From Candidatus Bathyarchaeota archaeon (lineage in GTDB: Archaea; Thermoproteota; Bathyarchaeia; Bathyarchaeales; Bathycorpusculaceae): a DNA stretch of 64,000 nucleotides. Of this stretch, positions 1 to 64,000 are shown in pieces. A program made the position numbers and the translations under genes. Within the stretch, counting starts at the first letter, position 1; every line of letters begins with the position of its first letter. The notes below the pieces were generated by a model. That model searched no databases and had not been told where the DNA came from. It worked only from the letters and a program-made list of their open reading frames with translations. The stretch is from the NCBI GenBank assembly GCA_018396955.1, contig JAGTQI010000002.1:1-64000 (forward strand), read 5' to 3'.

Positions 1-92
1 ATGTTGTTTCTTTGAGCTTCCCTTCCAGTGGTTCTCCCAGTTCCTTCCTTCAACACCAGAACTGGAACCGTTCCTGAGGGTATGGCCGCCAT
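1..92 (-). CDS. Thermosome (group II chaperonin) subunit, N-terminal fragment running off the left edge
   Basis: Minus-strand translation from ATG at 92: MAAIPSGTVPVLVLKEGTGRTTGREAQRNN, matching the thermosome N-terminus (PVLvLKEGTeRtrGreAQRNNI). GGGGGTG RBS-like upstream; TATA-like tttatata near 165. Confidence 0.85.
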   Translation of the reverse strand, partial: MAAIPSGTVPVLVLKEGTGRTTGREAQRNN

Positions 93-175
93 GCACCATC
101 ACCCCCTTTCATCTAACTTTTCCATTAGCAGGAAACAGCAAATCACACGAAAATTTTACTTCTATATAAATTTTT

Positions 176-1270
176 CTAGATTCTTGCCTTAACAATTCTA
201 TAACCAGAAGCCTTTCTAAGCCTATTCATAATAGCCAAACCCAACCCCTGAGTCGGCACACCCTCAGCTATGATTATGTTGACGCCTTCAACATCAAACT
301 CCCTTAAAAGCCTAAAAAGGTTCCTCGCAACCACGTCCAAGTGGCTTCTGCTTCCAAGGGATTTTACAACATCAGCCCCGTAAAGGTTGGCGGTTTCATC
401 TGTGGCTAAAACACCTACCTTCATGTTCTGCTCTCTATAACGCTTTACTAGCTCCGTAATCTTTTTGACGACGGCTGAAAGCTCACCCTCAACAACAATT
501 AATTTTGCCTTTGGAGCATAATGTCTATGCTTCATTCCAGGTGAACGCGCCCTCTCAACTGGCAACCTTTTCTCAGCGACAGCAACCGGATGCAGCTCAA
601 CCTTACCAACAATGCCCTCCAATGCCTCGAGTGGCGTACCGCCCGGGCGAAGTATCTGCGGCGGGTGAACAGTCATATCCAGAACTGTTGATTCCACGCC
701 AATTCTGGTTGGGCCAGCATCCAAAACAGCGTCTATCCTCCCATCAAGGTCTTCAAGAACATGTTCAGCTGCGGTTGGACTCGGTCTCCCAGCAAGATTG
801 GCGCTTGGAGCAGCAATGGGACACCCGCTTTCCCTAATTAGAGCTAATGCCACATTGTGTTTTGGCATCCTAACCGCTATAGTGTCTAAACCGGCAACAG
901 TCACATTTGGCACGATACTTGACCGCTTGAAAACCAATGTTAAGGGGCCTGGCCAAAAAGTTTTCATTAGGATATCAGCTTTAGCCGGAATTTCCCTTAC
1001 AAGTTTATAGACGTCCTCAAATCTTCCAACATGAACTATTGGGGGATTATCCAGCGGGCGCCTTTTAGCCTTAAAAAGTGCTAGAACAGCCTCGGCATTT
1101 AATGCGTCGGCGCCTAAACCGTAAACAGTTTCTGTTGGAAAGGCCACTAAACCGCCCTTTCGGATAATATCAGCTGCCTCGCGTATAATTTTGACATCCG
1201 GATTTTTAGGGCTGACTTTGAACACTAAAGTCTTCTTCATGGTTTTCAGCTGTTTCCTTCGCTTTATCAA
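176..1270 (-). CDS. sua5: L-threonylcarbamoyladenylate synthase, Sua5/YrdC/YwlC family with C-terminal Sua5 domain
   Basis: GGLVAFPTETVYGLGADA, KRRPLDNPP, SANLAGRPSPT, STVLDMTVHPPQILRPGG; C-terminal SPGMKHRHYAPKAKL Sua5 linker. Confidence 0.95.
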   Translation of the reverse strand: MIKRRKQLKTMKKTLVFKVSPKNPDVKIIREAADIIRKGGLVAFPTETVYGLGADALNAEAVLALFKAKRRPLDNPPIVHVGRFEDVYKLVREIPAKADILMKTFWPGPLTLVFKRSSIVPNVTVAGLDTIAVRMPKHNVALALIRESGCPIAAPSANLAGRPSPTAAEHVLEDLDGRIDAVLDAGPTRIGVESTVLDMTVHPPQILRPGGTPLEALEGIVGKVELHPVAVAEKRLPVERARSPGMKHRHYAPKAKLIVVEGELSAVVKKITELVKRYREQNMKVGVLATDETANLYGADVVKSLGSRSHLDVVARNLFRLLREFDVEGVNIIIAEGVPTQGLGLAIMNRLRKASGYRIVKARI

Positions 1271-1331
1271 GTGGTTTTAAACACTTATTTAAACCCATTT
1301 AAAATGAAGAGAAAATATGGAAAAATAGGGT

Positions 1332-2291
1332 TTATGCAGTTTTAGCTTCGGTTATTGGAATTCTCGTTTTTCTAAAGCCGTAAATTATGACACCTATGCC
1401 TATTAGCGTCCAGCCGAGTCCAAAGAAGATCCATCCATAAGAGTTGTTTAGGGCGGCGTTAGCCTGTATGATTTGCGCTTCCGCCTGTTTTAGCTCTGCC
1501 TCAGCCTGTTTTATTGTGGCGTTTGCCAAAGCGTTGTAGTATTTCGTCATAGCACTGTAGTAATATAGCATGGCATCCTCAAACGCTGTTCCCGTTCCTC
1601 TCCAGCCAGAAGGGCTTCATTCATGTATGTTTCAACGTATGCAAAATGTATTCTTGCATCCTCAAAAGCTCCATTAGTGTAATATTGCTTTCCAAGGTTG
1701 TATTCTATTAGGGCTTTATCCAAAAGGATTCTAGCTTCAGTGGAGTTAAGCTGCATGGAGGTTATATTCCCAATAATATTCTTCAGTTTGTTGTAAAGCC
1801 TGAAAATTCAAAATGCGCCTCCGACATAACAGCGAAGTTGCTTCCAGACAAATACCAGTCATTCTTCGGACATCTTCGTCTTCAACTATATACTCAACAT
1901 TAACAGCGTATGTGTGTACCACGTTTCCGGAGCAATAGTGATTGAAGGCGTAATGTTCCAAACGCTGAAAACTTTCACTTCCAACGGATTCATATATATG
2001 GGAGGGTCAATGGTGTAGTTATACCATTCACCCCAATCAAAGTAGACTTTTATTGCCATGACATTTATCGGCAAGTATATTCGTGGATATTCGTGGCGGT
2101 GGTGGGGGAGTCAAATAATCATTTTGCACGCTTATTGATATATTCCAAGGTGTTTCCTCTTTGTAGGCGACAACTGTTCGTCCATAGTATACGTCTTCGC
2201 CTATTGTAGGGTTAATCCAAGCAAAGTGCTCGATGCTCGCGTTACAGAACCCGCTTTTAAGCAATGTCGATAAAAGTAGCACTACTAACAA
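1332..2291 (-). pseudogene. Fragmented secreted/membrane protein (signal-like N-terminus, C-terminal TM helix), multiple frameshifts
   Basis: Five overlapping minus-strand ORFs in shifting frames (2037-2291, 1886-2074, 1746-1961, 1547-1756, 1332-1571) read as one protein ending in WIFFGLGWTLIGIGVIIYGFRK. Confidence 0.75.
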
Positions 2292-2393
2292 AATTTTCTA
2301 CTCATTTATTATCCCAGTTGCCTTTTATTCTGATTCTGAATATTTTAAACTTCATTAACAATAACGTGTCAATAAAAACAAGCACCAGCAAGT

Positions 2394-2906
2394 TTATACT
2401 ACATAGTAGTCTATGACTTTTTTCATGCTTTTCGGTGCTGCTTGCCTCATGGCGAGCTGTTTGAGGATTTTTATCATTTGTGGTTGGAAGCGGGCAATGT
2501 CTGTCAAGGTTACGAGGCCAACGAGGCGTTTCCCATCAACCACCGGCAACTTTTTAATCTTCATCTGAAACATTAGTTTTACTGCTTCCTCCAGTTCCAT
2601 TTTTGGCTCCACAACAACCAGTGGGCTTGACATGACATCTTTAACCTTTGTTTTGTTAACGTCTCTTGCTTCGGCGACAACTCTTTTCAAAAGGTCTCTT
2701 TCGGTTATTATGCCTATGGCTTTTCCCTTTCGAACGGCTATTAGACATCCTATCTCAAACTTGTTCATCACCTCGGCGGCTTCACGAACACTTGACTCTT
2801 CGTCTATGGTTATGACCTCTCTAACCATTACATCTTCAACTCTAAGGGAAAGCGGGCTTTCCGATTTTTCTGCTTCTTCTTCGTTTTCCAAGATTTCACC
2901 AAACAT
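2394..2906 (-). CDS. Tandem CBS-domain protein
   Basis: Two CBS motifs: VEDVMVREVITIDEESSVREAAEVM...GIITERDLL and VKDVMSSPLVVVEPKMELEEAVKLM...GLVTLTDIA. Confidence 0.93.
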   Translation of the reverse strand: MFGEILENEEEAEKSESPLSLRVEDVMVREVITIDEESSVREAAEVMNKFEIGCLIAVRKGKAIGIITERDLLKRVVAEARDVNKTKVKDVMSSPLVVVEPKMELEEAVKLMFQMKIKKLPVVDGKRLVGLVTLTDIARFQPQMIKILKQLAMRQAAPKSMKKVIDYYVV

Positions 2907-2956
2907 CCAATAAGGAAACCCACATATATAATTATACGCGTTAACAAGCAGACACT

Positions 2957-4300
2957 TCAGTGTCCAAGGAGTTTCCGCGTCAACTCCTCAACACGCCTGC
3001 TCGCTGGTATCCGCGCCCTCTCAAACTTCTCCGCAGGCTTTGTTAAGGGCTTAGTGGCGTCCAAACCCATTTTTGAAGTTAAACCCGTCTCCTGGTTTGC
3101 TGACGAATCCAATGTTGACCCCCTTACGTTCTTTATTATGATTAAGTCTTCTGCCGCTTGGAAGCGAGTAGCAATAGCCCATTCAACATCTGCCATGTTA
3201 AACACGTCAATGTCGGTGTCCACAACAACAGCGTGTTTTAGGCTTGGGTGTGCTGCAAAGGCGGCTAACAAGGCGTTTTTCCCATCGCCGTCAAGTTGTT
3301 TTTCTATGGATATTATTGCATGAAGCCAACCGCCACCGCCAACTGAGAGGTTTACAGCCTTAACCTTTGGCACAACCCTCGAAACCGCCTCATAAATAGC
3401 AGCCTCGTGAGGGAGACCCATCAAAAGCCTATGCTCAGCCCCGGATGGCAAAAGCGCTTGATAAATGTATTCTCCGCGGCGCATTACATTGACAACTTCG
3501 ACGACGGGCTGTTTACGCTCAATATCATATGTTCCGGTGATGTCTACAAGTGGTCCTTCTGGCACTTCCTTAGACGCTGAAATTCTACCTTCCAAAACAA
3601 GTTCTGCGTCCGCCGGGGCATAGGCATCCACATACTTGCATTTCACTAACTGAAGTTTGCCGCTCAACAGTGTATTTGCAACCTCAAACTCATTCACCCC
3701 GAAGGGCACTGGCGAGGAAGCTGCCAACATTACTGCTGGGTGAACGCCAACAGAAATTGCCACGTCCAAATCAACTTCCGCCTCCTTAGCCATCTGCCAC
3801 AGCTTATAGAGGTGCCTCGGAACCAACCGTATCGCTAAATGTCTCTCGTCTAAAAGCTGTAAACGGTGGATGGAAACGTTCTCTATTGTTCCGTCAAGGC
3901 TTTTCGCATGGACAACAGCTGAAGTTATGTAGGGACCAGCATCCCGCTCGAAATGCGTCAAAATTGGAATTCGGAGCAAGTCTGGCTCTTCGACAACCTC
4001 TTTAACAGCACCGTCCTCAATAATTTTGGGCTTTAGGGGATTGCGCCAAGCCTCTAAAAGTTTTTGATAAAGCCCTTCTGGTTCAACGTTTAGGGCTTCG
4101 CATATGCGCTTCCTTGTTCCACAAACGTTTGCCACAATCTTGGTTTTAGTGCCTTCAACGTTTTCGAACAGGAGAATTGGACCATTAGCATCGAAGGCTT
4201 TCATGATGTAGGGGATTTCAAAGTTTGTGGAAACCTCTTCCTTTATGCGAAGTATTTCGCCCTTTTCCTCTACCCGTGCCAAAAAAGTTCTTAGGCTCAT
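2957..4300 (-). CDS. UbiD-family decarboxylase (possibly the archaeal anhydromevalonate phosphate decarboxylase)
   Basis: UbiD-like: SVGVHPAVMLAASSPVPFGVNEFEVA, KEVPEGPLVDITGTYD, VVDTDIDVFNMADVEWAIATRFQ; length typical of archaeal UbiD homologs. Confidence 0.9.
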   Translation of the reverse strand: MSLRTFLARVEEKGEILRIKEEVSTNFEIPYIMKAFDANGPILLFENVEGTKTKIVANVCGTRKRICEALNVEPEGLYQKLLEAWRNPLKPKIIEDGAVKEVVEEPDLLRIPILTHFERDAGPYITSAVVHAKSLDGTIENVSIHRLQLLDERHLAIRLVPRHLYKLWQMAKEAEVDLDVAISVGVHPAVMLAASSPVPFGVNEFEVANTLLSGKLQLVKCKYVDAYAPADAELVLEGRISASKEVPEGPLVDITGTYDIERKQPVVEVVNVMRRGEYIYQALLPSGAEHRLLMGLPHEAAIYEAVSRVVPKVKAVNLSVGGGGWLHAIISIEKQLDGDGKNALLAAFAAHPSLKHAVVVDTDIDVFNMADVEWAIATRFQAAEDLIIIKNVRGSTLDSSANQETGLTSKMGLDATKPLTKPAEKFERARIPASRRVEELTRKLLGH

Positions 4301-4701
4301 GTTATGCCTCCCTCTCGGCTTTCAAAACCCTCAATTTTTGGTTCGGTTAGGGTGACTCTTTCAATAAGTCGCTTAAAGATGGCTTGTGCTTGCATTTCGT
4401 CCATTCTCTCCAAGTAGACGGAAACTATGGCTATTTTGCCCTTTTTCGAAGCTAAATACTCGGCGAACATGCGGGCGGAAATGACATTTCTGGTGCCGAG
4501 AATAACATATGAGGATGGCAGTCCTGGGGTGTCTGGAGGTTTCGGAATGGCTATAGCTAGTGTTCCAAGCCTATCCTCATTCTCGCTTAAGAGTATTAGA
4601 CATGAGTTCTTTGTTTCAAGGTAAACAGAGAGAAAATGAATGTTTTGTTCAACCAACTCATCTTTAATAACTTTGGCTCGCTCCATCTTCGGATTCTCCA
4701 A
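4297..4701 (-). CDS. Conserved small protein; candidate PAC4/PSMG4-like proteasome assembly chaperone
   Basis: 4-nt overlap with the UbiD gene; NIHFLSVYLETKNSCLILLS...LGTLAIAIP...VILGTRNVISARMFAEYLASKKGKIAIVSVYL...IFKRLIERV follows the PSMG4 pattern by eye. Confidence 0.5.
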   Translation of the reverse strand: MENPKMERAKVIKDELVEQNIHFLSVYLETKNSCLILLSENEDRLGTLAIAIPKPPDTPGLPSSYVILGTRNVISARMFAEYLASKKGKIAIVSVYLERMDEMQAQAIFKRLIERVTLTEPKIEGFESREGGIT

Positions 4702-4757
4702 CGTATTTATAGCTTAACGCATTCACTATTTATTACTTTCAAGATGGGAAGGCTGAA

Positions 4758-5414
4758 ATGAGCGAGAAAAGAGCGGAAGAAATCCTGCAAATTCTACGGA
4801 AGAACTTTACTCTGCCAAAATGGGTTTCAGCAGACCACAACACCTTCGAAACCCTAATCATAACAATAATTTCTCAGAATACGTCTGACAGAAATACTGA
4901 GAGAGCCTTCGAAAAACTTTCCAAAACCTTTCCGATAACCCCGGAAGCCCTAGCAAAAGCCGAAACAAGCAAAATTGAGGAGTGCCTAAAAGTGGCTGGA
5001 CTTTACCGAAACAAGGCGAGAATAATAAGGGAGGTTTCAAAGATAATTCTGGAAAAATTTGGCGGAAAATTCGAGACGGTTTTAGCTTTACCCTTTGAAA
5101 AGGCAAGAGAAACCCTTATGAAGTTGCCGGGCGTTGGTCCAAAAACAGCTGATGTTTTACTGCTTTTCTCGGCAAACAAGCCAACAATACCAGTGGACAC
5201 CCATGTGAACCGCGTTTCAAAAAGACTTGAACTTGCACCAGATGATGGAGATTATGAACGTGTCCGTGAATCGCTTCAGCGGTTATTTAAACCAGAGGAT
5301 TATCTTGAGGTTCACATACTTCTAATTTTGTTGGGGAGAAAATATTGCAAAGCCATAAAACCCCTCTGCAAGCCGTGCCCGGTTAAAACATTATGCCCAT
5401 CCAAAACTGAATAG
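4758..5414 (+). CDS. nth: Endonuclease III (DNA glycosylase/AP lyase) with C-terminal 4Fe-4S cluster
   Basis: HhH LPGVGPKTADVLL, VDTHVNRVSKRL, FeS motif CKAIKPLCKPCPVKTLC. Confidence 0.95.
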   Translation: MSEKRAEEILQILRKNFTLPKWVSADHNTFETLIITIISQNTSDRNTERAFEKLSKTFPITPEALAKAETSKIEECLKVAGLYRNKARIIREVSKIILEKFGGKFETVLALPFEKARETLMKLPGVGPKTADVLLLFSANKPTIPVDTHVNRVSKRLELAPDDGDYERVRESLQRLFKPEDYLEVHILLILLGRKYCKAIKPLCKPCPVKTLCPSKTE

Positions 5415-5415
5415 C

Positions 5416-6714
5416 CTAGGGAATTTTTACCCTCTCCTCAATTATTGGCGGCGAGACTTCCTTAAGATTTTCATCCAACTTCACCTTTCCAAATATAACT
5501 GTTGATATGCCGCTAGAAACTGGTGTGAAGATTTTTATAACTTTTCTTCTATAGTCGATTTCCCTTAAAACGCCTATGCCGAGAAACTTTTTCTCGTCGT
5601 TGTAAAGGGCTAGGAGAAAGCCCTTCTCATCGCCCTTAAATGTGACAACAACCCTCTTGCCTAGAGCTTCTTCGGCTCTCTTAATGTTTTCAGGGTTTAT
5701 CCATCGGTTTCTGCCAATAACCACATAGATTCTGTCCCTAAGCTCAACCATGTATAGGGGTTTCATTCCCAGCAAGTCGTAAATTTCTCTTTCCCGCCTT
5801 TTATCCAAAAAGTTCTTGCCTAGAACCAAAAATTCATCACTTTCGATTTTAAGCCAGCTCATTGGTATGGACTGAACCCTCGAATTTTTTAGGTATTTTA
5901 TGTAGCCCAACTCTCTGAGGCTTCTGCGTTTGTCTCTGCTTCTTTGTTTTATGGTTTGAGGAGAATCAATAATCACTGTCCGGAAGAGCTTAACAGCCTC
6001 TATGAGAGGTTTCAGCTTTTCATCTTGTTGTATGCAGTAGATTATGCTTGGTTCAATTTTTTCTATAAGCTGAGCCTTATAGCGTACTGCGTCTTCCCCT
6101 TCCACCCAACCATCAGTGTTTACAATAACAAAATCCGAGTTGCCGCTCAAAATTTCGCTTTTTAATAAAGTCAACCCGTAAATTACCTTTTCCGCAGCCC
6201 TGCTCGGCGATGTAACACCAACAAAGAAGGCGTTTTTGGCTTCTAGGTTAAAGAGATCGGTAACATGCCTTGGAACGAAGGCATAAGCCAGCGTGCAGGG
6301 AGGACCAATATCTGACTGTCCCAAGTCACCGTCCAGAATGGCTACTTTGCGCTTTTCATTTAAAAGCTTATTCACCAGGTATGTGCAGAAGCTTGTTTTC
6401 CCAGAATCCACGGTTCCCAGCACCAAGGCTACGGCCGGTTTTGTCTGGACTGTTAATAGTTCCTCGTAAGCTTCATCCCATGAAGTTGGAATAGTGTTTC
6501 CATCAACCTCCTCCACGTTTGCGTTCTCACCAAGCGCCACATTGAATGTTGCTGGTTCTTTTATAAAGAAGGGCATTCTCTTCCCGTCTCTTATCACGAC
6601 CTTTTCCATGTTCCGCAATGCGTAGCCGAAAACTTCAGCCTTGCCAGAAACCAGCGTAACCGATGCTGGTCCATCGACAAGTAGGGTTTTTCCATCTTTG
6701 ACGTTCATTTTCAT
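5416..6714 (-). CDS. Polynucleotide 5'-hydroxyl kinase, Clp1/Grc3 family
   Basis: P-loop LGTVDSGKTSFCTYLVNKLL, LDGDLGQSDIGPPCT, VNTDGWVEG. Confidence 0.9.
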   Translation of the reverse strand: MKMNVKDGKTLLVDGPASVTLVSGKAEVFGYALRNMEKVVIRDGKRMPFFIKEPATFNVALGENANVEEVDGNTIPTSWDEAYEELLTVQTKPAVALVLGTVDSGKTSFCTYLVNKLLNEKRKVAILDGDLGQSDIGPPCTLAYAFVPRHVTDLFNLEAKNAFFVGVTSPSRAAEKVIYGLTLLKSEILSGNSDFVIVNTDGWVEGEDAVRYKAQLIEKIEPSIIYCIQQDEKLKPLIEAVKLFRTVIIDSPQTIKQRSRDKRRSLRELGYIKYLKNSRVQSIPMSWLKIESDEFLVLGKNFLDKRREREIYDLLGMKPLYMVELRDRIYVVIGRNRWINPENIKRAEEALGKRVVVTFKGDEKGFLLALYNDEKKFLGIGVLREIDYRRKVIKIFTPVSSGISTVIFGKVKLDENLKEVSPPIIEERVKIP

Positions 6715-7352
6715 TGTTTTTCTCTCCTAACGTAAACCTGCCCGTTTCTTCTCGCAATTTTTATGGCTGAAACTATGTCTCTTAAACCTCTCCTATGCTT
6801 TGAGTCGCTTATATATCGGTCTGTTCCAGCCTCGCTGACGCTTTCCAAAACTATGTTGGGAGGAAGCTTTCTGTCAAGGGCTTTTAAAAGCCTCTCCTTG
6901 TATTCGGGTATGCCATCACCAACCTTAACGGCAATCATAGAAGCCCTAACACCTTTAAAGCTGTTTATGATGTTCTCTATTTCGTCCAGCGTCTCATTCA
7001 TGCTGAAACAGTTTCCAGTCCTAATAACCTTCCCATCAGCCAAAACAGCCAATCCCAAAACCTCACCGGGGTCAACACCTATAACTATCTGCTTGTAGGA
7101 ATCTTTTCCCTCAATGTATTGCAGTGTCTGGTTTACCAAAGCCTGCAGGTCCATTCCATCCTTAAAAACTAGGATGTTTTCATGGTTTATGTGGGAGCGC
7201 TCCTTTTCGGTCGTTATTACGACTTTTATCTCTAAGGGTATGGGCTCGTATGGTGTCAGGCTTATGAAGGGCACGTTGGCTTTCTTCAACTCGTTAACTA
7301 CTAGGTAGTAAGCTTTACCTGAAACTGTTGCAACCGCCACTTCCGCTTTCAT
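6711..7352 (-). CDS. Predicted RuvC/RNase H-fold protein, translationally coupled to the Clp1-type kinase
   Basis: IGVDPGEVLGLAVLADGKVI is a RuvC/YqgF-like first strand; GDGIP and SKHRRGLRDIVSAIKIA resemble downstream acidic motifs; 4-nt overlap with the downstream kinase. Confidence 0.55.
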   Translation of the reverse strand: MKAEVAVATVSGKAYYLVVNELKKANVPFISLTPYEPIPLEIKVVITTEKERSHINHENILVFKDGMDLQALVNQTLQYIEGKDSYKQIVIGVDPGEVLGLAVLADGKVIRTGNCFSMNETLDEIENIINSFKGVRASMIAVKVGDGIPEYKERLLKALDRKLPPNIVLESVSEAGTDRYISDSKHRRGLRDIVSAIKIARRNGQVYVRREKQ

Positions 7353-7414
7353 ACAACCTTCCTAGTAACGCCTTTTCAAGCAACAAATTATTATTTCGAA
7401 CCTTATATCTATTA

Positions 7415-8134
7415 ATGTGCGTGCCATTGCTACAGAAGATAGCAACAAACGTCAAAATGCTTGACAAGGCCCTTGAAGGCGGCTTCGCCATAGGCGAGGT
7501 CAGCCTAATATATGGAGAGGCGGAAACAGCCAAAACAACCTTGGCAATACAATGTGCGGTTAGCTGCGCGAGACAAGGGTTCAAAACATTTTTTATAGAC
7601 TGCGATGGTACATTTTCCGCCAGAAGGCTTTCACAAATCGCATCTTGCGACATTGAAAAAGTGGCGGAGCTCATAATACTTGCAAGACCTAAAAGCTTCA
7701 AGGAACAAGCCCTCGTCATAGACCAGTCAGTCAACTACATAACCAAAGGCTTCGGACTCGTCGTAGTAGACACTGCAACCTTCTTGTACCGCGTGGAAGT
7801 GGCGGAAAATCCTGATAAAACATTCGAGCTTAACCGTGAACTGAATAGGCAGATGGCTTTGCTAGCGCAAACCGCAAAAATACGGAAAGTGGCGGCTCTC
7901 ATCCTAAGCCAAGTTAGAAGCGTATTTGATGAAGCCTATGTGGATGTCGAACCAGTAGCCACAAGAGTGTTAAAGTTTTGGGCAAACACAATAGTTGCAA
8001 TGAAACCAACAGAAAATCCAAAAGTTGTTAAGATAATAATGGAGAAAAAGGAAAAAATGACCAAGCCCTTCTCATGTTACGCAGAAATAAGCGAAAAGGG
8101 GCTGTGCGAGCTTCCACAACAATACGAAGGTTAA
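7415..8134 (+). CDS. radB: DNA repair and recombination protein RadB
   Basis: RecA core: LDKALEGGFAIGEVSLIYGEAETAKTTLAIQCAV (Walker A variant), LVVVDTATFLYR (Walker B). The ORF extends to 7328, but MCVPLLQKIAT at 7415 is the likelier start. Confidence 0.88.
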   Translation: MCVPLLQKIATNVKMLDKALEGGFAIGEVSLIYGEAETAKTTLAIQCAVSCARQGFKTFFIDCDGTFSARRLSQIASCDIEKVAELIILARPKSFKEQALVIDQSVNYITKGFGLVVVDTATFLYRVEVAENPDKTFELNRELNRQMALLAQTAKIRKVAALILSQVRSVFDEAYVDVEPVATRVLKFWANTIVAMKPTENPKVVKIIMEKKEKMTKPFSCYAEISEKGLCELPQQYEG

Positions 8135-8137
8135 AAG

Positions 8138-8644
8138 ATGAATATGCTAATGGAGCTTGTCTCCGAAGCCATAAAATTCATTTTTCCAGCCTACTGCGCC
8201 AACGCTATACCTGTACTCGCAGGTGGAGGCTTACCACTAGACCTTAGAAGAAAATTTTTCGATGGAAAACCAATTTTCGGGAAAAACAAAACCTTTAGAG
8301 GCTTTTTCTCCGGGCTGATTATTGGAACAATAGCGGGCTTCGCAGAAGCCGCAGTTTTCGAAGAATACCAAAACATAGGCTATTTCGGCTTCTTGCTGTC
8401 TTTAGGCGCTTTACTCGGCGATTTGGCTGGATCCTTCCTGAAAAGGAGGCTGGGGATACCGCCCGGCGGGGTTTTACCAATAGTCGATCAGGTGGACTTT
8501 GTTGTTGGAGCCTTAATATTCTCCATCCCGTTAAATATCTTAAACCTTGAGCTTATATTAGTTGTGCTTATTATAACGCCTCCACTTCACATGGCAACAA
8601 ATTTTGCAGCCTACAAGCTTGGATTGAAAAATAGTCCATGGTAA
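8138..8644 (+). CDS. carS: CDP-2,3-bis-(O-geranylgeranyl)-sn-glycerol synthase
   Basis: PAYCANAIPVLAGGG, FDGKPIFGKNKTFRGFFSG; CarS/DUF46 signature and multi-TM pattern. Confidence 0.93.
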   Translation: MNMLMELVSEAIKFIFPAYCANAIPVLAGGGLPLDLRRKFFDGKPIFGKNKTFRGFFSGLIIGTIAGFAEAAVFEEYQNIGYFGFLLSLGALLGDLAGSFLKRRLGIPPGGVLPIVDQVDFVVGALIFSIPLNILNLELILVVLIITPPLHMATNFAAYKLGLKNSPW

Positions 8645-8652
8645 AAGAGAGG

Positions 8653-9093
8653 CTATATCGCTCCATGAAGCTTCCAGTTTAGTATAACCTCTAAACCAAT
8701 AAATGCAATAACAAAAAGGATGGCGCCTATCAGCAATGTTAAATATGCTTGTCTCGGCTTGTAAGCGTATTTCGTGCTTTGATAAATAAACATGGCGCCG
8801 GCAGCACCCATAGAGAATAGGATCATAGCAACAAGGCTGTCTGAAACCCACTGCTCAGACAATTGCGGATAAACAAAGAGAAAACGCCCACCATAATAGA
8901 CGGCTGGAAGGGGTTTCACAATAATTAGGTGCAGTCCACCTCCATAGAGGAAAATGGCAACAGCCATGGCAATTATGGCAAGGGCTATCGTTGATGGTTT
9001 GGCTGTAGTTATTTTTGTGTAAAGCTTCTGTAGGGAATAGGAAAGTGAAATTGCTGTTTTCTTGGCTTTACGTGCCACCCTCCTCCTCTCCAA
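8653..9093 (-). CDS. Four-TM hypothetical membrane protein
   Basis: 146 aa with four hydrophobic segments; start overlaps the end of the 9068-9295 ORF. Confidence 0.7.
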   Translation of the reverse strand: MERRRVARKAKKTAISLSYSLQKLYTKITTAKPSTIALAIIAMAVAIFLYGGGLHLIIVKPLPAVYYGGRFLFVYPQLSEQWVSDSLVAMILFSMGAAGAMFIYQSTKYAYKPRQAYLTLLIGAILFVIAFIGLEVILNWKLHGAI

Positions 9094-9295
9094 TTTTTAT
9101 TAGGTATTCTGCCACCTCTTTAGCCCATTCGCCGGTAAATGGATTCTTAACAATCTCACTTAAATACTCTTTCCAAGAAATCTCTAAGGCTTTCCTCCAA
9201 ACCTCATACTTCTTCACAATGCTTTGATAGGCTCTAGCGTGTAGCTCGCAATATCCGTTTTCAACGGCTTCCCTACCGCATATGGTGCATTTCAA
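9068..9295 (-). CDS. Small zinc-finger-like protein (CxxC...CxxH)
   Basis: MKCTICGREAVENGYCELHARAYQSIVKKY; overlaps the topA 3' end by 23 nt. Confidence 0.75.
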   Translation of the reverse strand: MKCTICGREAVENGYCELHARAYQSIVKKYEVWRKALEISWKEYLSEIVKNPFTGEWAKEVAEYLIKIGEEEGGT

Positions 9296-11384
9296 CTGTT
9301 CTCCGCTCCTCCTTCAACGGGCATTTGGGATTAAAACACAAGTTCCAAGGGCGCCTACCCTTAATGCGGACCTGAACTGTTGGCCAACCACATCCACGAC
9401 AGTTTCTCCAAAGGGGACGGGCTGTTCCCCTTTGGGGAAGCGGAAAGGCGGCGTTACACTGCTTTTTGAAGAAGTTTGTGCATCCGATGAAGCGTTTTCC
9501 TGTTTTTCTCGAATAGAGTATCATGAGCACACCGGTTCCACAGAGGGGGCATTGTCCCACAATCCTTTCTTCAAGCCTAGCCCTTTTTATCGCATTGCTC
9601 AGCTGTTCACCTATGGTTTTCTCCTTAGCTTTGAGCTCCTCAACAACGGGTTTTAGGATTTCAATGGCATCTAATAGAACGTTTTCACGTTTTTCTTGGT
9701 TGGCTTGAATCTTATCCATCCTCTCCTCAAGTTTTTTTGTCAGCCCTATCGAAACAATTGGGGGACAATGTCTCTTAAGAACCTCAAGAACCTCAAAGCC
9801 TAAATCCGTCACAACCATTCTCTCGTCTCGGACATATTTTCGGTCATATAAGGTTTGAATAATGTCTGCGCGGGTTGCCTTCGTCCCTATGCCAGCCTCC
9901 TCCATTTTCTTTAGCAAACTGCCGGGATTATATCTTGGAGGCGGCTTTGTGAACTTGTCTTCCAAAATAATCTTTCTAGCCTTAAGTCTTTGTCCCTCTT
10001 CCAGTGGTGGCAAAAGAACCTCCTCAGACCTCACGTACGGTTCGTAAAAGCGCAACCAGCCCTCTTTTAATGTTTGTCTACCTCGCAAGAAGAATCTTTG
10101 GCCGTCAATGTTTATGCAGACCTTTAGGCTTTGTCTTATGGCTGGCTCTCCAAAAACAGCCATAAACCTCCTAACAACAAGGTCCCAGATTCGCCTTTCA
10201 GGCTCTTCAAGCACCCTTTCGGGAAGGTTTCCAGTCGGATATACAGCTGGGTGCGCCGGGTCCTCCTTTTTCCCCTCGTTTGGCTTAAGCTCCTTTTTGG
10301 ATAAGAGTTCCGCCGCGAGCTTTTTGTATTCAGAGACTCCGCTTAAGTTTTTCAGTATTGCCTCATAATTTATTGCCGGTGGAAGTTTTTGGCTACTTGT
10401 TCTTGGATACGAGATTAAAGCGTCCAAATATAGGCGCTGGGCAATGTCTAGGGTTCGGCGGGGCGTATAGCCAAAAAGGCTGTAGGCTTCGCTTTGCAAT
10501 GTGCCAATATCGAAGGGTGTCGGCGGCATCTGCTGGAATTTTTTAACCTCAATGTTTTCGACTACGCCATCTTTCTCTTTACAAGCTTCTACAATCGCGT
10601 TAGCCTCTTTTTTAGTTTCAATTACGTCTTTTTCATATTCAGCCTCGAAAACTTGTCCGCCGATTTCGATTTCAGCCCTAATCTGCCAATAGGGCGTTGG
10701 CACAAAACACCTTATCGCCTTTTCTCTGGCGACAAGAAACCTTAGGGTCGGACCTTGCACTCTGCCGGTGCTTAGTGTGGCGTATTTTCCACTCCAGTCC
10801 TTTGCGGCTATTGTTAATGCTCTAGAGAGGTTAACGCCGTAAAGCCAGTCAATTTCGTGTCTTGTTCTTCCAGCCTCTATTAGGGCGAAGTCTAGTTTTG
10901 GTAGGAGTTCCTTGTAGGATTTTTCCAGCTCCTCCTTGGTTAGTGTAGAGTACTTCATTCTTTTGGCGACTCTTTCCTTATTGCCGCATGCATACTTCAG
11001 TATGCAATAGCCGATTATGCTTCCCTCAATGTCGTAGTCGCAAGCATCAACGTAAGTGTCAGCGTCCTTGGCAAGCTTCGAAATTGTCTCAAGCCAGGCA
11101 CGAATTTGTTTTGCGCCTCTCTCCGCCATGTAACGGGGAACCCATCGGAAGTTGAAAACTGGATAGTAGTTTCTTCCACTTTTCTCCTCAGCAACCGTGT
11201 ACAAGTGTCCAATAGCTGGAACAACAATTATCTGCCTATCTCTTTCCGCTATATAATAGGGAACACCATTCTCCTCCATCCTCTTAGCCTTACCCTTCAA
11301 GTCAAGGGCTGAAGCTATCCTTTGAGCAGCATCCGGCTTCTCCGTAATAATGAAGGTGTATTTCCCCATGCCAGCACGGACCAT
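9273..11384 (-). CDS. topA: DNA topoisomerase I, type IA
   Basis: Toprim FIITEKPDAAQRIASAL, DACDYDIEGSIIGYCIL, ALISYPRTSSQKLP, C-terminal zinc motifs CPLCGTGVLMILYSRKTGKRFIGCTNF and CRGCGWP. Confidence 0.95.
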   Translation of the reverse strand: MVRAGMGKYTFIITEKPDAAQRIASALDLKGKAKRMEENGVPYYIAERDRQIIVVPAIGHLYTVAEEKSGRNYYPVFNFRWVPRYMAERGAKQIRAWLETISKLAKDADTYVDACDYDIEGSIIGYCILKYACGNKERVAKRMKYSTLTKEELEKSYKELLPKLDFALIEAGRTRHEIDWLYGVNLSRALTIAAKDWSGKYATLSTGRVQGPTLRFLVAREKAIRCFVPTPYWQIRAEIEIGGQVFEAEYEKDVIETKKEANAIVEACKEKDGVVENIEVKKFQQMPPTPFDIGTLQSEAYSLFGYTPRRTLDIAQRLYLDALISYPRTSSQKLPPAINYEAILKNLSGVSEYKKLAAELLSKKELKPNEGKKEDPAHPAVYPTGNLPERVLEEPERRIWDLVVRRFMAVFGEPAIRQSLKVCINIDGQRFFLRGRQTLKEGWLRFYEPYVRSEEVLLPPLEEGQRLKARKIILEDKFTKPPPRYNPGSLLKKMEEAGIGTKATRADIIQTLYDRKYVRDERMVVTDLGFEVLEVLKRHCPPIVSIGLTKKLEERMDKIQANQEKRENVLLDAIEILKPVVEELKAKEKTIGEQLSNAIKRARLEERIVGQCPLCGTGVLMILYSRKTGKRFIGCTNFFKKQCNAAFPLPQRGTARPLWRNCRGCGWPTVQVRIKGRRPWNLCFNPKCPLKEERRTVEMHHMR

Positions 11385-11528
11385 ACCTTAGGATGTTGAA
11401 TGTTCCAAAGATAAACCTTCGGTCAAAATTAAAAGTTTCTATCATCCAGTGCTAGTCCGCCGTGTTAAGTTTAGCAACCAATAAATATGGCGTAGATGTT
11501 ACACCCATTTTGTTGAGGAGATGAGGAC

Positions 11529-11693
11529 TTGCCTCAGAGGGTTGTTTGCCACCAGTGTGGCTATATCTTATATGAGGGAAGCGAACTTAAGCCCCCCGAT
11601 GAAATTTTGCATAAGCATAATGGGAAATGCCCGCAATGCGGCAGAAAACTTGCTCTCATACCGTTAAACGTTGAAGTCAAACCCATAAAATAA
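11529..11693 (+). CDS. 54-aa zinc ribbon protein (TTG start), absent from the ORF track
   Basis: TTG-initiated frame LPQRVVCHQCGYILYEGSELKPPDEILHKHNGKCPQCGRKLALIPLNVEVKPIK* with two CxxC knuckles; upstream gaggagatgagg gives an RBS-like purine tract. Confidence 0.8.
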   Translation: MPQRVVCHQCGYILYEGSELKPPDEILHKHNGKCPQCGRKLALIPLNVEVKPIK

Positions 11694-11719
11694 CACCTTT
11701 CATTTTGGGAGGCTGAAAA

Positions 11720-12853
11720 GTGCGGAAAACGCAGCTTTATGAAATCCATAAGAAGACAGCAAAAATGACGGAGTTCGCCGGATTCGAAATGCCCTTATGG
11801 TATAAAGGAATAACAGAAGAGCATCTTGCAGTGCGAAACAGCGTGGGCATTTTCGATGTTTCCCACATGGGAAGAGTAATTATAACTGGAAAGGATGCCG
11901 CAAGCTTCCTAAACTATGTCATAACCAATGACGTAACAGTATTAACGCCGAACAGCGCCCTTTACTCAGTTATGTGTAACGAAAACGGCGGAATAATCGA
12001 CGACTTTGTGGTAAGCCGCCTTGAAGAGGAAAAGTTTCTGCTGGTTCCAAACGCCACAAACAGAGAAAAGGACTTTAACTGGCTGGTCACGAAGGCTGAA
12101 GGCTTTAACGTCAAAATAGAGGATGTTTCAGACAAAGTTGCAATGTTCGCCGTTCAAGGACCCAACGCCGAAAGAACCCTACAGAAAATCTGCACAGCAG
12201 ACTTAAGTAAAATTGAAAGATTCAAATGCACAACAGCCAGATTGGCAGACGTAGATGTCTTTCTATCCAGAACTGGTTACACAGGCGAGGACGGCTTTGA
12301 AGTTTACGTGTGGAACGCGCCTCTAGACAAGCCATACAACGCCGTAAAAGTGTGGAACGCCGTTCTTGAAGCTGGCAAACCCTTCGGTATAGAGCCTTGC
12401 GGTCTAGGCGCCAGAGACACATTAAGGCTTGAGGCTGGACTATGCCTATACGGAAACGACATAGACGAAAACACAACACCATTAGAGGCAAGACTGAGCT
12501 TTGTGGTAAAATTTCAAAAGGACAGCTTCATAGGAAAAAATACCCTACTAAAGCAAAAGGAGGAAGGAGTCAAAAGAAGGCGAGTTGGACTGCAAATGAT
12601 TGAGCACGCCATACCAAGACAAGGCTTCAAGATATGCAACGAAAAAGGCGAGGACATAGGACAAGTGACCAGCGGAACCTTCTCGCCACTGCTCAAATAC
12701 GGCATAGCAATGGCCTACATACAAACACAACACGCCCAAGAAGGAAACATTGTTAACGTTGAAATCCGCAGAAAAATGGCTAAAGCAAAAATTGTGCCAT
12801 TCCCATTCTACGACGCCGAGAAATATGGATATAAAAGGAAGACATCAGCATAA
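11720..12853 (+). CDS. gcvT: Glycine cleavage system aminomethyltransferase (T-protein)
   Basis: GFEMPLWYKGITEEHLAVRNSVGIFDVSHMGR, SRTGYTGEDGFEVY, GLGARDTLRLEAGLCLYGNDID, GQVTSGTFSPLL. Confidence 0.95.
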   Translation: MRKTQLYEIHKKTAKMTEFAGFEMPLWYKGITEEHLAVRNSVGIFDVSHMGRVIITGKDAASFLNYVITNDVTVLTPNSALYSVMCNENGGIIDDFVVSRLEEEKFLLVPNATNREKDFNWLVTKAEGFNVKIEDVSDKVAMFAVQGPNAERTLQKICTADLSKIERFKCTTARLADVDVFLSRTGYTGEDGFEVYVWNAPLDKPYNAVKVWNAVLEAGKPFGIEPCGLGARDTLRLEAGLCLYGNDIDENTTPLEARLSFVVKFQKDSFIGKNTLLKQKEEGVKRRRVGLQMIEHAIPRQGFKICNEKGEDIGQVTSGTFSPLLKYGIAMAYIQTQHAQEGNIVNVEIRRKMAKAKIVPFPFYDAEKYGYKRKTSA

Positions 12854-12919
12854 AACTATTTAACCAACCATAAGGAAAATAAAACATCTCATAACCTTTA
12901 TTGAAGAGATGAGCTGCAA

Positions 12920-15217
12920 ATGGAAACAAGAAATCTCTCCAAAAAAGATCGAATAATCAACGCGGTTAAAAACTTTGGAAAACTCCGCCCAAAATTAAGC
13001 CACACGTCGATAATGACCGTTGCGGCTTTAACACTCATACTCTTTATATCCTTCGTAATACGGCTATTTCCAATGCGATGGGAAATAGACCCAACAACCG
13101 GCAAAACAAACCTTCTACTGTCAGAGTTTGATCCATACTTCCAATATCGCTTCACAGAAAAAATGGTTAAAGACGGGTTCATCTCATGGGCTATAGAAAA
13201 CGAAGGAAAAGGATGGATTGACTATCAGAGATGGCATCCTCAAGGGTTTTATGTAGCTAAAGGCGCCTTCCCCGGACTCCCAATGACGGCAGCCTTCCTC
13301 TATAAAATAGTTTCAATGCTTGGTGTAGGCATAGACTTAATGAGCTTCTGCGCTCTATTCCCAGCCATTATGGCGACACTGGCATGCCTCGCCATGTACT
13401 TCCTTGGAAAAGATTTTGGCGGCAAACCAGTAGGCTTATTGGCTGCACTTTTCTTAGCCTTAGAACCATCATACATTCAGCGGACATCATTAGGCTTTTT
13501 TGATGACGAAAGCATCGGCATATTCGCCCTCATACTTTTCGCCTTCCTATTCCTCAAGGCTATTGAAGAGGGTAAACCAGCCAGCTCAACCATAAAATAT
13601 GCCCTTGCCACTGGGGCGGTTTTGAGCTATTTCTGTGCCGGGTGGGGCGCGGCTTATTACCCCATAGGAGTTATAACACTGTTCACGCTAATTTTGATAA
13701 TTATGAGAAGGTATACACGGAAACTTTTTCTTGCTTACAGCTTAACTTTTGGGTTAGGTTTACTTATCGCAATCAATGTTCCAAAGCTTTCACCAAACTA
13801 TCTATTAACAAGCGCCATATTGCCAGTCGCCGCCGTTTTTGGGATGCTCTGCCTAGTAGAAGTCATCACCAACATGAAAACAGCTAAATGGAAAGTTATA
13901 TCAGTTATCATTTTCTTAGGCCTTATTCTTGGCGGCGTCATTGCACTTTGGTATGCAGGTTACATGCAGGGCATAGCCGGAAAGTTTCTGTATGTTATAA
14001 ACCCACTTGAACGTGAAACCTCTCCTCTTTACGAGTCTGTAGCTGAACACAGGGTGTCAGCGTGGGGCTCCATATATTATGAGTTCGGCTTTTTGATAAT
14101 CTTTTTCATAATCGGGTTATTCTTCATTCTTGGAAACCTAAACAATAGAAACCTGTTCCTCCTCGTTTTTGGTTTGACATCCCTTTATTTTGCATGCTCA
14201 ATGGTGCGGCTTTTTGTTCTCACGGCTCCAGCCTTCAGCCTTTTAGCTGCTGTGGGGATTAATGGGCTTCTAAAACCATTTGTAATGCTGTTGAAGGAGC
14301 CGCCAAAAATAAGTGTTAGGAAAAAGTTTGGACTGGAACGAGTTGGAAGGGAGTTCAGTGGCATAGCAGTGTTCCTAATATTCTTGATATTAATGGTGAA
14401 CTTGGCTTTTCCCATGCCCAGAGTTTACACGCAAGCCTACACGCCAACAACAATATCCGGAGGAAGCCTTTCCGTTTCGCCCCAATACCTAAGCAAGCCA
14501 GTAGATGAGTGGATTAACATGTTGCTTTATATGAGAACCACGCCGCTGGGTGCAACCACTGTTGTGTGCAGCTGGTGGGATTATGGGTACTGGATGACCG
14601 TGCTAGGCAACGTTACTACACTTGCGGACAACGCGACAATAAATACAACCCAGATAGAAAATATAGGGTTTATCTTTATGGCAAATGAGACACAAGCGAT
14701 GAGAATGCTAAAGCTGTATAATGCATCTTACATCCTTGTTTTCACAACCATTCGCGCTGACACAGGGGGATGGATAAATGCTGGCGGTGACGAGGGCAAA
14801 TGGGTTTGGATGGCGGCCATATCGGGGAAGGCACGTGAACGCTTTATAAGAGACGGCTTTATCACAGAGAGGGATATGTGGAATGAAAAACTTGACGATG
14901 TTAGAGCTTTGTTTGGAAATTATACATTAGGCTGGCATTTTCTCGGCGACAAAAACAACAACAACAAAGTTGATAATGAGGAACTTCAGCCTACGCAAGG
15001 ACAAAACTCAACAATTTATAAGCTGATGAACTATGCCAGGGAGCGATGGATACAAGTGAACAAACAAGGCCCGGCGCCAACAACACAGTTAATATACTTT
15101 ATTGAGGAAAGGATTGAAGGCTTGAACAACAAAAGTGGTTATAATGGTATTGTTCCGCTTGTTTGCCTCTACAAAATTAACTGGGAAAAGTATTACAGTG
15201 AACATCCAAGCGGGTAA
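12920..15217 (+). CDS. aglB: Oligosaccharyltransferase AglB/STT3
   Basis: WWDYG motif (VVCSWWDYGYWMTVLGN), DDESIGIF, N-terminal multi-TM and EFDPYFQYR. Confidence 0.95.
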   Translation: METRNLSKKDRIINAVKNFGKLRPKLSHTSIMTVAALTLILFISFVIRLFPMRWEIDPTTGKTNLLLSEFDPYFQYRFTEKMVKDGFISWAIENEGKGWIDYQRWHPQGFYVAKGAFPGLPMTAAFLYKIVSMLGVGIDLMSFCALFPAIMATLACLAMYFLGKDFGGKPVGLLAALFLALEPSYIQRTSLGFFDDESIGIFALILFAFLFLKAIEEGKPASSTIKYALATGAVLSYFCAGWGAAYYPIGVITLFTLILIIMRRYTRKLFLAYSLTFGLGLLIAINVPKLSPNYLLTSAILPVAAVFGMLCLVEVITNMKTAKWKVISVIIFLGLILGGVIALWYAGYMQGIAGKFLYVINPLERETSPLYESVAEHRVSAWGSIYYEFGFLIIFFIIGLFFILGNLNNRNLFLLVFGLTSLYFACSMVRLFVLTAPAFSLLAAVGINGLLKPFVMLLKEPPKISVRKKFGLERVGREFSGIAVFLIFLILMVNLAFPMPRVYTQAYTPTTISGGSLSVSPQYLSKPVDEWINMLLYMRTTPLGATTVVCSWWDYGYWMTVLGNVTTLADNATINTTQIENIGFIFMANETQAMRMLKLYNASYILVFTTIRADTGGWINAGGDEGKWVWMAAISGKARERFIRDGFITERDMWNEKLDDVRALFGNYTLGWHFLGDKNNNNKVDNEELQPTQGQNSTIYKLMNYARERWIQVNKQGPAPTTQLIYFIEERIEGLNNKSGYNGIVPLVCLYKINWEKYYSEHPSG

Positions 15218-15228
15218 GGGAGAAACAT

Positions 15229-16122
15229 TTGTTTCCAAAGGTTCCAGACCAGCATAAGCCTGGCAAGCCCTTGGTTCCGACGGGTTTAGGCGTCATATAT
15301 GTTGTGGCGAGCGCTGCTTACCTTTTCTTTTTGCATGCCTTTGAGTTTGACGTAAAGCTGAGCCACGGCAATGTTTCTCCAACTTTAACTTTGGCTGTTT
15401 GCATATTGTTTGGTGGTTTTATGGGTTTGCTGGACGACTGGATGGATTTGCGTTGGCGTTACAAGGCTTTCTTTCCTTTGGTGGCTGCTGTTCCCTTAAT
15501 GGCGTTGACTTACAGAATTTATGTTGTGGATGCCACGTTAATACGTACAAGGATAACGCTTCCATTGTTGGGTACGATTGATTTTCGTGTATACTATTTC
15601 TTTGTTTTGATTCCGCTGATTGTGATGGTGGTCACCAACACTGTTAACCAGTTAGGCGGACTAAATGGCTTGGAAACTGTTTGCCCCGCCATTGTTTTGA
15701 TTGGGCTTATGGCGGCTTCGGGGCGAAATGCGGTTTTATTAACTCTACCTTTGGCTGTTTGGCTTGTGCTTGCCTTTTTCAATTTTCAGGGGAAGATTTT
15801 TGTTGGGAACACGGGCTCTTTTGCTATCGGAATCACTTTGGCTTCTTTTGCAATAATTTCTGATGTGAAGTGGTGTTTGTTGATTTCGCTTATACCCTAT
15901 ATAATTAATTCTTCCATGATTTTGTTGAACTATTTCTTTTTCCGGGCTAAGGCTAATGTTTCTTTCGATGGAAAGAGGCTTTTCTCGGACCATAGGAGAA
16001 GCCTAATAACGCTTATTACTTATAGGCGGCCTTTGACTGAGCGGCAGGTGGTTACTACTATAGCCTTTTTGGTTGCTGTTTCAACTTTTGTTGCTATTGT
16101 TGCCCAGCTGTTCTGGTTTTAG
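15229..16122 (+). CDS. Glycosyl-1-phosphate transferase, GPT/Alg7-like (MraY superfamily)
   Basis: PDQHKPGKPLVPTGLG, FGGFMGLLDDWMDLRWRYK, NTVNQLGGLNGLET, FVGNTGSFAIG, FSDHRRSLITL; directly downstream of aglB. Confidence 0.88.
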   Translation: MFPKVPDQHKPGKPLVPTGLGVIYVVASAAYLFFLHAFEFDVKLSHGNVSPTLTLAVCILFGGFMGLLDDWMDLRWRYKAFFPLVAAVPLMALTYRIYVVDATLIRTRITLPLLGTIDFRVYYFFVLIPLIVMVVTNTVNQLGGLNGLETVCPAIVLIGLMAASGRNAVLLTLPLAVWLVLAFFNFQGKIFVGNTGSFAIGITLASFAIISDVKWCLLISLIPYIINSSMILLNYFFFRAKANVSFDGKRLFSDHRRSLITLITYRRPLTERQVVTTIAFLVAVSTFVAIVAQLFWF

Positions 16123-16138
16123 AGACTGTGTGTAACAA

Positions 16139-16745
16139 AACGCTACATACAAAAGGCAAAAATTGGCTAGGCCCGAGCCTTGAATTCACGGAGGTTGTTA
16201 AGGAAAAACCGAAATTCGGCATGTAGACTTTAATGTGAGGAATTAGCTATTTGCCCCCACACTTCACGATCCAAATGTTTCGGTTGAGGTGGATGTTACC
16301 AGTATTGTAGGGGTTAAGCTGGACATTAAAGGCTTGGCTGGAACAGTCAATTTTGATGTTAAGGTTAGGCTTGAAGAAAAGGAAAAGCCTAATGGTTATT
16401 GTTGGTTTTAACCTTCAATTGACAACGAAACAGGCATTGTCAAATTTGAGGTTGAGGGAGCAGCCACCATAACCAGCAAGGACGCAAAGATAAACAAGAT
16501 GCCGGAGGTTGACCCTGAAACAAAAGTGCCCCATGTTTTCAGAAGATTTACTAACACACTTTACAGCCATGTACTTACTCTCCACAATTTTAAATACTCC
16601 CTCACCGCCAGTAGATTTGCTCCTTTCCAGAAAGGAAGTGTCAACCGAAGGCGTCGCAATTGAACCGGAGACGGCCGAAGCTGTTAAAGTAGAAACTGTT
16701 GGAAAAACAGAAAAAAGGGTCAACAGAGAAAGAATACTTTTATAG
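16139..16745 (+). pseudogene. Frameshifted remnant of a conserved soluble beta-rich protein
   Basis: Readable pieces in different frames: PTLHDPNVSVEVDVTSIVGVKLDIKGLAGTVNFDVKVRLEEKEKPNG / IDNETGIVKFEVEGAATITSKDAKINKMPEVDPETKVPHVFRRFTNTLYSH / MYLLSTILNTPSPPVDLLLS. Confidence 0.65.
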
Positions 16746-16770
16746 TTGCCTTGTGGTTATGCTGTTTTGT

Positions 16771-16830
16771 TGGCGGGTGAGTGGGGCCTCCCACCCGTTC
16801 CGCCATAAAAATCCCGGTGTAGGGAGGTGA
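16771..16830 (+). promoter_or_regulatory. Structured leader with potential to sequester the queT Shine-Dalgarno sequence
   Basis: GGCGG(16772-16776)/CCGCC(16800-16804) and GTGGG(16781-16785)/CCCAC(16790-16794) stems; CCTCCC(16787-16792) is complementary to GGGAGG(16822-16827) of the RBS; TCCC(16812-16815)/GGGA(16822-16825) local hairpin. Confidence 0.45.
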
Positions 16831-16834
16831 AAAA

Positions 16835-17401
16835 TTGAAATTTGATTGTAGAGACTTGGCTCTAACAGCGGTTTTTGCGGCGCTTTACGCCATAATTAAC
16901 ATTGTACAGACAATGACGAGTGGCCCAATAACATATGGACCAGTTCAGCTGCGCCTTGCTGACTGTCTAATAGCTTTATCGGCACTGTTCGGATGGCCTT
17001 TGGCTATTGGAGTTGGAATTGGCTGTTTCAGTAATGTATACTATATGCTGGACCCGGTTGACATTATTATAGGGCCTATTGTGAATTTTGCGGCGGCTTC
17101 CATTGTCTTTGCGTTGCGGAGGAGGAAACTTTTGGCATGCACTTCTGGCGCCTTGGTTGTTGGCGTTCCAATAGGTTTGTACTTGTACTATCTTTACGTG
17201 CAAGGCAACCCGATCATCCAGCAACAGACACCAAATTTTGGAGTTCCGCTGCCATTATGGTCGGCATTTGTCCTAAGTCTCGTAGTCAGCAGTTTGGTGG
17301 CTGTCTCCGTTATAGGATCTGCTCTGTTGAAGGCACTATCAAGACAAGGCGTTATAGATTCTTTGAGGGCGCGCGGGCTAAAAGTGATTGAGGAAAAGTG
17401 A
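16835..17401 (+). CDS. QueT-family ECF transporter S component
   Basis: LALTAVFAALYAIINIVQ...SGPITYGPVQLRLADCLIALSALFGWPLAIGVGIGCFSNV...DIIIGPIVNFAAA matches the QueT pattern; TTG start after GGGAGGTG. Confidence 0.85.
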   Translation: MKFDCRDLALTAVFAALYAIINIVQTMTSGPITYGPVQLRLADCLIALSALFGWPLAIGVGIGCFSNVYYMLDPVDIIIGPIVNFAAASIVFALRRRKLLACTSGALVVGVPIGLYLYYLYVQGNPIIQQQTPNFGVPLPLWSAFVLSLVVSSLVAVSVIGSALLKALSRQGVIDSLRARGLKVIEEK

Positions 17402-17410
17402 CGCTGTTGA

Positions 17411-20086
17411 TTACATGAAGCGTTCCAGTTTCGTTAAGCCTATTATTTCGTCGAAGCCCAAGCCTAACGCGTCTAAAACTTGGTCGAATGTTGATTGCAG
17501 ATAAGCCACATACTTATCCACGTCTATCTCGTTTTTTGTTGCCAGTTCCACCGGTTTTACATGGGGTTCATTTACCACTTTTACAAAGCTTATTAGGTCT
17601 CCGGCTTTCAGTTCCATTCCGCTTTCCTTTAGGATTTTTGCGGCTTTAACGTGCTGCGGTGTTGTCTTTGTGTAGCGCTCTGGTTCCTCGCCTAACACAA
17701 CGTTGAAGGCTAGTTCGTTTAGGCTTTCCCATTCGCGCCTCTTAAGGCGGATGTAGCAGTCGCGTATTGTTTGGATAATGTCTTTTTTGGCTGCTTCAAA
17801 GTCTGCTGGTGTTTTAACCATGGCTAGGCGTTCTTTCATTTTGTCAAAGGCCTTTTTGATGAACATGGGAATGTGGCGCTTCTTGCCTGTCAATCCCTTA
17901 ACGTCAACACTTCCGTCTTCCAGAACGCCTAGATAGTTCTTTTTGCGGGAGCTGAAGACTGCGTAGCGGTAAATCTTGTCCACGTCCAAGCCCATTTTCA
18001 GCTCCCGTTCAGTCCATACTTCGAGTTCGTGTATCTGCTCTTTTGATGGGTTTTTTAGGAAGACGCTGTCCGTGTCTCCGTAAAGAACTTGAATTTTAAG
18101 TTCTTCAGCCCTCTTAATTATCTGGGTTATGGCGTGTCTCCCTATGGCCGCTGTTGCTTCTGCTACTGGTGGGCAGTAGAGGTCAAAGGTTTCTGCCCCA
18201 AAAACGCCATAGCTGGCGTTTAAAATGACTTTTAATGCGCCTTGAATAATATTGTACCAGCTTCTAACATCTGGCGGCAAGGCTTTGTCCTTTGATTTCG
18301 GCTTGTACCATTGGACACGCAAGTCCCTAAGAGAGCCTATTAAGAGGCTTTCTAGGGCACGCTTTTTCCGGCAGACCCAGTGGGGCGTGTCTGGCACAAG
18401 GTTTGTTTGGCATTCCGTATGCCGGCACAAGATGGACTGGTAGCCTAGGTTCCAAACTTTAATTATTGATGGGTATAGACTTGGGAAGTCCATGACGGCG
18501 ACGTTGAAGTGGACGCCTGGCACTGGTTCGACGACTATGGCGCCCTTGTACTTTTTACCTTTTATTATGGCTTTTGTAGCTGTCTTTCCCTTTAGGGCTA
18601 GTATGTCTTCAGCATTTGGTATCAGCATGTTTTTTCTGCGGTGCTCACGGTGCATGAAGTTCCTTATCCAGCGGGAAACTCCTTGCCGGCTTACATCCTC
18701 CATCGGCATGCTGCTTATCCTAGATAAAAGGAGGATTAGCTTCAAGACTAGTTCATCTTCGAAACTTGTGAGTTTGTAGGTGATTTCAGCATCTCTAAAG
18801 CAGTATTTTGCGAGTTCTGTGTAAGTTAATTCGCCTATGCCCTTTTCCAGCGTTATTTTGTCTAAGCCAACGAGTGCCTTGCCGACATCGCCTAATGTCA
18901 CGTCTCGGTAGCGGTTGTTAAAGGCGTAAATTTGTATGGAGCGGTTGAAGAAGAACTTGTAGAGGTCTATGTGCACTCCATACTTTAGGAGGCAAACCCT
19001 CTTGCCAACCTCTATTGGAATTTCATCCCTTTTAAAACCGTGGTTTTCCGCTCTGTGCGCCAAATACCGTAGGTCGAAGTCGTCGCCGTTAAAGGTTATC
19101 ACAAAAGGGTAGTCCCACAAAACCTCAAAAACAGCCCTTATAAGCTTCTCTTCAGAGTCAAAATATTCTATTTGTACGTTTGCAGGTAAACGTTCTGAGC
19201 CCTCGCGGACACCTTCCCTTTTTAGGAGGAGAACTCGCTTTTGTCCGTCTGAACTGTATAGGGAGACGCATACTATTGGGTAGGCTGCCTCACGCGGGTC
19301 TGGCATCCGTGTTGGTATGGGTGAGTAAACTTCAATGTCCATGGCGACATAGCGGAACTTTGGGGCTGGATATTCAAGGAGCCTAGCCCACTGTTCAATG
19401 TATTGGAGCTCTTCAGCGTCAGCCTCCTTAAAAATGCTAACGATTTGCTGAACCATTTTCTCCACTACTTCTAAGCGTTTTGGCACAAGATTGCCATCCT
19501 TAACCTCGTAAACCATGCCGGGCAAAAGTCCACGATCATAAATGTAGGATTGGTAATATTTTATCTTGGACTCCCAAACCTTAATGGATTCGGCGGAGAC
19601 TGGGACATCTGCAATCTTTGGAAAGTCTTCTGGAATAATGTCTCTTATGCAACCTCTTGGGCGTCCCCCAACAGCCAAAGGGTCCTTAGCCACAATTTTT
19701 GTCAATTTGACCGGCTTATCCAAGAGGGGGTCAAACTTCTCCTCAATTTCGAAGTGGTCAAAGCCCGGATGCTTCACCAAACGGTCAATTTTTTCAAGCT
19801 CGAGGGGCGAGAGGTTCGTGTAGCAATAGGGCTTATGCCCCGTATTATCATACCAGAAGTAGATTCGCCCAGAATTTGGCTCGTAAAGCTTGATTAGGGC
19901 TTTTCCAGCTTTGCCATCATAAGTGGCTGAAACAAAGTATGATGGTGGAAGGTTTAGTGCTGTCAGCTGGAAACCCCGCTGTTTTCGCTCTTTTTCTAAG
20001 GATTCTGTGAAGGGTAGGGCTTCCTCTCTGGCTTCTTGTGGCTTAGCCACAAACATTGAAAACTCGTCTAAGCGTCTCTGAGCCAT
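17411..20086 (-). CDS. DNA polymerase family B
   Basis: ExoI VAMDIEVYSP, MDFPSLYPSIIKVWNLG, KVILNASYGVFG, YGDTDSVF. Confidence 0.96.
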   Translation of the reverse strand: MAQRRLDEFSMFVAKPQEAREEALPFTESLEKERKQRGFQLTALNLPPSYFVSATYDGKAGKALIKLYEPNSGRIYFWYDNTGHKPYCYTNLSPLELEKIDRLVKHPGFDHFEIEEKFDPLLDKPVKLTKIVAKDPLAVGGRPRGCIRDIIPEDFPKIADVPVSAESIKVWESKIKYYQSYIYDRGLLPGMVYEVKDGNLVPKRLEVVEKMVQQIVSIFKEADAEELQYIEQWARLLEYPAPKFRYVAMDIEVYSPIPTRMPDPREAAYPIVCVSLYSSDGQKRVLLLKREGVREGSERLPANVQIEYFDSEEKLIRAVFEVLWDYPFVITFNGDDFDLRYLAHRAENHGFKRDEIPIEVGKRVCLLKYGVHIDLYKFFFNRSIQIYAFNNRYRDVTLGDVGKALVGLDKITLEKGIGELTYTELAKYCFRDAEITYKLTSFEDELVLKLILLLSRISSMPMEDVSRQGVSRWIRNFMHREHRRKNMLIPNAEDILALKGKTATKAIIKGKKYKGAIVVEPVPGVHFNVAVMDFPSLYPSIIKVWNLGYQSILCRHTECQTNLVPDTPHWVCRKKRALESLLIGSLRDLRVQWYKPKSKDKALPPDVRSWYNIIQGALKVILNASYGVFGAETFDLYCPPVAEATAAIGRHAITQIIKRAEELKIQVLYGDTDSVFLKNPSKEQIHELEVWTERELKMGLDVDKIYRYAVFSSRKKNYLGVLEDGSVDVKGLTGKKRHIPMFIKKAFDKMKERLAMVKTPADFEAAKKDIIQTIRDCYIRLKRREWESLNELAFNVVLGEEPERYTKTTPQHVKAAKILKESGMELKAGDLISFVKVVNEPHVKPVELATKNEIDVDKYVAYLQSTFDQVLDALGLGFDEIIGLTKLERFM

Positions 20087-20309
20087 AACCGCTCTTAACC
20101 TAAACTAAATATCACCAGCAACAGACTAAAAACCTTACTAGACGGGAACTTGCGAATTTCAATAACCATTAACCATTTTAACCATAAAATCAGCGAGTAC
20201 TACTGTTCCATTTATCCTTTGTTCTGTTGGAAAATGTCCGCATTATCCTTTATAGAAAATTTTAATCCTAAAAGTGCTTTTCTATTGCTGTTTAGCCTGG
20301 TGGAAAGGA

Positions 20310-21662
20310 ATGCTTAGAGAGGCTTGGTCTCTGGCTATTGAGGCTTTAAGCTGGATGGAGAAGGAACAAATAAGCGAGCGTTTAGCTATAGCAAGGACAG
20401 CCAAACAGCTGGAGATAAGCGATATTGACGCTTTACGCTTCGCTCATGGTCTTATCTGTGAAACCGTCAGGCGCCGCAACCTCATAGACCGCTTCATAAA
20501 CGAGGTTTTGAAGCCCAATTCCATAAGCGAGTTCACTTTGGGCGTCCAATCTTTTTTAAGGCTTTATGTTTATCAGACAAGGGTTGCCAAAAACTGGGCT
20601 AAATTTGATGTTGAAGAGGCGAAAAACATCGTGAGGCTTGCCCGTTCAATTTTGGGCTGGAGAACACTTCAAAGCATTGAGCCCTTTCTAGGCTTGCTCT
20701 TAACAGAAAACCCAAAAAACCTTCTAAAAAATGTGGGGGACGATGAAAGGGTTGGACTTTTAACTTTTCACCCCACATGGTTTGTGCGTTACTGCATCAA
20801 GCTTTTCGGAAGAAAAGAAGCAATAACAATGCTGGAGGCAAACTTGAAGACGCCTCCAACCTATATTAGGCTCAACACGTTGAAAGGCAACGAAAATGAG
20901 ATTTTGGCGAGACTAGTCGAAGAAAAAATAAGAGTTGAAAAGGTTGAGGGGTTACGCTACGCCTACAAAGTTTTAGGCACCAAAACCCCATTAACGAGGA
21001 CAAAAAGCTTCGGTGAAGGCTTATTCTACATTCAGGATAAGGCTAGCTGTTATGCGGCTGAAGTGGCAAACCCACATCCGGGAACGGTGCTTTTAGACGT
21101 TTGTGCAGCTCCAGGTGCCAAAACCAGCTATTTAGCTCAGCTTATGCAGAACCGTGGCGCAATCTATTCAATAGACTTTTCGAGGCGAAGGATGAGTGTT
21201 TGGAAAAGCGAAATATTAAGGATGGGTGTGGAAATCGCCGAGCCAATAGTTGCTGATGCATGTAACCCGCTGCCACTCTCTATACAGGCTGACATGGTGG
21301 TTTTAGACCCCCCCTGCACAAGTACCGGAGCCTTCGCAAAGATTCCATCAGCCAAGTGGAGGCTAACACAGCGCTCTGTTGAGAAGATGGCTGAAATCCA
21401 ATGGCAAATGCTGGAAAACTGCACTGAAAAAGTCAAGAAAGGCGGTACACTAATCTATTCTACATGCAGTATAACAGTCGAAGAAAACGAAATGCTAATT
21501 GAAAGATTTTTGAAGTGGCATCCGGAGTTTTCGCTGGCTGAAATAACCCCAAAAATCGGGCTTCCCGGGTTAAGAGGCTTGGAAAAATGTCAGAGGCTTT
21601 ACCCACATATCCACGAGTGCAACGGTTTCTTCATAGCAAAACTGTTAAGGGACAAAACATAA
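20310..21662 (+). CDS. NOL1/NOP2/Sun (RsmB-like) RNA m5C methyltransferase with NusB-like N-terminal domain
   Basis: LLDVCAAPGAKTSYLAQLM, VVLDPPCTSTGAFAKIP, IYSTCSITVEENE; helical NusB-like N-terminus. Track ORF begins at 20274; MLREAW at 20310 preferred. Confidence 0.92.
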   Translation: MLREAWSLAIEALSWMEKEQISERLAIARTAKQLEISDIDALRFAHGLICETVRRRNLIDRFINEVLKPNSISEFTLGVQSFLRLYVYQTRVAKNWAKFDVEEAKNIVRLARSILGWRTLQSIEPFLGLLLTENPKNLLKNVGDDERVGLLTFHPTWFVRYCIKLFGRKEAITMLEANLKTPPTYIRLNTLKGNENEILARLVEEKIRVEKVEGLRYAYKVLGTKTPLTRTKSFGEGLFYIQDKASCYAAEVANPHPGTVLLDVCAAPGAKTSYLAQLMQNRGAIYSIDFSRRRMSVWKSEILRMGVEIAEPIVADACNPLPLSIQADMVVLDPPCTSTGAFAKIPSAKWRLTQRSVEKMAEIQWQMLENCTEKVKKGGTLIYSTCSITVEENEMLIERFLKWHPEFSLAEITPKIGLPGLRGLEKCQRLYPHIHECNGFFIAKLLRDKT

Positions 21663-21700
21663 CAATTATTTAAGGTGGCTTTGATTTAAAAGGGTGGAAA

Positions 21701-21980
21701 TTGACTGGGAGAATTGTAGAGGTTGAAGTGAATGCTCAGCAGGACACCGTGTTGAAGAGGAATTCGACTTAACACTTTACTCTGAAGAAGAAGGCAAAAG
21801 CCTAGAGCTCCCAACATTTGCAGTTTCTTCTATGGCGCTATTTTCCCGTATCTGGTGGCTTTGCAGTTTGGCAGAGCCTTCCCATGTGAAGAAAACAGAG
21901 ACATTTTCACTTCGGACTGCCCATACCGTCAAAAAGTTATGATTGAAATCAAAAGAGCTGAAAATGAAAAAAGAGTCTAA
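21701..21980 (+). pseudogene. TIGR04076-like small protein, frameshifted
   Basis: LTGRIVEVEV / ECSAGHRVEEEFDLTLYSEEEGKSLELPTF / CSFFYGAIFPYLVALQFGRAFPCEENRDIFTSDCPYRQKVMIEIKRAENEKRV* in successive frames. Confidence 0.7.
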
Positions 21981-22885
21981 CTCATTCTCGCCTTTTCTAT
22001 GCTACATAATACTTCAAAAATCACCTTAGCAGCATGAATAGCTGATAGTCCAGTGTCGTAGTTTGGCGCAATCTCAACCACGTCAAAACCGATAATGCGT
22101 CTGTCGCAAACACTGCATAATATGTCCAGCAAAGTGTGACTTTCAAGACCATCTGGTTCTGGATTTTGCACTGCTGGGGCATACGCGGGGTCTAGAACAT
22201 CCATATCCACAGAAACATAAACGCTTTTTACATCGGCGAGTTTTTGTTTCAAAAGCTTCAGCGCTTGCCCCGCCCCATCATTTATAATTTGTTGGGTTGT
22301 TATGAACTCTATTCCGGCTTTCTTTGCATAGTCAAGCTCTTCTTTGCAGACAGCCCTTGTGCCAACTTCCAAAATTTTAGTTAGCTTCAATTGTTCATTG
22401 AGCCTCCGCATAAAAGTTGCGTGAGAAACCTTCAAACCCATAAACTCATCCCGCAAATCAAGGTGGGCATCAAAACTCAATACAGCCGTCTTAGAAGCTT
22501 TGTTGCCGAAACCCTTCAAAACACCCAGTGTAACGGTGTGCTCCCCGCCAATAGTGACAGGTATTTTTCCAGCTTCCAATATTTCTTTGATTACTTTTGC
22601 AAGTCTTTCAAGGGTTTGCTCTGTGTCTGTGGAAATGTGCAAGTCGCCTAAATCATGGATCCGCAAATTTTCAACATCTATACAACTGCGGAAACTGTAG
22701 GTTTCAATGTTTAGGGAAGCCTCCCTTATGGCATATGGTCCAAACCTAGCTCCAGTTCGATAGGTGCTTGTAACGTCGAAGGGCACGCCCAAAACCACAT
22801 AGTCAGCTTCCTCAAAAGTTTTTTGAAAACCGCTGAAAACTGTGGAGTGCGAAACATAAAGGCTGCGGTGACTCATCCTCTGCAT
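21977..22885 (-). CDS. speB: Agmatinase (ureohydrolase family)
   Basis: IGGEHTVTLG, SFDAHLDLRDE, SVDMDVLDPAYAPAVQNPEPDGL, GFDVVEIAPNYD. Confidence 0.94.
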   Translation of the reverse strand: MQRMSHRSLYVSHSTVFSGFQKTFEEADYVVLGVPFDVTSTYRTGARFGPYAIREASLNIETYSFRSCIDVENLRIHDLGDLHISTDTEQTLERLAKVIKEILEAGKIPVTIGGEHTVTLGVLKGFGNKASKTAVLSFDAHLDLRDEFMGLKVSHATFMRRLNEQLKLTKILEVGTRAVCKEELDYAKKAGIEFITTQQIINDGAGQALKLLKQKLADVKSVYVSVDMDVLDPAYAPAVQNPEPDGLESHTLLDILCSVCDRRIIGFDVVEIAPNYDTGLSAIHAAKVIFEVLCSIEKARMS

Positions 22886-22918
22886 CCCCTTATGAGCCGA
22901 ATGGCTAAAAAGTTTAGT

Positions 22919-24410
22919 TTATGAAGTTCTAAACTCTTTCGCTCCACAATTAATAATTGAGGCCGCTTTGACGTGGCTCAAATGACTGCAAGAGACTTGT
23001 TGTGGTGAATAATTGGAGGCAGTGGCACCGCGCTTCCTTTTTCTAACGTAATAGGTTGTTGAAGCCAGAACAGTGAATATGGCTAGGATTATTATCAGCC
23101 AATGCGGTGGGAATCCCTCAGCGCTTGGAGTAACACCTTCCTCGTCAGATACAGCCTTGACAATATAACAGTCTTGCAGAGTTTCCAGCCTTGTCAAAGC
23201 ATTCCACAGAAAAGGTTATTATGGCATCTTCGATGCCCTAAATTCATTTTTGATTTCGCTTCCGTTTTCCACGGAAAACCACATAGGTTTGGCCTTTTAT
23301 GACTCCCAGACATAGGTCTCTTCGCCTATTTCAGCTCCATCCTATCAAAGTTTGCGTCTTCAGCGTGAAGCCTAACAATCACCATGCCCGCAGAAAACTT
23401 CCGTTAAACGGCGACTAGATTTCAGCCTTTGGCAACGTATTGTCAACCGTTATAGCAACTTTGTGTTTGGCTTTGTTTCCAGCCTCGTCAACGGCTTCAA
23501 GCGTCAAAACGTGAAGCCCATCATCTAGTGCTGCAGTGTCAAATTGCTGAGTGCATTGCCCCCATCACGTTCCATTAGCCTAGAAGTTTTCATCGATCGT
23601 AAGCTTGGCACTTAACAGGTTGTCGTCTTGTACATTAACCGAGACGCCCAGGCTTCCGGCGACATAGCTTCCATTATTTGATGTCAAAATTGCGGCTACC
23701 GGCGGATATCGGTCGTCAACTGTGTATAAGTAAATGTCTATAGCTATGTGTTTCCGGCATCGTCAACCGCGGAAACACGATAATTTACTGTTGTTCCATA
23801 TGGGAGTACTGATATCTCCGCAATATATAGTGTGCCGTTGAAATCCATTCTTTCAACATTCCAATCCTGTTCCATTATTGTAAGATAGCAAAAGCTCTTT
23901 TACGCCGCTGGCAAATGGGGCCCCATTGCATTCGCAATTATTAAAGCGGTTTCGTTGTAGTTGGGTTGGCTGGAACCCGCTCAATATAGGTTATGACTAG
24001 TGGGTGGAAGTCGCCGACTATATATGTGTACTCTTTTGAGCAGGCCTTTGTTTCCAGCCTTGTCACAGCGCGGACCACATAGGTGACCGCGGAGTTATAG
24101 CGTTTTGGCGGGATTTCTGCAAAATACAGATTGCCAGTTCTATTCATCTTTAGCCTAACAACTTCTTGGTTGTCGATTCTATAGTATAGGGTTGCGTTGG
24201 CTACTCCGCTTTTGGAATCTGTTATGTATGCCAAAACAAGCACGCTGTCCTCGTATTTGGGCTTTGTTGGGTACTGGAAACAGAATGAATCTTTTTAGGG
24301 GTTCAAGTCTCTGCGGTGGCACGCTTCAACTGTGAAACTTTGGGCAAGGCTTATTGTTAGGACTAAAAAAGGTTAGGGACAGAATTACAGTTGCTCTTCT
24401 TTTTTTGCAT
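22919..24410 (-). pseudogene. Large secreted Ig-like-domain protein with C-terminal TM anchor, multiply frameshifted
   Basis: Signal-like RATVILSLTFLVLTISLAQSF near 24400; intact 100-aa Ig-like block 23941-24243 (DSKSGVANATLYYRIDNQE...TYVVRAVT); C-terminal PHWLIIILAIFTVLASTTYYVRKRKRG at 22919-23197; several frame changes between. Confidence 0.7.
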
Positions 24411-24582
24411 CCCCCCTTTCTCAAAACAAGGCACTACCATTTTATAGGAAAAATGGTTGTTTCGAAAAGGGAAATATCACGGGTTTAAGGGGCAAGACCG
24501 AGGCGAAAACGACAGTTTAAAGCATATGCTTTATTAACCATATTTGTTTCAATTAATGCATTAATTCCAGAAGGCAACCAGC

Positions 24583-24942
24583 ATGGGATTAAAGTCGAAG
24601 CTTAAAATCGAAAACATAGGTTTGCTTTTAGCCGCAGTTTTCTATGCTGCCTCCGGCTCGGCCTGTTTTATTGTATTGGCTACAATGGATTATGAGCTGG
24701 TTCACATAGGCTTGATCGGCATAATAAGCCTAGCCACAGCCTATGGCCTAATTAGGCAGAGGCGCTGGGCTTTATGGAGCGCCTTCGTCCTATTCTTCAC
24801 AAAAACAACTTTTGCCGCATCAATGCTCTACTATACCATGGGTGGCGACATCCTCATCGACACAACCATGATTCTGTACTTAGTCCTAACATGGGTTGCC
24901 ACAATTTATTTGGCTGCTAAGAGAAAGAAACTTCGATCTTAA
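24583..24942 (+). CDS. Four-TM hypothetical membrane protein
   Basis: 119 aa, hydrophobic, convergent with moeA. Confidence 0.65.
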   Translation: MGLKSKLKIENIGLLLAAVFYAASGSACFIVLATMDYELVHIGLIGIISLATAYGLIRQRRWALWSAFVLFFTKTTFAASMLYYTMGGDILIDTTMILYLVLTWVATIYLAAKRKKLRS

Positions 24943-26192
24943 ACTCTGATGTTCTCCAAGTTCTTGAAAAGGTGAACCGTGACCCCCTCGCCCGCATCGA
25001 CGAACTGCTGGTTTTCGGGGATTTCTATAAATCCGTCAGCCCTTAATAGGGTTGTTATGGCTCCGGAAAGCCCAACTGGGACGGGTTCCGCCATGAACCG
25101 TTGGCTTTCGTCTCTTTTTATTTTCACCATAACGAATGTGCGTCTACCCCTTGCTGGAAACATTCGTGTTGACGCAAAAGCCCTAATGGTGGCAGCTTCC
25201 ACCGTTTTTCTTCCAGCCATACACTCTATAATTTGGCGGACAAGCAAATGAAAAATTAACAGCGCAGAGGTTGGGTGTCCGGGAAGAGCGAAAATGGGCT
25301 TGCCCTCTACTATAGCGATAGTTGTTGGCTTTCCGGGTTTTGTGGCTATTCCACAGACAATAACGCCCGGCTTTCCAAGAAAACTGAGAGTTTTTGGAAT
25401 AACGTCTTTCGGTCCAACTGAAACTCCGCCAGAAGTCACGACGATATCTGCTGATGTTAAAGCATGTCTCAATGCTTTTTCAATTTCATTCGGATCGTCT
25501 GGGAAAACCCCCAGATAAACTGGTTTTCCGCCACTTTCCATCACGGCCGTGCTTAGGCTGTAAGCGTTAATGTCATAGATTTTTCCTTGGGCAAGTGGCT
25601 TGCCTGGTTCGGTTATTTCAGCGCCTGTAGATAAAACTGCCACTCTTGGAATTTTGTAAACCTTGACTTTTGAAAGTCCAACCGCTGCTATGGCGCCAAT
25701 TTCTCGTGCACCTAAAATTTGCCCTTGCTTGACAACTGTTTCGCCCCTCTTTATGTCTGCTCCAGCTTTCATAACGTTTTCATCTTTTGCCACCGCAGCA
25801 TAAATGTAAATGTCGCTGTTTTTTCGCTCGGTGTCTTCAGCCATAACAACAGCGTCTGCACCCTCCGGGATTGGCGCGCCAGTCATTATTTCTGCTGCTG
25901 TCCCATGTTCCACCTTTATTTTTGGCATTTCCCCAACGTTTACCACTCCGCAAAGCTTCAGCTTCACTGGTCTATTTTCGTCTGCGCCGAAGGTGTCTTC
26001 GGATTTAACAGCATAGCCGTCTACTGTTGAGCGGTTAAAAGGCGGAATATCTAATGGGGCTACTACATCTTCTGCTAAAACGCGGTTATAAGCCTCCAAA
26101 AGCGAGACTTCCTCTATGCCTAGTGGTTTAACCGCAAAATGCTTTTCAATAGCCTTTTTCGCCTCTTCAAATGTGAATAGCTTCCTAAACAT
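24939..26192 (-). CDS. moeA: Molybdopterin molybdenumtransferase MoeA (copy 1)
   Basis: PLDIPPFNRSTVDGYAVKSEDTFGA, GAPIPEGADAVVMAEDT, LSTGAEI, VVTSGGVSVGPKDVI, ALPGHPTSALL. Confidence 0.95.
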   Translation of the reverse strand: MFRKLFTFEEAKKAIEKHFAVKPLGIEEVSLLEAYNRVLAEDVVAPLDIPPFNRSTVDGYAVKSEDTFGADENRPVKLKLCGVVNVGEMPKIKVEHGTAAEIMTGAPIPEGADAVVMAEDTERKNSDIYIYAAVAKDENVMKAGADIKRGETVVKQGQILGAREIGAIAAVGLSKVKVYKIPRVAVLSTGAEITEPGKPLAQGKIYDINAYSLSTAVMESGGKPVYLGVFPDDPNEIEKALRHALTSADIVVTSGGVSVGPKDVIPKTLSFLGKPGVIVCGIATKPGKPTTIAIVEGKPIFALPGHPTSALLIFHLLVRQIIECMAGRKTVEAATIRAFASTRMFPARGRRTFVMVKIKRDESQRFMAEPVPVGLSGAITTLLRADGFIEIPENQQFVDAGEGVTVHLFKNLENIRV

Positions 26193-27447
26193 TCTCGCTT
26201 AAAACCTCCAACTTGTCAAAAAGGTGAACTTGAACCGTCTCGCCTTCCTCCAGTCCCTCACGGTTTTCTGGCACAACAACATAGCCATTAGCCTTAGTCA
26301 ATGTCGAGATTATGCCGGAACCCCTAGAACTTATGGGCTCAGCGTAAAACTCTCCATTCCTCCGGAAGACACGGACGCGAACAAAGGTTTTTCTCCCAAG
26401 AGCTGTGGATGTCCGCCTCGTAAGCTTTGCCACAACAACGGGTCTAGCTTCATTTTCTATACCCAGCATTTTAAGAATTAGGGGTCTTGCAAAAACCTCA
26501 AACCCAAAAAAGGCTGCCACCGGGTTGCCTGAAAGCACTATTACTGGCTTGCCATCGACAATAGCTAGGGCTGTCGGCATAGCTGGGCGCATGGCAACTC
26601 CGTGAACAATAATGCCCGGCTTGCCAAACTTGTTTATGACTGTTGGAACTAGGTCTGATGCCCCAACGCTTGCTCCGCCAGTGGTTATTATAACATCCGC
26701 CTTCTTCAGTCCTTGCTTGAGCTTTTCTGAAATTTCCTTAACATCGTCTTTGGCTATTCCCAAGTCTAGAGGCTCGGCGCCCACTTCATGGCATAAGGAT
26801 GCCAGCATAACCCTATTCGTCTCATAGATTTGGTCTTTCAGCAGCTTTTCTCCAGCTTCAACAAGCTCGTTTCCAGTTGCTAGAATAGCTACTTTCGGCT
26901 TTTCAAAAACCATCAACTCGCTTTTGCCAAGCGCTGATATCAGGGCTAAATGGTGGGGTTTTAGACGTGTTCCAGCTTTTACTGCAACCTCGCCCTTAGC
27001 TACGTCTTCTCCCCGCTTCGAAACATTTTCACCCGGTGTGACAGCAGCCCAAACCTCTATCTCGCTGTTACCGACGAGTTTAACGTTTTCCAGCATTAAA
27101 ACGGCATCTGAACCCTTTGGAAGGGGGTTTCCAGTCCAAACTTGTTTTGCTTCGCCCTTTTTCACTTCGCTTGTGCTTGTCAGTTTTAGGGTTTTTGGCT
27201 TAAACTGAGAAGCTCCAAAAGTGTCTTCAGCTTTAACGGCATAACCGTCAACCGCAGAACGGTCAAATCTCGGCAAGTCTTCCTCTGCAATGAGGTCTTC
27301 TGCCAAAACGCGGTTAAGAGCACCCCACACTGGAACATTTTCGGTTTTCCAGCGCCCAATTTTTTGACTGCTGAAAAACAATTTTTTCGCTTCCTCGATT
27401 GATGCGAGTTTTTGGAAACCCCTTAACCTGACCAAAACTAAGAGCAC
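26185..27447 (-). CDS. moeA: Molybdopterin molybdenumtransferase MoeA (copy 2)
   Basis: DLPRFDRSAVDGYAVKAEDTFGA, GNPLPKGSDAVLMLENV, LATGNELVEAG, IITTGGASVGASDLV, VLSGNPVAAFF; 8-nt overlap with copy 1. Confidence 0.95.
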   Translation of the reverse strand: MLLVLVRLRGFQKLASIEEAKKLFFSSQKIGRWKTENVPVWGALNRVLAEDLIAEEDLPRFDRSAVDGYAVKAEDTFGASQFKPKTLKLTSTSEVKKGEAKQVWTGNPLPKGSDAVLMLENVKLVGNSEIEVWAAVTPGENVSKRGEDVAKGEVAVKAGTRLKPHHLALISALGKSELMVFEKPKVAILATGNELVEAGEKLLKDQIYETNRVMLASLCHEVGAEPLDLGIAKDDVKEISEKLKQGLKKADVIITTGGASVGASDLVPTVINKFGKPGIIVHGVAMRPAMPTALAIVDGKPVIVLSGNPVAAFFGFEVFARPLILKMLGIENEARPVVVAKLTRRTSTALGRKTFVRVRVFRRNGEFYAEPISSRGSGIISTLTKANGYVVVPENREGLEEGETVQVHLFDKLEVLSENV

Positions 27448-27502
27448 CCATAAACAGCATAACGACTTTATAGAAAAAGGTATCGCACAAAAGTTCCAGC
27501 TT

Positions 27503-28366
27503 TTAGGTTTTCATCTCTTTTCTTAGGATGTCCCGCATTTTCACGGCATCAACATCCAGGACTGGGCTCTCGCTTATTATTACAGGGTTCAATCTAAAAT
27601 CGGCTATAACCTTTGCAAGCATCTCAAAGTCCGGTCCATAGCCAGCCTTATCCATCGTGTGGTGGCATTTCTCTCCCTTATCAGTAAACTCGACCTTCGT
27701 AAAGTGGCAATGCATGTTCTTGACGGCTTCTGTTCCCAAACGCCTCTCAATCTCTTCCGCAACTTTGCGGAAGTCACCAACAGTTTTGAAACGTCCACGG
27801 TCCCTCGCGTGTAAGTGGGCCCAATCTATTACGGGTTGAGTTTGCTCAACTTGTTCACACAAAGCCAAAATCTCTTCTAAACTGCCAAACTGGGTTGGCT
27901 TTCCCATGGTTTCCGGACCAAGTCGCACATCCTTAATGCCAAGAACCCTTAGCCTCTCAACAACGTCTTTTAGAGCTTCTAAGCATTCTTTAAAAACCTC
28001 TTTTGGAGGTTTTCTGCCGTAAAACCCCGGGTGAAAAACAACAATTTGGGAGCCCATCCAACGGGATGCGGTGGCACACGCGATTAGGCGTTCTTTGCTG
28101 GCTTCAACTGTTTCCTTTCCACCGCAAAAATTTATGAAGTAGGAACCGTGGAGACTTAAGAGAACATCGTTCTCTTTAGCCTTCACCCCTAGTTTTTCAG
28201 CTTCCTCCCTTCGAATTTGAGGCTTCGCACCCCAGCGCACAGCTTGATATTCAAAAGCGTCTAACCCCTCTTCCCGCAGGAGCCTCGGGACATCCATCAG
28301 AGAGGCTTTCATAGCCCTAAAACTTGGCGGAACCCCTGCCGGTCCAAACCTTGGACGGCCAGACAT
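27503..28366 (-). CDS. nfo: Endonuclease IV-like AP endonuclease (TIM barrel)
   Basis: LLSLHGSYFINFCG, IVVFHPGFYG, GPETMGK, VIDWAHLHARDRG, MHCHFTKVEF. Confidence 0.88.
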   Translation of the reverse strand: MSGRPRFGPAGVPPSFRAMKASLMDVPRLLREEGLDAFEYQAVRWGAKPQIRREEAEKLGVKAKENDVLLSLHGSYFINFCGGKETVEASKERLIACATASRWMGSQIVVFHPGFYGRKPPKEVFKECLEALKDVVERLRVLGIKDVRLGPETMGKPTQFGSLEEILALCEQVEQTQPVIDWAHLHARDRGRFKTVGDFRKVAEEIERRLGTEAVKNMHCHFTKVEFTDKGEKCHHTMDKAGYGPDFEMLAKVIADFRLNPVIISESPVLDVDAVKMRDILRKEMKT

Positions 28367-28377
28367 TTCGAGAGCCT

Positions 28378-29262
28378 CTAACTTCTCTTTGCCTTCCTAA
28401 AGCGATAACCTTTTCGCGTTAAAAACCCGTAGGAAAATACTGCCAAAGCTGAAACCCAAGCTGCCACATTCTGAAAAACAATGTATTTGCCGACCGGAGG
28501 CAAATCCACAAGAGGCTTCACAAATCCCCCAAGGGCTGAAACAAAACCTCTCAAGTCTGGAGCTGCAGAAATTATGGCATTATTTATTGCTGAGCAAAGC
28601 CAACTAATGGGACCGAGAGCCTCAACAAAGCCTTTCAAAGCATTATTAACAGACTTTACAAACCCAAGAAGCGACGGATTCCCACAATAAATGTTTGAAA
28701 AAGTACCGTATATTAACTCGGGATAGGCAACAACCGAAACCAGCAAGATTAGGGATGAAAAGACCAAAATCGTTATTGTGGCGCTTTTTATTGTTGCCCT
28801 TGCAAAGCTAACCTTGCTCCAAATGTAGGACACTCCCTTAACCCTTAAAAGTCCAGCCTTTATTCTACTGAAAAAATTCTTTATGGCACTTGCTATTTTA
28901 GACGTGGGTTTATTTTCAGCCTTTTGGTTTTGACCCATCTTTCGCGGTTTAGCTTTAGCTTTTCCTTCAGGCGGTTTTTGAGGCTGCGTAGCTGCGTATT
29001 TTGTCATGCAAATCCAACTGAAAACAAGTGTGATAATAACTGCCAACGGGACAAGATGAAAAAGCGGGCTCACAACAATTGTTATCGTCCAATTTGTCCA
29101 TGGAAACTGAAAACTTCCTTGCAAGGGGTTTTCTTCTTTTACCCCGAGGGAAATGGCGTAAATGACGATGGCGTACTCAAGCAGAGCGGCTATTATAAGA
29201 AATAGGACTATTGCCGCTAAACCCTTAAGAGTTGCCCATCGGAGTATTAGATGTCTGGACAA
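28378..29262 (-). CDS. Hypothetical multi-TM membrane protein
   Basis: 294 aa with several TM segments and a basic cytoplasmic-like linker (KPPEGKAKAKPRKMGQNQKAENKPTSK). Confidence 0.65.
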   Translation of the reverse strand: MSRHLILRWATLKGLAAIVLFLIIAALLEYAIVIYAISLGVKEENPLQGSFQFPWTNWTITIVVSPLFHLVPLAVIITLVFSWICMTKYAATQPQKPPEGKAKAKPRKMGQNQKAENKPTSKIASAIKNFFSRIKAGLLRVKGVSYIWSKVSFARATIKSATITILVFSSLILLVSVVAYPELIYGTFSNIYCGNPSLLGFVKSVNNALKGFVEALGPISWLCSAINNAIISAAPDLRGFVSALGGFVKPLVDLPPVGKYIVFQNVAAWVSALAVFSYGFLTRKGYRFRKAKRS

Positions 29263-29369
29263 TCAACCACCACTTGCACTTCGCCTATTGTAAATTTTGT
29301 TTTAGAAATATGGAAAATCCGGTTAAAAAACATGACTGTTAAAACTTCACTTCGTTATGTGATTTCGGT

Positions 29370-29558
29370 TCATCGCAAGGGAAACTCATGCCCGCATTTT
29401 GGGCATTTTGCATAGCTGCACTGAACCGTTGAGGGGCATCCTGAACATGCAAAGGCTCTCCCATAGGATATGTCAAATGCGAAGCCGCATTTGGGACAGT
29501 TTACAAGCTTTTTAGCCTTTAAGCCCAATTTTGGCGTCCCTTGCAAAACAACAAGCAC
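29370..29558 (-). CDS. Small zinc ribbon protein
   Basis: CPKCGFAFDISYGRAFACSGCPSTVQCSYAKCPKCGHEF: multiple Cys knuckles. Confidence 0.75.
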   Translation of the reverse strand: MLVVLQGTPKLGLKAKKLVNCPKCGFAFDISYGRAFACSGCPSTVQCSYAKCPKCGHEFPLR

Positions 29559-29681
29559 GGCAAACCTTTAAAACCTTTCGTGGAAAACGCGCCTTATGGA
29601 AATTTTTAACAGCAACAAATTTATATAATTAGGGTTTGAGCCTTTAAATGCTAGCTTGATGATTGTCGGCATGGGAAACTA

Positions 29682-30662
29682 ATGCAAACTGGAAAACTTG
29701 AAAGGATGAAGCTGTATAAAGACCCGAATGTTCAGGTTTTATTAAGTAAATTTTTAAGCGGCGAAATAAGCGAGCTTAAACCCGCCTTTAACCCAGGGTT
29801 TGGCTACAGATATGCTGAAGTTGAGGCAATTTTGGGGGGCCCCTCAAAAGTTGAGGATTTCTTGGATAGGCTTTATGAAGCAAAGGTGATTGAAAGAAGG
29901 CTTTACGACAAAATATTGTACTGTCCCAGTTGCGGTTCGCAGAACATTTCAACCCATTACTGTTGCCCCTACTGCAAATCCTTCAACATACAGAAAAGTT
30001 CGCTGGTTGAGCATGTTAAATGTGGCTACATGGATGTTGAAGAGAACTTCAGAAAGGGCAGGAAGCTTATCTGTCCAAAGTGCCATGAAGAGTTGAAGAA
30101 GCCTAATGTGGACTATAGGAAGGCTGGGATATGGTGCACTTGCAAGGACTGTGGCAAAAGCTTTGACATACCTGATACAAGGCATTTTTGCAGAGAGTGT
30201 CAAGCGGAATTCACTTTTGAGAATGTGGAAATCCGAGACGTTTATGCTTACACGTTGAATGAGGAAGTGAGGAGCGAAATAACAGCCGGATGGATTTTTG
30301 TTGCACCGATAAAGGAGTTTCTCATTGAAAGCGGGTTTGAGGTGGAAGCCCCAGCCTTTTTGAAGGGTAAGTCTGGCGCTAACCACATGTTTGACATAGC
30401 CGCCTACCGAAAGGAAATAACCAAAAAAGTGGCGGTTATGGATGTGGCAATCGCAAAAGAGGTGGTTTCAGAACAGCCAGTAATAGCCCTCTTCGCAAAA
30501 ATATACGACGTGGCGCCAGACAGTGCCATTCTTGTAGCCATCCCAAAGCTGGGAGATAACGCAAAAAAAATGGCTGATCTTTACAACATCAAAGTTGTAG
30601 AGGGGAAAAATGTGAAAGGAATAACAAACGCTCTCAAAGAGAAATTGTTTGAAAATTCCTGA
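29682..30662 (+). CDS. TackOD1-type zinc ribbon protein with a predicted restriction-endonuclease-fold C-terminal domain
   Basis: CPSCGSQNISTHYCCPYC...CPKCHEELKKPNVDYRKAGIWCTCKDCGKSF...CRECQAEF; C-terminal GKSGANHMFDIAAYRKEITKKVAVMDVAIA...DSAILVAIPKLGDNAKKMADLYNIKVVEG. Confidence 0.75.
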   Translation: MQTGKLERMKLYKDPNVQVLLSKFLSGEISELKPAFNPGFGYRYAEVEAILGGPSKVEDFLDRLYEAKVIERRLYDKILYCPSCGSQNISTHYCCPYCKSFNIQKSSLVEHVKCGYMDVEENFRKGRKLICPKCHEELKKPNVDYRKAGIWCTCKDCGKSFDIPDTRHFCRECQAEFTFENVEIRDVYAYTLNEEVRSEITAGWIFVAPIKEFLIESGFEVEAPAFLKGKSGANHMFDIAAYRKEITKKVAVMDVAIAKEVVSEQPVIALFAKIYDVAPDSAILVAIPKLGDNAKKMADLYNIKVVEGKNVKGITNALKEKLFENS

Positions 30663-30666
30663 CGTC

Positions 30667-32487
30667 TTACTTAATCAAGGAGACTGCAATGTTCCCGGCT
30701 CCCGTTGTAACTTTAACCATATAGATACCTTTAGGCCAATATATGTCTTCCCTAATGTAATAGGCAGTTTCGCCGGAGTTTAAAAATCGGTTTTCCTCAT
30801 AACGAATATGATGGGTAGCGTTTATTACCCATATAGAAACTATGTGAACCGTTGTTACGCCAATATTCCTGATACTTACAAGAACTCCATTAAAAATTAT
30901 TTGTACTCCAAAAAAGTCCAAATAAATTGTCGTCTGGGTTGCATCTGGCCCCGAGTCAGTAATTATTAATTTCAGAGTTCCGTTGTTATCGATATAACTT
31001 TGCCAGTCAGGCAAAGTTACATTATAGTATTTAAAGGCTGAAGATATATCAATTTGCGCGATTATATCTCGCTGTCTACTTATCTGATTGTAAGCTTTTA
31101 AAATCAAGGCCTCAAAGTTATCGCTTGCTTTTACACGAAGGCTAACATTTATAAATCTGATAGAACTTGGCAAAAAATTTCTAATGTTCGCTGTAAATTC
31201 TCCTATTATGCTTAAAGTAAAATCGCTGTCATTTTGAATGCTAAATTTTAACTCAATTAGATCAGCTTTAAAATTAAAGGAGGTAGAGGTAGATTTAACG
31301 CACGTTACCTTTAACCTCCATCCGCCATTATAATCAATATAACGGTTAATGTTGGATGTTATGTTCTTTGTCAATAAGAAGTCGTTCGTCCCTATTATGG
31401 AAGAGGCATATCCGTCCTCTCCGACTTCAGAGTATCTACCAGCCTGGTAATCATAAAGCTGGAATACGGCTGTTACTGTGTCACTTGTAGAGCTGCTGTC
31501 TACAGCTAAAGTGATTTGCGTCCAAGAGGCCAAAGTGACATTTCCTCGAAATTCAATTTCAACCCTATGTTCTAAATCCATTTCGTAAGTGCAGTAGATG
31601 CAATATTGGTAATCATTGTGTTGCGAGTCTGTTGGATTGCTCGGCGAATTATAATTATTTGAGGTATCATAGTGTCCTTGATTCGCAAAGCCATCTGTGT
31701 AGTAGAATTTTATGTGGTTATTAGGTATTATCATCAATACATATTCAGTGTTTGGTTCCAAAGTAGGCGGAGAAGAGAAGGTAGCTGTCCACCATTGCAA
31801 CGTTGTGGAAATGGAGAGGGGTTCTGTTATTGCTATTATCTGCATGTCAATGTGGCGTACAATCATACATTTTACGTTTCTTGTTCCGACGCTACTGCAT
31901 CCAAAAAAAGAGATGCTTTTGGCGGTTATATAGGCTGATGGTGAAACGAAAAGGCTGCCATACATTTGGTTTCTTAGAACAGAAGTATAACCTGTACCAT
32001 TAGCACTGTTACCAAATATACCTGTTAAACTTTCAGATGAATAACTGCCAAAAGTAAGGTATATGTTATCATCATCCTTAAGATCATCCACTGAGCCATC
32101 AATATAACGCGTTGACCCTAAAATCATGTATTCAGACGGAGATGCTGATATAAGTGCGTTATTGATATCGGATTCTTCAACGAAAGTTTGATAAGCGTTA
32201 TCTTTGGGATGCCAAGTGTCCTCATAAGTTCCGCTAATACATTGACCCATTTCCAAGATATACTCAGCATTGCTATTGAACCAAGGAGATTTATCGCTGA
32301 AATAGGTAATTTCGATTTTCTCTTGCGCCTTTTCCCAATCTAGCTGATTCATTTGATAGTTCCATAACACTACGTTAGCAACTGCAATGGTGATCAGAAT
32401 TAGGCCTAGCATGATAACTAGAACATTACTTACGCCACGCTTGTCTTTGTATAGTTTTTTAAGGTGCCCTATAATAGCCTCCAGCAT
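30667..32487 (-). CDS. Large pilin-like secreted protein (type IV pilin-type N-terminus, beta-rich ectodomain)
   Basis: KRGVSNVLVIMLGLILITIAVANVVLW type III signal-peptide-like N-terminus; 606 aa; in the pilus gene cluster. Confidence 0.78.
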   Translation of the reverse strand: MLEAIIGHLKKLYKDKRGVSNVLVIMLGLILITIAVANVVLWNYQMNQLDWEKAQEKIEITYFSDKSPWFNSNAEYILEMGQCISGTYEDTWHPKDNAYQTFVEESDINNALISASPSEYMILGSTRYIDGSVDDLKDDDNIYLTFGSYSSESLTGIFGNSANGTGYTSVLRNQMYGSLFVSPSAYITAKSISFFGCSSVGTRNVKCMIVRHIDMQIIAITEPLSISTTLQWWTATFSSPPTLEPNTEYVLMIIPNNHIKFYYTDGFANQGHYDTSNNYNSPSNPTDSQHNDYQYCIYCTYEMDLEHRVEIEFRGNVTLASWTQITLAVDSSSTSDTVTAVFQLYDYQAGRYSEVGEDGYASSIIGTNDFLLTKNITSNINRYIDYNGGWRLKVTCVKSTSTSFNFKADLIELKFSIQNDSDFTLSIIGEFTANIRNFLPSSIRFINVSLRVKASDNFEALILKAYNQISRQRDIIAQIDISSAFKYYNVTLPDWQSYIDNNGTLKLIITDSGPDATQTTIYLDFFGVQIIFNGVLVSIRNIGVTTVHIVSIWVINATHHIRYEENRFLNSGETAYYIREDIYWPKGIYMVKVTTGAGNIAVSLIK

Positions 32488-32884
32488 GGGTTCCCCTCAT
32501 TGTTACAATGTCCAAATGGTATAGGCTGTTTGACCTCCAACTGTAAGTGATATTAAGCCAGCCATGACCTCCCAACCCTAACTCTATGGTCGGCGATGTC
32601 CAGTGGGTATGGTTTATGTAAACCGCTGATATGCGTATCGGCACTTTCCCCACATTGCGAAGGTAAACGCTAATTTGTTTTGTTCCAGTTGCGTTGTTGA
32701 ACCACACGTCTTCTATGATTAGGCGTTCTCCCATAGTTTCGCGAAGATTTGTTGTTATGACGTATGTGGCGGCGGCGGCTACTGACATTGCGGCAACAGC
32801 AACAACCATGAGAAGCAAATTGCTCAGCACGGGGGTTATAGCCCGCTTATCCATGAGAAAGCTTAAAAGCTTCCCATTGTTCAC
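32459..32884 (-). CDS. Archaeal type IV pilin
   Basis: MDKRAITPVLSNLLLMVVAVAAMSVAAAATYVI: archaeal pilin class III signal peptide. Confidence 0.85.
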   Translation of the reverse strand: MNNGKLLSFLMDKRAITPVLSNLLLMVVAVAAMSVAAAATYVITTNLRETMGERLIIEDVWFNNATGTKQISVYLRNVGKVPIRISAVYINHTHWTSPTIELGLGGHGWLNITYSWRSNSLYHLDIVTMRGTHAGGYYRAP

Positions 32885-32894
32885 CGCACAACAC

Positions 32895-33722
32895 CTATAA
32901 GAAAAGTTTTATGGCTAAGTAGCCGCATATCATCATCACTAGGCTGTGCTTCAGCCCAGCGCTTATTGCGCCCTCACCCATTTTCCCAGCCACCAGACCG
33001 CCGAAGAACCCTTGAATTGCAGTCATGTGGAAAAATAGGCGTTTTATTTCCGCTGAAGCCATAACCGCTGTTCCAAGCATTGACAAGCCTTTTATTTCCA
33101 CGAAAAAGGACTTGAAAAGCAGCACTATTGTAAACAGAAAGACGAAGAAAGCCACATAAATTATGGCAATGTAGGGTCTTGTCCTGTTTCGGCGCTCCTT
33201 GTGAAGTATAAGTGTTGACTGAACAAACTTGCCCATGGGGTCAAAGACCCTTTCCACATGCCCACCCGAACGGTTAGCCTCAATTATGAGAGGAATCGTT
33301 CTCTGCACAAGAAACGTGTTAACCCGCTTAGCAAAAGCGATTAGGGCTTCATCTAAAGTCATGCCCCAAGAAATTTGGGTATTCATCTTCCGCAGCTCAA
33401 CCGTCAGGGGACCGAAATCCCTTTTTGCAGCTTCTTCCAACGCTCTTGGCAGTGTCATGCCCGTTTCTTGCGCCTGCACAATGCTTCTGAAAAGATCTGG
33501 CAGGTGCTCGTCTATCTCTCTCTTCCACTTGTAATCAATGTAGTTTATGATCGTTGGCGGTGTAAAGGCTACAATAGCGGCGAAAAACATGAACTCATCG
33601 AAAACGGTTGTGCCCCAAACTGTGAAAAATCCGAAAGCCATAATAGAAATGGCTAGAACAAATGATGAAACCCAAGCGATTTGCTTCGCTGATTTCCTTA
33701 TTTTAAGCATATATGCTACCAC
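32895..33722 (-). CDS. Type II/IV secretion system F-domain membrane protein (TadC-like)
   Basis: HLPDLFRSIVQAQETGMTLPRALEEAAKRDFGPLTVELRKMNTQISWGMTLDEAL; multi-TM. Confidence 0.88.
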   Translation of the reverse strand: MVAYMLKIRKSAKQIAWVSSFVLAISIMAFGFFTVWGTTVFDEFMFFAAIVAFTPPTIINYIDYKWKREIDEHLPDLFRSIVQAQETGMTLPRALEEAAKRDFGPLTVELRKMNTQISWGMTLDEALIAFAKRVNTFLVQRTIPLIIEANRSGGHVERVFDPMGKFVQSTLILHKERRNRTRPYIAIIYVAFFVFLFTIVLLFKSFFVEIKGLSMLGTAVMASAEIKRLFFHMTAIQGFFGGLVAGKMGEGAISAGLKHSLVMMICGYLAIKLFL

Positions 33723-34681
33723 TTTGGCGAAACAGCATCCAATATTATGAGGAACATTATTGAGCCCAAAGGAATCCCGATGTAAGTTAGGATGTTAAGC
33801 AGAAGGTCTGGGCCTAAAAATCCGAGACCGCCACCCATCATGGCCATGACAGCTAGCATAATTATGAGAAGCAAGGGCCCGGTGACAAGTATCGCTACGT
33901 AAAACTCTGAAAGCATAGAAAGAGTGTCTGAGAATTTGCGGAGGCTTATTCTCTTCAATTTCATGTGTTGCTTTGACTTCTCCCTTAGATAGGCGGCAAG
34001 GTTGCTTCCAGAGTGAATTGTTGAGATAAAGCCTTCAATCACTTCACGAAACCTTTCAGACGGTGTCCTTTTAGAGGTTTGCTCCAAGGCTGAAATTATA
34101 TCCAAGCCAAAGAGGTTTATATCCCTAATAATGTTCTTTGCCTCTGCAGAAACCGCCAATGGAATGGGAAGATTTGAAAGCGAGTGGAATATTTTCTCTG
34201 GTGGAACACCCGCACTAGCCAAAATTGACATATAGCCAGTTGTAAAAGCCAGTTCATCCTCAAGTTCTCTCTTAAACTTGTCAGCCCGATAAACTGGGTA
34301 TATATAAAATACAAGGATTGAAAAGGCAATTGCGAAGAGGCTTCCACCCAAACCGAAAAGGAAAGCTGGAAAAATGGGTATGCCGAACATGAAGACCAGC
34401 AGACATGGAACCGCCACAAAAGTTGCAAGCGCAATTATTAGCGTAGAAAAGACGACTAGGCTTATGTAAACCCTAAAACCAGTTTTAAGTCCAGCCCTCT
34501 GCAGGTGCAAACTCAAATCTTCAAAGAGGGGCAAAATGCGGCTGATTCTACCGCCCACAAGCCTATAAGCAACGGACTGGAGGATTCCAGCCTTAAATTT
34601 TTCGCTTCCCTTTGAGGTCTTTGTAAAGCGGATTTTTAACAGAAACTTTTTGAAGGCTTCAGTGATTTTTGGGCTTTTCAC
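33716..34681 (-). CDS. Type II/IV secretion system F-domain membrane protein (TadB/TadC-like)
   Basis: ELEDELAFTTGYMSILASAGVPPEKIFHSLS...EVIEGFISTIHSGSNLAAYLREKSKQHM; multi-TM. Confidence 0.88.
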   Translation of the reverse strand: MKSPKITEAFKKFLLKIRFTKTSKGSEKFKAGILQSVAYRLVGGRISRILPLFEDLSLHLQRAGLKTGFRVYISLVVFSTLIIALATFVAVPCLLVFMFGIPIFPAFLFGLGGSLFAIAFSILVFYIYPVYRADKFKRELEDELAFTTGYMSILASAGVPPEKIFHSLSNLPIPLAVSAEAKNIIRDINLFGLDIISALEQTSKRTPSERFREVIEGFISTIHSGSNLAAYLREKSKQHMKLKRISLRKFSDTLSMLSEFYVAILVTGPLLLIIMLAVMAMMGGGLGFLGPDLLLNILTYIGIPLGSIMFLIILDAVSPKW

Positions 34682-36228
34682 TTCATTCCCATCCTTGCCC
34701 TCTGATAAACACGAGACGGGTTCGCATAGTATTCGCGAATTACGTTGGCAACATCTATGTATCTACGGATGCCCTTCTTAACCAGCCACTCCAAGACTGT
34801 TTTTCTTCGTTGAAGTTCCCGCCTAACATCTTCCTCGCTTACGTCCATCTTCCTCATGTGCTCTTCAAGGAGGGAACTATGCCCCAAAAACTCGAATTTG
34901 TCCTCGCTGGCCTTCCATCGGAAAACTTCCTCAGTCATCAACTCCTTTGTTTTAGCATCTAAACCAACAATCTCCGTGGCCGTAAGGGTTCTCCTTGCTG
35001 GCTTCCCCTCAATTTCAGTTCTTGCCATAACCATTATTAAGTCAATCATGGCTATGAGGGGTTTTGGAATATTCATAGGTTCTGATTCAAGACGGTTCAT
35101 TACGGCCTCAACGGATTCGGCGTGGATTGTGCACATGCCCAGGTGACCCGTCGCCATGGCCTGGAAAAGTGTGTAGGCTTCTTCACCTCGAATTTCGCCA
35201 ACAATTATGTAGTCTGGTCTTTGACGTACAGCAGCCTTCAAAAGGTCGAATAGTGTTATGCTTCCGCTTCCCTTATCTTCATGCCCAAAACCAAGTCGAA
35301 CAACTGATGGAATCCAGTTTTCATGGGGTAGGTTAAGCTCCTGGGTGTCTTCAACGCTTACTATTTTCATTTCAGGCTTTATGAACATGGATAGGCAGTT
35401 CAGCATAGTCGTCTTTCCAGCTGCTATACCACCAGCAACAAGCACTGAAGCCCTGTTCTCTATGATGTACCATAGGTATGCAGCCATATCCAATGAAAGG
35501 GTGTTGAAGGCTATTAGGTCAGAAATAGTTAAGGGGTCGACACGGAAGCGGCGGATGGTGAATGTTGAGCCTCTGCGGGTTATTTCATTCCCATAGGTTA
35601 GTTGTATGCGGCTCCCGTCTGGAAGCGAAGCATCCAAAATCGGGGAGGCAATCGAAATGTTTTTTCCAGCGAGGTATGCGAGGCGAATTATAAATGAGTT
35701 TAGTTCTGCCTCATCCTTGAAGATTATGTTTGTTGGCAACGACTCATAAACCCGGTGCCAAACATAGATGGGTATGTTTACCCCGTCAGCCGATATATCC
35801 TCAATAAAATGATCCTTCATCAGTGGGTCAATCTTTCCATAACCAACAAAATCCCTTACAATGTAGTAGAGGAGCTTGTCAATGGATTCCGATGGAACTT
35901 TGATGTGGTATTTCTTTATTATTTGGGCTGTTTTTTCTCTCAGATATTTTTCTGCTTTTTCCTTGGTTTCAATTTCTTTTAGGTTTACGTCTATCTCTTC
36001 CATTAAGAGGCTTTTAATCTCTTTTAAGAGGTTTTCGTCCTCTTTTTGCAGTGTTGGCTCTATCACCTCATATTGGGTTTTTTGGGTTTCTGAGTCTCTT
36101 ACTATGGCGGCGTATACGTATGGCTCTTGTATTGGGTAAACTTCCCTAAAGACAGCTGGTTTTTTGGTTTTTCCTTCGATTACTATGCCTAGCTGTGTTT
36201 TTTCTTCAGTTTTTTGGGTTTTGGGCAT
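34678..36228 (-). CDS. Type II/IV secretion system ATPase (GspE/VirB11/FlaI family)
   Basis: VLVAGGIAAGKTTMLNCLSMFI, VEDTQELNLPHENW, RQRPDYIIVGEIRGEEAYTLFQAMATGHLGMCTIHA. Confidence 0.95.
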   Translation of the reverse strand: MPKTQKTEEKTQLGIVIEGKTKKPAVFREVYPIQEPYVYAAIVRDSETQKTQYEVIEPTLQKEDENLLKEIKSLLMEEIDVNLKEIETKEKAEKYLREKTAQIIKKYHIKVPSESIDKLLYYIVRDFVGYGKIDPLMKDHFIEDISADGVNIPIYVWHRVYESLPTNIIFKDEAELNSFIIRLAYLAGKNISIASPILDASLPDGSRIQLTYGNEITRRGSTFTIRRFRVDPLTISDLIAFNTLSLDMAAYLWYIIENRASVLVAGGIAAGKTTMLNCLSMFIKPEMKIVSVEDTQELNLPHENWIPSVVRLGFGHEDKGSGSITLFDLLKAAVRQRPDYIIVGEIRGEEAYTLFQAMATGHLGMCTIHAESVEAVMNRLESEPMNIPKPLIAMIDLIMVMARTEIEGKPARRTLTATEIVGLDAKTKELMTEEVFRWKASEDKFEFLGHSSLLEEHMRKMDVSEEDVRRELQRRKTVLEWLVKKGIRRYIDVANVIREYYANPSRVYQRARMGMK

Positions 36229-36356
36229 CCGCTTCCCTTTTGTTTATGGTTTAGGGTGGTGGCGACATTTCCAATAATATAATATCGCAAGTCTTAATAA
36301 GCTATATGCATGCCTAATCTTTAGCAAACTTAAAAACAAAACACCAGAAAACGTCA

Positions 36357-36443
36357 CTACTTGTATCTGGCTCTCCGCTTCTGCCTCTTCTTTTTCTGGC
36401 GCCTCATCCTCTTCTTTTTCCATTTAGCCCGGATTTTCAGCAC
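36357..36443 (-). CDS. Ribosomal protein eL41, absent from the ORF track; start codon uncertain
   Basis: Minus-strand frame IRAKWKKKRMRRQKKKRQKRRARYK*, near-identical to eL41 ([25 protein letters not shown]). Usual ATG position is ATC (36432-36434); in-frame GTG at 36443. Confidence 0.85.
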   Translation of the reverse strand: MLKIRAKWKKKRMRRQKKKRQKRRARYK

Positions 36444-36464
36444 TCCCCTATAAACCGATAGAGC

Positions 36465-37064
36465 CTACTCTATTGTGGCATGTCTACGCCTTAAATCTTC
36501 TTCAGTTGTTCCCATGCGGTGCATGAGCTCCACAATCAAACCGTCCAAGAAAACCATACAGTTATTCTCAAAAATGCTTCCAAGAGGGGTTAAGGGCTCC
36601 CTCTCGCCCATAAGCTGCCTAGCCAAATAATCTTCCTCTTTAGGCCAACCAGCCTTTGTCCTACCCTTAATCGTCACAACTAAGTCGGCTATCTGCCCCA
36701 GGGGAGATTCTGGGAAAGAGGTTATAGCCACCACGGTTGCTCCGATTTCTTTTGCCGCCGCACTTGCCGTTAAAACTATTTTTGTTGCCCCTGTTCCTGA
36801 AATGGCTATTAGGAGGTCTCCTTTTTCCGCTGCTGGTGTTATTGTTTCGCCTAGAAAATAGACGTTGAAGCCTAAGTTCATTAGGCGAAGGGCGAAGGCT
36901 CTTCCCACGAAGCCGCTTCTTCCCATGCCTACTACGAATATTTTCTTCTTTTTTGCGCCTAAAAGTAGCTGTATTAAGCGTTCAACCTCTTTTGGGTTAA
37001 GCTCTTCAATGGATCTTTTAATCCCCGAAATGATTTCTTCTGCCGCAGCCTTTAACCATTCCAA
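36465..37064 (-). CDS. hxlB: 6-phospho-3-hexuloisomerase
   Basis: VGMGRSGFVGRAFALRLMNLGFNVYFLGETITPAAEKGDLLIAISGTGATK; SIFENNCMVFLDGLI. Confidence 0.92.
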   Translation of the reverse strand: MEWLKAAAEEIISGIKRSIEELNPKEVERLIQLLLGAKKKKIFVVGMGRSGFVGRAFALRLMNLGFNVYFLGETITPAAEKGDLLIAISGTGATKIVLTASAAAKEIGATVVAITSFPESPLGQIADLVVTIKGRTKAGWPKEEDYLARQLMGEREPLTPLGSIFENNCMVFLDGLIVELMHRMGTTEEDLRRRHATIE

Positions 37065-37119
37065 GTTTTCAAGCTCCGAGAAACCCTTTACACGGAAGTC
37101 TTTGTTAAAAGCCTTGCGG

Positions 37120-37914
37120 TTAAGCCAAACCCGTTAAGATTTCTTCTAAACGTGGAATTCGAAGGTATAGGCGGACCAGGATTGCGGCGGCTAGAATGCC
37201 AATGGTTAAGAGTATGAAAATGTAGTCGCCTCTCCGCAGTTTTAAAACGTAAAGGTTTGTACGCTTTTTCACTGCTCCCCATGCTCGGGATTCCATGGCT
37301 TCAGCCAGTTCCAAGCTTCTTCGGATTGCACTAACAATAAGCGGAATCAAGATTGGAATGTAGTTTCTAACCCGTTTTAGGAAGTTACCCTTCTCAAGTT
37401 CTAGGCCTCTTGCCTTTTGAGCGTCTATTATTGTTTGGGCTTCCTCGGCTAGGACTGGGACGAAGCGCACGGCTGTTGTGAAGGCGAAGCAGAACTCGTA
37501 GGGCACATGAGACTGCTCTAAGGCTAAGCCGAGATGGTCCGGCGACGTTGTCAAGAAGAATATAGAGAACGACTCAACAAGAACAACGAAGCGCAGCGTC
37601 ATAGATAGAGCATGTTCTAAAGCTGATAACGTAACCACGTAGCCGGAGCTTATGAAGGAAAATATGAAGTTGATAAAGAATATTATGGACGCCAAGAAGG
37701 TTGCCCCCCTCATGGAGCGTGCCCACTCCCGCTTGACACGGGCAACTATAACAAAGGGAATCTGCATTACAAAAAGCACGATGAGTGGCAACAGCTCCCA
37801 GAAAAGTATGGCGACAACAAAAATCACACATGCATAAACAAACTTTATTCTTGGGTCCAGGTTGTGAACGGGGGAGCTAACTCTTCTGAAGCGCAGTCCG
37901 TCAAAAAAGCTCAT
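37120..37914 (-). CDS. ecfT: ECF transporter T component
   Basis: PVHNLDPRIKFVYA, DAQKARGLELEKGNFLKRVRNYIPILIPLIVSAIRRSLELAEAMESRAWG (Ala-Arg-Gly coupling motifs). Confidence 0.93.
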   Translation of the reverse strand: MSFFDGLRFRRVSSPVHNLDPRIKFVYACVIFVVAILFWELLPLIVLFVMQIPFVIVARVKREWARSMRGATFLASIIFFINFIFSFISSGYVVTLSALEHALSMTLRFVVLVESFSIFFLTTSPDHLGLALEQSHVPYEFCFAFTTAVRFVPVLAEEAQTIIDAQKARGLELEKGNFLKRVRNYIPILIPLIVSAIRRSLELAEAMESRAWGAVKKRTNLYVLKLRRGDYIFILLTIGILAAAILVRLYLRIPRLEEILTGLA

Positions 37915-38735
37915 GTCTTACGCCTCCGGAAGGCTTTAAGTAGGATTTCTCTCGCCCCGTAAACGTCTATGACATCTTTTGGGAAACCTAAATCCGCCAA
38001 GTTTATGAAGATTTGGGCTATTTGGGGCGGCACGATAGAGGCTTGCTCAAGTATTTCTGGATCTGTTAGGATTTTTCTTGCCTCTCCATCCGCAACAATT
38101 TTTCCGCCACGCATGAGCACAACTCTCGGATTGCATTCAGCAACAAACTCCACGTCATGCGTCACAATGACAACGGTTTTTCCTTGAGCCTTCAACTGTA
38201 AAATGAATTGGCGGAGCTTCTCCTTCTGCTGGTAATCTTGCCCAATGGTGGGCTCGTCTAAAATCAAGATTTTTGGGTCCCACGCAAGCACTGAAGCCAA
38301 AGCCACCCGTTTTCTTTCGCCTCCGCTGAGCATGAAGGGCGAAGTCTTCCTATACTGTGTCAAGCCTAGGAGGTTCAGCGCCCATGTCACTCGCTTCTCT
38401 ATTACGTCTTGGCTGAAGCCGAAGTTTTTTAGAGCGAAGGCTATTTCCTCCTCAACAGTTTCGCTAAAAAGCTGATGGTCTGGGTTTTGGAAGACAAAGC
38501 CGACTTTTCTGGCTAGGGTTGCAACGCTTACTTTTGTTGTTTCCACACCGTCCACAAGTACTTTACCGGCTGTTGGCTTTAAAAGTCCATTAAAATGTTT
38601 TACAAGGGTTGTTTTCCCAGCTCCGTTTTCACCCATAACGGCTACAAATTCGCCATCTTGAATTTTTAGGGAAACCCCTTTTAGCGCTTCCACCCCACTT
38701 GGATATTTGAAGTAGACGTCTTGAACCTCAATCAT
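37911..38735 (-). CDS. ecfA: ECF transporter ATP-binding protein
   Basis: MGENGAGKTTLVKHFNG, FVFQNPDHQLFSETV, LSGGERKRVALASVLAWDPKILILDEPT. Confidence 0.93.
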   Translation of the reverse strand: MIEVQDVYFKYPSGVEALKGVSLKIQDGEFVAVMGENGAGKTTLVKHFNGLLKPTAGKVLVDGVETTKVSVATLARKVGFVFQNPDHQLFSETVEEEIAFALKNFGFSQDVIEKRVTWALNLLGLTQYRKTSPFMLSGGERKRVALASVLAWDPKILILDEPTIGQDYQQKEKLRQFILQLKAQGKTVVIVTHDVEFVAECNPRVVLMRGGKIVADGEARKILTDPEILEQASIVPPQIAQIFINLADLGFPKDVIDVYGAREILLKAFRRRKT

Positions 38736-39601
38736 AGGCGTTTAAGCGCCTCCCTAACCATTTCAGCCATCTCATCAGAAGACAATGGAACTTTTCCACC
38801 TAGCTTTATCCCATCACCTTTCAGTATTTGGTAGAGACGCGTCGCTTTTGGAATTCCAACGCCGATTAGGCGGGCTTCCTCAGAGCTTAAGATTTCATGG
38901 GGCTCCCCATCTAAAACAACCTTGCCATCATCCATTATTATGATGTGGTCTGCGTATTTGGCTGTCAAATCCAGCCTGTGCTCAACAAGCACTATGGTTA
39001 TTCCAAGCTTGCGGTTCAACTCGTAAATAACTTCAAAAATCCTCTTGGCGCCCAATGGATCAAGGAAAGATGTAGGCTCGTCAAGAACTATAACTTCGGG
39101 CTGCATTGCTAAAACCGAAGCTATGGCAACCCGCTGTTGCTGCCCGCCGGAAAGCTCTGTTGGTGTGCGCTCCCTTAACTCGTATATTCCAGTTAGCTTA
39201 AGCGCCCAGTCCACCCTTTTGCGGATCTCTTCCCTTGGGATTCCAAGGTTTTCAAGTCCGAAGGCTACATCCTTTTCCACCGACAAGGCGAAAAGCTGGT
39301 TTTCTGGGTTTTGAAATACCATGCCCACGTGGGTTGCCAACTCGTATATTTGGCGTTCTGGAACCCTTAAGCCAGCGACGGTTATTTCGCCTTTCAATTC
39401 GCCTTGGTAAAAGTGGGGAATCAACCCATTAAAGCATCTGCACAAGGTTGTTTTTCCACAACCGCTTGGTCCGGTTATTAGAACGAATTCGCCCTTCTCA
39501 ATTTTTATGGAAACATCCTTAATTGATGGTTTTGTGGCGCCTGGATAAGTGTATGTCAAGTTTTTTGTTTCGATTATTGCCATGCTTGGTTTTTCCACCA
39601 C
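38732..39601 (-). CDS. ecfA: ECF transporter ATP-binding protein
   Basis: ITGPSGCGKTTLCRCFNGLIPH, MVFQNPENQLFALSV, LSGGQQQRVAIASVLAMQPEVIVLDEPTSFLDP. Confidence 0.93.
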   Translation of the reverse strand: MVEKPSMAIIETKNLTYTYPGATKPSIKDVSIKIEKGEFVLITGPSGCGKTTLCRCFNGLIPHFYQGELKGEITVAGLRVPERQIYELATHVGMVFQNPENQLFALSVEKDVAFGLENLGIPREEIRKRVDWALKLTGIYELRERTPTELSGGQQQRVAIASVLAMQPEVIVLDEPTSFLDPLGAKRIFEVIYELNRKLGITIVLVEHRLDLTAKYADHIIIMDDGKVVLDGEPHEILSSEEARLIGVGIPKATRLYQILKGDGIKLGGKVPLSSDEMAEMVREALKRL

Positions 39602-39652
39602 ATCCTAAACTAAAAGTTTACCATTTAAGAGTAACTACTTAACTTTGAGTCT

Positions 39653-40651
39653 TCATTTATGCGTCATCGCTATCTTTTCCTTCAAAAGTTTTAAACAACG
39701 CTTAAGCCCAGCCTCAAGCTCCCCGAAGCCGTTCACACCAGCGGCTGTCGAGTGTCCCCCACCCATGCCTTTAAGGTATTCGCCTAAAGGTTTGGCTATG
39801 TCCCTTCCAAGGTGAATGCTTGTCTTCTCATGAAACTCCTTTGTGCAGCGGAGACTTATCTTTAGGCTTTCATTTTTCTGTCCCGCCACAACCGCCACAT
39901 GAGCGCCAAGGTCTATTATGGCTCTGGCTGCTGAAGCCTGAAAGGCACTAACATGGGAGAGGGCAATTATCCACTCGCCTATCTTGAAGAGCTTAGCCCT
40001 TTTACAAGCCTTAAGCCTCGCAACTCTTTCTGAAAAATCCATTGGCAAGGATAGAATTGACAGTGCCTCTTGGACGTTTACCCCAGCGTCTATTAGCTCG
40101 GCTATTGTTTTCAATGTTGTGGAGTTGGCCAAAACAAAGTGGCGAGTGTCGAAAGCTATGCCGAGGAAAAGCGCCTTAGCCTCGTTATCCTCGATTTTAA
40201 CGCTTGACTGCTTGTAAAAGTTGTAGATTATCTCGCACGTTGAAGAGACATTTTCATCTGTGATGCAAAGTCTCGCCATCTTCTCGGTTTCCGGATGAGC
40301 CGCATGATGGTCAATGACAACTATGGGCAACTTTGAAGCTTTCACCCTTTCCGCAAGGTTGTTCAACTGCTGAATAGTATTTGTATCCAAAAGAATTATC
40401 AAATCTGAACTTTCCACTTTGGGCTGGACTTCCACATTTATAGGTAAATATTTTACGATGTGTTTTGAAAGGCGACTTATTCCCTGCGCCGCTCCAATTT
40501 CAACATTAACTTGCGGTCTACACTTTTTGATTAGGCTTGCCAGAGCATAAGCCGAGCATATAGCGTCCGGATCTGCATTATGATGACACAATAAGATTAT
40601 GTGCTGGGCATTCGCCTCGTCTAATATGCGGTTTATTTCTGCAAACGACAT
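39653..40651 (-). CDS. DHH/DHHA1-family phosphoesterase (RecJ/NrnA-like)
   Basis: LLCHHNADPDAICSAYALA, ILLDTN, VIDHHAAHPE, GMGGGHSTAAGVNG. Confidence 0.92.
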   Translation of the reverse strand: MSFAEINRILDEANAQHIILLCHHNADPDAICSAYALASLIKKCRPQVNVEIGAAQGISRLSKHIVKYLPINVEVQPKVESSDLIILLDTNTIQQLNNLAERVKASKLPIVVIDHHAAHPETEKMARLCITDENVSSTCEIIYNFYKQSSVKIEDNEAKALFLGIAFDTRHFVLANSTTLKTIAELIDAGVNVQEALSILSLPMDFSERVARLKACKRAKLFKIGEWIIALSHVSAFQASAARAIIDLGAHVAVVAGQKNESLKISLRCTKEFHEKTSIHLGRDIAKPLGEYLKGMGGGHSTAAGVNGFGELEAGLKRCLKLLKEKIAMTHK

Positions 40652-40944
40652 TTAAGCTCCCTTAGGTATTTCTCAGCCAACTTGAAAGCCTCTTTAACGG
40701 CTTCATCTGCGAGCTTTTGAACGTCATACTCCTGCATCAGCGGTGACAAGACTATCTCAACATCGACGGTCAGTGTTAAGGGTTTCTCACCGTCTGTTTC
40801 AACGCTTATGTTTAATGTCTCCACGTGCTTAGGCGGAACTTTAGACAGCACATATTCTCTTGCAGCTTCCTCGACTTTTGAACAAAGCTCTTCAATCTGC
40901 TCTGGGGTTAACTCTGGCAAGCCTATATCTTCCAAGCTTACCAA
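40633..40944 (-). CDS. DUF3194-like archaeal protein
   Basis: ELTPEQIEELCSKVEEAAREYVLSKVPPKHVETLNISVETDGEKPLTLTVDVEIVLSP; adjacent to prefoldin beta as is common in archaea. Confidence 0.78.
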   Translation of the reverse strand: MVSLEDIGLPELTPEQIEELCSKVEEAAREYVLSKVPPKHVETLNISVETDGEKPLTLTVDVEIVLSPLMQEYDVQKLADEAVKEAFKLAEKYLRELKCRLQK

Positions 40945-40964
40945 GCCTCGTTAATGCCCTTTGC

Positions 40965-41336
40965 CTATGATTGTGTCCCCGAAACTGAAGCCAAATCCTG
41001 TTGAAGTTTTGCCTGAAGCTCCTTCATTTGGCTTCGGAGGCGCTCTTCCTGCTTGCCCAAAACAGAGGCTCGCATGTTAAGTAGTTCTTTGCGCTCGTTT
41101 AGATCGGTTGTCACTTTTGCTCTATCGGTCTTAACCAAAAGCGAGCCTATTGCCTTATAAATAACCGCGTCATCCGCAACCTTCTGCAGCTCACTTAAAG
41201 CCTGCTCAATCTCCGTCAGCTCCAATTCCACCTGCTGCTTCTGAGCTAAAACAGACTGCAATGTCTGCTGCAACTGCTGAAGCCTCAAGAGGCGCTCTTG
41301 AACCTGCGGGGGAAGTTTAGCCAACTCTTCACTCAA
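40965..41336 (-). CDS. pfdB: Prefoldin subunit beta
   Basis: PPQVQERLLRLQQLQQTLQSVLAQKQQVELELTEIEQALSELQKVADDAVIYKAIGSLLVKTD. Confidence 0.93.
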   Translation of the reverse strand: MSEELAKLPPQVQERLLRLQQLQQTLQSVLAQKQQVELELTEIEQALSELQKVADDAVIYKAIGSLLVKTDRAKVTTDLNERKELLNMRASVLGKQEERLRSQMKELQAKLQQDLASVSGTQS

Positions 41337-41676
41337 ATTTATCCTTCCATCTGCACAGCTTTACACCAAACCAATTAATTAAACATTTTCTAAAAGCAAC
41401 GGAATAAATGAAAGCCTTAACATGCAAAAATCTATAGAGGGAAGGAAGACGAAAATAAAGTTAAGAACACAAAAAATTCGAAACTGAAAACTTATGAAAA
41501 TCTTGAGGAGATAGGCAATTTTAGCTTCCCGGCAACCAAAATTGTTGGAAAAACTAGAAGGGTAGCGTATTTGCCTGTTTTTTCCTCAACAAAAATATGA
41601 CATACCAAATAATTAAACAGTTAATTTTAAAGGCTTAAAAATAGAAGATTAACAACTACATGCGAGGTGGAATGTC

Positions 41677-42096
41677 GTGGTTAAAGTTGACGGATATGAA
41701 GTTCCAGAAGGCCTATACTACTCGAAGGATTTTGAATGGCTCAAAATTGAAGGCGACAAGGTTCGTGTTGGCATAACAGACTACGCCCAAAAACAGCTAA
41801 GGGAAATCGTTTATGCAGAGTTGCCAAGCCCCGGAACCACTACAAAACAGAATGAGCCATATGGCACTGTTGAATCTGTAAAAGCCGTTTCAGACTTGGT
41901 GGCACCAGTAAGCGGAACAATAGAAGAGGTAAACACAGAAGTCCAGTCAAAACCAGAGCTTTTAAATGAAGACCCATATGGGAAGGGCTGGCTTCTTATC
42001 ATAAAGCCTTCAAACCTGCAAGCGGAACTGGCAAATCTAATGGATTTTAACGCGGCTGTTGAATGGCACAAAAGCCTAATTAAAGAAGGGAAGTAA
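41677..42096 (+). CDS. gcvH: Glycine cleavage system H protein
   Basis: VRVGITDYAQKQLREIVYAELPSPG, lipoylation site YGTVESVKAVSDL, PVSGTIEEVN; GTG start. Confidence 0.95.
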   Translation: MVKVDGYEVPEGLYYSKDFEWLKIEGDKVRVGITDYAQKQLREIVYAELPSPGTTTKQNEPYGTVESVKAVSDLVAPVSGTIEEVNTEVQSKPELLNEDPYGKGWLLIIKPSNLQAELANLMDFNAAVEWHKSLIKEGK

Positions 42097-42099
42097 CCC

Positions 42100-43446
42100 T
42101 TGCCCAGACGCATAGTAATAATTGGGGCACACGCTGCCGGTGTGGATGCAGCCTCAGCTGCTAGGAAAACAGACCGCACAGCGGAAATTACTCTAATAAC
42201 CGATGAAAAGTATGCCGGATACTCCCGCTGCGGCCTACCCTTCGTTATAGGCGGACACATTCCAAATTTTAGCAACTTAATAGTTTTTCCGCCTAGCTAC
42301 TTCCAAATGATGAAACTAAACCTGAAAACAGAAACAAAAGTGACAAAAATAGATACGGGCAAAAAGGCTGTTCTGACTACGGGCAAGGCTGGGAACACGG
42401 AGGAAATTCCCTACGACAGCCTAGTAATAGCTGCTGGAGCAAGCGCCTTTACACCACCAATAAAGGGGAGGGAAAAACAGGGAATCATCCCATTGAGGAC
42501 GATAGAGGATGGTCAACGAATAGACCAAGCGGTTCGAGAAGGCGCAAAAACAGCTGTCGTCATGGGTGCTGGATTGATAGGCTTAGAAACAGCCGTGGCC
42601 TTACAGGAAAGGGGTTTAAAAGTAACTGTTGTGGAGATGCTGCCCCAAGTTTTGCCAGCCATGCTTGACGCAGACATAGCGAAAATGGTTCAGGAAATGC
42701 TGGAGCAGAAAGGCATAAGAATTTTGACAAACAAGCCTGTTGAAGAATTTCTCGGAGCGGATAAGGTAACTAGCATAGTGGCTGGAGGCGAGCAAATAGA
42801 CGCAGACCTTTTTGTTAGCGCTTTTGGTGTTAGGGCAAACACCCAGCTTGCCGTGGATGCTGGAATAGCCCTTGGAGAAACGAAAGCTATTAAAACAAAT
42901 GTGAGAATGGAAACCAGCGTTAAGGACGTTTACGCTGTCGGTGACTGTGCAGAATCCATCCACATAGTCACGCAAAGGCCAGCACTTCAACAACTTGGAA
43001 CGGTAGCTGTACGACAAGGGAAAGTGGCTGGAATAAACGCTGCTGGAGGCTATGCGCTATTCACGGGCGTTTTAGGCTCAGCTGTAACACAGCTTTATGA
43101 CACGCAAGTAGGTGTGACAGGCTTAACAGAGGCTGCAGCTCAAAGAGCGAAAATAGAAACTGTCACCGGGACCATCTCTTCTAAGACGAAGGCAGACTAT
43201 TATCCGGGCGCTTTACCGATAAAAGTTAAGCTTGTCGTTGAAAAGGAGTCGCAACGAATTATCGGAGCCCAAATTATAGGTGGGGAAGAAGTAACCCAAC
43301 GCATAAACGCTGTTTCGTTGGCCATACAAAAGCAAATGACTGTGCGAGAGCTAGCCAAAGCTGATACGGCTTATGCGCCTCCCCTCTGCGAGACATGGGA
43401 GCCTCTGGTTTTGGCCGCTGAGATGGTCTTAATGAAGACCCGATAA
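42100..43446 (+). CDS. FAD-dependent pyridine nucleotide-disulfide oxidoreductase (CoA-disulfide reductase/NADH oxidase-like)
   Basis: IVIIGAHAAGVDAASAAR, single-Cys motif YSRCGLPFVIGG, VVMGAGLIGLETAVALQERG, DVYAVGDCAES; TTG start 4 nt after gcvH. Confidence 0.9.
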   Translation: MPRRIVIIGAHAAGVDAASAARKTDRTAEITLITDEKYAGYSRCGLPFVIGGHIPNFSNLIVFPPSYFQMMKLNLKTETKVTKIDTGKKAVLTTGKAGNTEEIPYDSLVIAAGASAFTPPIKGREKQGIIPLRTIEDGQRIDQAVREGAKTAVVMGAGLIGLETAVALQERGLKVTVVEMLPQVLPAMLDADIAKMVQEMLEQKGIRILTNKPVEEFLGADKVTSIVAGGEQIDADLFVSAFGVRANTQLAVDAGIALGETKAIKTNVRMETSVKDVYAVGDCAESIHIVTQRPALQQLGTVAVRQGKVAGINAAGGYALFTGVLGSAVTQLYDTQVGVTGLTEAAAQRAKIETVTGTISSKTKADYYPGALPIKVKLVVEKESQRIIGAQIIGGEEVTQRINAVSLAIQKQMTVRELAKADTAYAPPLCETWEPLVLAAEMVLMKTR

Positions 43447-43540
43447 AACCCATATTTTTCTTTTTATTTCTGTCGGAAGATTAATTAAGAGAACCAGTTC
43501 CAAATAATAACCGAAATTTAACACGAGAATGGTGATTTAG

Positions 43541-44554
<1,014 letters not shown>

Positions 44555-44625
44555 CCGAGCCAATATAAAATTTAAAAGCGAAACAACCCCTTTATTTTTC
44601 TGTTCTAAAACAAAGAGGGACACGT

Positions 44626-45855
44626 ATGGCTAAATATTTAACTTTAGACGACGTTGACGTGAAAAACAAAGTTGTTCTCGTAAGAGTTGACTTCAACTCC
44701 CCAGTAGACCCGGAAACAAAGAAAGTCCTCGACGACACAAGGATTAGGGCACACGGTGAAACCACCATAAAAGAGTTAGCCCAAAGAGGCGCAAAGGTCG
44801 TCGTAATAGCCCATCAAGGAAGAAAAGGCGACCCAGATTTCATACCGTTAAAGGAACATGCTGAAATCTTGGGCAAAGTATTAGGAAAGCCAGTAAAATT
44901 TGTGGACGACGTCTTTGGAGAAAGGGCTCAAAAGGCGATAAAGGAGCTGAAAAACGGCGAAATCCTAGTATTAGACAACGTTAGAAACTTTGACGGAGAA
45001 ACAAAGGAAGGAACGCCAGAAGAACACGCCAAAACAGAACTTGTTAAGACGCTGGCGCCACTGGCAGACATTTTTGTTAATGATGCTTTCGCGGCAGCCC
45101 ATAGAGCCCACGTTTCAATGGTTGGTTTTACAGCTGTTTTGCCAAGTGTTGCCGGAAGAATAATGGAACGAGAACTAAAATCCCTAAGCAGAGTGTTGGA
45201 GAATCCAGAAAAACCATGTGTATACGTTCTTGGCGGTGCCAAGGCGGATGACTCCCTTGAAATCTCAAAATATGTCTTGGACAACAAAATAGCAGACTTT
45301 GTGCTAACTGGTGGCGTTGTCGGCCACGTTTTCATGGTTGCAAAGGGATATGACCTAGGTAAGCCAAACATGAAATTCCTAGAAGAGAAAAAACTGATGG
45401 GACTTGCTCCAGGAATAAAAGAGCTGATGCAAAAGTATCCGGACAAAATTAAGGTACCAGCAGATGTAGCAGTAGAGGTGGAGAAAAAGCGAAAGGAAAT
45501 TCCGGTGGAAAAACTTCCCACAGAATATCCAATATTTGATATTGGAGCGAAAACTGTTGAAAACTATGCAAAAATAATATACAACGCCAAATCAATAGTG
45601 TTAAGCGGACCAATGGGGGTCTTCGAAAACAGCGAATTCATATACGGAACAAGAAAAATATTCGAAGAAATTGCAAACTCGAAGGCCTTCTCCCTAGCAG
45701 GTGGAGGCCACACTATAGCCGCCCTACAAGAGTTGGGCTTATCAAATAAAATATCCTATGTGAGCACCGCTGGCGGAGCTTTAATAGAGTTTTTAATGGG
45801 CAAGAAGCTTCCAGGCGTTGTAGCTCTAGAAAAGGCTGCGGCTCGCAAGCTCTAG
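44626..45855 (+). CDS. pgk: Phosphoglycerate kinase
   Basis: VLVRVDFNSPVDPETKKVLDDTRIRA, LAHQGRKGDPDF-type motif, DNVRNFDGE, VNDAFAAAHRAHVSMVGF, LSGPMGVFE. Confidence 0.96.
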   Translation: MAKYLTLDDVDVKNKVVLVRVDFNSPVDPETKKVLDDTRIRAHGETTIKELAQRGAKVVVIAHQGRKGDPDFIPLKEHAEILGKVLGKPVKFVDDVFGERAQKAIKELKNGEILVLDNVRNFDGETKEGTPEEHAKTELVKTLAPLADIFVNDAFAAAHRAHVSMVGFTAVLPSVAGRIMERELKSLSRVLENPEKPCVYVLGGAKADDSLEISKYVLDNKIADFVLTGGVVGHVFMVAKGYDLGKPNMKFLEEKKLMGLAPGIKELMQKYPDKIKVPADVAVEVEKKRKEIPVEKLPTEYPIFDIGAKTVENYAKIIYNAKSIVLSGPMGVFENSEFIYGTRKIFEEIANSKAFSLAGGGHTIAALQELGLSNKISYVSTAGGALIEFLMGKKLPGVVALEKAAARKL

Positions 45856-45876
45856 CTTTAAACCGCCACTTTCCAT

Positions 45877-46545
45877 TTATTTTTGAGTTATTTTCTCCAG
45901 CAAGTCAACAACTCTGGCTTCTTCGTGTTCTGGCTTATGCTGAAGCATCTCATAAATCTGCAAGGTTTGCTCAGTAGCCTTCCTCCAAGTAAAATAGTGC
46001 AACACCCTTTTCCTCGCCATTCTTCCCCACCTCTTAGCTCTTTCAGAGTCGCATAAAACCTTCTTTATGCCCCACGCAACGCCGGCTGGGTTTCCACCGT
46101 TAACGTGTATGCCGTTCTGGTCTGAGCCGAAGGGCACAACTAGCTCTCTGAAGCCTACAACATCCTGAGCGCCAACAACTATCGGTTTTTCCATAACATT
46201 GCTTCTAGGCTTACTATGCCGAAGGGTTTACGGTGGATAAAAACAAAAGTCCGCCGCATAGTGCAATATGCGCTCTTTTACCGGAACAAAGTTGAATCTG
46301 CAAATAAGCTTGTCGCTTATTCCAAGCCTAATGGCTCAACAATGACGTTTTTGTTGTTTTCCCTTGCCCAAAATAACAAACTTGGTGTTTTGGTATTCTG
46401 CCAAGATTATTGGCATAGCTTGAACAAGGTTTATAACGTTCTTTAACCACGTCAGCCTTCCAAGAAACAGAACCCTTTTTCATCGGGTTTAATGCCATAC
46501 CGTGGCTAATTTTTTCAATAGATACGTTATTCACCTATGTTTTAA
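45877..46545 (-). pseudogene. GT4-family glycosyltransferase, C-terminal-domain remnant with frameshifts
   Basis: RVLFLGRLTWLKNVINLVQAMPIILAEYQNTKFVILGKGKQQ (about 46330-46470) then MEKPIVVGAQDVVGFRELVVPFGSDQNGIHVNGGNPAGVAWGIKKVLCDSERAKRWGRMARKRVLHYFTWRKATEQTLQIYE in another frame. Confidence 0.8.
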
Positions 46546-46556
46546 AGAAGGGAACT

Positions 46557-48209
46557 ATGAAAGTAAAAATAGTTATTGAATTCAAAATCCGAATCCAATC
46601 TAAACTTGGCAAACTAGAAATAAAACATAAGCGAAAACAAATAACAACAGAGGCTAAAGGGTTGACGGACATAGTTTTCGTGTTTGAAGTACACCAACCC
46701 CACAGGTTAAGGAAGAACTATTTCTGGGAAAACAGGCTCTTCAAACGCTTAAGAAAGGAGGAACTCTTCAACTACTATTTTGACCATGAACTTGACAGGG
46801 AAATCTTTGAAAGGGCGTGCAAAAAATGCTACTTTCCATCAAACCAGATACTGCTAGACCTAATAGACAAGCATAAACGAGAGAAAAAACAGGTTAAAGT
46901 TTCCTTCAGCATTTCCGGAACCTTCCTCGAACAATGCGAAATGTTCAATAAAGACTTACTAGAATCCTTCAAACAACTTGCAGAAACGGGCTGTGTAGAA
47001 TTTCTAAGCCAAACATACTACCATTCTCTAGCAAGCCTCTACCCTGAAAGAGAAGAATTTATTGAACAAATAAAAATGCATAAACAAGCAGTAAGAGACT
47101 TATTGGGTTATACACCCCGAATCTTCGAAAACACAGAACTAATCTATAACAATGCCATTGCAAAAACAGCCGAAGAATTGGGCTTCATAGGAATTTTCAC
47201 TGAAGGAACAGAAAAAATACTCCATGAAAAGTCGCCCAACTACCTGTATAAGCCAAAGGGATGTAAAAAGATCAAAGTTCTCCTTAGAAACTACAAACTA
47301 ACGGACGATGTGGGTTTTAGGTTCTCCGCTAGATGGTGGAGTGAGTGGCCCCTAACAGCTGATAAATATGCAAGTTGGCTGGCAGCCACGCCGGGAGACT
47401 GCATAAACATATTTCCAGACTATGAAACCTTCGGGGAACACCACTGGCCGGAGACGGGTGTACACGAATTTTTGAGGCATCTTCCGAGGGAAATTTTGAA
47501 GTGGTGGCATCTCCGCATGGCGACGCCATCAGAGGTTATTGAAAAATATGAGGCTGTTGGAGAAATCGACGTGCCAGAGCTTGGTGGAACGGTTTCGTGG
47601 GCTGATTTAGAAAGGGATGCAAGCTGCTGGCTTGGAAACACGTTTCAATGGGCTTATCACACGTCTGTTAGGAGGCTTGAACCCATTGTTAAAGAGTCAG
47701 AAGATAAAGATTTTCTAAGGATGTGGCGTTACTTTCAAACAAGCGACCACCTATATTACATGTTCACAGCCGGCGGAGCTCCAGGCGAAGTTCATTCCTA
47801 CTTCAGTTACTTCAGCACTCCAGCAGATGCCTATGTAACGGCTCAAGCAGCAATTTTCGACTTCGAGAATCGCCTCCGCCTCGCAACAGCAACGGCCAAT
47901 GAGCCGTTTCTTTTCTATAAGGGCGTAGGGGAGGAAAATTATACTGGTGTAATGGCTTGGAGCCTTAAGGGGTTCATCAAAGCCCTACAAAAGGTCGAGA
48001 TAAAATCTATAGAGTTTCACAATAGTCGAGGCGACCTTGAAAAGTGGGCTGAACATTCGCTTCATGACAAGGTTTTGGCTGAAAAATTTAGGGAAATTAG
48101 ACTTTCAAAACTTAAGGGGCAAGCTTTAAGAAAAGCCTTAGCTGCAGCTGCCAAGGAGAGGTTTGACAAGTTATCACGTCAATTAAGGGCTGCAACAGAA
48201 TACTTTTAA
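46557..48209 (+). CDS. Glycoside hydrolase family 57 (alpha-amylase type)
   Basis: IVFVFEVHQPHRLRKNYFW, SGTFLEQCEMF, INIFPDYETFGEHHWPETGVHEFL, YYMFTAGGAPGEVHSYFS. True start may lie downstream of 46557. Confidence 0.92.
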   Translation: MKVKIVIEFKIRIQSKLGKLEIKHKRKQITTEAKGLTDIVFVFEVHQPHRLRKNYFWENRLFKRLRKEELFNYYFDHELDREIFERACKKCYFPSNQILLDLIDKHKREKKQVKVSFSISGTFLEQCEMFNKDLLESFKQLAETGCVEFLSQTYYHSLASLYPEREEFIEQIKMHKQAVRDLLGYTPRIFENTELIYNNAIAKTAEELGFIGIFTEGTEKILHEKSPNYLYKPKGCKKIKVLLRNYKLTDDVGFRFSARWWSEWPLTADKYASWLAATPGDCINIFPDYETFGEHHWPETGVHEFLRHLPREILKWWHLRMATPSEVIEKYEAVGEIDVPELGGTVSWADLERDASCWLGNTFQWAYHTSVRRLEPIVKESEDKDFLRMWRYFQTSDHLYYMFTAGGAPGEVHSYFSYFSTPADAYVTAQAAIFDFENRLRLATATANEPFLFYKGVGEENYTGVMAWSLKGFIKALQKVEIKSIEFHNSRGDLEKWAEHSLHDKVLAEKFREIRLSKLKGQALRKALAAAAKERFDKLSRQLRAATEYF

Positions 48210-48267
48210 GTATGCACAAGCCTTAATGAAGATGCGCCGGCATGTTTTAGGCTTAAGGTGAAAACCG

Positions 48268-48519
48268 TTGAGGGAGGATCTTCCAATCTCCGAGAAAATT
48301 CTGCAAACGCTCCATAACCTATGCGCAACAGCTCCAGATTTAGCGAGAAAAAGCGAAGAACTCGCCCAAGTCTTACAGTTGGATGCAACAGAGGTTGAAA
48401 AAATTCTAGACAGTTTTGGATGCGAGGGCTATGTGGAAAGTTTTGCTGACGACCAAGGGAAAAAGTGGTATTATCTTACTGGAAGGGGAATAATAAAAGT
48501 CTGCGCACTCTTCACTTAG
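48268..48519 (+). CDS. Small winged-helix-like protein
   Basis: SEELAQVLQLDATEVEKILDSFGCEGYVESFADDQGKKWYYLTGRG: HTH plus wing pattern; TTG start. Confidence 0.6.
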   Translation: MREDLPISEKILQTLHNLCATAPDLARKSEELAQVLQLDATEVEKILDSFGCEGYVESFADDQGKKWYYLTGRGIIKVCALFT

Positions 48520-48532
48520 TCGGCGGTAGCAA

Positions 48533-49165
48533 ATGCGAGTAATAATTTTTTCATGGGAGTACCCGCCAAGAACGGTTGGCGAACTTGCCGATTATGTTAA
48601 AGAGTTGGCAGTGCAGCTCGCCAAAAACAAGGTTGAAACCTACGTGGTTACCTATCATGATTATATGACTGGGGAGTTTGAGGAAAACGGCGTCAAAACT
48701 TACAGGGTGACAAACCCTGTTAAGACCCACATAAGTGTCCTTACTTGGGTTTTGACTCTAAACCAAGAAGTGGAGCGGGTCGCCGCCAACATATGCTATA
48801 AAGTGGGCGGACGTTTAGACCTAATAGATGTACAGGACTGGCATTTTATTCCAGCAGCGGTTACTTTGAAAAGGGCATTCAACATTCCCTTTGTCTATTC
48901 CATTGAGAGTTTAGAGGACCATCGCTCTCATGGTGCAAACTCGCCGTTTAATATGGCTATTAAGAGCATTGAGTGGCTGGGCATGTATGAGGCAAGCAAG
49001 GTTCTCGTGAAATCCGAGTGGATGGCAAGCGAAGTCATCAGGATCTATAAGGTTCCAGAAGCAAAAATAAAAATCGTCAAGCCCGGCTCTGATCGATGGC
49101 TTAAAACAATTTTAGAAGCCTACAAAAGCCTTAAGGGGGAACTCATGGAATGTCCAGTGAGTTAA
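48533..49165 (+). CDS. Half-length GT4/GT5-like protein (N-terminal GT-B Rossmann domain only)
   Basis: MRVIIFSWEYPPRTVGELADYVKELAVQLAKNKVETYVVTYHDYMTGEFEENGVKTYRV...LIDVQDWHFIPAAVTLKRAF...VKSEWMASEVIRIYKVPEAKIKIVKPGSDRW then stops; aligns to the N-terminal half of the next gene. Confidence 0.8.
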   Translation: MRVIIFSWEYPPRTVGELADYVKELAVQLAKNKVETYVVTYHDYMTGEFEENGVKTYRVTNPVKTHISVLTWVLTLNQEVERVAANICYKVGGRLDLIDVQDWHFIPAAVTLKRAFNIPFVYSIESLEDHRSHGANSPFNMAIKSIEWLGMYEASKVLVKSEWMASEVIRIYKVPEAKIKIVKPGSDRWLKTILEAYKSLKGELMECPVS

Positions 49166-50355
49166 GGGTTATGATGCTTACATGGGAGTTTCCGCCGAGA
49201 ATTATTGGCGGTATCTCACCCCACGTATATTACTTGTCAAAAAGTCTTGCAAAAAATGGTGTGAAAGTCTACGTTGTTACATGCGATTTTCCAGGCGCCC
49301 CTCAATATGAAACGCTGGACGGAGTTGAAGTTTATAGAATTGATTCTTACAAGAACCCCTCGCCTGATTTTGCAAGCTGGGTTTACTTGATGAATATGAA
49401 CATGCAGAAGGAGGCAGCATCCATTGTTAAAAAATTAGGCGGAGTTAACATTTTCCACGCTCACGACTGGCTTGTGGCAGACGCTGGGATAGGCCTAAAA
49501 CACGTTTTTAGGAAACCTCTTCTGGCTACCATTCATTCGACAGAGTATGGAAGGCGAAACGGCATCCACTCTGACTATGAGAGAATGATTCACGAGACGG
49601 AGGCTTGGCTCACCTATGAGGCTTGGAGGGTTATATGCTGCAGCAACTACATGGTTTCCCATGTAAAATGGGTTTTCGGGCTTCCACAAGACAAACTCAT
49701 AATGATTCCAAACGGCGTGGACGCAAAAGAATATGAAAGAAGCGGCGATGTTGACTTAAACCAGTTTAGGCGACGCTTCGCCTTGCCGGAGGAGAAAATT
49801 GTATTGTTTGTTGGGCGACTCGTCTATGAAAAGGGCATACACGTTCTCATCAGCGCAGTACCGAAGGTCTTAGAGAAAGTGAACGCAAAATTTGTCATAG
49901 TTGGAAACGGATACATGCAACAATCCTTATCGGAATACATAAGAAACATAGGATTGGCGCATAAAGTCATGTTTACAGGTTTTGTAGATGATGGGACGCT
50001 GCGGAATCTGCAAAAATGCGCCGACGTTTCAGTTGTCCCATCCATTTTTGAGCCTTTTGGAATCGTGGCGCTTGAGGCTATGGCGGCTAAAAGTCCGGTT
50101 GTGGTTTCGGATACTGGTGGCTTGTCAGAAATAGTTGAGCATGAAATAACTGGAGTTAAAGTTTATCCAAATAACCCAGACTCGCTGGCGTGGGGGATCA
50201 CAAAAGTTTTGCTTGATGAGAATTTGGCGAATAAGTTGAGGGAGAACGCTTACCGAAAAGTTGTTGAAAATTATAACTGGGAGAAGATAAGCCAGCAAAC
50301 AAGAAAAATTTATGAGAGCGTTTTAAGCGAGTATTCAAGGACTTTTTGGGCTTAG
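49150..50355 (+). CDS. GT4/GT5-family glycosyltransferase (glycogen synthase-like)
   Basis: LTWEFPPRIIGGISPHVYYLSKSLAKNGVKVYVVT, FHAHDWLVADAGIGLKH, IPNGVDAKEYE, FVGRLVYEKGIHVLISA, PSIFEPFGIVALEAMAAKSPVVVSDTGGLSEIVEH. Confidence 0.95.
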   Translation: MSSELRVMMLTWEFPPRIIGGISPHVYYLSKSLAKNGVKVYVVTCDFPGAPQYETLDGVEVYRIDSYKNPSPDFASWVYLMNMNMQKEAASIVKKLGGVNIFHAHDWLVADAGIGLKHVFRKPLLATIHSTEYGRRNGIHSDYERMIHETEAWLTYEAWRVICCSNYMVSHVKWVFGLPQDKLIMIPNGVDAKEYERSGDVDLNQFRRRFALPEEKIVLFVGRLVYEKGIHVLISAVPKVLEKVNAKFVIVGNGYMQQSLSEYIRNIGLAHKVMFTGFVDDGTLRNLQKCADVSVVPSIFEPFGIVALEAMAAKSPVVVSDTGGLSEIVEHEITGVKVYPNNPDSLAWGITKVLLDENLANKLRENAYRKVVENYNWEKISQQTRKIYESVLSEYSRTFWA

Positions 50356-50361
50356 CGGGGG

Positions 50362-51300
50362 TTATGGGTACTTAAGTCTAATTGCCTTATGTGGACATGT
50401 GTCAGAGCACTTCATACAATAAATACACTCCGGATCGCTGAACTTTTCCCATGGCAATTCTAGAATTGGAACCATCATGGGACAAGCCTTAACACATTCT
50501 CTGCATTCACCTTTAACACACTTCACAGGGTCCCTCCGTAAACCAAGAAAGCTAAACTTGTTCAGAAAAGCCATTATCGCGCCATGGGGACATAGATACC
50601 TACACCATCCCCGCGGAACATAAGCCGCTAAAACAAGAACACCTACAAGAATGAACAATTGAGCCCAAAAAATGGTAGGCAAATCCAAAATCCCTGATAA
50701 TACATCTACAATTGGCCGCTCCGTAACCTCAATTGAAAAGCTTTGAATGCCTCTCGGCAAAGATGAAAACAGGGTTTCAGCTGGACTTATGGCGGTGAAT
50801 GGAGCATAGGCGAATATCCCCAATGCTCTTTCATAATCTCTTTGGGCTCCCGCAAGCTTAGCAGCTGAAAATGTGAGGCTAATGAACAGCACAATGCCCA
50901 AAACAAAATACTTTACCAACGCCATGTTCCTATGAGTTTTAGGAGAAACCTCTGTTTTCTTCACTTTAACAAAGCCTACTAGGTCTTGGATGAAGCCGAA
51001 GGGGCAAACCCAACCGCAGAGGGATTTGCCAATTAAAACGCCCACTAATAGGAAGGATGCTGTTGCAAACCATGGAAAAACAACTGATGGCAACCGCCAC
51101 CCGCTGAACATTAGCTGCAGTGCTGTGAAAGCATCCCCAAGAGTGTTTGGTTGGTAACCCCAGGACCATAAAACTGGAAGCACTATAGGCAGCGAGTCTA
51201 AATTAAAGACCATTGCACTGAAAAGTAGGAAGGAGAGAAGCTGAACCACTCTGCGAAGCGTGTTAATCTTAAGCAGACGCCGCCGAATGTTTGCCTTCAA
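50362..51300 (-). CDS. Membrane-bound 4Fe-4S protein (NapH/NosR-like polyferredoxin)
   Basis: GKSLCGWVCPFGFIQDLVG, RGWCRYLCPHGAIMAF, CVKGECRECVKACPMMVP, CIYCMKCSDTCPHKAI. Confidence 0.88.
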   Translation of the reverse strand: MKANIRRRLLKINTLRRVVQLLSFLLFSAMVFNLDSLPIVLPVLWSWGYQPNTLGDAFTALQLMFSGWRLPSVVFPWFATASFLLVGVLIGKSLCGWVCPFGFIQDLVGFVKVKKTEVSPKTHRNMALVKYFVLGIVLFISLTFSAAKLAGAQRDYERALGIFAYAPFTAISPAETLFSSLPRGIQSFSIEVTERPIVDVLSGILDLPTIFWAQLFILVGVLVLAAYVPRGWCRYLCPHGAIMAFLNKFSFLGLRRDPVKCVKGECRECVKACPMMVPILELPWEKFSDPECIYCMKCSDTCPHKAIRLKYP

Positions 51301-51347
51301 CCATTTCAGCCCCTTTTTGGACGAGATAGTTATGGGTTTAGGTTATT

Positions 51348-52718
51348 TTACTTTCCGATAACATTAACGTTTTCCACATGAACCCAAGGCGCAACAAGCG
51401 AACCAATTTTCCTCTCGTTATTTGCTAAATCCGCAACGTTTTTTAAAATCTCAAAAACGTTGCCAGCGAGCATGGCACCCTTAACTGGATGAACTATTCT
51501 GCCCTTCTCAATTTTCCACGCTGGAGTTGCCACAACAGAGAATTCCCCGCTTGCCGGATTACTGCTATGTGCCCCTTGCAGTGAATATACAAGAAGCCCC
51601 TCATCAACTTCACCTATCAGCTCTTCTGAAGATTTTTTCCCAACTTTAAAGTGGAAATTTGTTGTTTCAACATTTGGCGTTGACAAGTAACCAGCCCTAA
51701 AGGCGTTTCCAGTGCTCTCCTTCCCCTCTTTTTTGGCAGTATAATTGTCGTAAATAAAGTTGCGTAGAACGCCTTTCTCTATTATAACGGTTTTCTGCTG
51801 CGGAACTCCCTCACCATCAAACTTCCATGTGCGGAGCCCACCTTCAAGCAAGCCATCATCATAAATGGTCACGACTTCCGAGGCGACTTTTTCACCAATC
51901 TTACCTTTAAAAGCCGACTGGTTTCGCTGCACATAATCCGCCTTTACAGCGTTCATCAAAGTGTAATAGAGAAGCTGCTGTAGGGCAAAATGGGCAAAAA
52001 TGACATCCATACCTCTTGACTCCACCCGTTTGGCTCTTAATGCCAAAGCTGCCAAGCGAGCAGCCTCTCTACCCACCCACTCAGGATCTATTTTGTAAAT
52101 CCTCTCGGCGTTAAATTCGAAACATACGGGTGTTACTTCACCACTTTCATGGGCCACTGTCGCCAAACTACATTCAATAATTGTTCCACAATCGAAGCAT
52201 GTCACACCGTTTGAGTTTACAATAGCCCGTGAAAGGTAAGAAGCTCCAATGCCGCCCTCTATTGGAAAGACACGCTCATCAGTTTTTTCAGCAGCCTCCA
52301 ACATTAGGGAAGAAAGCTTAACCAAATCTTCTGGGGATAACTCGCAAATAGCACTGTCAAACGTCCCCCTTACATTGGCGTAAGGTTTTTTATGCGGGAA
52401 GCCTTGCCAATCCTTATCCGGCTTGCTCGCCCATGCAGACTTCAAAGATTTTATAACCACTTCCTCAATTGTCTCTTTGCTTCCAACAATGTTTGTGTAC
52501 GAAAAGCCAACCGCCTTATTAACAACTGTCCTAACTCCAAGCCCCTGGTCAATTATCCTTGAACTTTTTGTGATTTGTCCCCTTTCAATGGATACCGCCG
52601 TTGTAAAGCCTTGATATGCGAAAGCTTCAGCCTCGTCGGCTCCATGTTTAAGCGCAAATTTCACAGCAGCTTCAGCCAAGCTGACAGTTTCGTCCTTTTT
52701 AAGAGATGCCACCCACAA
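51348..52718 (-). CDS. TldD/PmbA family, TldE/PmbA-like subunit
   Basis: [63 protein letters not shown]; no HExxxH. Confidence 0.92.
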
Positions 52719-54087
52719 GCACCTCTTTAACCCTTATATGGGGACCACCATCACAGACAAATGCTGTTTGTCCCTTACCACACCTTCCAGGCCAAAGTTC
52801 AAAGTCTTTCCCAACAGCATCCACCTTATGCAACGTCTCAAGTGTATTGCCGCTTATTGAGGCATTTCGTACTGGTTCGCCAATCTCACCTTTAACTATT
52901 TCATAGCCCTCTTGAATCCCAACTTGGAATGTGCCGTCCAAGTTCGCTTGTCCTCCCCGGAAGCTTTTGAAGTAGTAACCGAATTTTATGCCTTCAATAA
53001 GCTCTTCTAATGAGTGGTCTTTTGGTGCTAGGAAAGTGTTGCGCATCCGTATTATTGGTTCCACACGGAAGTCTTCGGCTCTTGCATTGCCAGTTGGCTT
53101 AGCATTGAATTTCTGAGCTGTTTCACGGTTATGCATAAGTCCAACAACAACGCCATCCCTAACCAACAGTGTTTTTTGAGCAGGGATGCCCTCGTCATCA
53201 TATTTGAAAGAACCGAAAGCTCCCTCAATGGTTCCATCATCGTAAATAGTAACAACCTCGGAAGCCACCTTCTTGCCAAGTTTGTTCATAAGAACGGAAC
53301 CAGACAAGGTTAAATCCGCCTCAGCCAAATGACCAAAAGCCTCATGAACAAAAACCCCCACAACGTTTGAACCCAAAACCACTGGAAAGGTTCCGCCTTT
53401 TGGAGGCTTGGCCTTCAATTGTCCAACAGCCCTTTTCGCAACTTTTTCTCCTACAACTTCTGGAGCTTCAATATCAAAAACCTCAAAGCCGTTTGTTGAG
53501 CCTACCTCTTCACGACTAAACGTGAAAACGTCTCCCTCTTTTGCGGTAACAAGAATTCGTGACCAGACATGGAGTTTATCCTGTTCGATATACGAGCTCT
53601 CATTATTCAAGAAATAGCTTGTTCCAACCAAGTCCAAATAATCTACAGTACAGCTTTTAACGCGTTTGTCATATCCCAAAACCGTTTCCGCAATAGTTGA
53701 GGTTACCCTTAATTTGTCTTCTATGGGGATTTTTGAAGGATCCTTCTTAGGCTTGGCTGAAACCTCGTCCTCAAAAGCTTTGTTTTCAGCGAGTTTTATT
53801 GGGTTCCTAAGTTTTTGACTGGCAACTTTCGCCATCCTACAGGCTTCAGAGGCGGCTTCCACCAATGTTTTAACGCCAAGCGAGTATGAAGATGCAAAAC
53901 CCCATGCGCCGTTGACAAGCACCCTTATGGCGGCGCCATTTTCAATGCCCTCTTTAACCGCCTCAACCCTCTCCTCTTTAATGGTAAGCATAGTCTTGAA
54001 AAGTTTCTGCGCGCGCACCTCCGCATACTCAGCGCCAAACTTATCGACAGCAACATTAACAACTTTAGCTAGAGCGTCTCTCAACAT
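52699..54087 (-). CDS. tldD: TldD-family metalloprotease subunit
   Basis: [15 protein letters not shown] metal-binding motif, [43 protein letters not shown]. Confidence 0.93.
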
Positions 54088-54171
54088 CCCCCCTTCCTAG
54101 AGTAGCCTTTTAGAGGGATATAATCACGAAAACGGTGTTAATAAAAATTGCCAAAATGTTAAAAATGAATT

Positions 54172-54519
54172 TTAAGCCTTCCGCATGAGAAGCTTCACTT
54201 GGCTGGGAAAGTCGCTTTCCCGAAGCTTCTCCAACTCAATTCTTCGGAGCAGACCATAACTGGAGTATATGTCCTCTAAAATCTTTCGCTCAATAACGTA
54301 AGCCCCAGACTTCAAAAAATCTTCAAGTCCCTTAGCAAACAAATCGATTTTAATAGCAATCTCGTCCCGCCTAATAGAATAGTTACTCTCCAAATAGTGA
54401 TAAATTAGGCGGGTAGCCTCGTCTCCAAAAACCTGCCTCATGACACGGTCAATTATTTTGCAGACTTTCTCATTTTCCCTATATATTTGTTGATTTGTTG
54501 TGGTGTTCATGGAGATCAA
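54172..54519 (-). CDS. Small NitrOD5-like protein
   Basis: KIIDRVMRQVFGDEATRLIYHYLESNYSIRRDEIAIKIDLFAKGLEDFLKSGAYVIERKILEDIYSSYGL follows the NitrOD5 pattern by eye. Confidence 0.5.
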   Translation of the reverse strand: MISMNTTTNQQIYRENEKVCKIIDRVMRQVFGDEATRLIYHYLESNYSIRRDEIAIKIDLFAKGLEDFLKSGAYVIERKILEDIYSSYGLLRRIELEKLRESDFPSQVKLLMRKA

Positions 54520-54600
54520 AAATATCGTGTGTATTACGACTTAATAAGTTTTGCCGTGTACATGTTCAACACACATACAAAATAAAACATAGGAAAAACA

Positions 54601-55887
54601 TCACATGAAATCAGTAAGATTCAACTGTTGAACTTTTCCGTAACACTTCTCGTATTTGAAGTCGTTCCAAAAAATTATTGGGCGACCATAAACCCCGTCG
54701 TATCCAGGCACAACTTTGATTCTGTCTTCCCTAACCCTAATTATAGCCTCGGCAATCTTCCCATTCACAACCGATTCTAGAGCCTCCTTCGGTGCATCGA
54801 TGAGCACGGAATATTCGTTCCCAAACTTTTCCACCAACTTATTGTAGATGCTCCAAACCTGCTGCGTTGATGGAGAATCAACATTTAAAACCGTTGCGAT
54901 AATTTCTGAGAGGGGAAGCAGGTGCAAATATCCTATAGCGTTTTCTGGCCTAAAACCTGCTGGGCGGTCTGCAAGTTCCTCAACCCTTTCTTCAACGCCT
55001 TTAGTCAGTTTTTTGCGGCAAACAGGACAGATGTTGCCAAGTTTAATGGCCTCTTTTGGGGAAAGTGAAACGTTACAGTTTCTGTGCCCAGTCCAATGAT
55101 ACTTTCCATAAGCCGGGTCAGTTTCAACCGTAAATTTGAAGCTTGTTTTGTCCTTGTTTTTTATGGCATCCACAACTTCCCAATAGCTTGGACTTTTCAG
55201 CTCAAAAACATTGGCTTCTCTCCCCATGCGCCATGGCCAGAAGCTGTGGCTGTCACTGTTTGAAACCAATGTGAACTGGTCAAGTTTGCTTAGCCGCCAG
55301 TTCATGGGCGGGTCTGATGACAAGCCAGTTTCAAGGGCGTAAATATGTTTTGTCATGTCTTGGTAACACTCTTCAACACTGTTGAAGCCGCTGAAGGCTC
55401 CAAATATGCTGAACCAAGGCGTCCAAGCATGAGCTGGAAAAATCATGTTGTCTTTTGAAACTTCCATAACCTCCTCAACAAGTTGTGGGGCAGACATGCT
55501 AAGGGTTGGTCTCCCATCTACCGACAAATCGCCATACTTGGCGAGGCGCTCATTTATTTGAACCGCAACTTCCATGCTCGGCGTCAGTATAACGTGATGA
55601 ATCTTCTTCACATCGTTTCCAAAAGTAAATATCGTACTGACCTCAGTAGTCAGCATGAAATAGACGGGGAACTCCGGATTCTTGGCAACCTTATACAGTC
55701 CAGTTCCAGCCTCCTCCACCAATGTTTCTTGTAGTTCTTTAAGCCATTTGGGATGGGTGAAGTCTCCTGTGCCGACAAGGTTTAAGCCTTTAATTTTTGC
55801 GAAATTGCCCATTTCTTCAATGCTCATTTTCTGGCTTGTGGCACGACTGTACCGCCCGTGAATATGGAGGTCGGCTATAACCCTCAT
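54601..55887 (-). CDS. Endonuclease Q (PHP-domain deaminated-base repair endonuclease)
   Basis: ADLHIHGRYSRATSQKMSIEEM, GTGDFTHPKWLKELQ, FPAHAWTPWFSIFGAFSGFNS, SNSDSHSFWPWRMGREAN, C-terminal CPVCRKKLTKGVEERV. Confidence 0.88.
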   Translation of the reverse strand: MRVIADLHIHGRYSRATSQKMSIEEMGNFAKIKGLNLVGTGDFTHPKWLKELQETLVEEAGTGLYKVAKNPEFPVYFMLTTEVSTIFTFGNDVKKIHHVILTPSMEVAVQINERLAKYGDLSVDGRPTLSMSAPQLVEEVMEVSKDNMIFPAHAWTPWFSIFGAFSGFNSVEECYQDMTKHIYALETGLSSDPPMNWRLSKLDQFTLVSNSDSHSFWPWRMGREANVFELKSPSYWEVVDAIKNKDKTSFKFTVETDPAYGKYHWTGHRNCNVSLSPKEAIKLGNICPVCRKKLTKGVEERVEELADRPAGFRPENAIGYLHLLPLSEIIATVLNVDSPSTQQVWSIYNKLVEKFGNEYSVLIDAPKEALESVVNGKIAEAIIRVREDRIKVVPGYDGVYGRPIIFWNDFKYEKCYGKVQQLNLTDFM

Positions 55888-55929
55888 TTTTCTCGTTAAA
55901 CCTCATAGGTGTTTAATGCTTAAGTCATT

Positions 55930-56107
55930 TACGGAAAATGCAAAGCACCTTATGGTCTACGTCAACGTCTAACTTTTTTGCTCAAAGCTTGAGGATAAAC
56001 CGTAACCACGGGAAACTGAGAAGTCGGAAAAACAAAATGGTCATCCAAAAGGTTTTTCAAAAAGCCGCAGTACCATATAAATCAAAGAAAACGGCTTTTA
56101 ATCTCAT
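55930..56107 (-). pseudogene. HAD-family hydrolase remnant (motif I only)
   Basis: ATG at 56107: MRLKAVFFDLYGTAAF*; FFDLYGT is a HAD motif I, followed directly by stops. Confidence 0.5.
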
Positions 56108-56204
56108 AAAAACATCTTCACATAGTGAGAATATAAAGCTGCTTGAAACATAAGGAATGCAGCCACATTTTTTAAAATATAGTTTATAGGTTGCTGGGCA
56201 AACT

Positions 56205-57341
56205 TTGTATTCGATAATTATGATGATGGGCTTTATTGTTAATCCGATTGCTGGCATGGGTGGAAGGGTTGGGCTTAAGGGAACCGATGGCGTTTTAGAG
56301 GAGGCTGTTGCAAGAGGGGCTAAGCCGGTTTCTCCAAAAAGGGCTGTGGAGTTTCTCCGAGAGCTTAAGGAAAGTGCACATGGAAATATAATTAAGATAA
56401 TAACGTGTCCCGGAGTTATGGGCGAGGTGGAAGCAAAAGAAGCAGAAGTTGCCGTGGAAATCTTGCCCATGAAAATTGGAGTAAAAACAACGGCGGAAGA
56501 CACCAAAAGAGCTGTTGAGCTTTTGGCTGACGCAAAAACGGACCTAATAGTCTTTGTTGGCGGTGATGGCACGGCAAAGGATATCTTAAACGCGATAAAA
56601 GAGAAGGGCGTGGAACTGCCGGTTTTAGGTATTCCCTCCGGCGTGAAAATGTATAGCGGTGTTTTTGCCGTAAATCCCTCAGACGCTGTGGAGGTTGTTT
56701 TAGCCTACGCAAGGGGCGAGGCGGAAATAACCGAATTTGAGGTTATGGATGCCGATGAAACTGCCATAAGAAGCGACACTTTCGCTGTGAGGCTTTACGG
56801 CTTTTTGAAGGGGCCCTTCTTGCCTATGAAGATTCAAGGAAGCAAACAAGTTAGTCCAGAAACGGTTGATGAAAAAGAGAATCAGATGGCAATAGCCAAA
56901 TCAATAGTTGAGGAGATGCAGCCTAGCGCCACATACATCCTTGGACCAGGTACAACTGTAAAATGTATAGCTGAACTGCTTGGAGTCCCAAAAACGGTGC
57001 TTGGCGTTGACATTTACAAAAATGGCAAAATCATATTGGACGTGGACGAGAAGAAGATTTTGGAAAACGTGGAAGATTGGCAGAACACCTGGATAATTCT
57101 GTCGCCAATAGGGCGGCAAGGCATTCTTCTTGGCAGAGGAAATCAGCAGATAAGCCCAGAAATCATAAAGCGTGTTGGAAAAAACAAGATAATTGTCGCA
57201 GCAACAAAAAGTAAGCTCCGCGATATAGAAGGCGGAATTTTAAGGGTTGACACCGGAGACGCTGAAACAGACAAAATGCTCAGAGGATATATCAAAGTGG
57301 TTACGGATTACCGGGAATGGTGCCTCATGCCAGTGCAGTGA
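56205..57341 (+). CDS. ATP-NAD kinase family protein (COG3199-like)
   Basis: GFIVNPIAGMGGRVGLKGTDG, LIVFVGGDGTAKDIL, LGIPSGVKMYSGVFAVNP. Likely start at one of the internal Met codons. Confidence 0.88.
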   Translation: MYSIIMMMGFIVNPIAGMGGRVGLKGTDGVLEEAVARGAKPVSPKRAVEFLRELKESAHGNIIKIITCPGVMGEVEAKEAEVAVEILPMKIGVKTTAEDTKRAVELLADAKTDLIVFVGGDGTAKDILNAIKEKGVELPVLGIPSGVKMYSGVFAVNPSDAVEVVLAYARGEAEITEFEVMDADETAIRSDTFAVRLYGFLKGPFLPMKIQGSKQVSPETVDEKENQMAIAKSIVEEMQPSATYILGPGTTVKCIAELLGVPKTVLGVDIYKNGKIILDVDEKKILENVEDWQNTWIILSPIGRQGILLGRGNQQISPEIIKRVGKNKIIVAATKSKLRDIEGGILRVDTGDAETDKMLRGYIKVVTDYREWCLMPVQ

Positions 57342-57346
57342 CGTGA

Positions 57347-58606
57347 CTAAGCGCCGAACTTTTTAACCTTCCCTATAAAATTCATTAAGATTGGCATCAA
57401 GTCTTTTCCTCTTAACCTTCCTAAACCGCCTTTTGCACATGCTCTTTCACCAAATTCTTCAACGTCGTCGCTACGCACATAGGGACCTGTTATAGCTACA
57501 GGAACTGGGTCGCCTTCATGATTCCCCGTTACACATGATGTTGTGTGGTCAGCCGTCAAAGCCACATAAGTTTCACCCAAATCAACCTTGTTAAGTATGT
57601 AGGAAAGCATTCGGTCAATTTTCTCGATAACCTCCACTTTCTGCCTAACATTTCCATCATGACTAGCAACGTCTGGAGCCTTCACATGCAACAAAACCAA
57701 ATCATTCTCTTTTAACGCTTGAACAGCGGCCTTCGCCTTAGCAATATAGTCTGTCTGCGGCGTCCCAGTCGCACTCTTAATAGTTAATAGTTGCATGCCA
57801 GCAGCCTTACACACACCACGAATCAGCGAGGTTGCAGCCACACATACAGCCTCAACACTATAAATCTCGCTAAGCGGTCTTATTTTCGGCAGAATGCCAG
57901 CTCCCCTAACCAAAATGGCGTTTGCCGGTGGCAGTCCACGTGCAACCCTTTCCTTATTTATTGGGTGCTCTTTTAGGACTTTGTGAAATTTCTCCATAAG
58001 CTCGTTAAGGATTTTGGCTGTATGTCTGGCTTCAGAATTATCTTCTAATGGTTTAACTTCCAAAACTTTTTCCCCAGTAATACCAGGGTCGGAGTCGCTA
58101 ACAGCTCGCGAAAGTTTTGAACCGCGCAAAACAAGAACCGCACGATGTTGCACAGTATTGGCGAACAGAAATTTAACGGAAGAGTCTGAAAGTTTGACTT
58201 TCTTTAGGCTTTCCGCAAGTTTAGAAGCGTCAGAGTCAGCTATTCTGCCAGCCCTCCTATCTAAAATTACATGATTCTCATCCACGGACGCAAAATTGCA
58301 CCTAAAACAAACATCCCCCTCCATGACGGCTATTCCGGACCCTAATGCTTCGAAGGCGCCTCTACCCGAATAAACTTCAAAGGCGTCATAACCTAAAAGC
58401 GCAAGTGTAGCAGTGTCACTTCCCGGCGGAATGCCGGGCGCTATTGGGTCCATTATCCCGCAGATTCCAACGCTTGCCATGTGGTTCATTGAAGGCTTTC
58501 GGGCAGCCTCTAACGGGGTTTTCCAGCCCAATTCCTTTAAGGGTCTGTCAGCCATCCCATCCCCAATAATGAGAAGAACTTTCAACCTTAACCAGCCTTC
58601 AAGCAT
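57347..58606 (-). CDS. apgM: 2,3-bisphosphoglycerate-independent phosphoglycerate mutase, archaeal type
   Basis: LLIIGDGMADRPLKELGWKTPLEAA, GIPPGSDTATLALLGYDAFEVYSGRGAFEALG, VKAPDVASHDGN, ALTADHTTSCVTGNHEGDPVP. Confidence 0.95.
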   Translation of the reverse strand: MLEGWLRLKVLLIIGDGMADRPLKELGWKTPLEAARKPSMNHMASVGICGIMDPIAPGIPPGSDTATLALLGYDAFEVYSGRGAFEALGSGIAVMEGDVCFRCNFASVDENHVILDRRAGRIADSDASKLAESLKKVKLSDSSVKFLFANTVQHRAVLVLRGSKLSRAVSDSDPGITGEKVLEVKPLEDNSEARHTAKILNELMEKFHKVLKEHPINKERVARGLPPANAILVRGAGILPKIRPLSEIYSVEAVCVAATSLIRGVCKAAGMQLLTIKSATGTPQTDYIAKAKAAVQALKENDLVLLHVKAPDVASHDGNVRQKVEVIEKIDRMLSYILNKVDLGETYVALTADHTTSCVTGNHEGDPVPVAITGPYVRSDDVEEFGERACAKGGLGRLRGKDLMPILMNFIGKVKKFGA

Positions 58607-58830
58607 TCTTAACCTTTAAGTTGTTTATTACTGGTTAAAACGCTTACCATTAGTTTCTGCTTATCGAAAGAAACTTTAAATAATTTGATTGCAATTTTAG
58701 GGTGCGAGTGGTTGAAAATGGGCGATTTAGTTCCACTTTGCTAAAATTCTCCAAAGAGCGCCCGGCAAAAAATCAGCTTCTGCGCTAGAATTATATTCAA
58801 CAATCAATCAAAAGCAGAGGAGAGGATGAA

Positions 58831-60273
58831 ATGTCGGATTTAGGAGTAATCGTCAAAAAGTCTGAAGATTTTTCTGAATGGTACACCCAAGTCGTGTTGA
58901 AGTCGGGTCTCGCAGACTACGCGCCAATAAAGGGATGTATGATCTTCAGGGAACTCTCATATGCCATTTGGGAGAAAATTCAAGAAATCTTCAACGAGAA
59001 AATAAAACGGACTGGGCATAAAAACGTGTACTTCCCCCTCTTTATACCCGAAAGCTTCCTAAGGAAAGAGGCGGAACACTTTGCGGGTTTTGTGCCGGAA
59101 GTTGCATGGGTCACCATAGGCGGCGACACACCATTAGAAGAGAGGCTTGCCATAAGACCAACATCTGAAACCATAATTTACGCAACATACGCCAAATGGA
59201 TTAGAAGCTGGAGAGACTTGCCAATAAAACTGAACCAGTGGTGCAGTGTCGTAAGGTGGGAGACAAAATCCACCAAACTTTTCCTCAGAACTAGGGAATT
59301 CTTGTGGCAAGAGGGACACACAGCCCACGCAACAAAGGAAGAAGCGGATAAAGAAGTTATGGAAATCCTAAACGAATACAAAGACTTGATGGAGAATTAT
59401 TTGGCTATTCCTGTGCTGGTCGGCATGAAAACTGAAAGCGAAAAGTTCGCTGGAGCTCTTTACACCACAACGTTGGAAACCATAATGCCCGACGGCAAAG
59501 CACTGCAAATGGGCACATCCCATAATCTTGGACAAAACTTCTCAAAAGTTTTCAACATCAAATTCATAGGCGAGGATGAAAAGGAACACTATGTTTGGCA
59601 AACTTCGTGGGGCATATCAACACGGGTGATAGGCGCATTAGTCATGGTTCACGGCGACGACAAGGGACTTGTCTTACCGCCAAAAATAGCCCCAATACAG
59701 GCAGTGGTAATCCCCATACCCTACAAGGACGCAGACACAAGTACAATACTTGCCAAGGCAAGAGAAATCCGTGAAAAACTACAGAAGGCGGGAATCTCCA
59801 CGGTTTTGGATGATAGGAAAGAGTATACTCCCGGGTGGAAGTTTAACGACTGGGAATTAAAGGGTGTGCCGCTACGAATTGAAATAGGACCAAGAGATGT
59901 GAAACAGGGACAAGTAACAATCGCCAGAAGAGACACCTTTGAAAAACAAGTCGTAAAAGAGGAGAAACTAATCGACACAGTGCAGCAACTTCTAGAGGTA
60001 ATTCAGAGAAACCTGTTCAACAAAGCCAAAAAATTCTTGGAGGAAATGATCACTCCGGTGAAAATTTACGATGAGTTTAAACAAGTTTTGAAGGAGAAGG
60101 GCGGATTCATAAAGGCTTCTTGGTGTGGCAGCCGAGAATGCGAGGAAAAAATTAAGGAAGAAACAAGTGCAACTATTAGGCTTATTCCTTTTGAAAGGGA
60201 AGAACCATTCTCAAACTGCATCTACTGTGGCAAAGAGGCAAAAGAAGTCGTTTACTTTGCCAAATCATACTAG
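58831..60273 (+). CDS. proS: Prolyl-tRNA synthetase
   Basis: IRPTSETIIYATYAKWIRSWRDLPIKLNQWCSVVRWETKSTKLFLRTREFLWQEGHTAHAT; C-terminal zinc module CGSRECEEKI...CIYCGKEAKEVVYFAKSY. Confidence 0.97.
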   Translation: MSDLGVIVKKSEDFSEWYTQVVLKSGLADYAPIKGCMIFRELSYAIWEKIQEIFNEKIKRTGHKNVYFPLFIPESFLRKEAEHFAGFVPEVAWVTIGGDTPLEERLAIRPTSETIIYATYAKWIRSWRDLPIKLNQWCSVVRWETKSTKLFLRTREFLWQEGHTAHATKEEADKEVMEILNEYKDLMENYLAIPVLVGMKTESEKFAGALYTTTLETIMPDGKALQMGTSHNLGQNFSKVFNIKFIGEDEKEHYVWQTSWGISTRVIGALVMVHGDDKGLVLPPKIAPIQAVVIPIPYKDADTSTILAKAREIREKLQKAGISTVLDDRKEYTPGWKFNDWELKGVPLRIEIGPRDVKQGQVTIARRDTFEKQVVKEEKLIDTVQQLLEVIQRNLFNKAKKFLEEMITPVKIYDEFKQVLKEKGGFIKASWCGSRECEEKIKEETSATIRLIPFEREEPFSNCIYCGKEAKEVVYFAKSY

Positions 60274-60755
60274 GCGTTAAGCACCATTTGCGTTTCGTTC
60301 CACAAACACTGCATTCTGTCTTCAGTTTCAAGGTATTTAAACCCCAAAATTCCTTTGCGTCCAAAAATTCTATTATATTATCTTCAATGAGCGGAATTAT
60401 GGGTCTTTCAGCCTTTCCTTCAATGATCACCGCGTCATAACAAGCTTTGCGCGTCTAAACAGTGGCATATGTCCCAATATTCCCATCACCATAACCGCCT
60501 GTTTATGGACTTTTAGCTGTAACAACCATTTTCCCGCTGCTTGGTATAGCAAAACCAGTTAAGGGACCCGCCGCAAATATTAGCCTATTCTCCGGCGAAA
60601 AAGGTCAACGTCGGTTTCAACTCATCCCACAAAATTTTGGCAGCAAACCTTGTGCCTCCAAGAAAAATCCTTGCAAACACAGCATCATACTTTTTAACAA
60701 CAGTCTTCTGTTTAGTTAAGTTAATCCTTAAGAATCTACCATTCCAACCATACTT
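60270..60755 (-). pseudogene. Aldehyde ferredoxin oxidoreductase (AOR) N-terminal remnant, frameshifted and truncated
   Basis: YGWNGRFLRINLTKQKTVVKKYDAVFARIFLGGTRFAAKILWDELKP / LIFAAGPLTGFAIPSSGKMVVTAKSP / YDAVIIEGKAERPIIPLIEDNIIEFLDAKEFWGL match the AOR N-terminal domain across frames. Confidence 0.82.
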
Positions 60756-60827
60756 AACGCATCATCTTCAACGCAGACACATACCGTACCACATCTCACC
60801 GTTAATAAAATTCACTGTCGAAATCAG

Positions 60828-62144
60828 CTAAATTTGAAGCTCTTCCGGCTCAACACGCCTTTCCTTTATGCTTAAGTCACTAACCCTAAACTTTCTACCA
60901 CCATAAAGAAGCGCGTATTCATCGCCATTGTAAAGGGCCGCGGCTATTCTGCCTATAGCGTCTGCCTTCATAATGCCACTTCCACTAGCGCCGCCCACAA
61001 CGATTAAATCCCTCTCTTCAAAAATCACGGGATGCCCATCTAAAGTGTTAATCTCATAAAGCCCAGCGAACGCAGAATACGGACGGCAATCCTTAAACTG
61101 GGGAAAATACTTCACAAGAACTTGGTATATCCCATACTGATAGAAGTTTTTCTCAGGCTGCGGGTCGTCTTCAAGTTTAAACGCCCTTGGAAAATCATCA
61201 GCATAACTAAGCCAAAAAACCCCCTCCGTTGGAAAAGGCCTAATTAAAACTCTCGGTTTAGGCAGAATAGTGAAAGGCAAGCAGCCAACGGAATTAAACC
61301 CTTTGATAAAGAGCAAACGCCTCAAAAGGGGATTTTTGGCTTCAACAGCAAAAACCTGCCTCTTTTTAGGCTTTATAAAACACTCGATTCCTACACCGTC
61401 TAAAAGTTGAGGAATCCAAGCACCAGCCGCCAAAATCGTTTTCTTTGCCTTAACTATCCCGGAATCCGTTTTTACGCCGGAAACTCTTGCCTCCTGCCAA
61501 AAGAAAGGTTCACCAACGATTCCAATAGGCTTGCATGCCTCAACTATCAAGTCTTGAACTTTAACACCATAGTGGATTTCCCCGCCAAGGCGCAAAAACT
61601 CTTCCTCATAAAATTTAACAATGCAATCAGCGTCAATAATTCCCGCTTTCGGAATAAAAATTCCCTTGTAAACATCCTTTAATCCCATAAGCTCGGCTTC
61701 TTCATCACCACCCAAACGTATGTTTAAGCCTAGCAACTTGGCAAGCTCTTCAGCTTCATACTCTCTATATTTTAGGCTTTTAGCCGCTAATTCTTTCAAA
61801 ATCGAAGCCATTTCTGCAAAATCTTCTTCCCCTAAAAGCCACAAATATCCTATAAAAAACAACTTTAAGTCAACGCCAAGCTTCGTTTGCACGTGATTGT
61901 AAAAGTCGACAGAGGAGTCGGAAAGAATATAATTTATTGGAGAGGAGAACAAGCAGCGGAAAGCGGACATGCTCTTCGCAGTGCTTCCCTGTCCCGCCGC
62001 ACTATACTTGTCAACAACCAATATTCTCAAATTTCGATTTTGCCTCTTAATGTGATAGGCTGTTGATAAGCCGATAACGCCGGCTCCGACTATAATCGCA
62101 TCATATTCGGTCACAAGTCTCCCCTGAAACGTGTAGAGTTTCAA
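60828..62144 (-). CDS. FAD-dependent oxidoreductase, DAO family
   Basis: YDAIIVGAGVIGLSTAYHIKRQ, GSTAKSMSAFRCLF, TILAAGAWIPQLLDGVG, IVVGGASGSGIMKADAIGRIAAAL. Confidence 0.88.
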   Translation of the reverse strand: MKLYTFQGRLVTEYDAIIVGAGVIGLSTAYHIKRQNRNLRILVVDKYSAAGQGSTAKSMSAFRCLFSSPINYILSDSSVDFYNHVQTKLGVDLKLFFIGYLWLLGEEDFAEMASILKELAAKSLKYREYEAEELAKLLGLNIRLGGDEEAELMGLKDVYKGIFIPKAGIIDADCIVKFYEEEFLRLGGEIHYGVKVQDLIVEACKPIGIVGEPFFWQEARVSGVKTDSGIVKAKKTILAAGAWIPQLLDGVGIECFIKPKKRQVFAVEAKNPLLRRLLFIKGFNSVGCLPFTILPKPRVLIRPFPTEGVFWLSYADDFPRAFKLEDDPQPEKNFYQYGIYQVLVKYFPQFKDCRPYSAFAGLYEINTLDGHPVIFEERDLIVVGGASGSGIMKADAIGRIAAALYNGDEYALLYGGRKFRVSDLSIKERRVEPEELQI

Positions 62145-62244
62145 GAACCGTTAATAAAACATGTATTATAAATTTGCCTCTGGAAACTGTTAGAAGGAAT
62201 GTTTATCTATTTCAAAGGAATATGAGTCTAGAAATATTTGGAAC

Positions 62245-63984
62245 GTGAAGATTATGAACGTGCGAATAGAAGTAAAAGCAGCCTCAACTCTTGTAATATT
62301 ATTTCTCATGATAATCTCAGCAATAGTGGGCGGAATAATCTCTTATGCCTTCACCATTGCCTACTATACTAAAAAACCACAGGGAACAACCCTCACAATA
62401 ACTGACGTGTACATAAGCAAGGAAAACACTAATCTGTTCACTATTAGCGTGCTAAACCCTTCATACTCACCAACAGACGCAACAATATCAAGAATAGCAA
62501 TAAGCCTCGAGAGAGAAACACAACTTTATGATGTCATTGAAACAGAACCATCCATCGGAAACGGAATAGTAGTTCCTATAGGTGAGTCTAAAAACATCAC
62601 ATGCATAAAAATTAAGAAAGACAATGCAAACGTCACACTTGGGGAACTTATTGGCAGTTATGATTTCGCTGGCAAAAACATAATCGTACACGTGTTTTCT
62701 CAGGATTCCGCAGCTGCAAATATTAGAGCAAGAGTTCCATATGTGAAGCTTGATATAGCTGAAAAATTTGACTCAAAATTTTCGTTCAAAACGTTTAATA
62801 TAACTTTAACGAACAGTCCTCAATCAGAGGTTAACATAACCCTTAGCGATATGCTGATTGGGGGAGTGGATGCGCAAGCCAACGGAACCATAAGAGGAAC
62901 GGTGATTCCAAAGGGCGAACATGTTTGCTTCATGTTTAATGGAAGTTGGCACGGAGTTGCTAAGACATCAATCATTGTTTACACTGAACAAGGATACGTT
63001 TTCCGCAAAGAGATTGAGCTAAGAAATGTTTATGTAGCAATCCAAAATGTAAGCTTTGACATTGAGAATAGAGACTACTTTAATGTGACGATTTTTAACT
63101 TTGCGGAATCCGCTCACTACGCGAACCTCACGATGATTAAATGTAGGCTAGACAACGGAACTTACATTCCCGAAAAACTTTGCGATCCTCCTGTTGGGAT
63201 AGCCCCAAATTCAACTGTCACCATCAGATACGATTGGAATTGGGCAAAATATAGAGGAAGAAGCATAACCATTGTGGCTTATTTCCTCCAAGATTTTGAA
63301 ACCACATCCTACACTGGGATCACCCCGCCTCCAATAATAGTAAAAGTTTTGAACGAAACAAGCGTTTTCAACCTGCAAGACAAGGAACACTTCAATATAA
63401 CAATTCAAAATCATGCTTCATCACTAGAAGCCATAAAAATTACGCAAATTAAGATTAAAAGAACCGGACAACTATTAAACGGAACTACAGAGGTTAACCC
63501 ACAACTCCCTTGTGGACCAATTGCCCCTGGTGAGAGTAAGACGCTAAAGTGTACATTTGATTGGGTAAATTACATCAAAAATTATGATGATAGGAATTTG
63601 ACCCTATCAATAAATGTCACGACGAATACAGCTCCATTGATAAGTCACTCATTCGATTTTATATTCATCCTTCCGGTGGCAGAGCTCAACATTACGTCTG
63701 TGGAACTTGCTGAGGTTGGCGAAATGAAATACTTGAATATAACCATTAAAAGCAAGAACTATTCTCTGTGGAACTTGACTTTGGCAAAAATTATTGTAAC
63801 AGTTCAGAATTTGACAGTTCCGCTGGAATACGTGTTTCCTAAAAACCAAGCTCTAATAAGCGTTGGAAGCGAAGTTGTTCTGCTATGCCCATTTGATTGG
63901 CAAAAATACTCAGGCAAAGATCTAACTGTGACCGTCGTCTCAGATGAGCATGTGGGGGCTTCACGGGTTTATCACATTCCATAA
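62245..63984 (+). CDS. Secreted/anchored tandem-repeat beta-sandwich protein, rich in N-glycosylation sequons
   Basis: N-terminal TM (STLVILFLMIISAIVGGIISYAF), then about five ~100-aa repeats with recurring FNITIxN ... P.GESK.L.C.FDWxxY.G+.LT. Confidence 0.75.
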   Translation: MKIMNVRIEVKAASTLVILFLMIISAIVGGIISYAFTIAYYTKKPQGTTLTITDVYISKENTNLFTISVLNPSYSPTDATISRIAISLERETQLYDVIETEPSIGNGIVVPIGESKNITCIKIKKDNANVTLGELIGSYDFAGKNIIVHVFSQDSAAANIRARVPYVKLDIAEKFDSKFSFKTFNITLTNSPQSEVNITLSDMLIGGVDAQANGTIRGTVIPKGEHVCFMFNGSWHGVAKTSIIVYTEQGYVFRKEIELRNVYVAIQNVSFDIENRDYFNVTIFNFAESAHYANLTMIKCRLDNGTYIPEKLCDPPVGIAPNSTVTIRYDWNWAKYRGRSITIVAYFLQDFETTSYTGITPPPIIVKVLNETSVFNLQDKEHFNITIQNHASSLEAIKITQIKIKRTGQLLNGTTEVNPQLPCGPIAPGESKTLKCTFDWVNYIKNYDDRNLTLSINVTTNTAPLISHSFDFIFILPVAELNITSVELAEVGEMKYLNITIKSKNYSLWNLTLAKIIVTVQNLTVPLEYVFPKNQALISVGSEVVLLCPFDWQKYSGKDLTVTVVSDEHVGASRVYHIP

Positions 63985-64000
63985 GCCTTTTATCCTTTAA

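Follow-up and report, generated by a model that had tools for sequence, protein, structure and literature searches.

A conserved half-glycosyltransferase encoded together with a full-length GT4 paralogue in Bathyarchaeia

The half-glycosyltransferase described here is a real, ancient and conserved pseudoenzyme-type protein with a full-length partner. We analyzed a stretch of 64,000 nucleotides from a Candidatus Bathyarchaeota archaeon (contig JAGTQI010000002.1, positions 1 to 64,000; hereafter, the window), in which the gene for this protein, the half, overlaps that for a complete GT4 glycosyltransferase, the full enzyme. Genomes retain or lose the two genes jointly, and transfer between species has moved them as a pair. 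The half probably serves as a non-catalytic subunit of its GT4 neighbour and would be the product of an ancient duplication that lacks the second Rossmann domain.

Domain content and donor site of the half

The half gene (positions 48533 to 49165 of the forward strand, which carries all features below unless stated otherwise) starts with ATG and encodes 210 residues, a GT-B N-terminal domain plus a C-terminal helix. The full gene (49150 to 50355), also starting with ATG, encodes 401 residues. Residues 1 to 187 of the half align with residues 5 to 191 of the full protein at 32% identity (pairwise alignment, E = 5e-31). In Pfam, the half matched N-domain families only (Glyco_transf_4, E = 9e-16, 58.8 bits against a cut-off of 28.5), and the full protein showed an additional match to Glycos_transf_1 (E = 5.5e-50). 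The C-terminal donor domain with its E-x7-E motif is absent from the half, as judged from the translation and the domain scan, and is present in the full protein, where E301 and E309 of the E301-x7-E309 motif are in place. An earlier note, made from the letters alone, had described a first Rossmann domain next to a full-length paralogue, with a 16-nt gene overlap; the alignment, the domain matches and the ORF coordinates all agree with that description.

The full protein aligned over its whole length with GlgM (PDB 6tvp), and all seven residues that we checked among the GlgM contacts to ADP-glucose (PMC7137382) are present: His129, Asn188, Arg223, Lys228, Glu301, Gly304 and Ile305 correspond to GlgM His109, Asn171, Arg207, Lys212, Glu289, Gly292 and Ile293, respectively. 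The full enzyme is complete and apparently catalytically competent. Its score against the GlgM model TIGR02149 was 186.9 bits, below the cut-off of 302.4, and it does not qualify as a GlgM equivalent.

The AF2 model of the half (pLDDT 89.7, pTM 0.87) shows a compact Rossmann domain and, at residues 189 to 201, a confidently predicted tail helix; like the Glyco_transf_4 score, it identifies the protein as a GT4-type GT-B N-domain. The closest structures were the N-domains of MshA, GlgM and GlgA together with an engineered construct joining an N-domain to a C-terminal helix. The latter, sucrose-phosphate synthase 6ldq (residues 27 to 220 plus 406 to 426), has the architecture proposed for the half and gave a TM-score of 0.78, normalised to the 6ldq construct; it is a laboratory product, whereas the half is a natural protein. 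The tail helix (49097 to 49135), in which Tyr197 is invariant among 38 relatives, resembles the C-terminal crossover helix of the full enzyme: when a profile of the half tail was run along the full protein, the best two of ∼389 ungapped windows fell in the C-terminal helix. This match is suggestive only, because amphipathic helices resemble each other, but together with the modelled helix it lends weight to the earlier guess that the crossover helix was kept.

Several donor-site residues have been replaced in the half. In the remnant of the GG loop (residues 8 to 17, WEYPPRTVGE; 48554 to 48583) the second glycine has become Glu, Gln, Lys or Asp, and it is missing in every half member inspected. 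DVQDW (residues 99 to 103; 48827 to 48841) is the counterpart of HAHDW in the full enzyme, and His103 is changed to Asp in 38 of 38 close relatives. Glu125 (48905 to 48907) occupies the position of full-enzyme His129, equivalent to GlgM His109 and E. coli glycogen synthase His161. The changes quoted in the earlier note (GG to GE, HAHDW to DVQDW and IHSTEYGRR to IESLEDHRS) are thus all present, and the GG loop, His and Asn through which the N-domain of an active GT4 enzyme contacts the donor are not preserved in the half. The equivalent of His129 is Glu or Asp in crown-group halves only, and that of Asn188 is mostly Pro in the crown clade, to which the window's half belongs. Since His is kept in four deeper branches, loss of the domain apparently preceded its replacement. 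As read from the aligned sequences, the missing second domain and the lost second glycine are common to the whole half family, and the change of His to Glu is a later, crown-group event. Halves also retain W8, E9, P11, P12, G16, S126, E128 and R131, and acceptor-side motifs persist. Residues 61 to 82 (48713 to 48778), covering a loop and helix a2, carry a near-invariant, half-specific signature, NPVxxH...LTWxLTLNxExER.

Conservation and joint inheritance of the pair

The earlier note had proposed looking for the same pair in related genomes and had named a full-length gene at this place in relatives, or an elevated dN/dS, as grounds for abandoning its reading. When 61 related genomes were searched, almost every member of the window's family proved to have the half, as an open frame of ∼205 to 235 codons, usually immediately upstream of the same full enzyme. 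A profile search found the half in 83 of the 257 genomes of the class, and the named records that carry it are mostly Bathyarchaeota. Further families of the phylum have it too, namely, in six f50 genomes (36 to 39% identity to the window's half) and in G298. The pair is thus found in ∼80 Bathyarchaeia genomes and in other families, and relatives show a half where a full-length gene might have stood. In five close comparisons, dN/dS of the half was 0.06 to 0.16, near the 0.04 to 0.11 of the full enzyme. This recurrence across genomes and the low dN/dS exclude recent deletion and decay. The half nonetheless evolves faster than its neighbours, with a mean pairwise distance of 0.48 versus 0.28 for the full enzyme.

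All 80 half-full pairs measured lie on the same strand with a gap of -23 to +10 nt, consistent with translational coupling. The commonest gap is -4 nt (34 of 80), and the -16 of the window occurs in 3 of 80. Two genomes contain two copies of the pair, G031 (L007 and L040) and G147 (L161 and L162); one of the G147 copies is fast-evolving in both genes.

In phylogenetic trees, the halves form one clade (100/100), as do their partner full enzymes (99/94 to 100/94). When 22 halves and 22 partners were placed in separate trees, the main groupings agreed and the deep branching largely matched: both trees contain f50 alone, L144 and L160 near f50, L159 with L200, and the Bathyarchaeia crown. L158 and several f1 branches are discordant or weakly supported between the two. 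Where the halves attach with respect to the partners and to bacterial enzymes is weakly supported (90/74), which makes any dating of the duplication uncertain.

Presence and absence of the two genes are coupled. Full enzymes at least 52% identical to that of the window were only found alongside a half. Half-less sister families have a GT4 enzyme that is 42 to 48% identical to the window's, usually together with a GH57 gene and often followed by a gene like that for the 83-residue protein described below. None of the 14 half-less genomes of the window's family encodes an intact full enzyme: 13 gave no match to it at E ≤ 1e-60, and G121 has a fragment of residues 131 to 401 that begins at contig base 1, with its upstream neighbour beyond the contig. 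GH57 was likewise absent from the five of these genomes tested for it, so that the whole locus is gone in those five.

A transfer of the pair was found in G040, of family f5, in which half and full stand alone beside a ribosomal-protein operon, with neither the 83-residue gene nor GH57 at the locus. S3, present in a single copy and located on this contig, shares 93% identity with that of a congener, versus 66 to 70% with f1, so the contig is genuinely f5. Both the half and the full enzyme cluster with f1 sequences in the tree, which indicates that they were acquired by transfer as a two-gene unit. Another G040 contig carries a GT4 enzyme of the half-less type and a GH57 gene. The half is thus tied genetically to an active partner in the obligate manner expected of a non-catalytic subunit, and gene linkage, trees that largely agree, absence of both genes together and their transfer as a unit support the earlier reading of a pseudoenzyme partner.

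Gene neighbourhood, proposed contact with the full enzyme and alternative explanations

The usual gene order is GH57, 83-residue protein, half, full. In the window, the GH57 gene (46557 to 48209) encodes an alpha-amylase-type protein with a DUF5752 C-terminus. Its ORF starts ∼35 codons before homology to relatives begins (46557 to 46661), and translation may in fact begin near 46662. The 83-residue protein (48268 to 48519), which precedes nearly all halves, looks winged-helix-like by eye and gave no match in a Pfam/NCBIfam scan. In the half-less lineages L041, L043-L045, L047-L049 and L201, a similar winged-helix gene usually lies directly after the GT4 gene rather than before it. On the reverse strand, positions 45877 to 46485 hold the remnant of a divergent GT gene, an apparent pseudogene: its C-terminal part is 75% identical to an intact 432-residue protein of G002, from the same genus, its N-terminal 228 residues are gone, and internal stops and frame damage are present. 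The window's genome encodes one GH57 and one GDE_C debranching-type gene; no phosphorylase match was found in it. An archaeal GT4-GH133-GH57 cluster has been described in a review, in which the GT4 activity is unproven (PMC11046441). Gene content makes a role of the locus in alpha-glucan (glycogen) metabolism likely.

To locate a possible contact, we counted full-enzyme positions with different conserved residues in paired and unpaired enzymes, or conserved in the paired ones only. They numbered 37 among the 186 N-domain positions and 16 among the 211 C-domain positions (P = 3.5e-4 by a Fisher test that ignores overall conservation and sequence relatedness). Many fall near the loop and helix a2 that match the signature segment of the half. 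GlgM dimerizes through a six-helix bundle of N-domain helices (PMC7137382), and Pyrococcus abyssi glycogen synthase is a trimer that oligomerizes through its N-domain (PMC11046441). Because of the differences between paired and unpaired enzymes and of these N-domain oligomers, a contact through the N-domains is our favoured model for how half and full would associate. An AlphaFold model of a fused half-full chain, for which the same-frame stop of L005 was read as glycine, gave a pTM of 0.63, about that expected from two unoriented units, and no confident interface; its alignment (L005, six similar relatives, unpaired half rows and C-domain rows) held 7 paired rows only and is hence weak. No natural fusion of half and full was found. 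A 615-residue frame in G324 that resembled one proved to be an upstream open frame, the half and full genes there being separate.

The half might instead partner GH57, for example as a subunit that handles glucan during branching or trimming. GH57 was present in 13 of 13 half-bearing genomes tested, and distances of the half covary best with those of GH57 (partial r of 0.54, controlled for neighbours, versus 0.36 for the full enzyme), so that rate covariation is not specific to the full enzyme. However, sister families have GH57 and no half, GH57 is inverted or elsewhere in several deeper half-bearing lineages, and it did not move with the half in G040; we therefore regard this partnership as improbable. 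Equally improbable is a role as regulator, in which the half would bind a sugar or a sugar phosphate and, with the 83-residue protein, control the operon. The position of that gene directly upstream of nearly all halves would fit such a sensor, but the gene also adjoins half-less GT4 enzymes, and the G040 pair has none at its locus.

A split enzyme, in which the half serves as the acceptor domain for the C-domain of the full protein and catalysis occurs across chains, would account for the acceptor-side motifs retained by the half and for the complete donor domain of its partner. We consider it just as unlikely, since the full protein has an intact N-domain of its own with the GlgM-equivalent residues, while the half is missing the GG loop, and crown-clade halves are missing the donor-contact His and Asn as well. 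Alg13/Alg14, in which each chain gives one half of the active site, is the model for such an arrangement; here, the full partner is complete. As for a degenerating pseudogene or an assembly artefact, the half is indeed shorter than its paralogue and a neighbouring GT gene is truly a pseudogene, but equal length and architecture in independent assemblies from dozens of genera, together with the low dN/dS, refute this explanation and leave it hardly any probability.

We thus favour a non-catalytic partner of the full enzyme. An ancient GT4 gene would have been duplicated and one copy would have lost the second, donor-binding Rossmann domain, most likely retaining the C-terminal crossover helix as a cap for the lone N-domain. 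The full protein would perform the chemistry, and the half most likely binds it N-domain to N-domain, as in GlgM dimers and P. abyssi trimers. The half would then contribute the acceptor-side surface that it has retained, which would probably receive an alpha-glucan and would position the substrate or tune activity, a regulatory or scaffold role such as the earlier note envisaged. We put at about even the chances that the two proteins form an obligate hetero-oligomer, a two-subunit GT4 alpha-glucan enzyme with the donor-site-less half as its acceptor-docking or regulatory subunit. The physical complex, the face used, the glucan ligand and the direction of the effect on activity are parts of this model that we infer.

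Relation to known systems and significance

GlgM, an alpha-maltose-1-phosphate synthase of family GT4 whose N-domain is among the best structural matches of the half, was described in its structure paper as a homodimer (PMC7137382); no truncated paralogue accompanies it there. Archaeal GlgA (GT5; P. abyssi, 2bis/3fro/3l01) is a single polypeptide with distant sequence similarity to the full protein (E about 1e-25). In the two-protein O-GlcNAc transferase GtfA/GtfB, catalysis falls to one protein and acceptor handling to the other (PMC6973325). Half and full would likewise form a two-protein glycosyltransferase; the GtfA/GtfB partners, however, make contact via DUF1975 and act on adhesins, whereas a Pfam scan of half and full showed GT domains only. 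GtfB is presumably not a bare N-domain, unlike the half. Our literature search, mostly outside subscription journals, found no description of a half enzyme of this kind. Non-catalytic glycosyltransferase partners are a known theme, of which the half-full pair is a new variant.

Little is known of glycogen metabolism in Bathyarchaeia, and a glycogen-synthase-like glycosyltransferase beside GH57 is here paired with an obligate, apparently non-catalytic half. The pair offers a way to ask if a GT-B N-domain on its own can function as a subunit, and what archaeal GT4 "glycogen synthase-like" enzymes produce. It is also compact, and nature supplies replicates of it in the form of paired and unpaired lineages, which suits it to studies of how an enzyme comes to depend on a pseudoenzyme paralogue.
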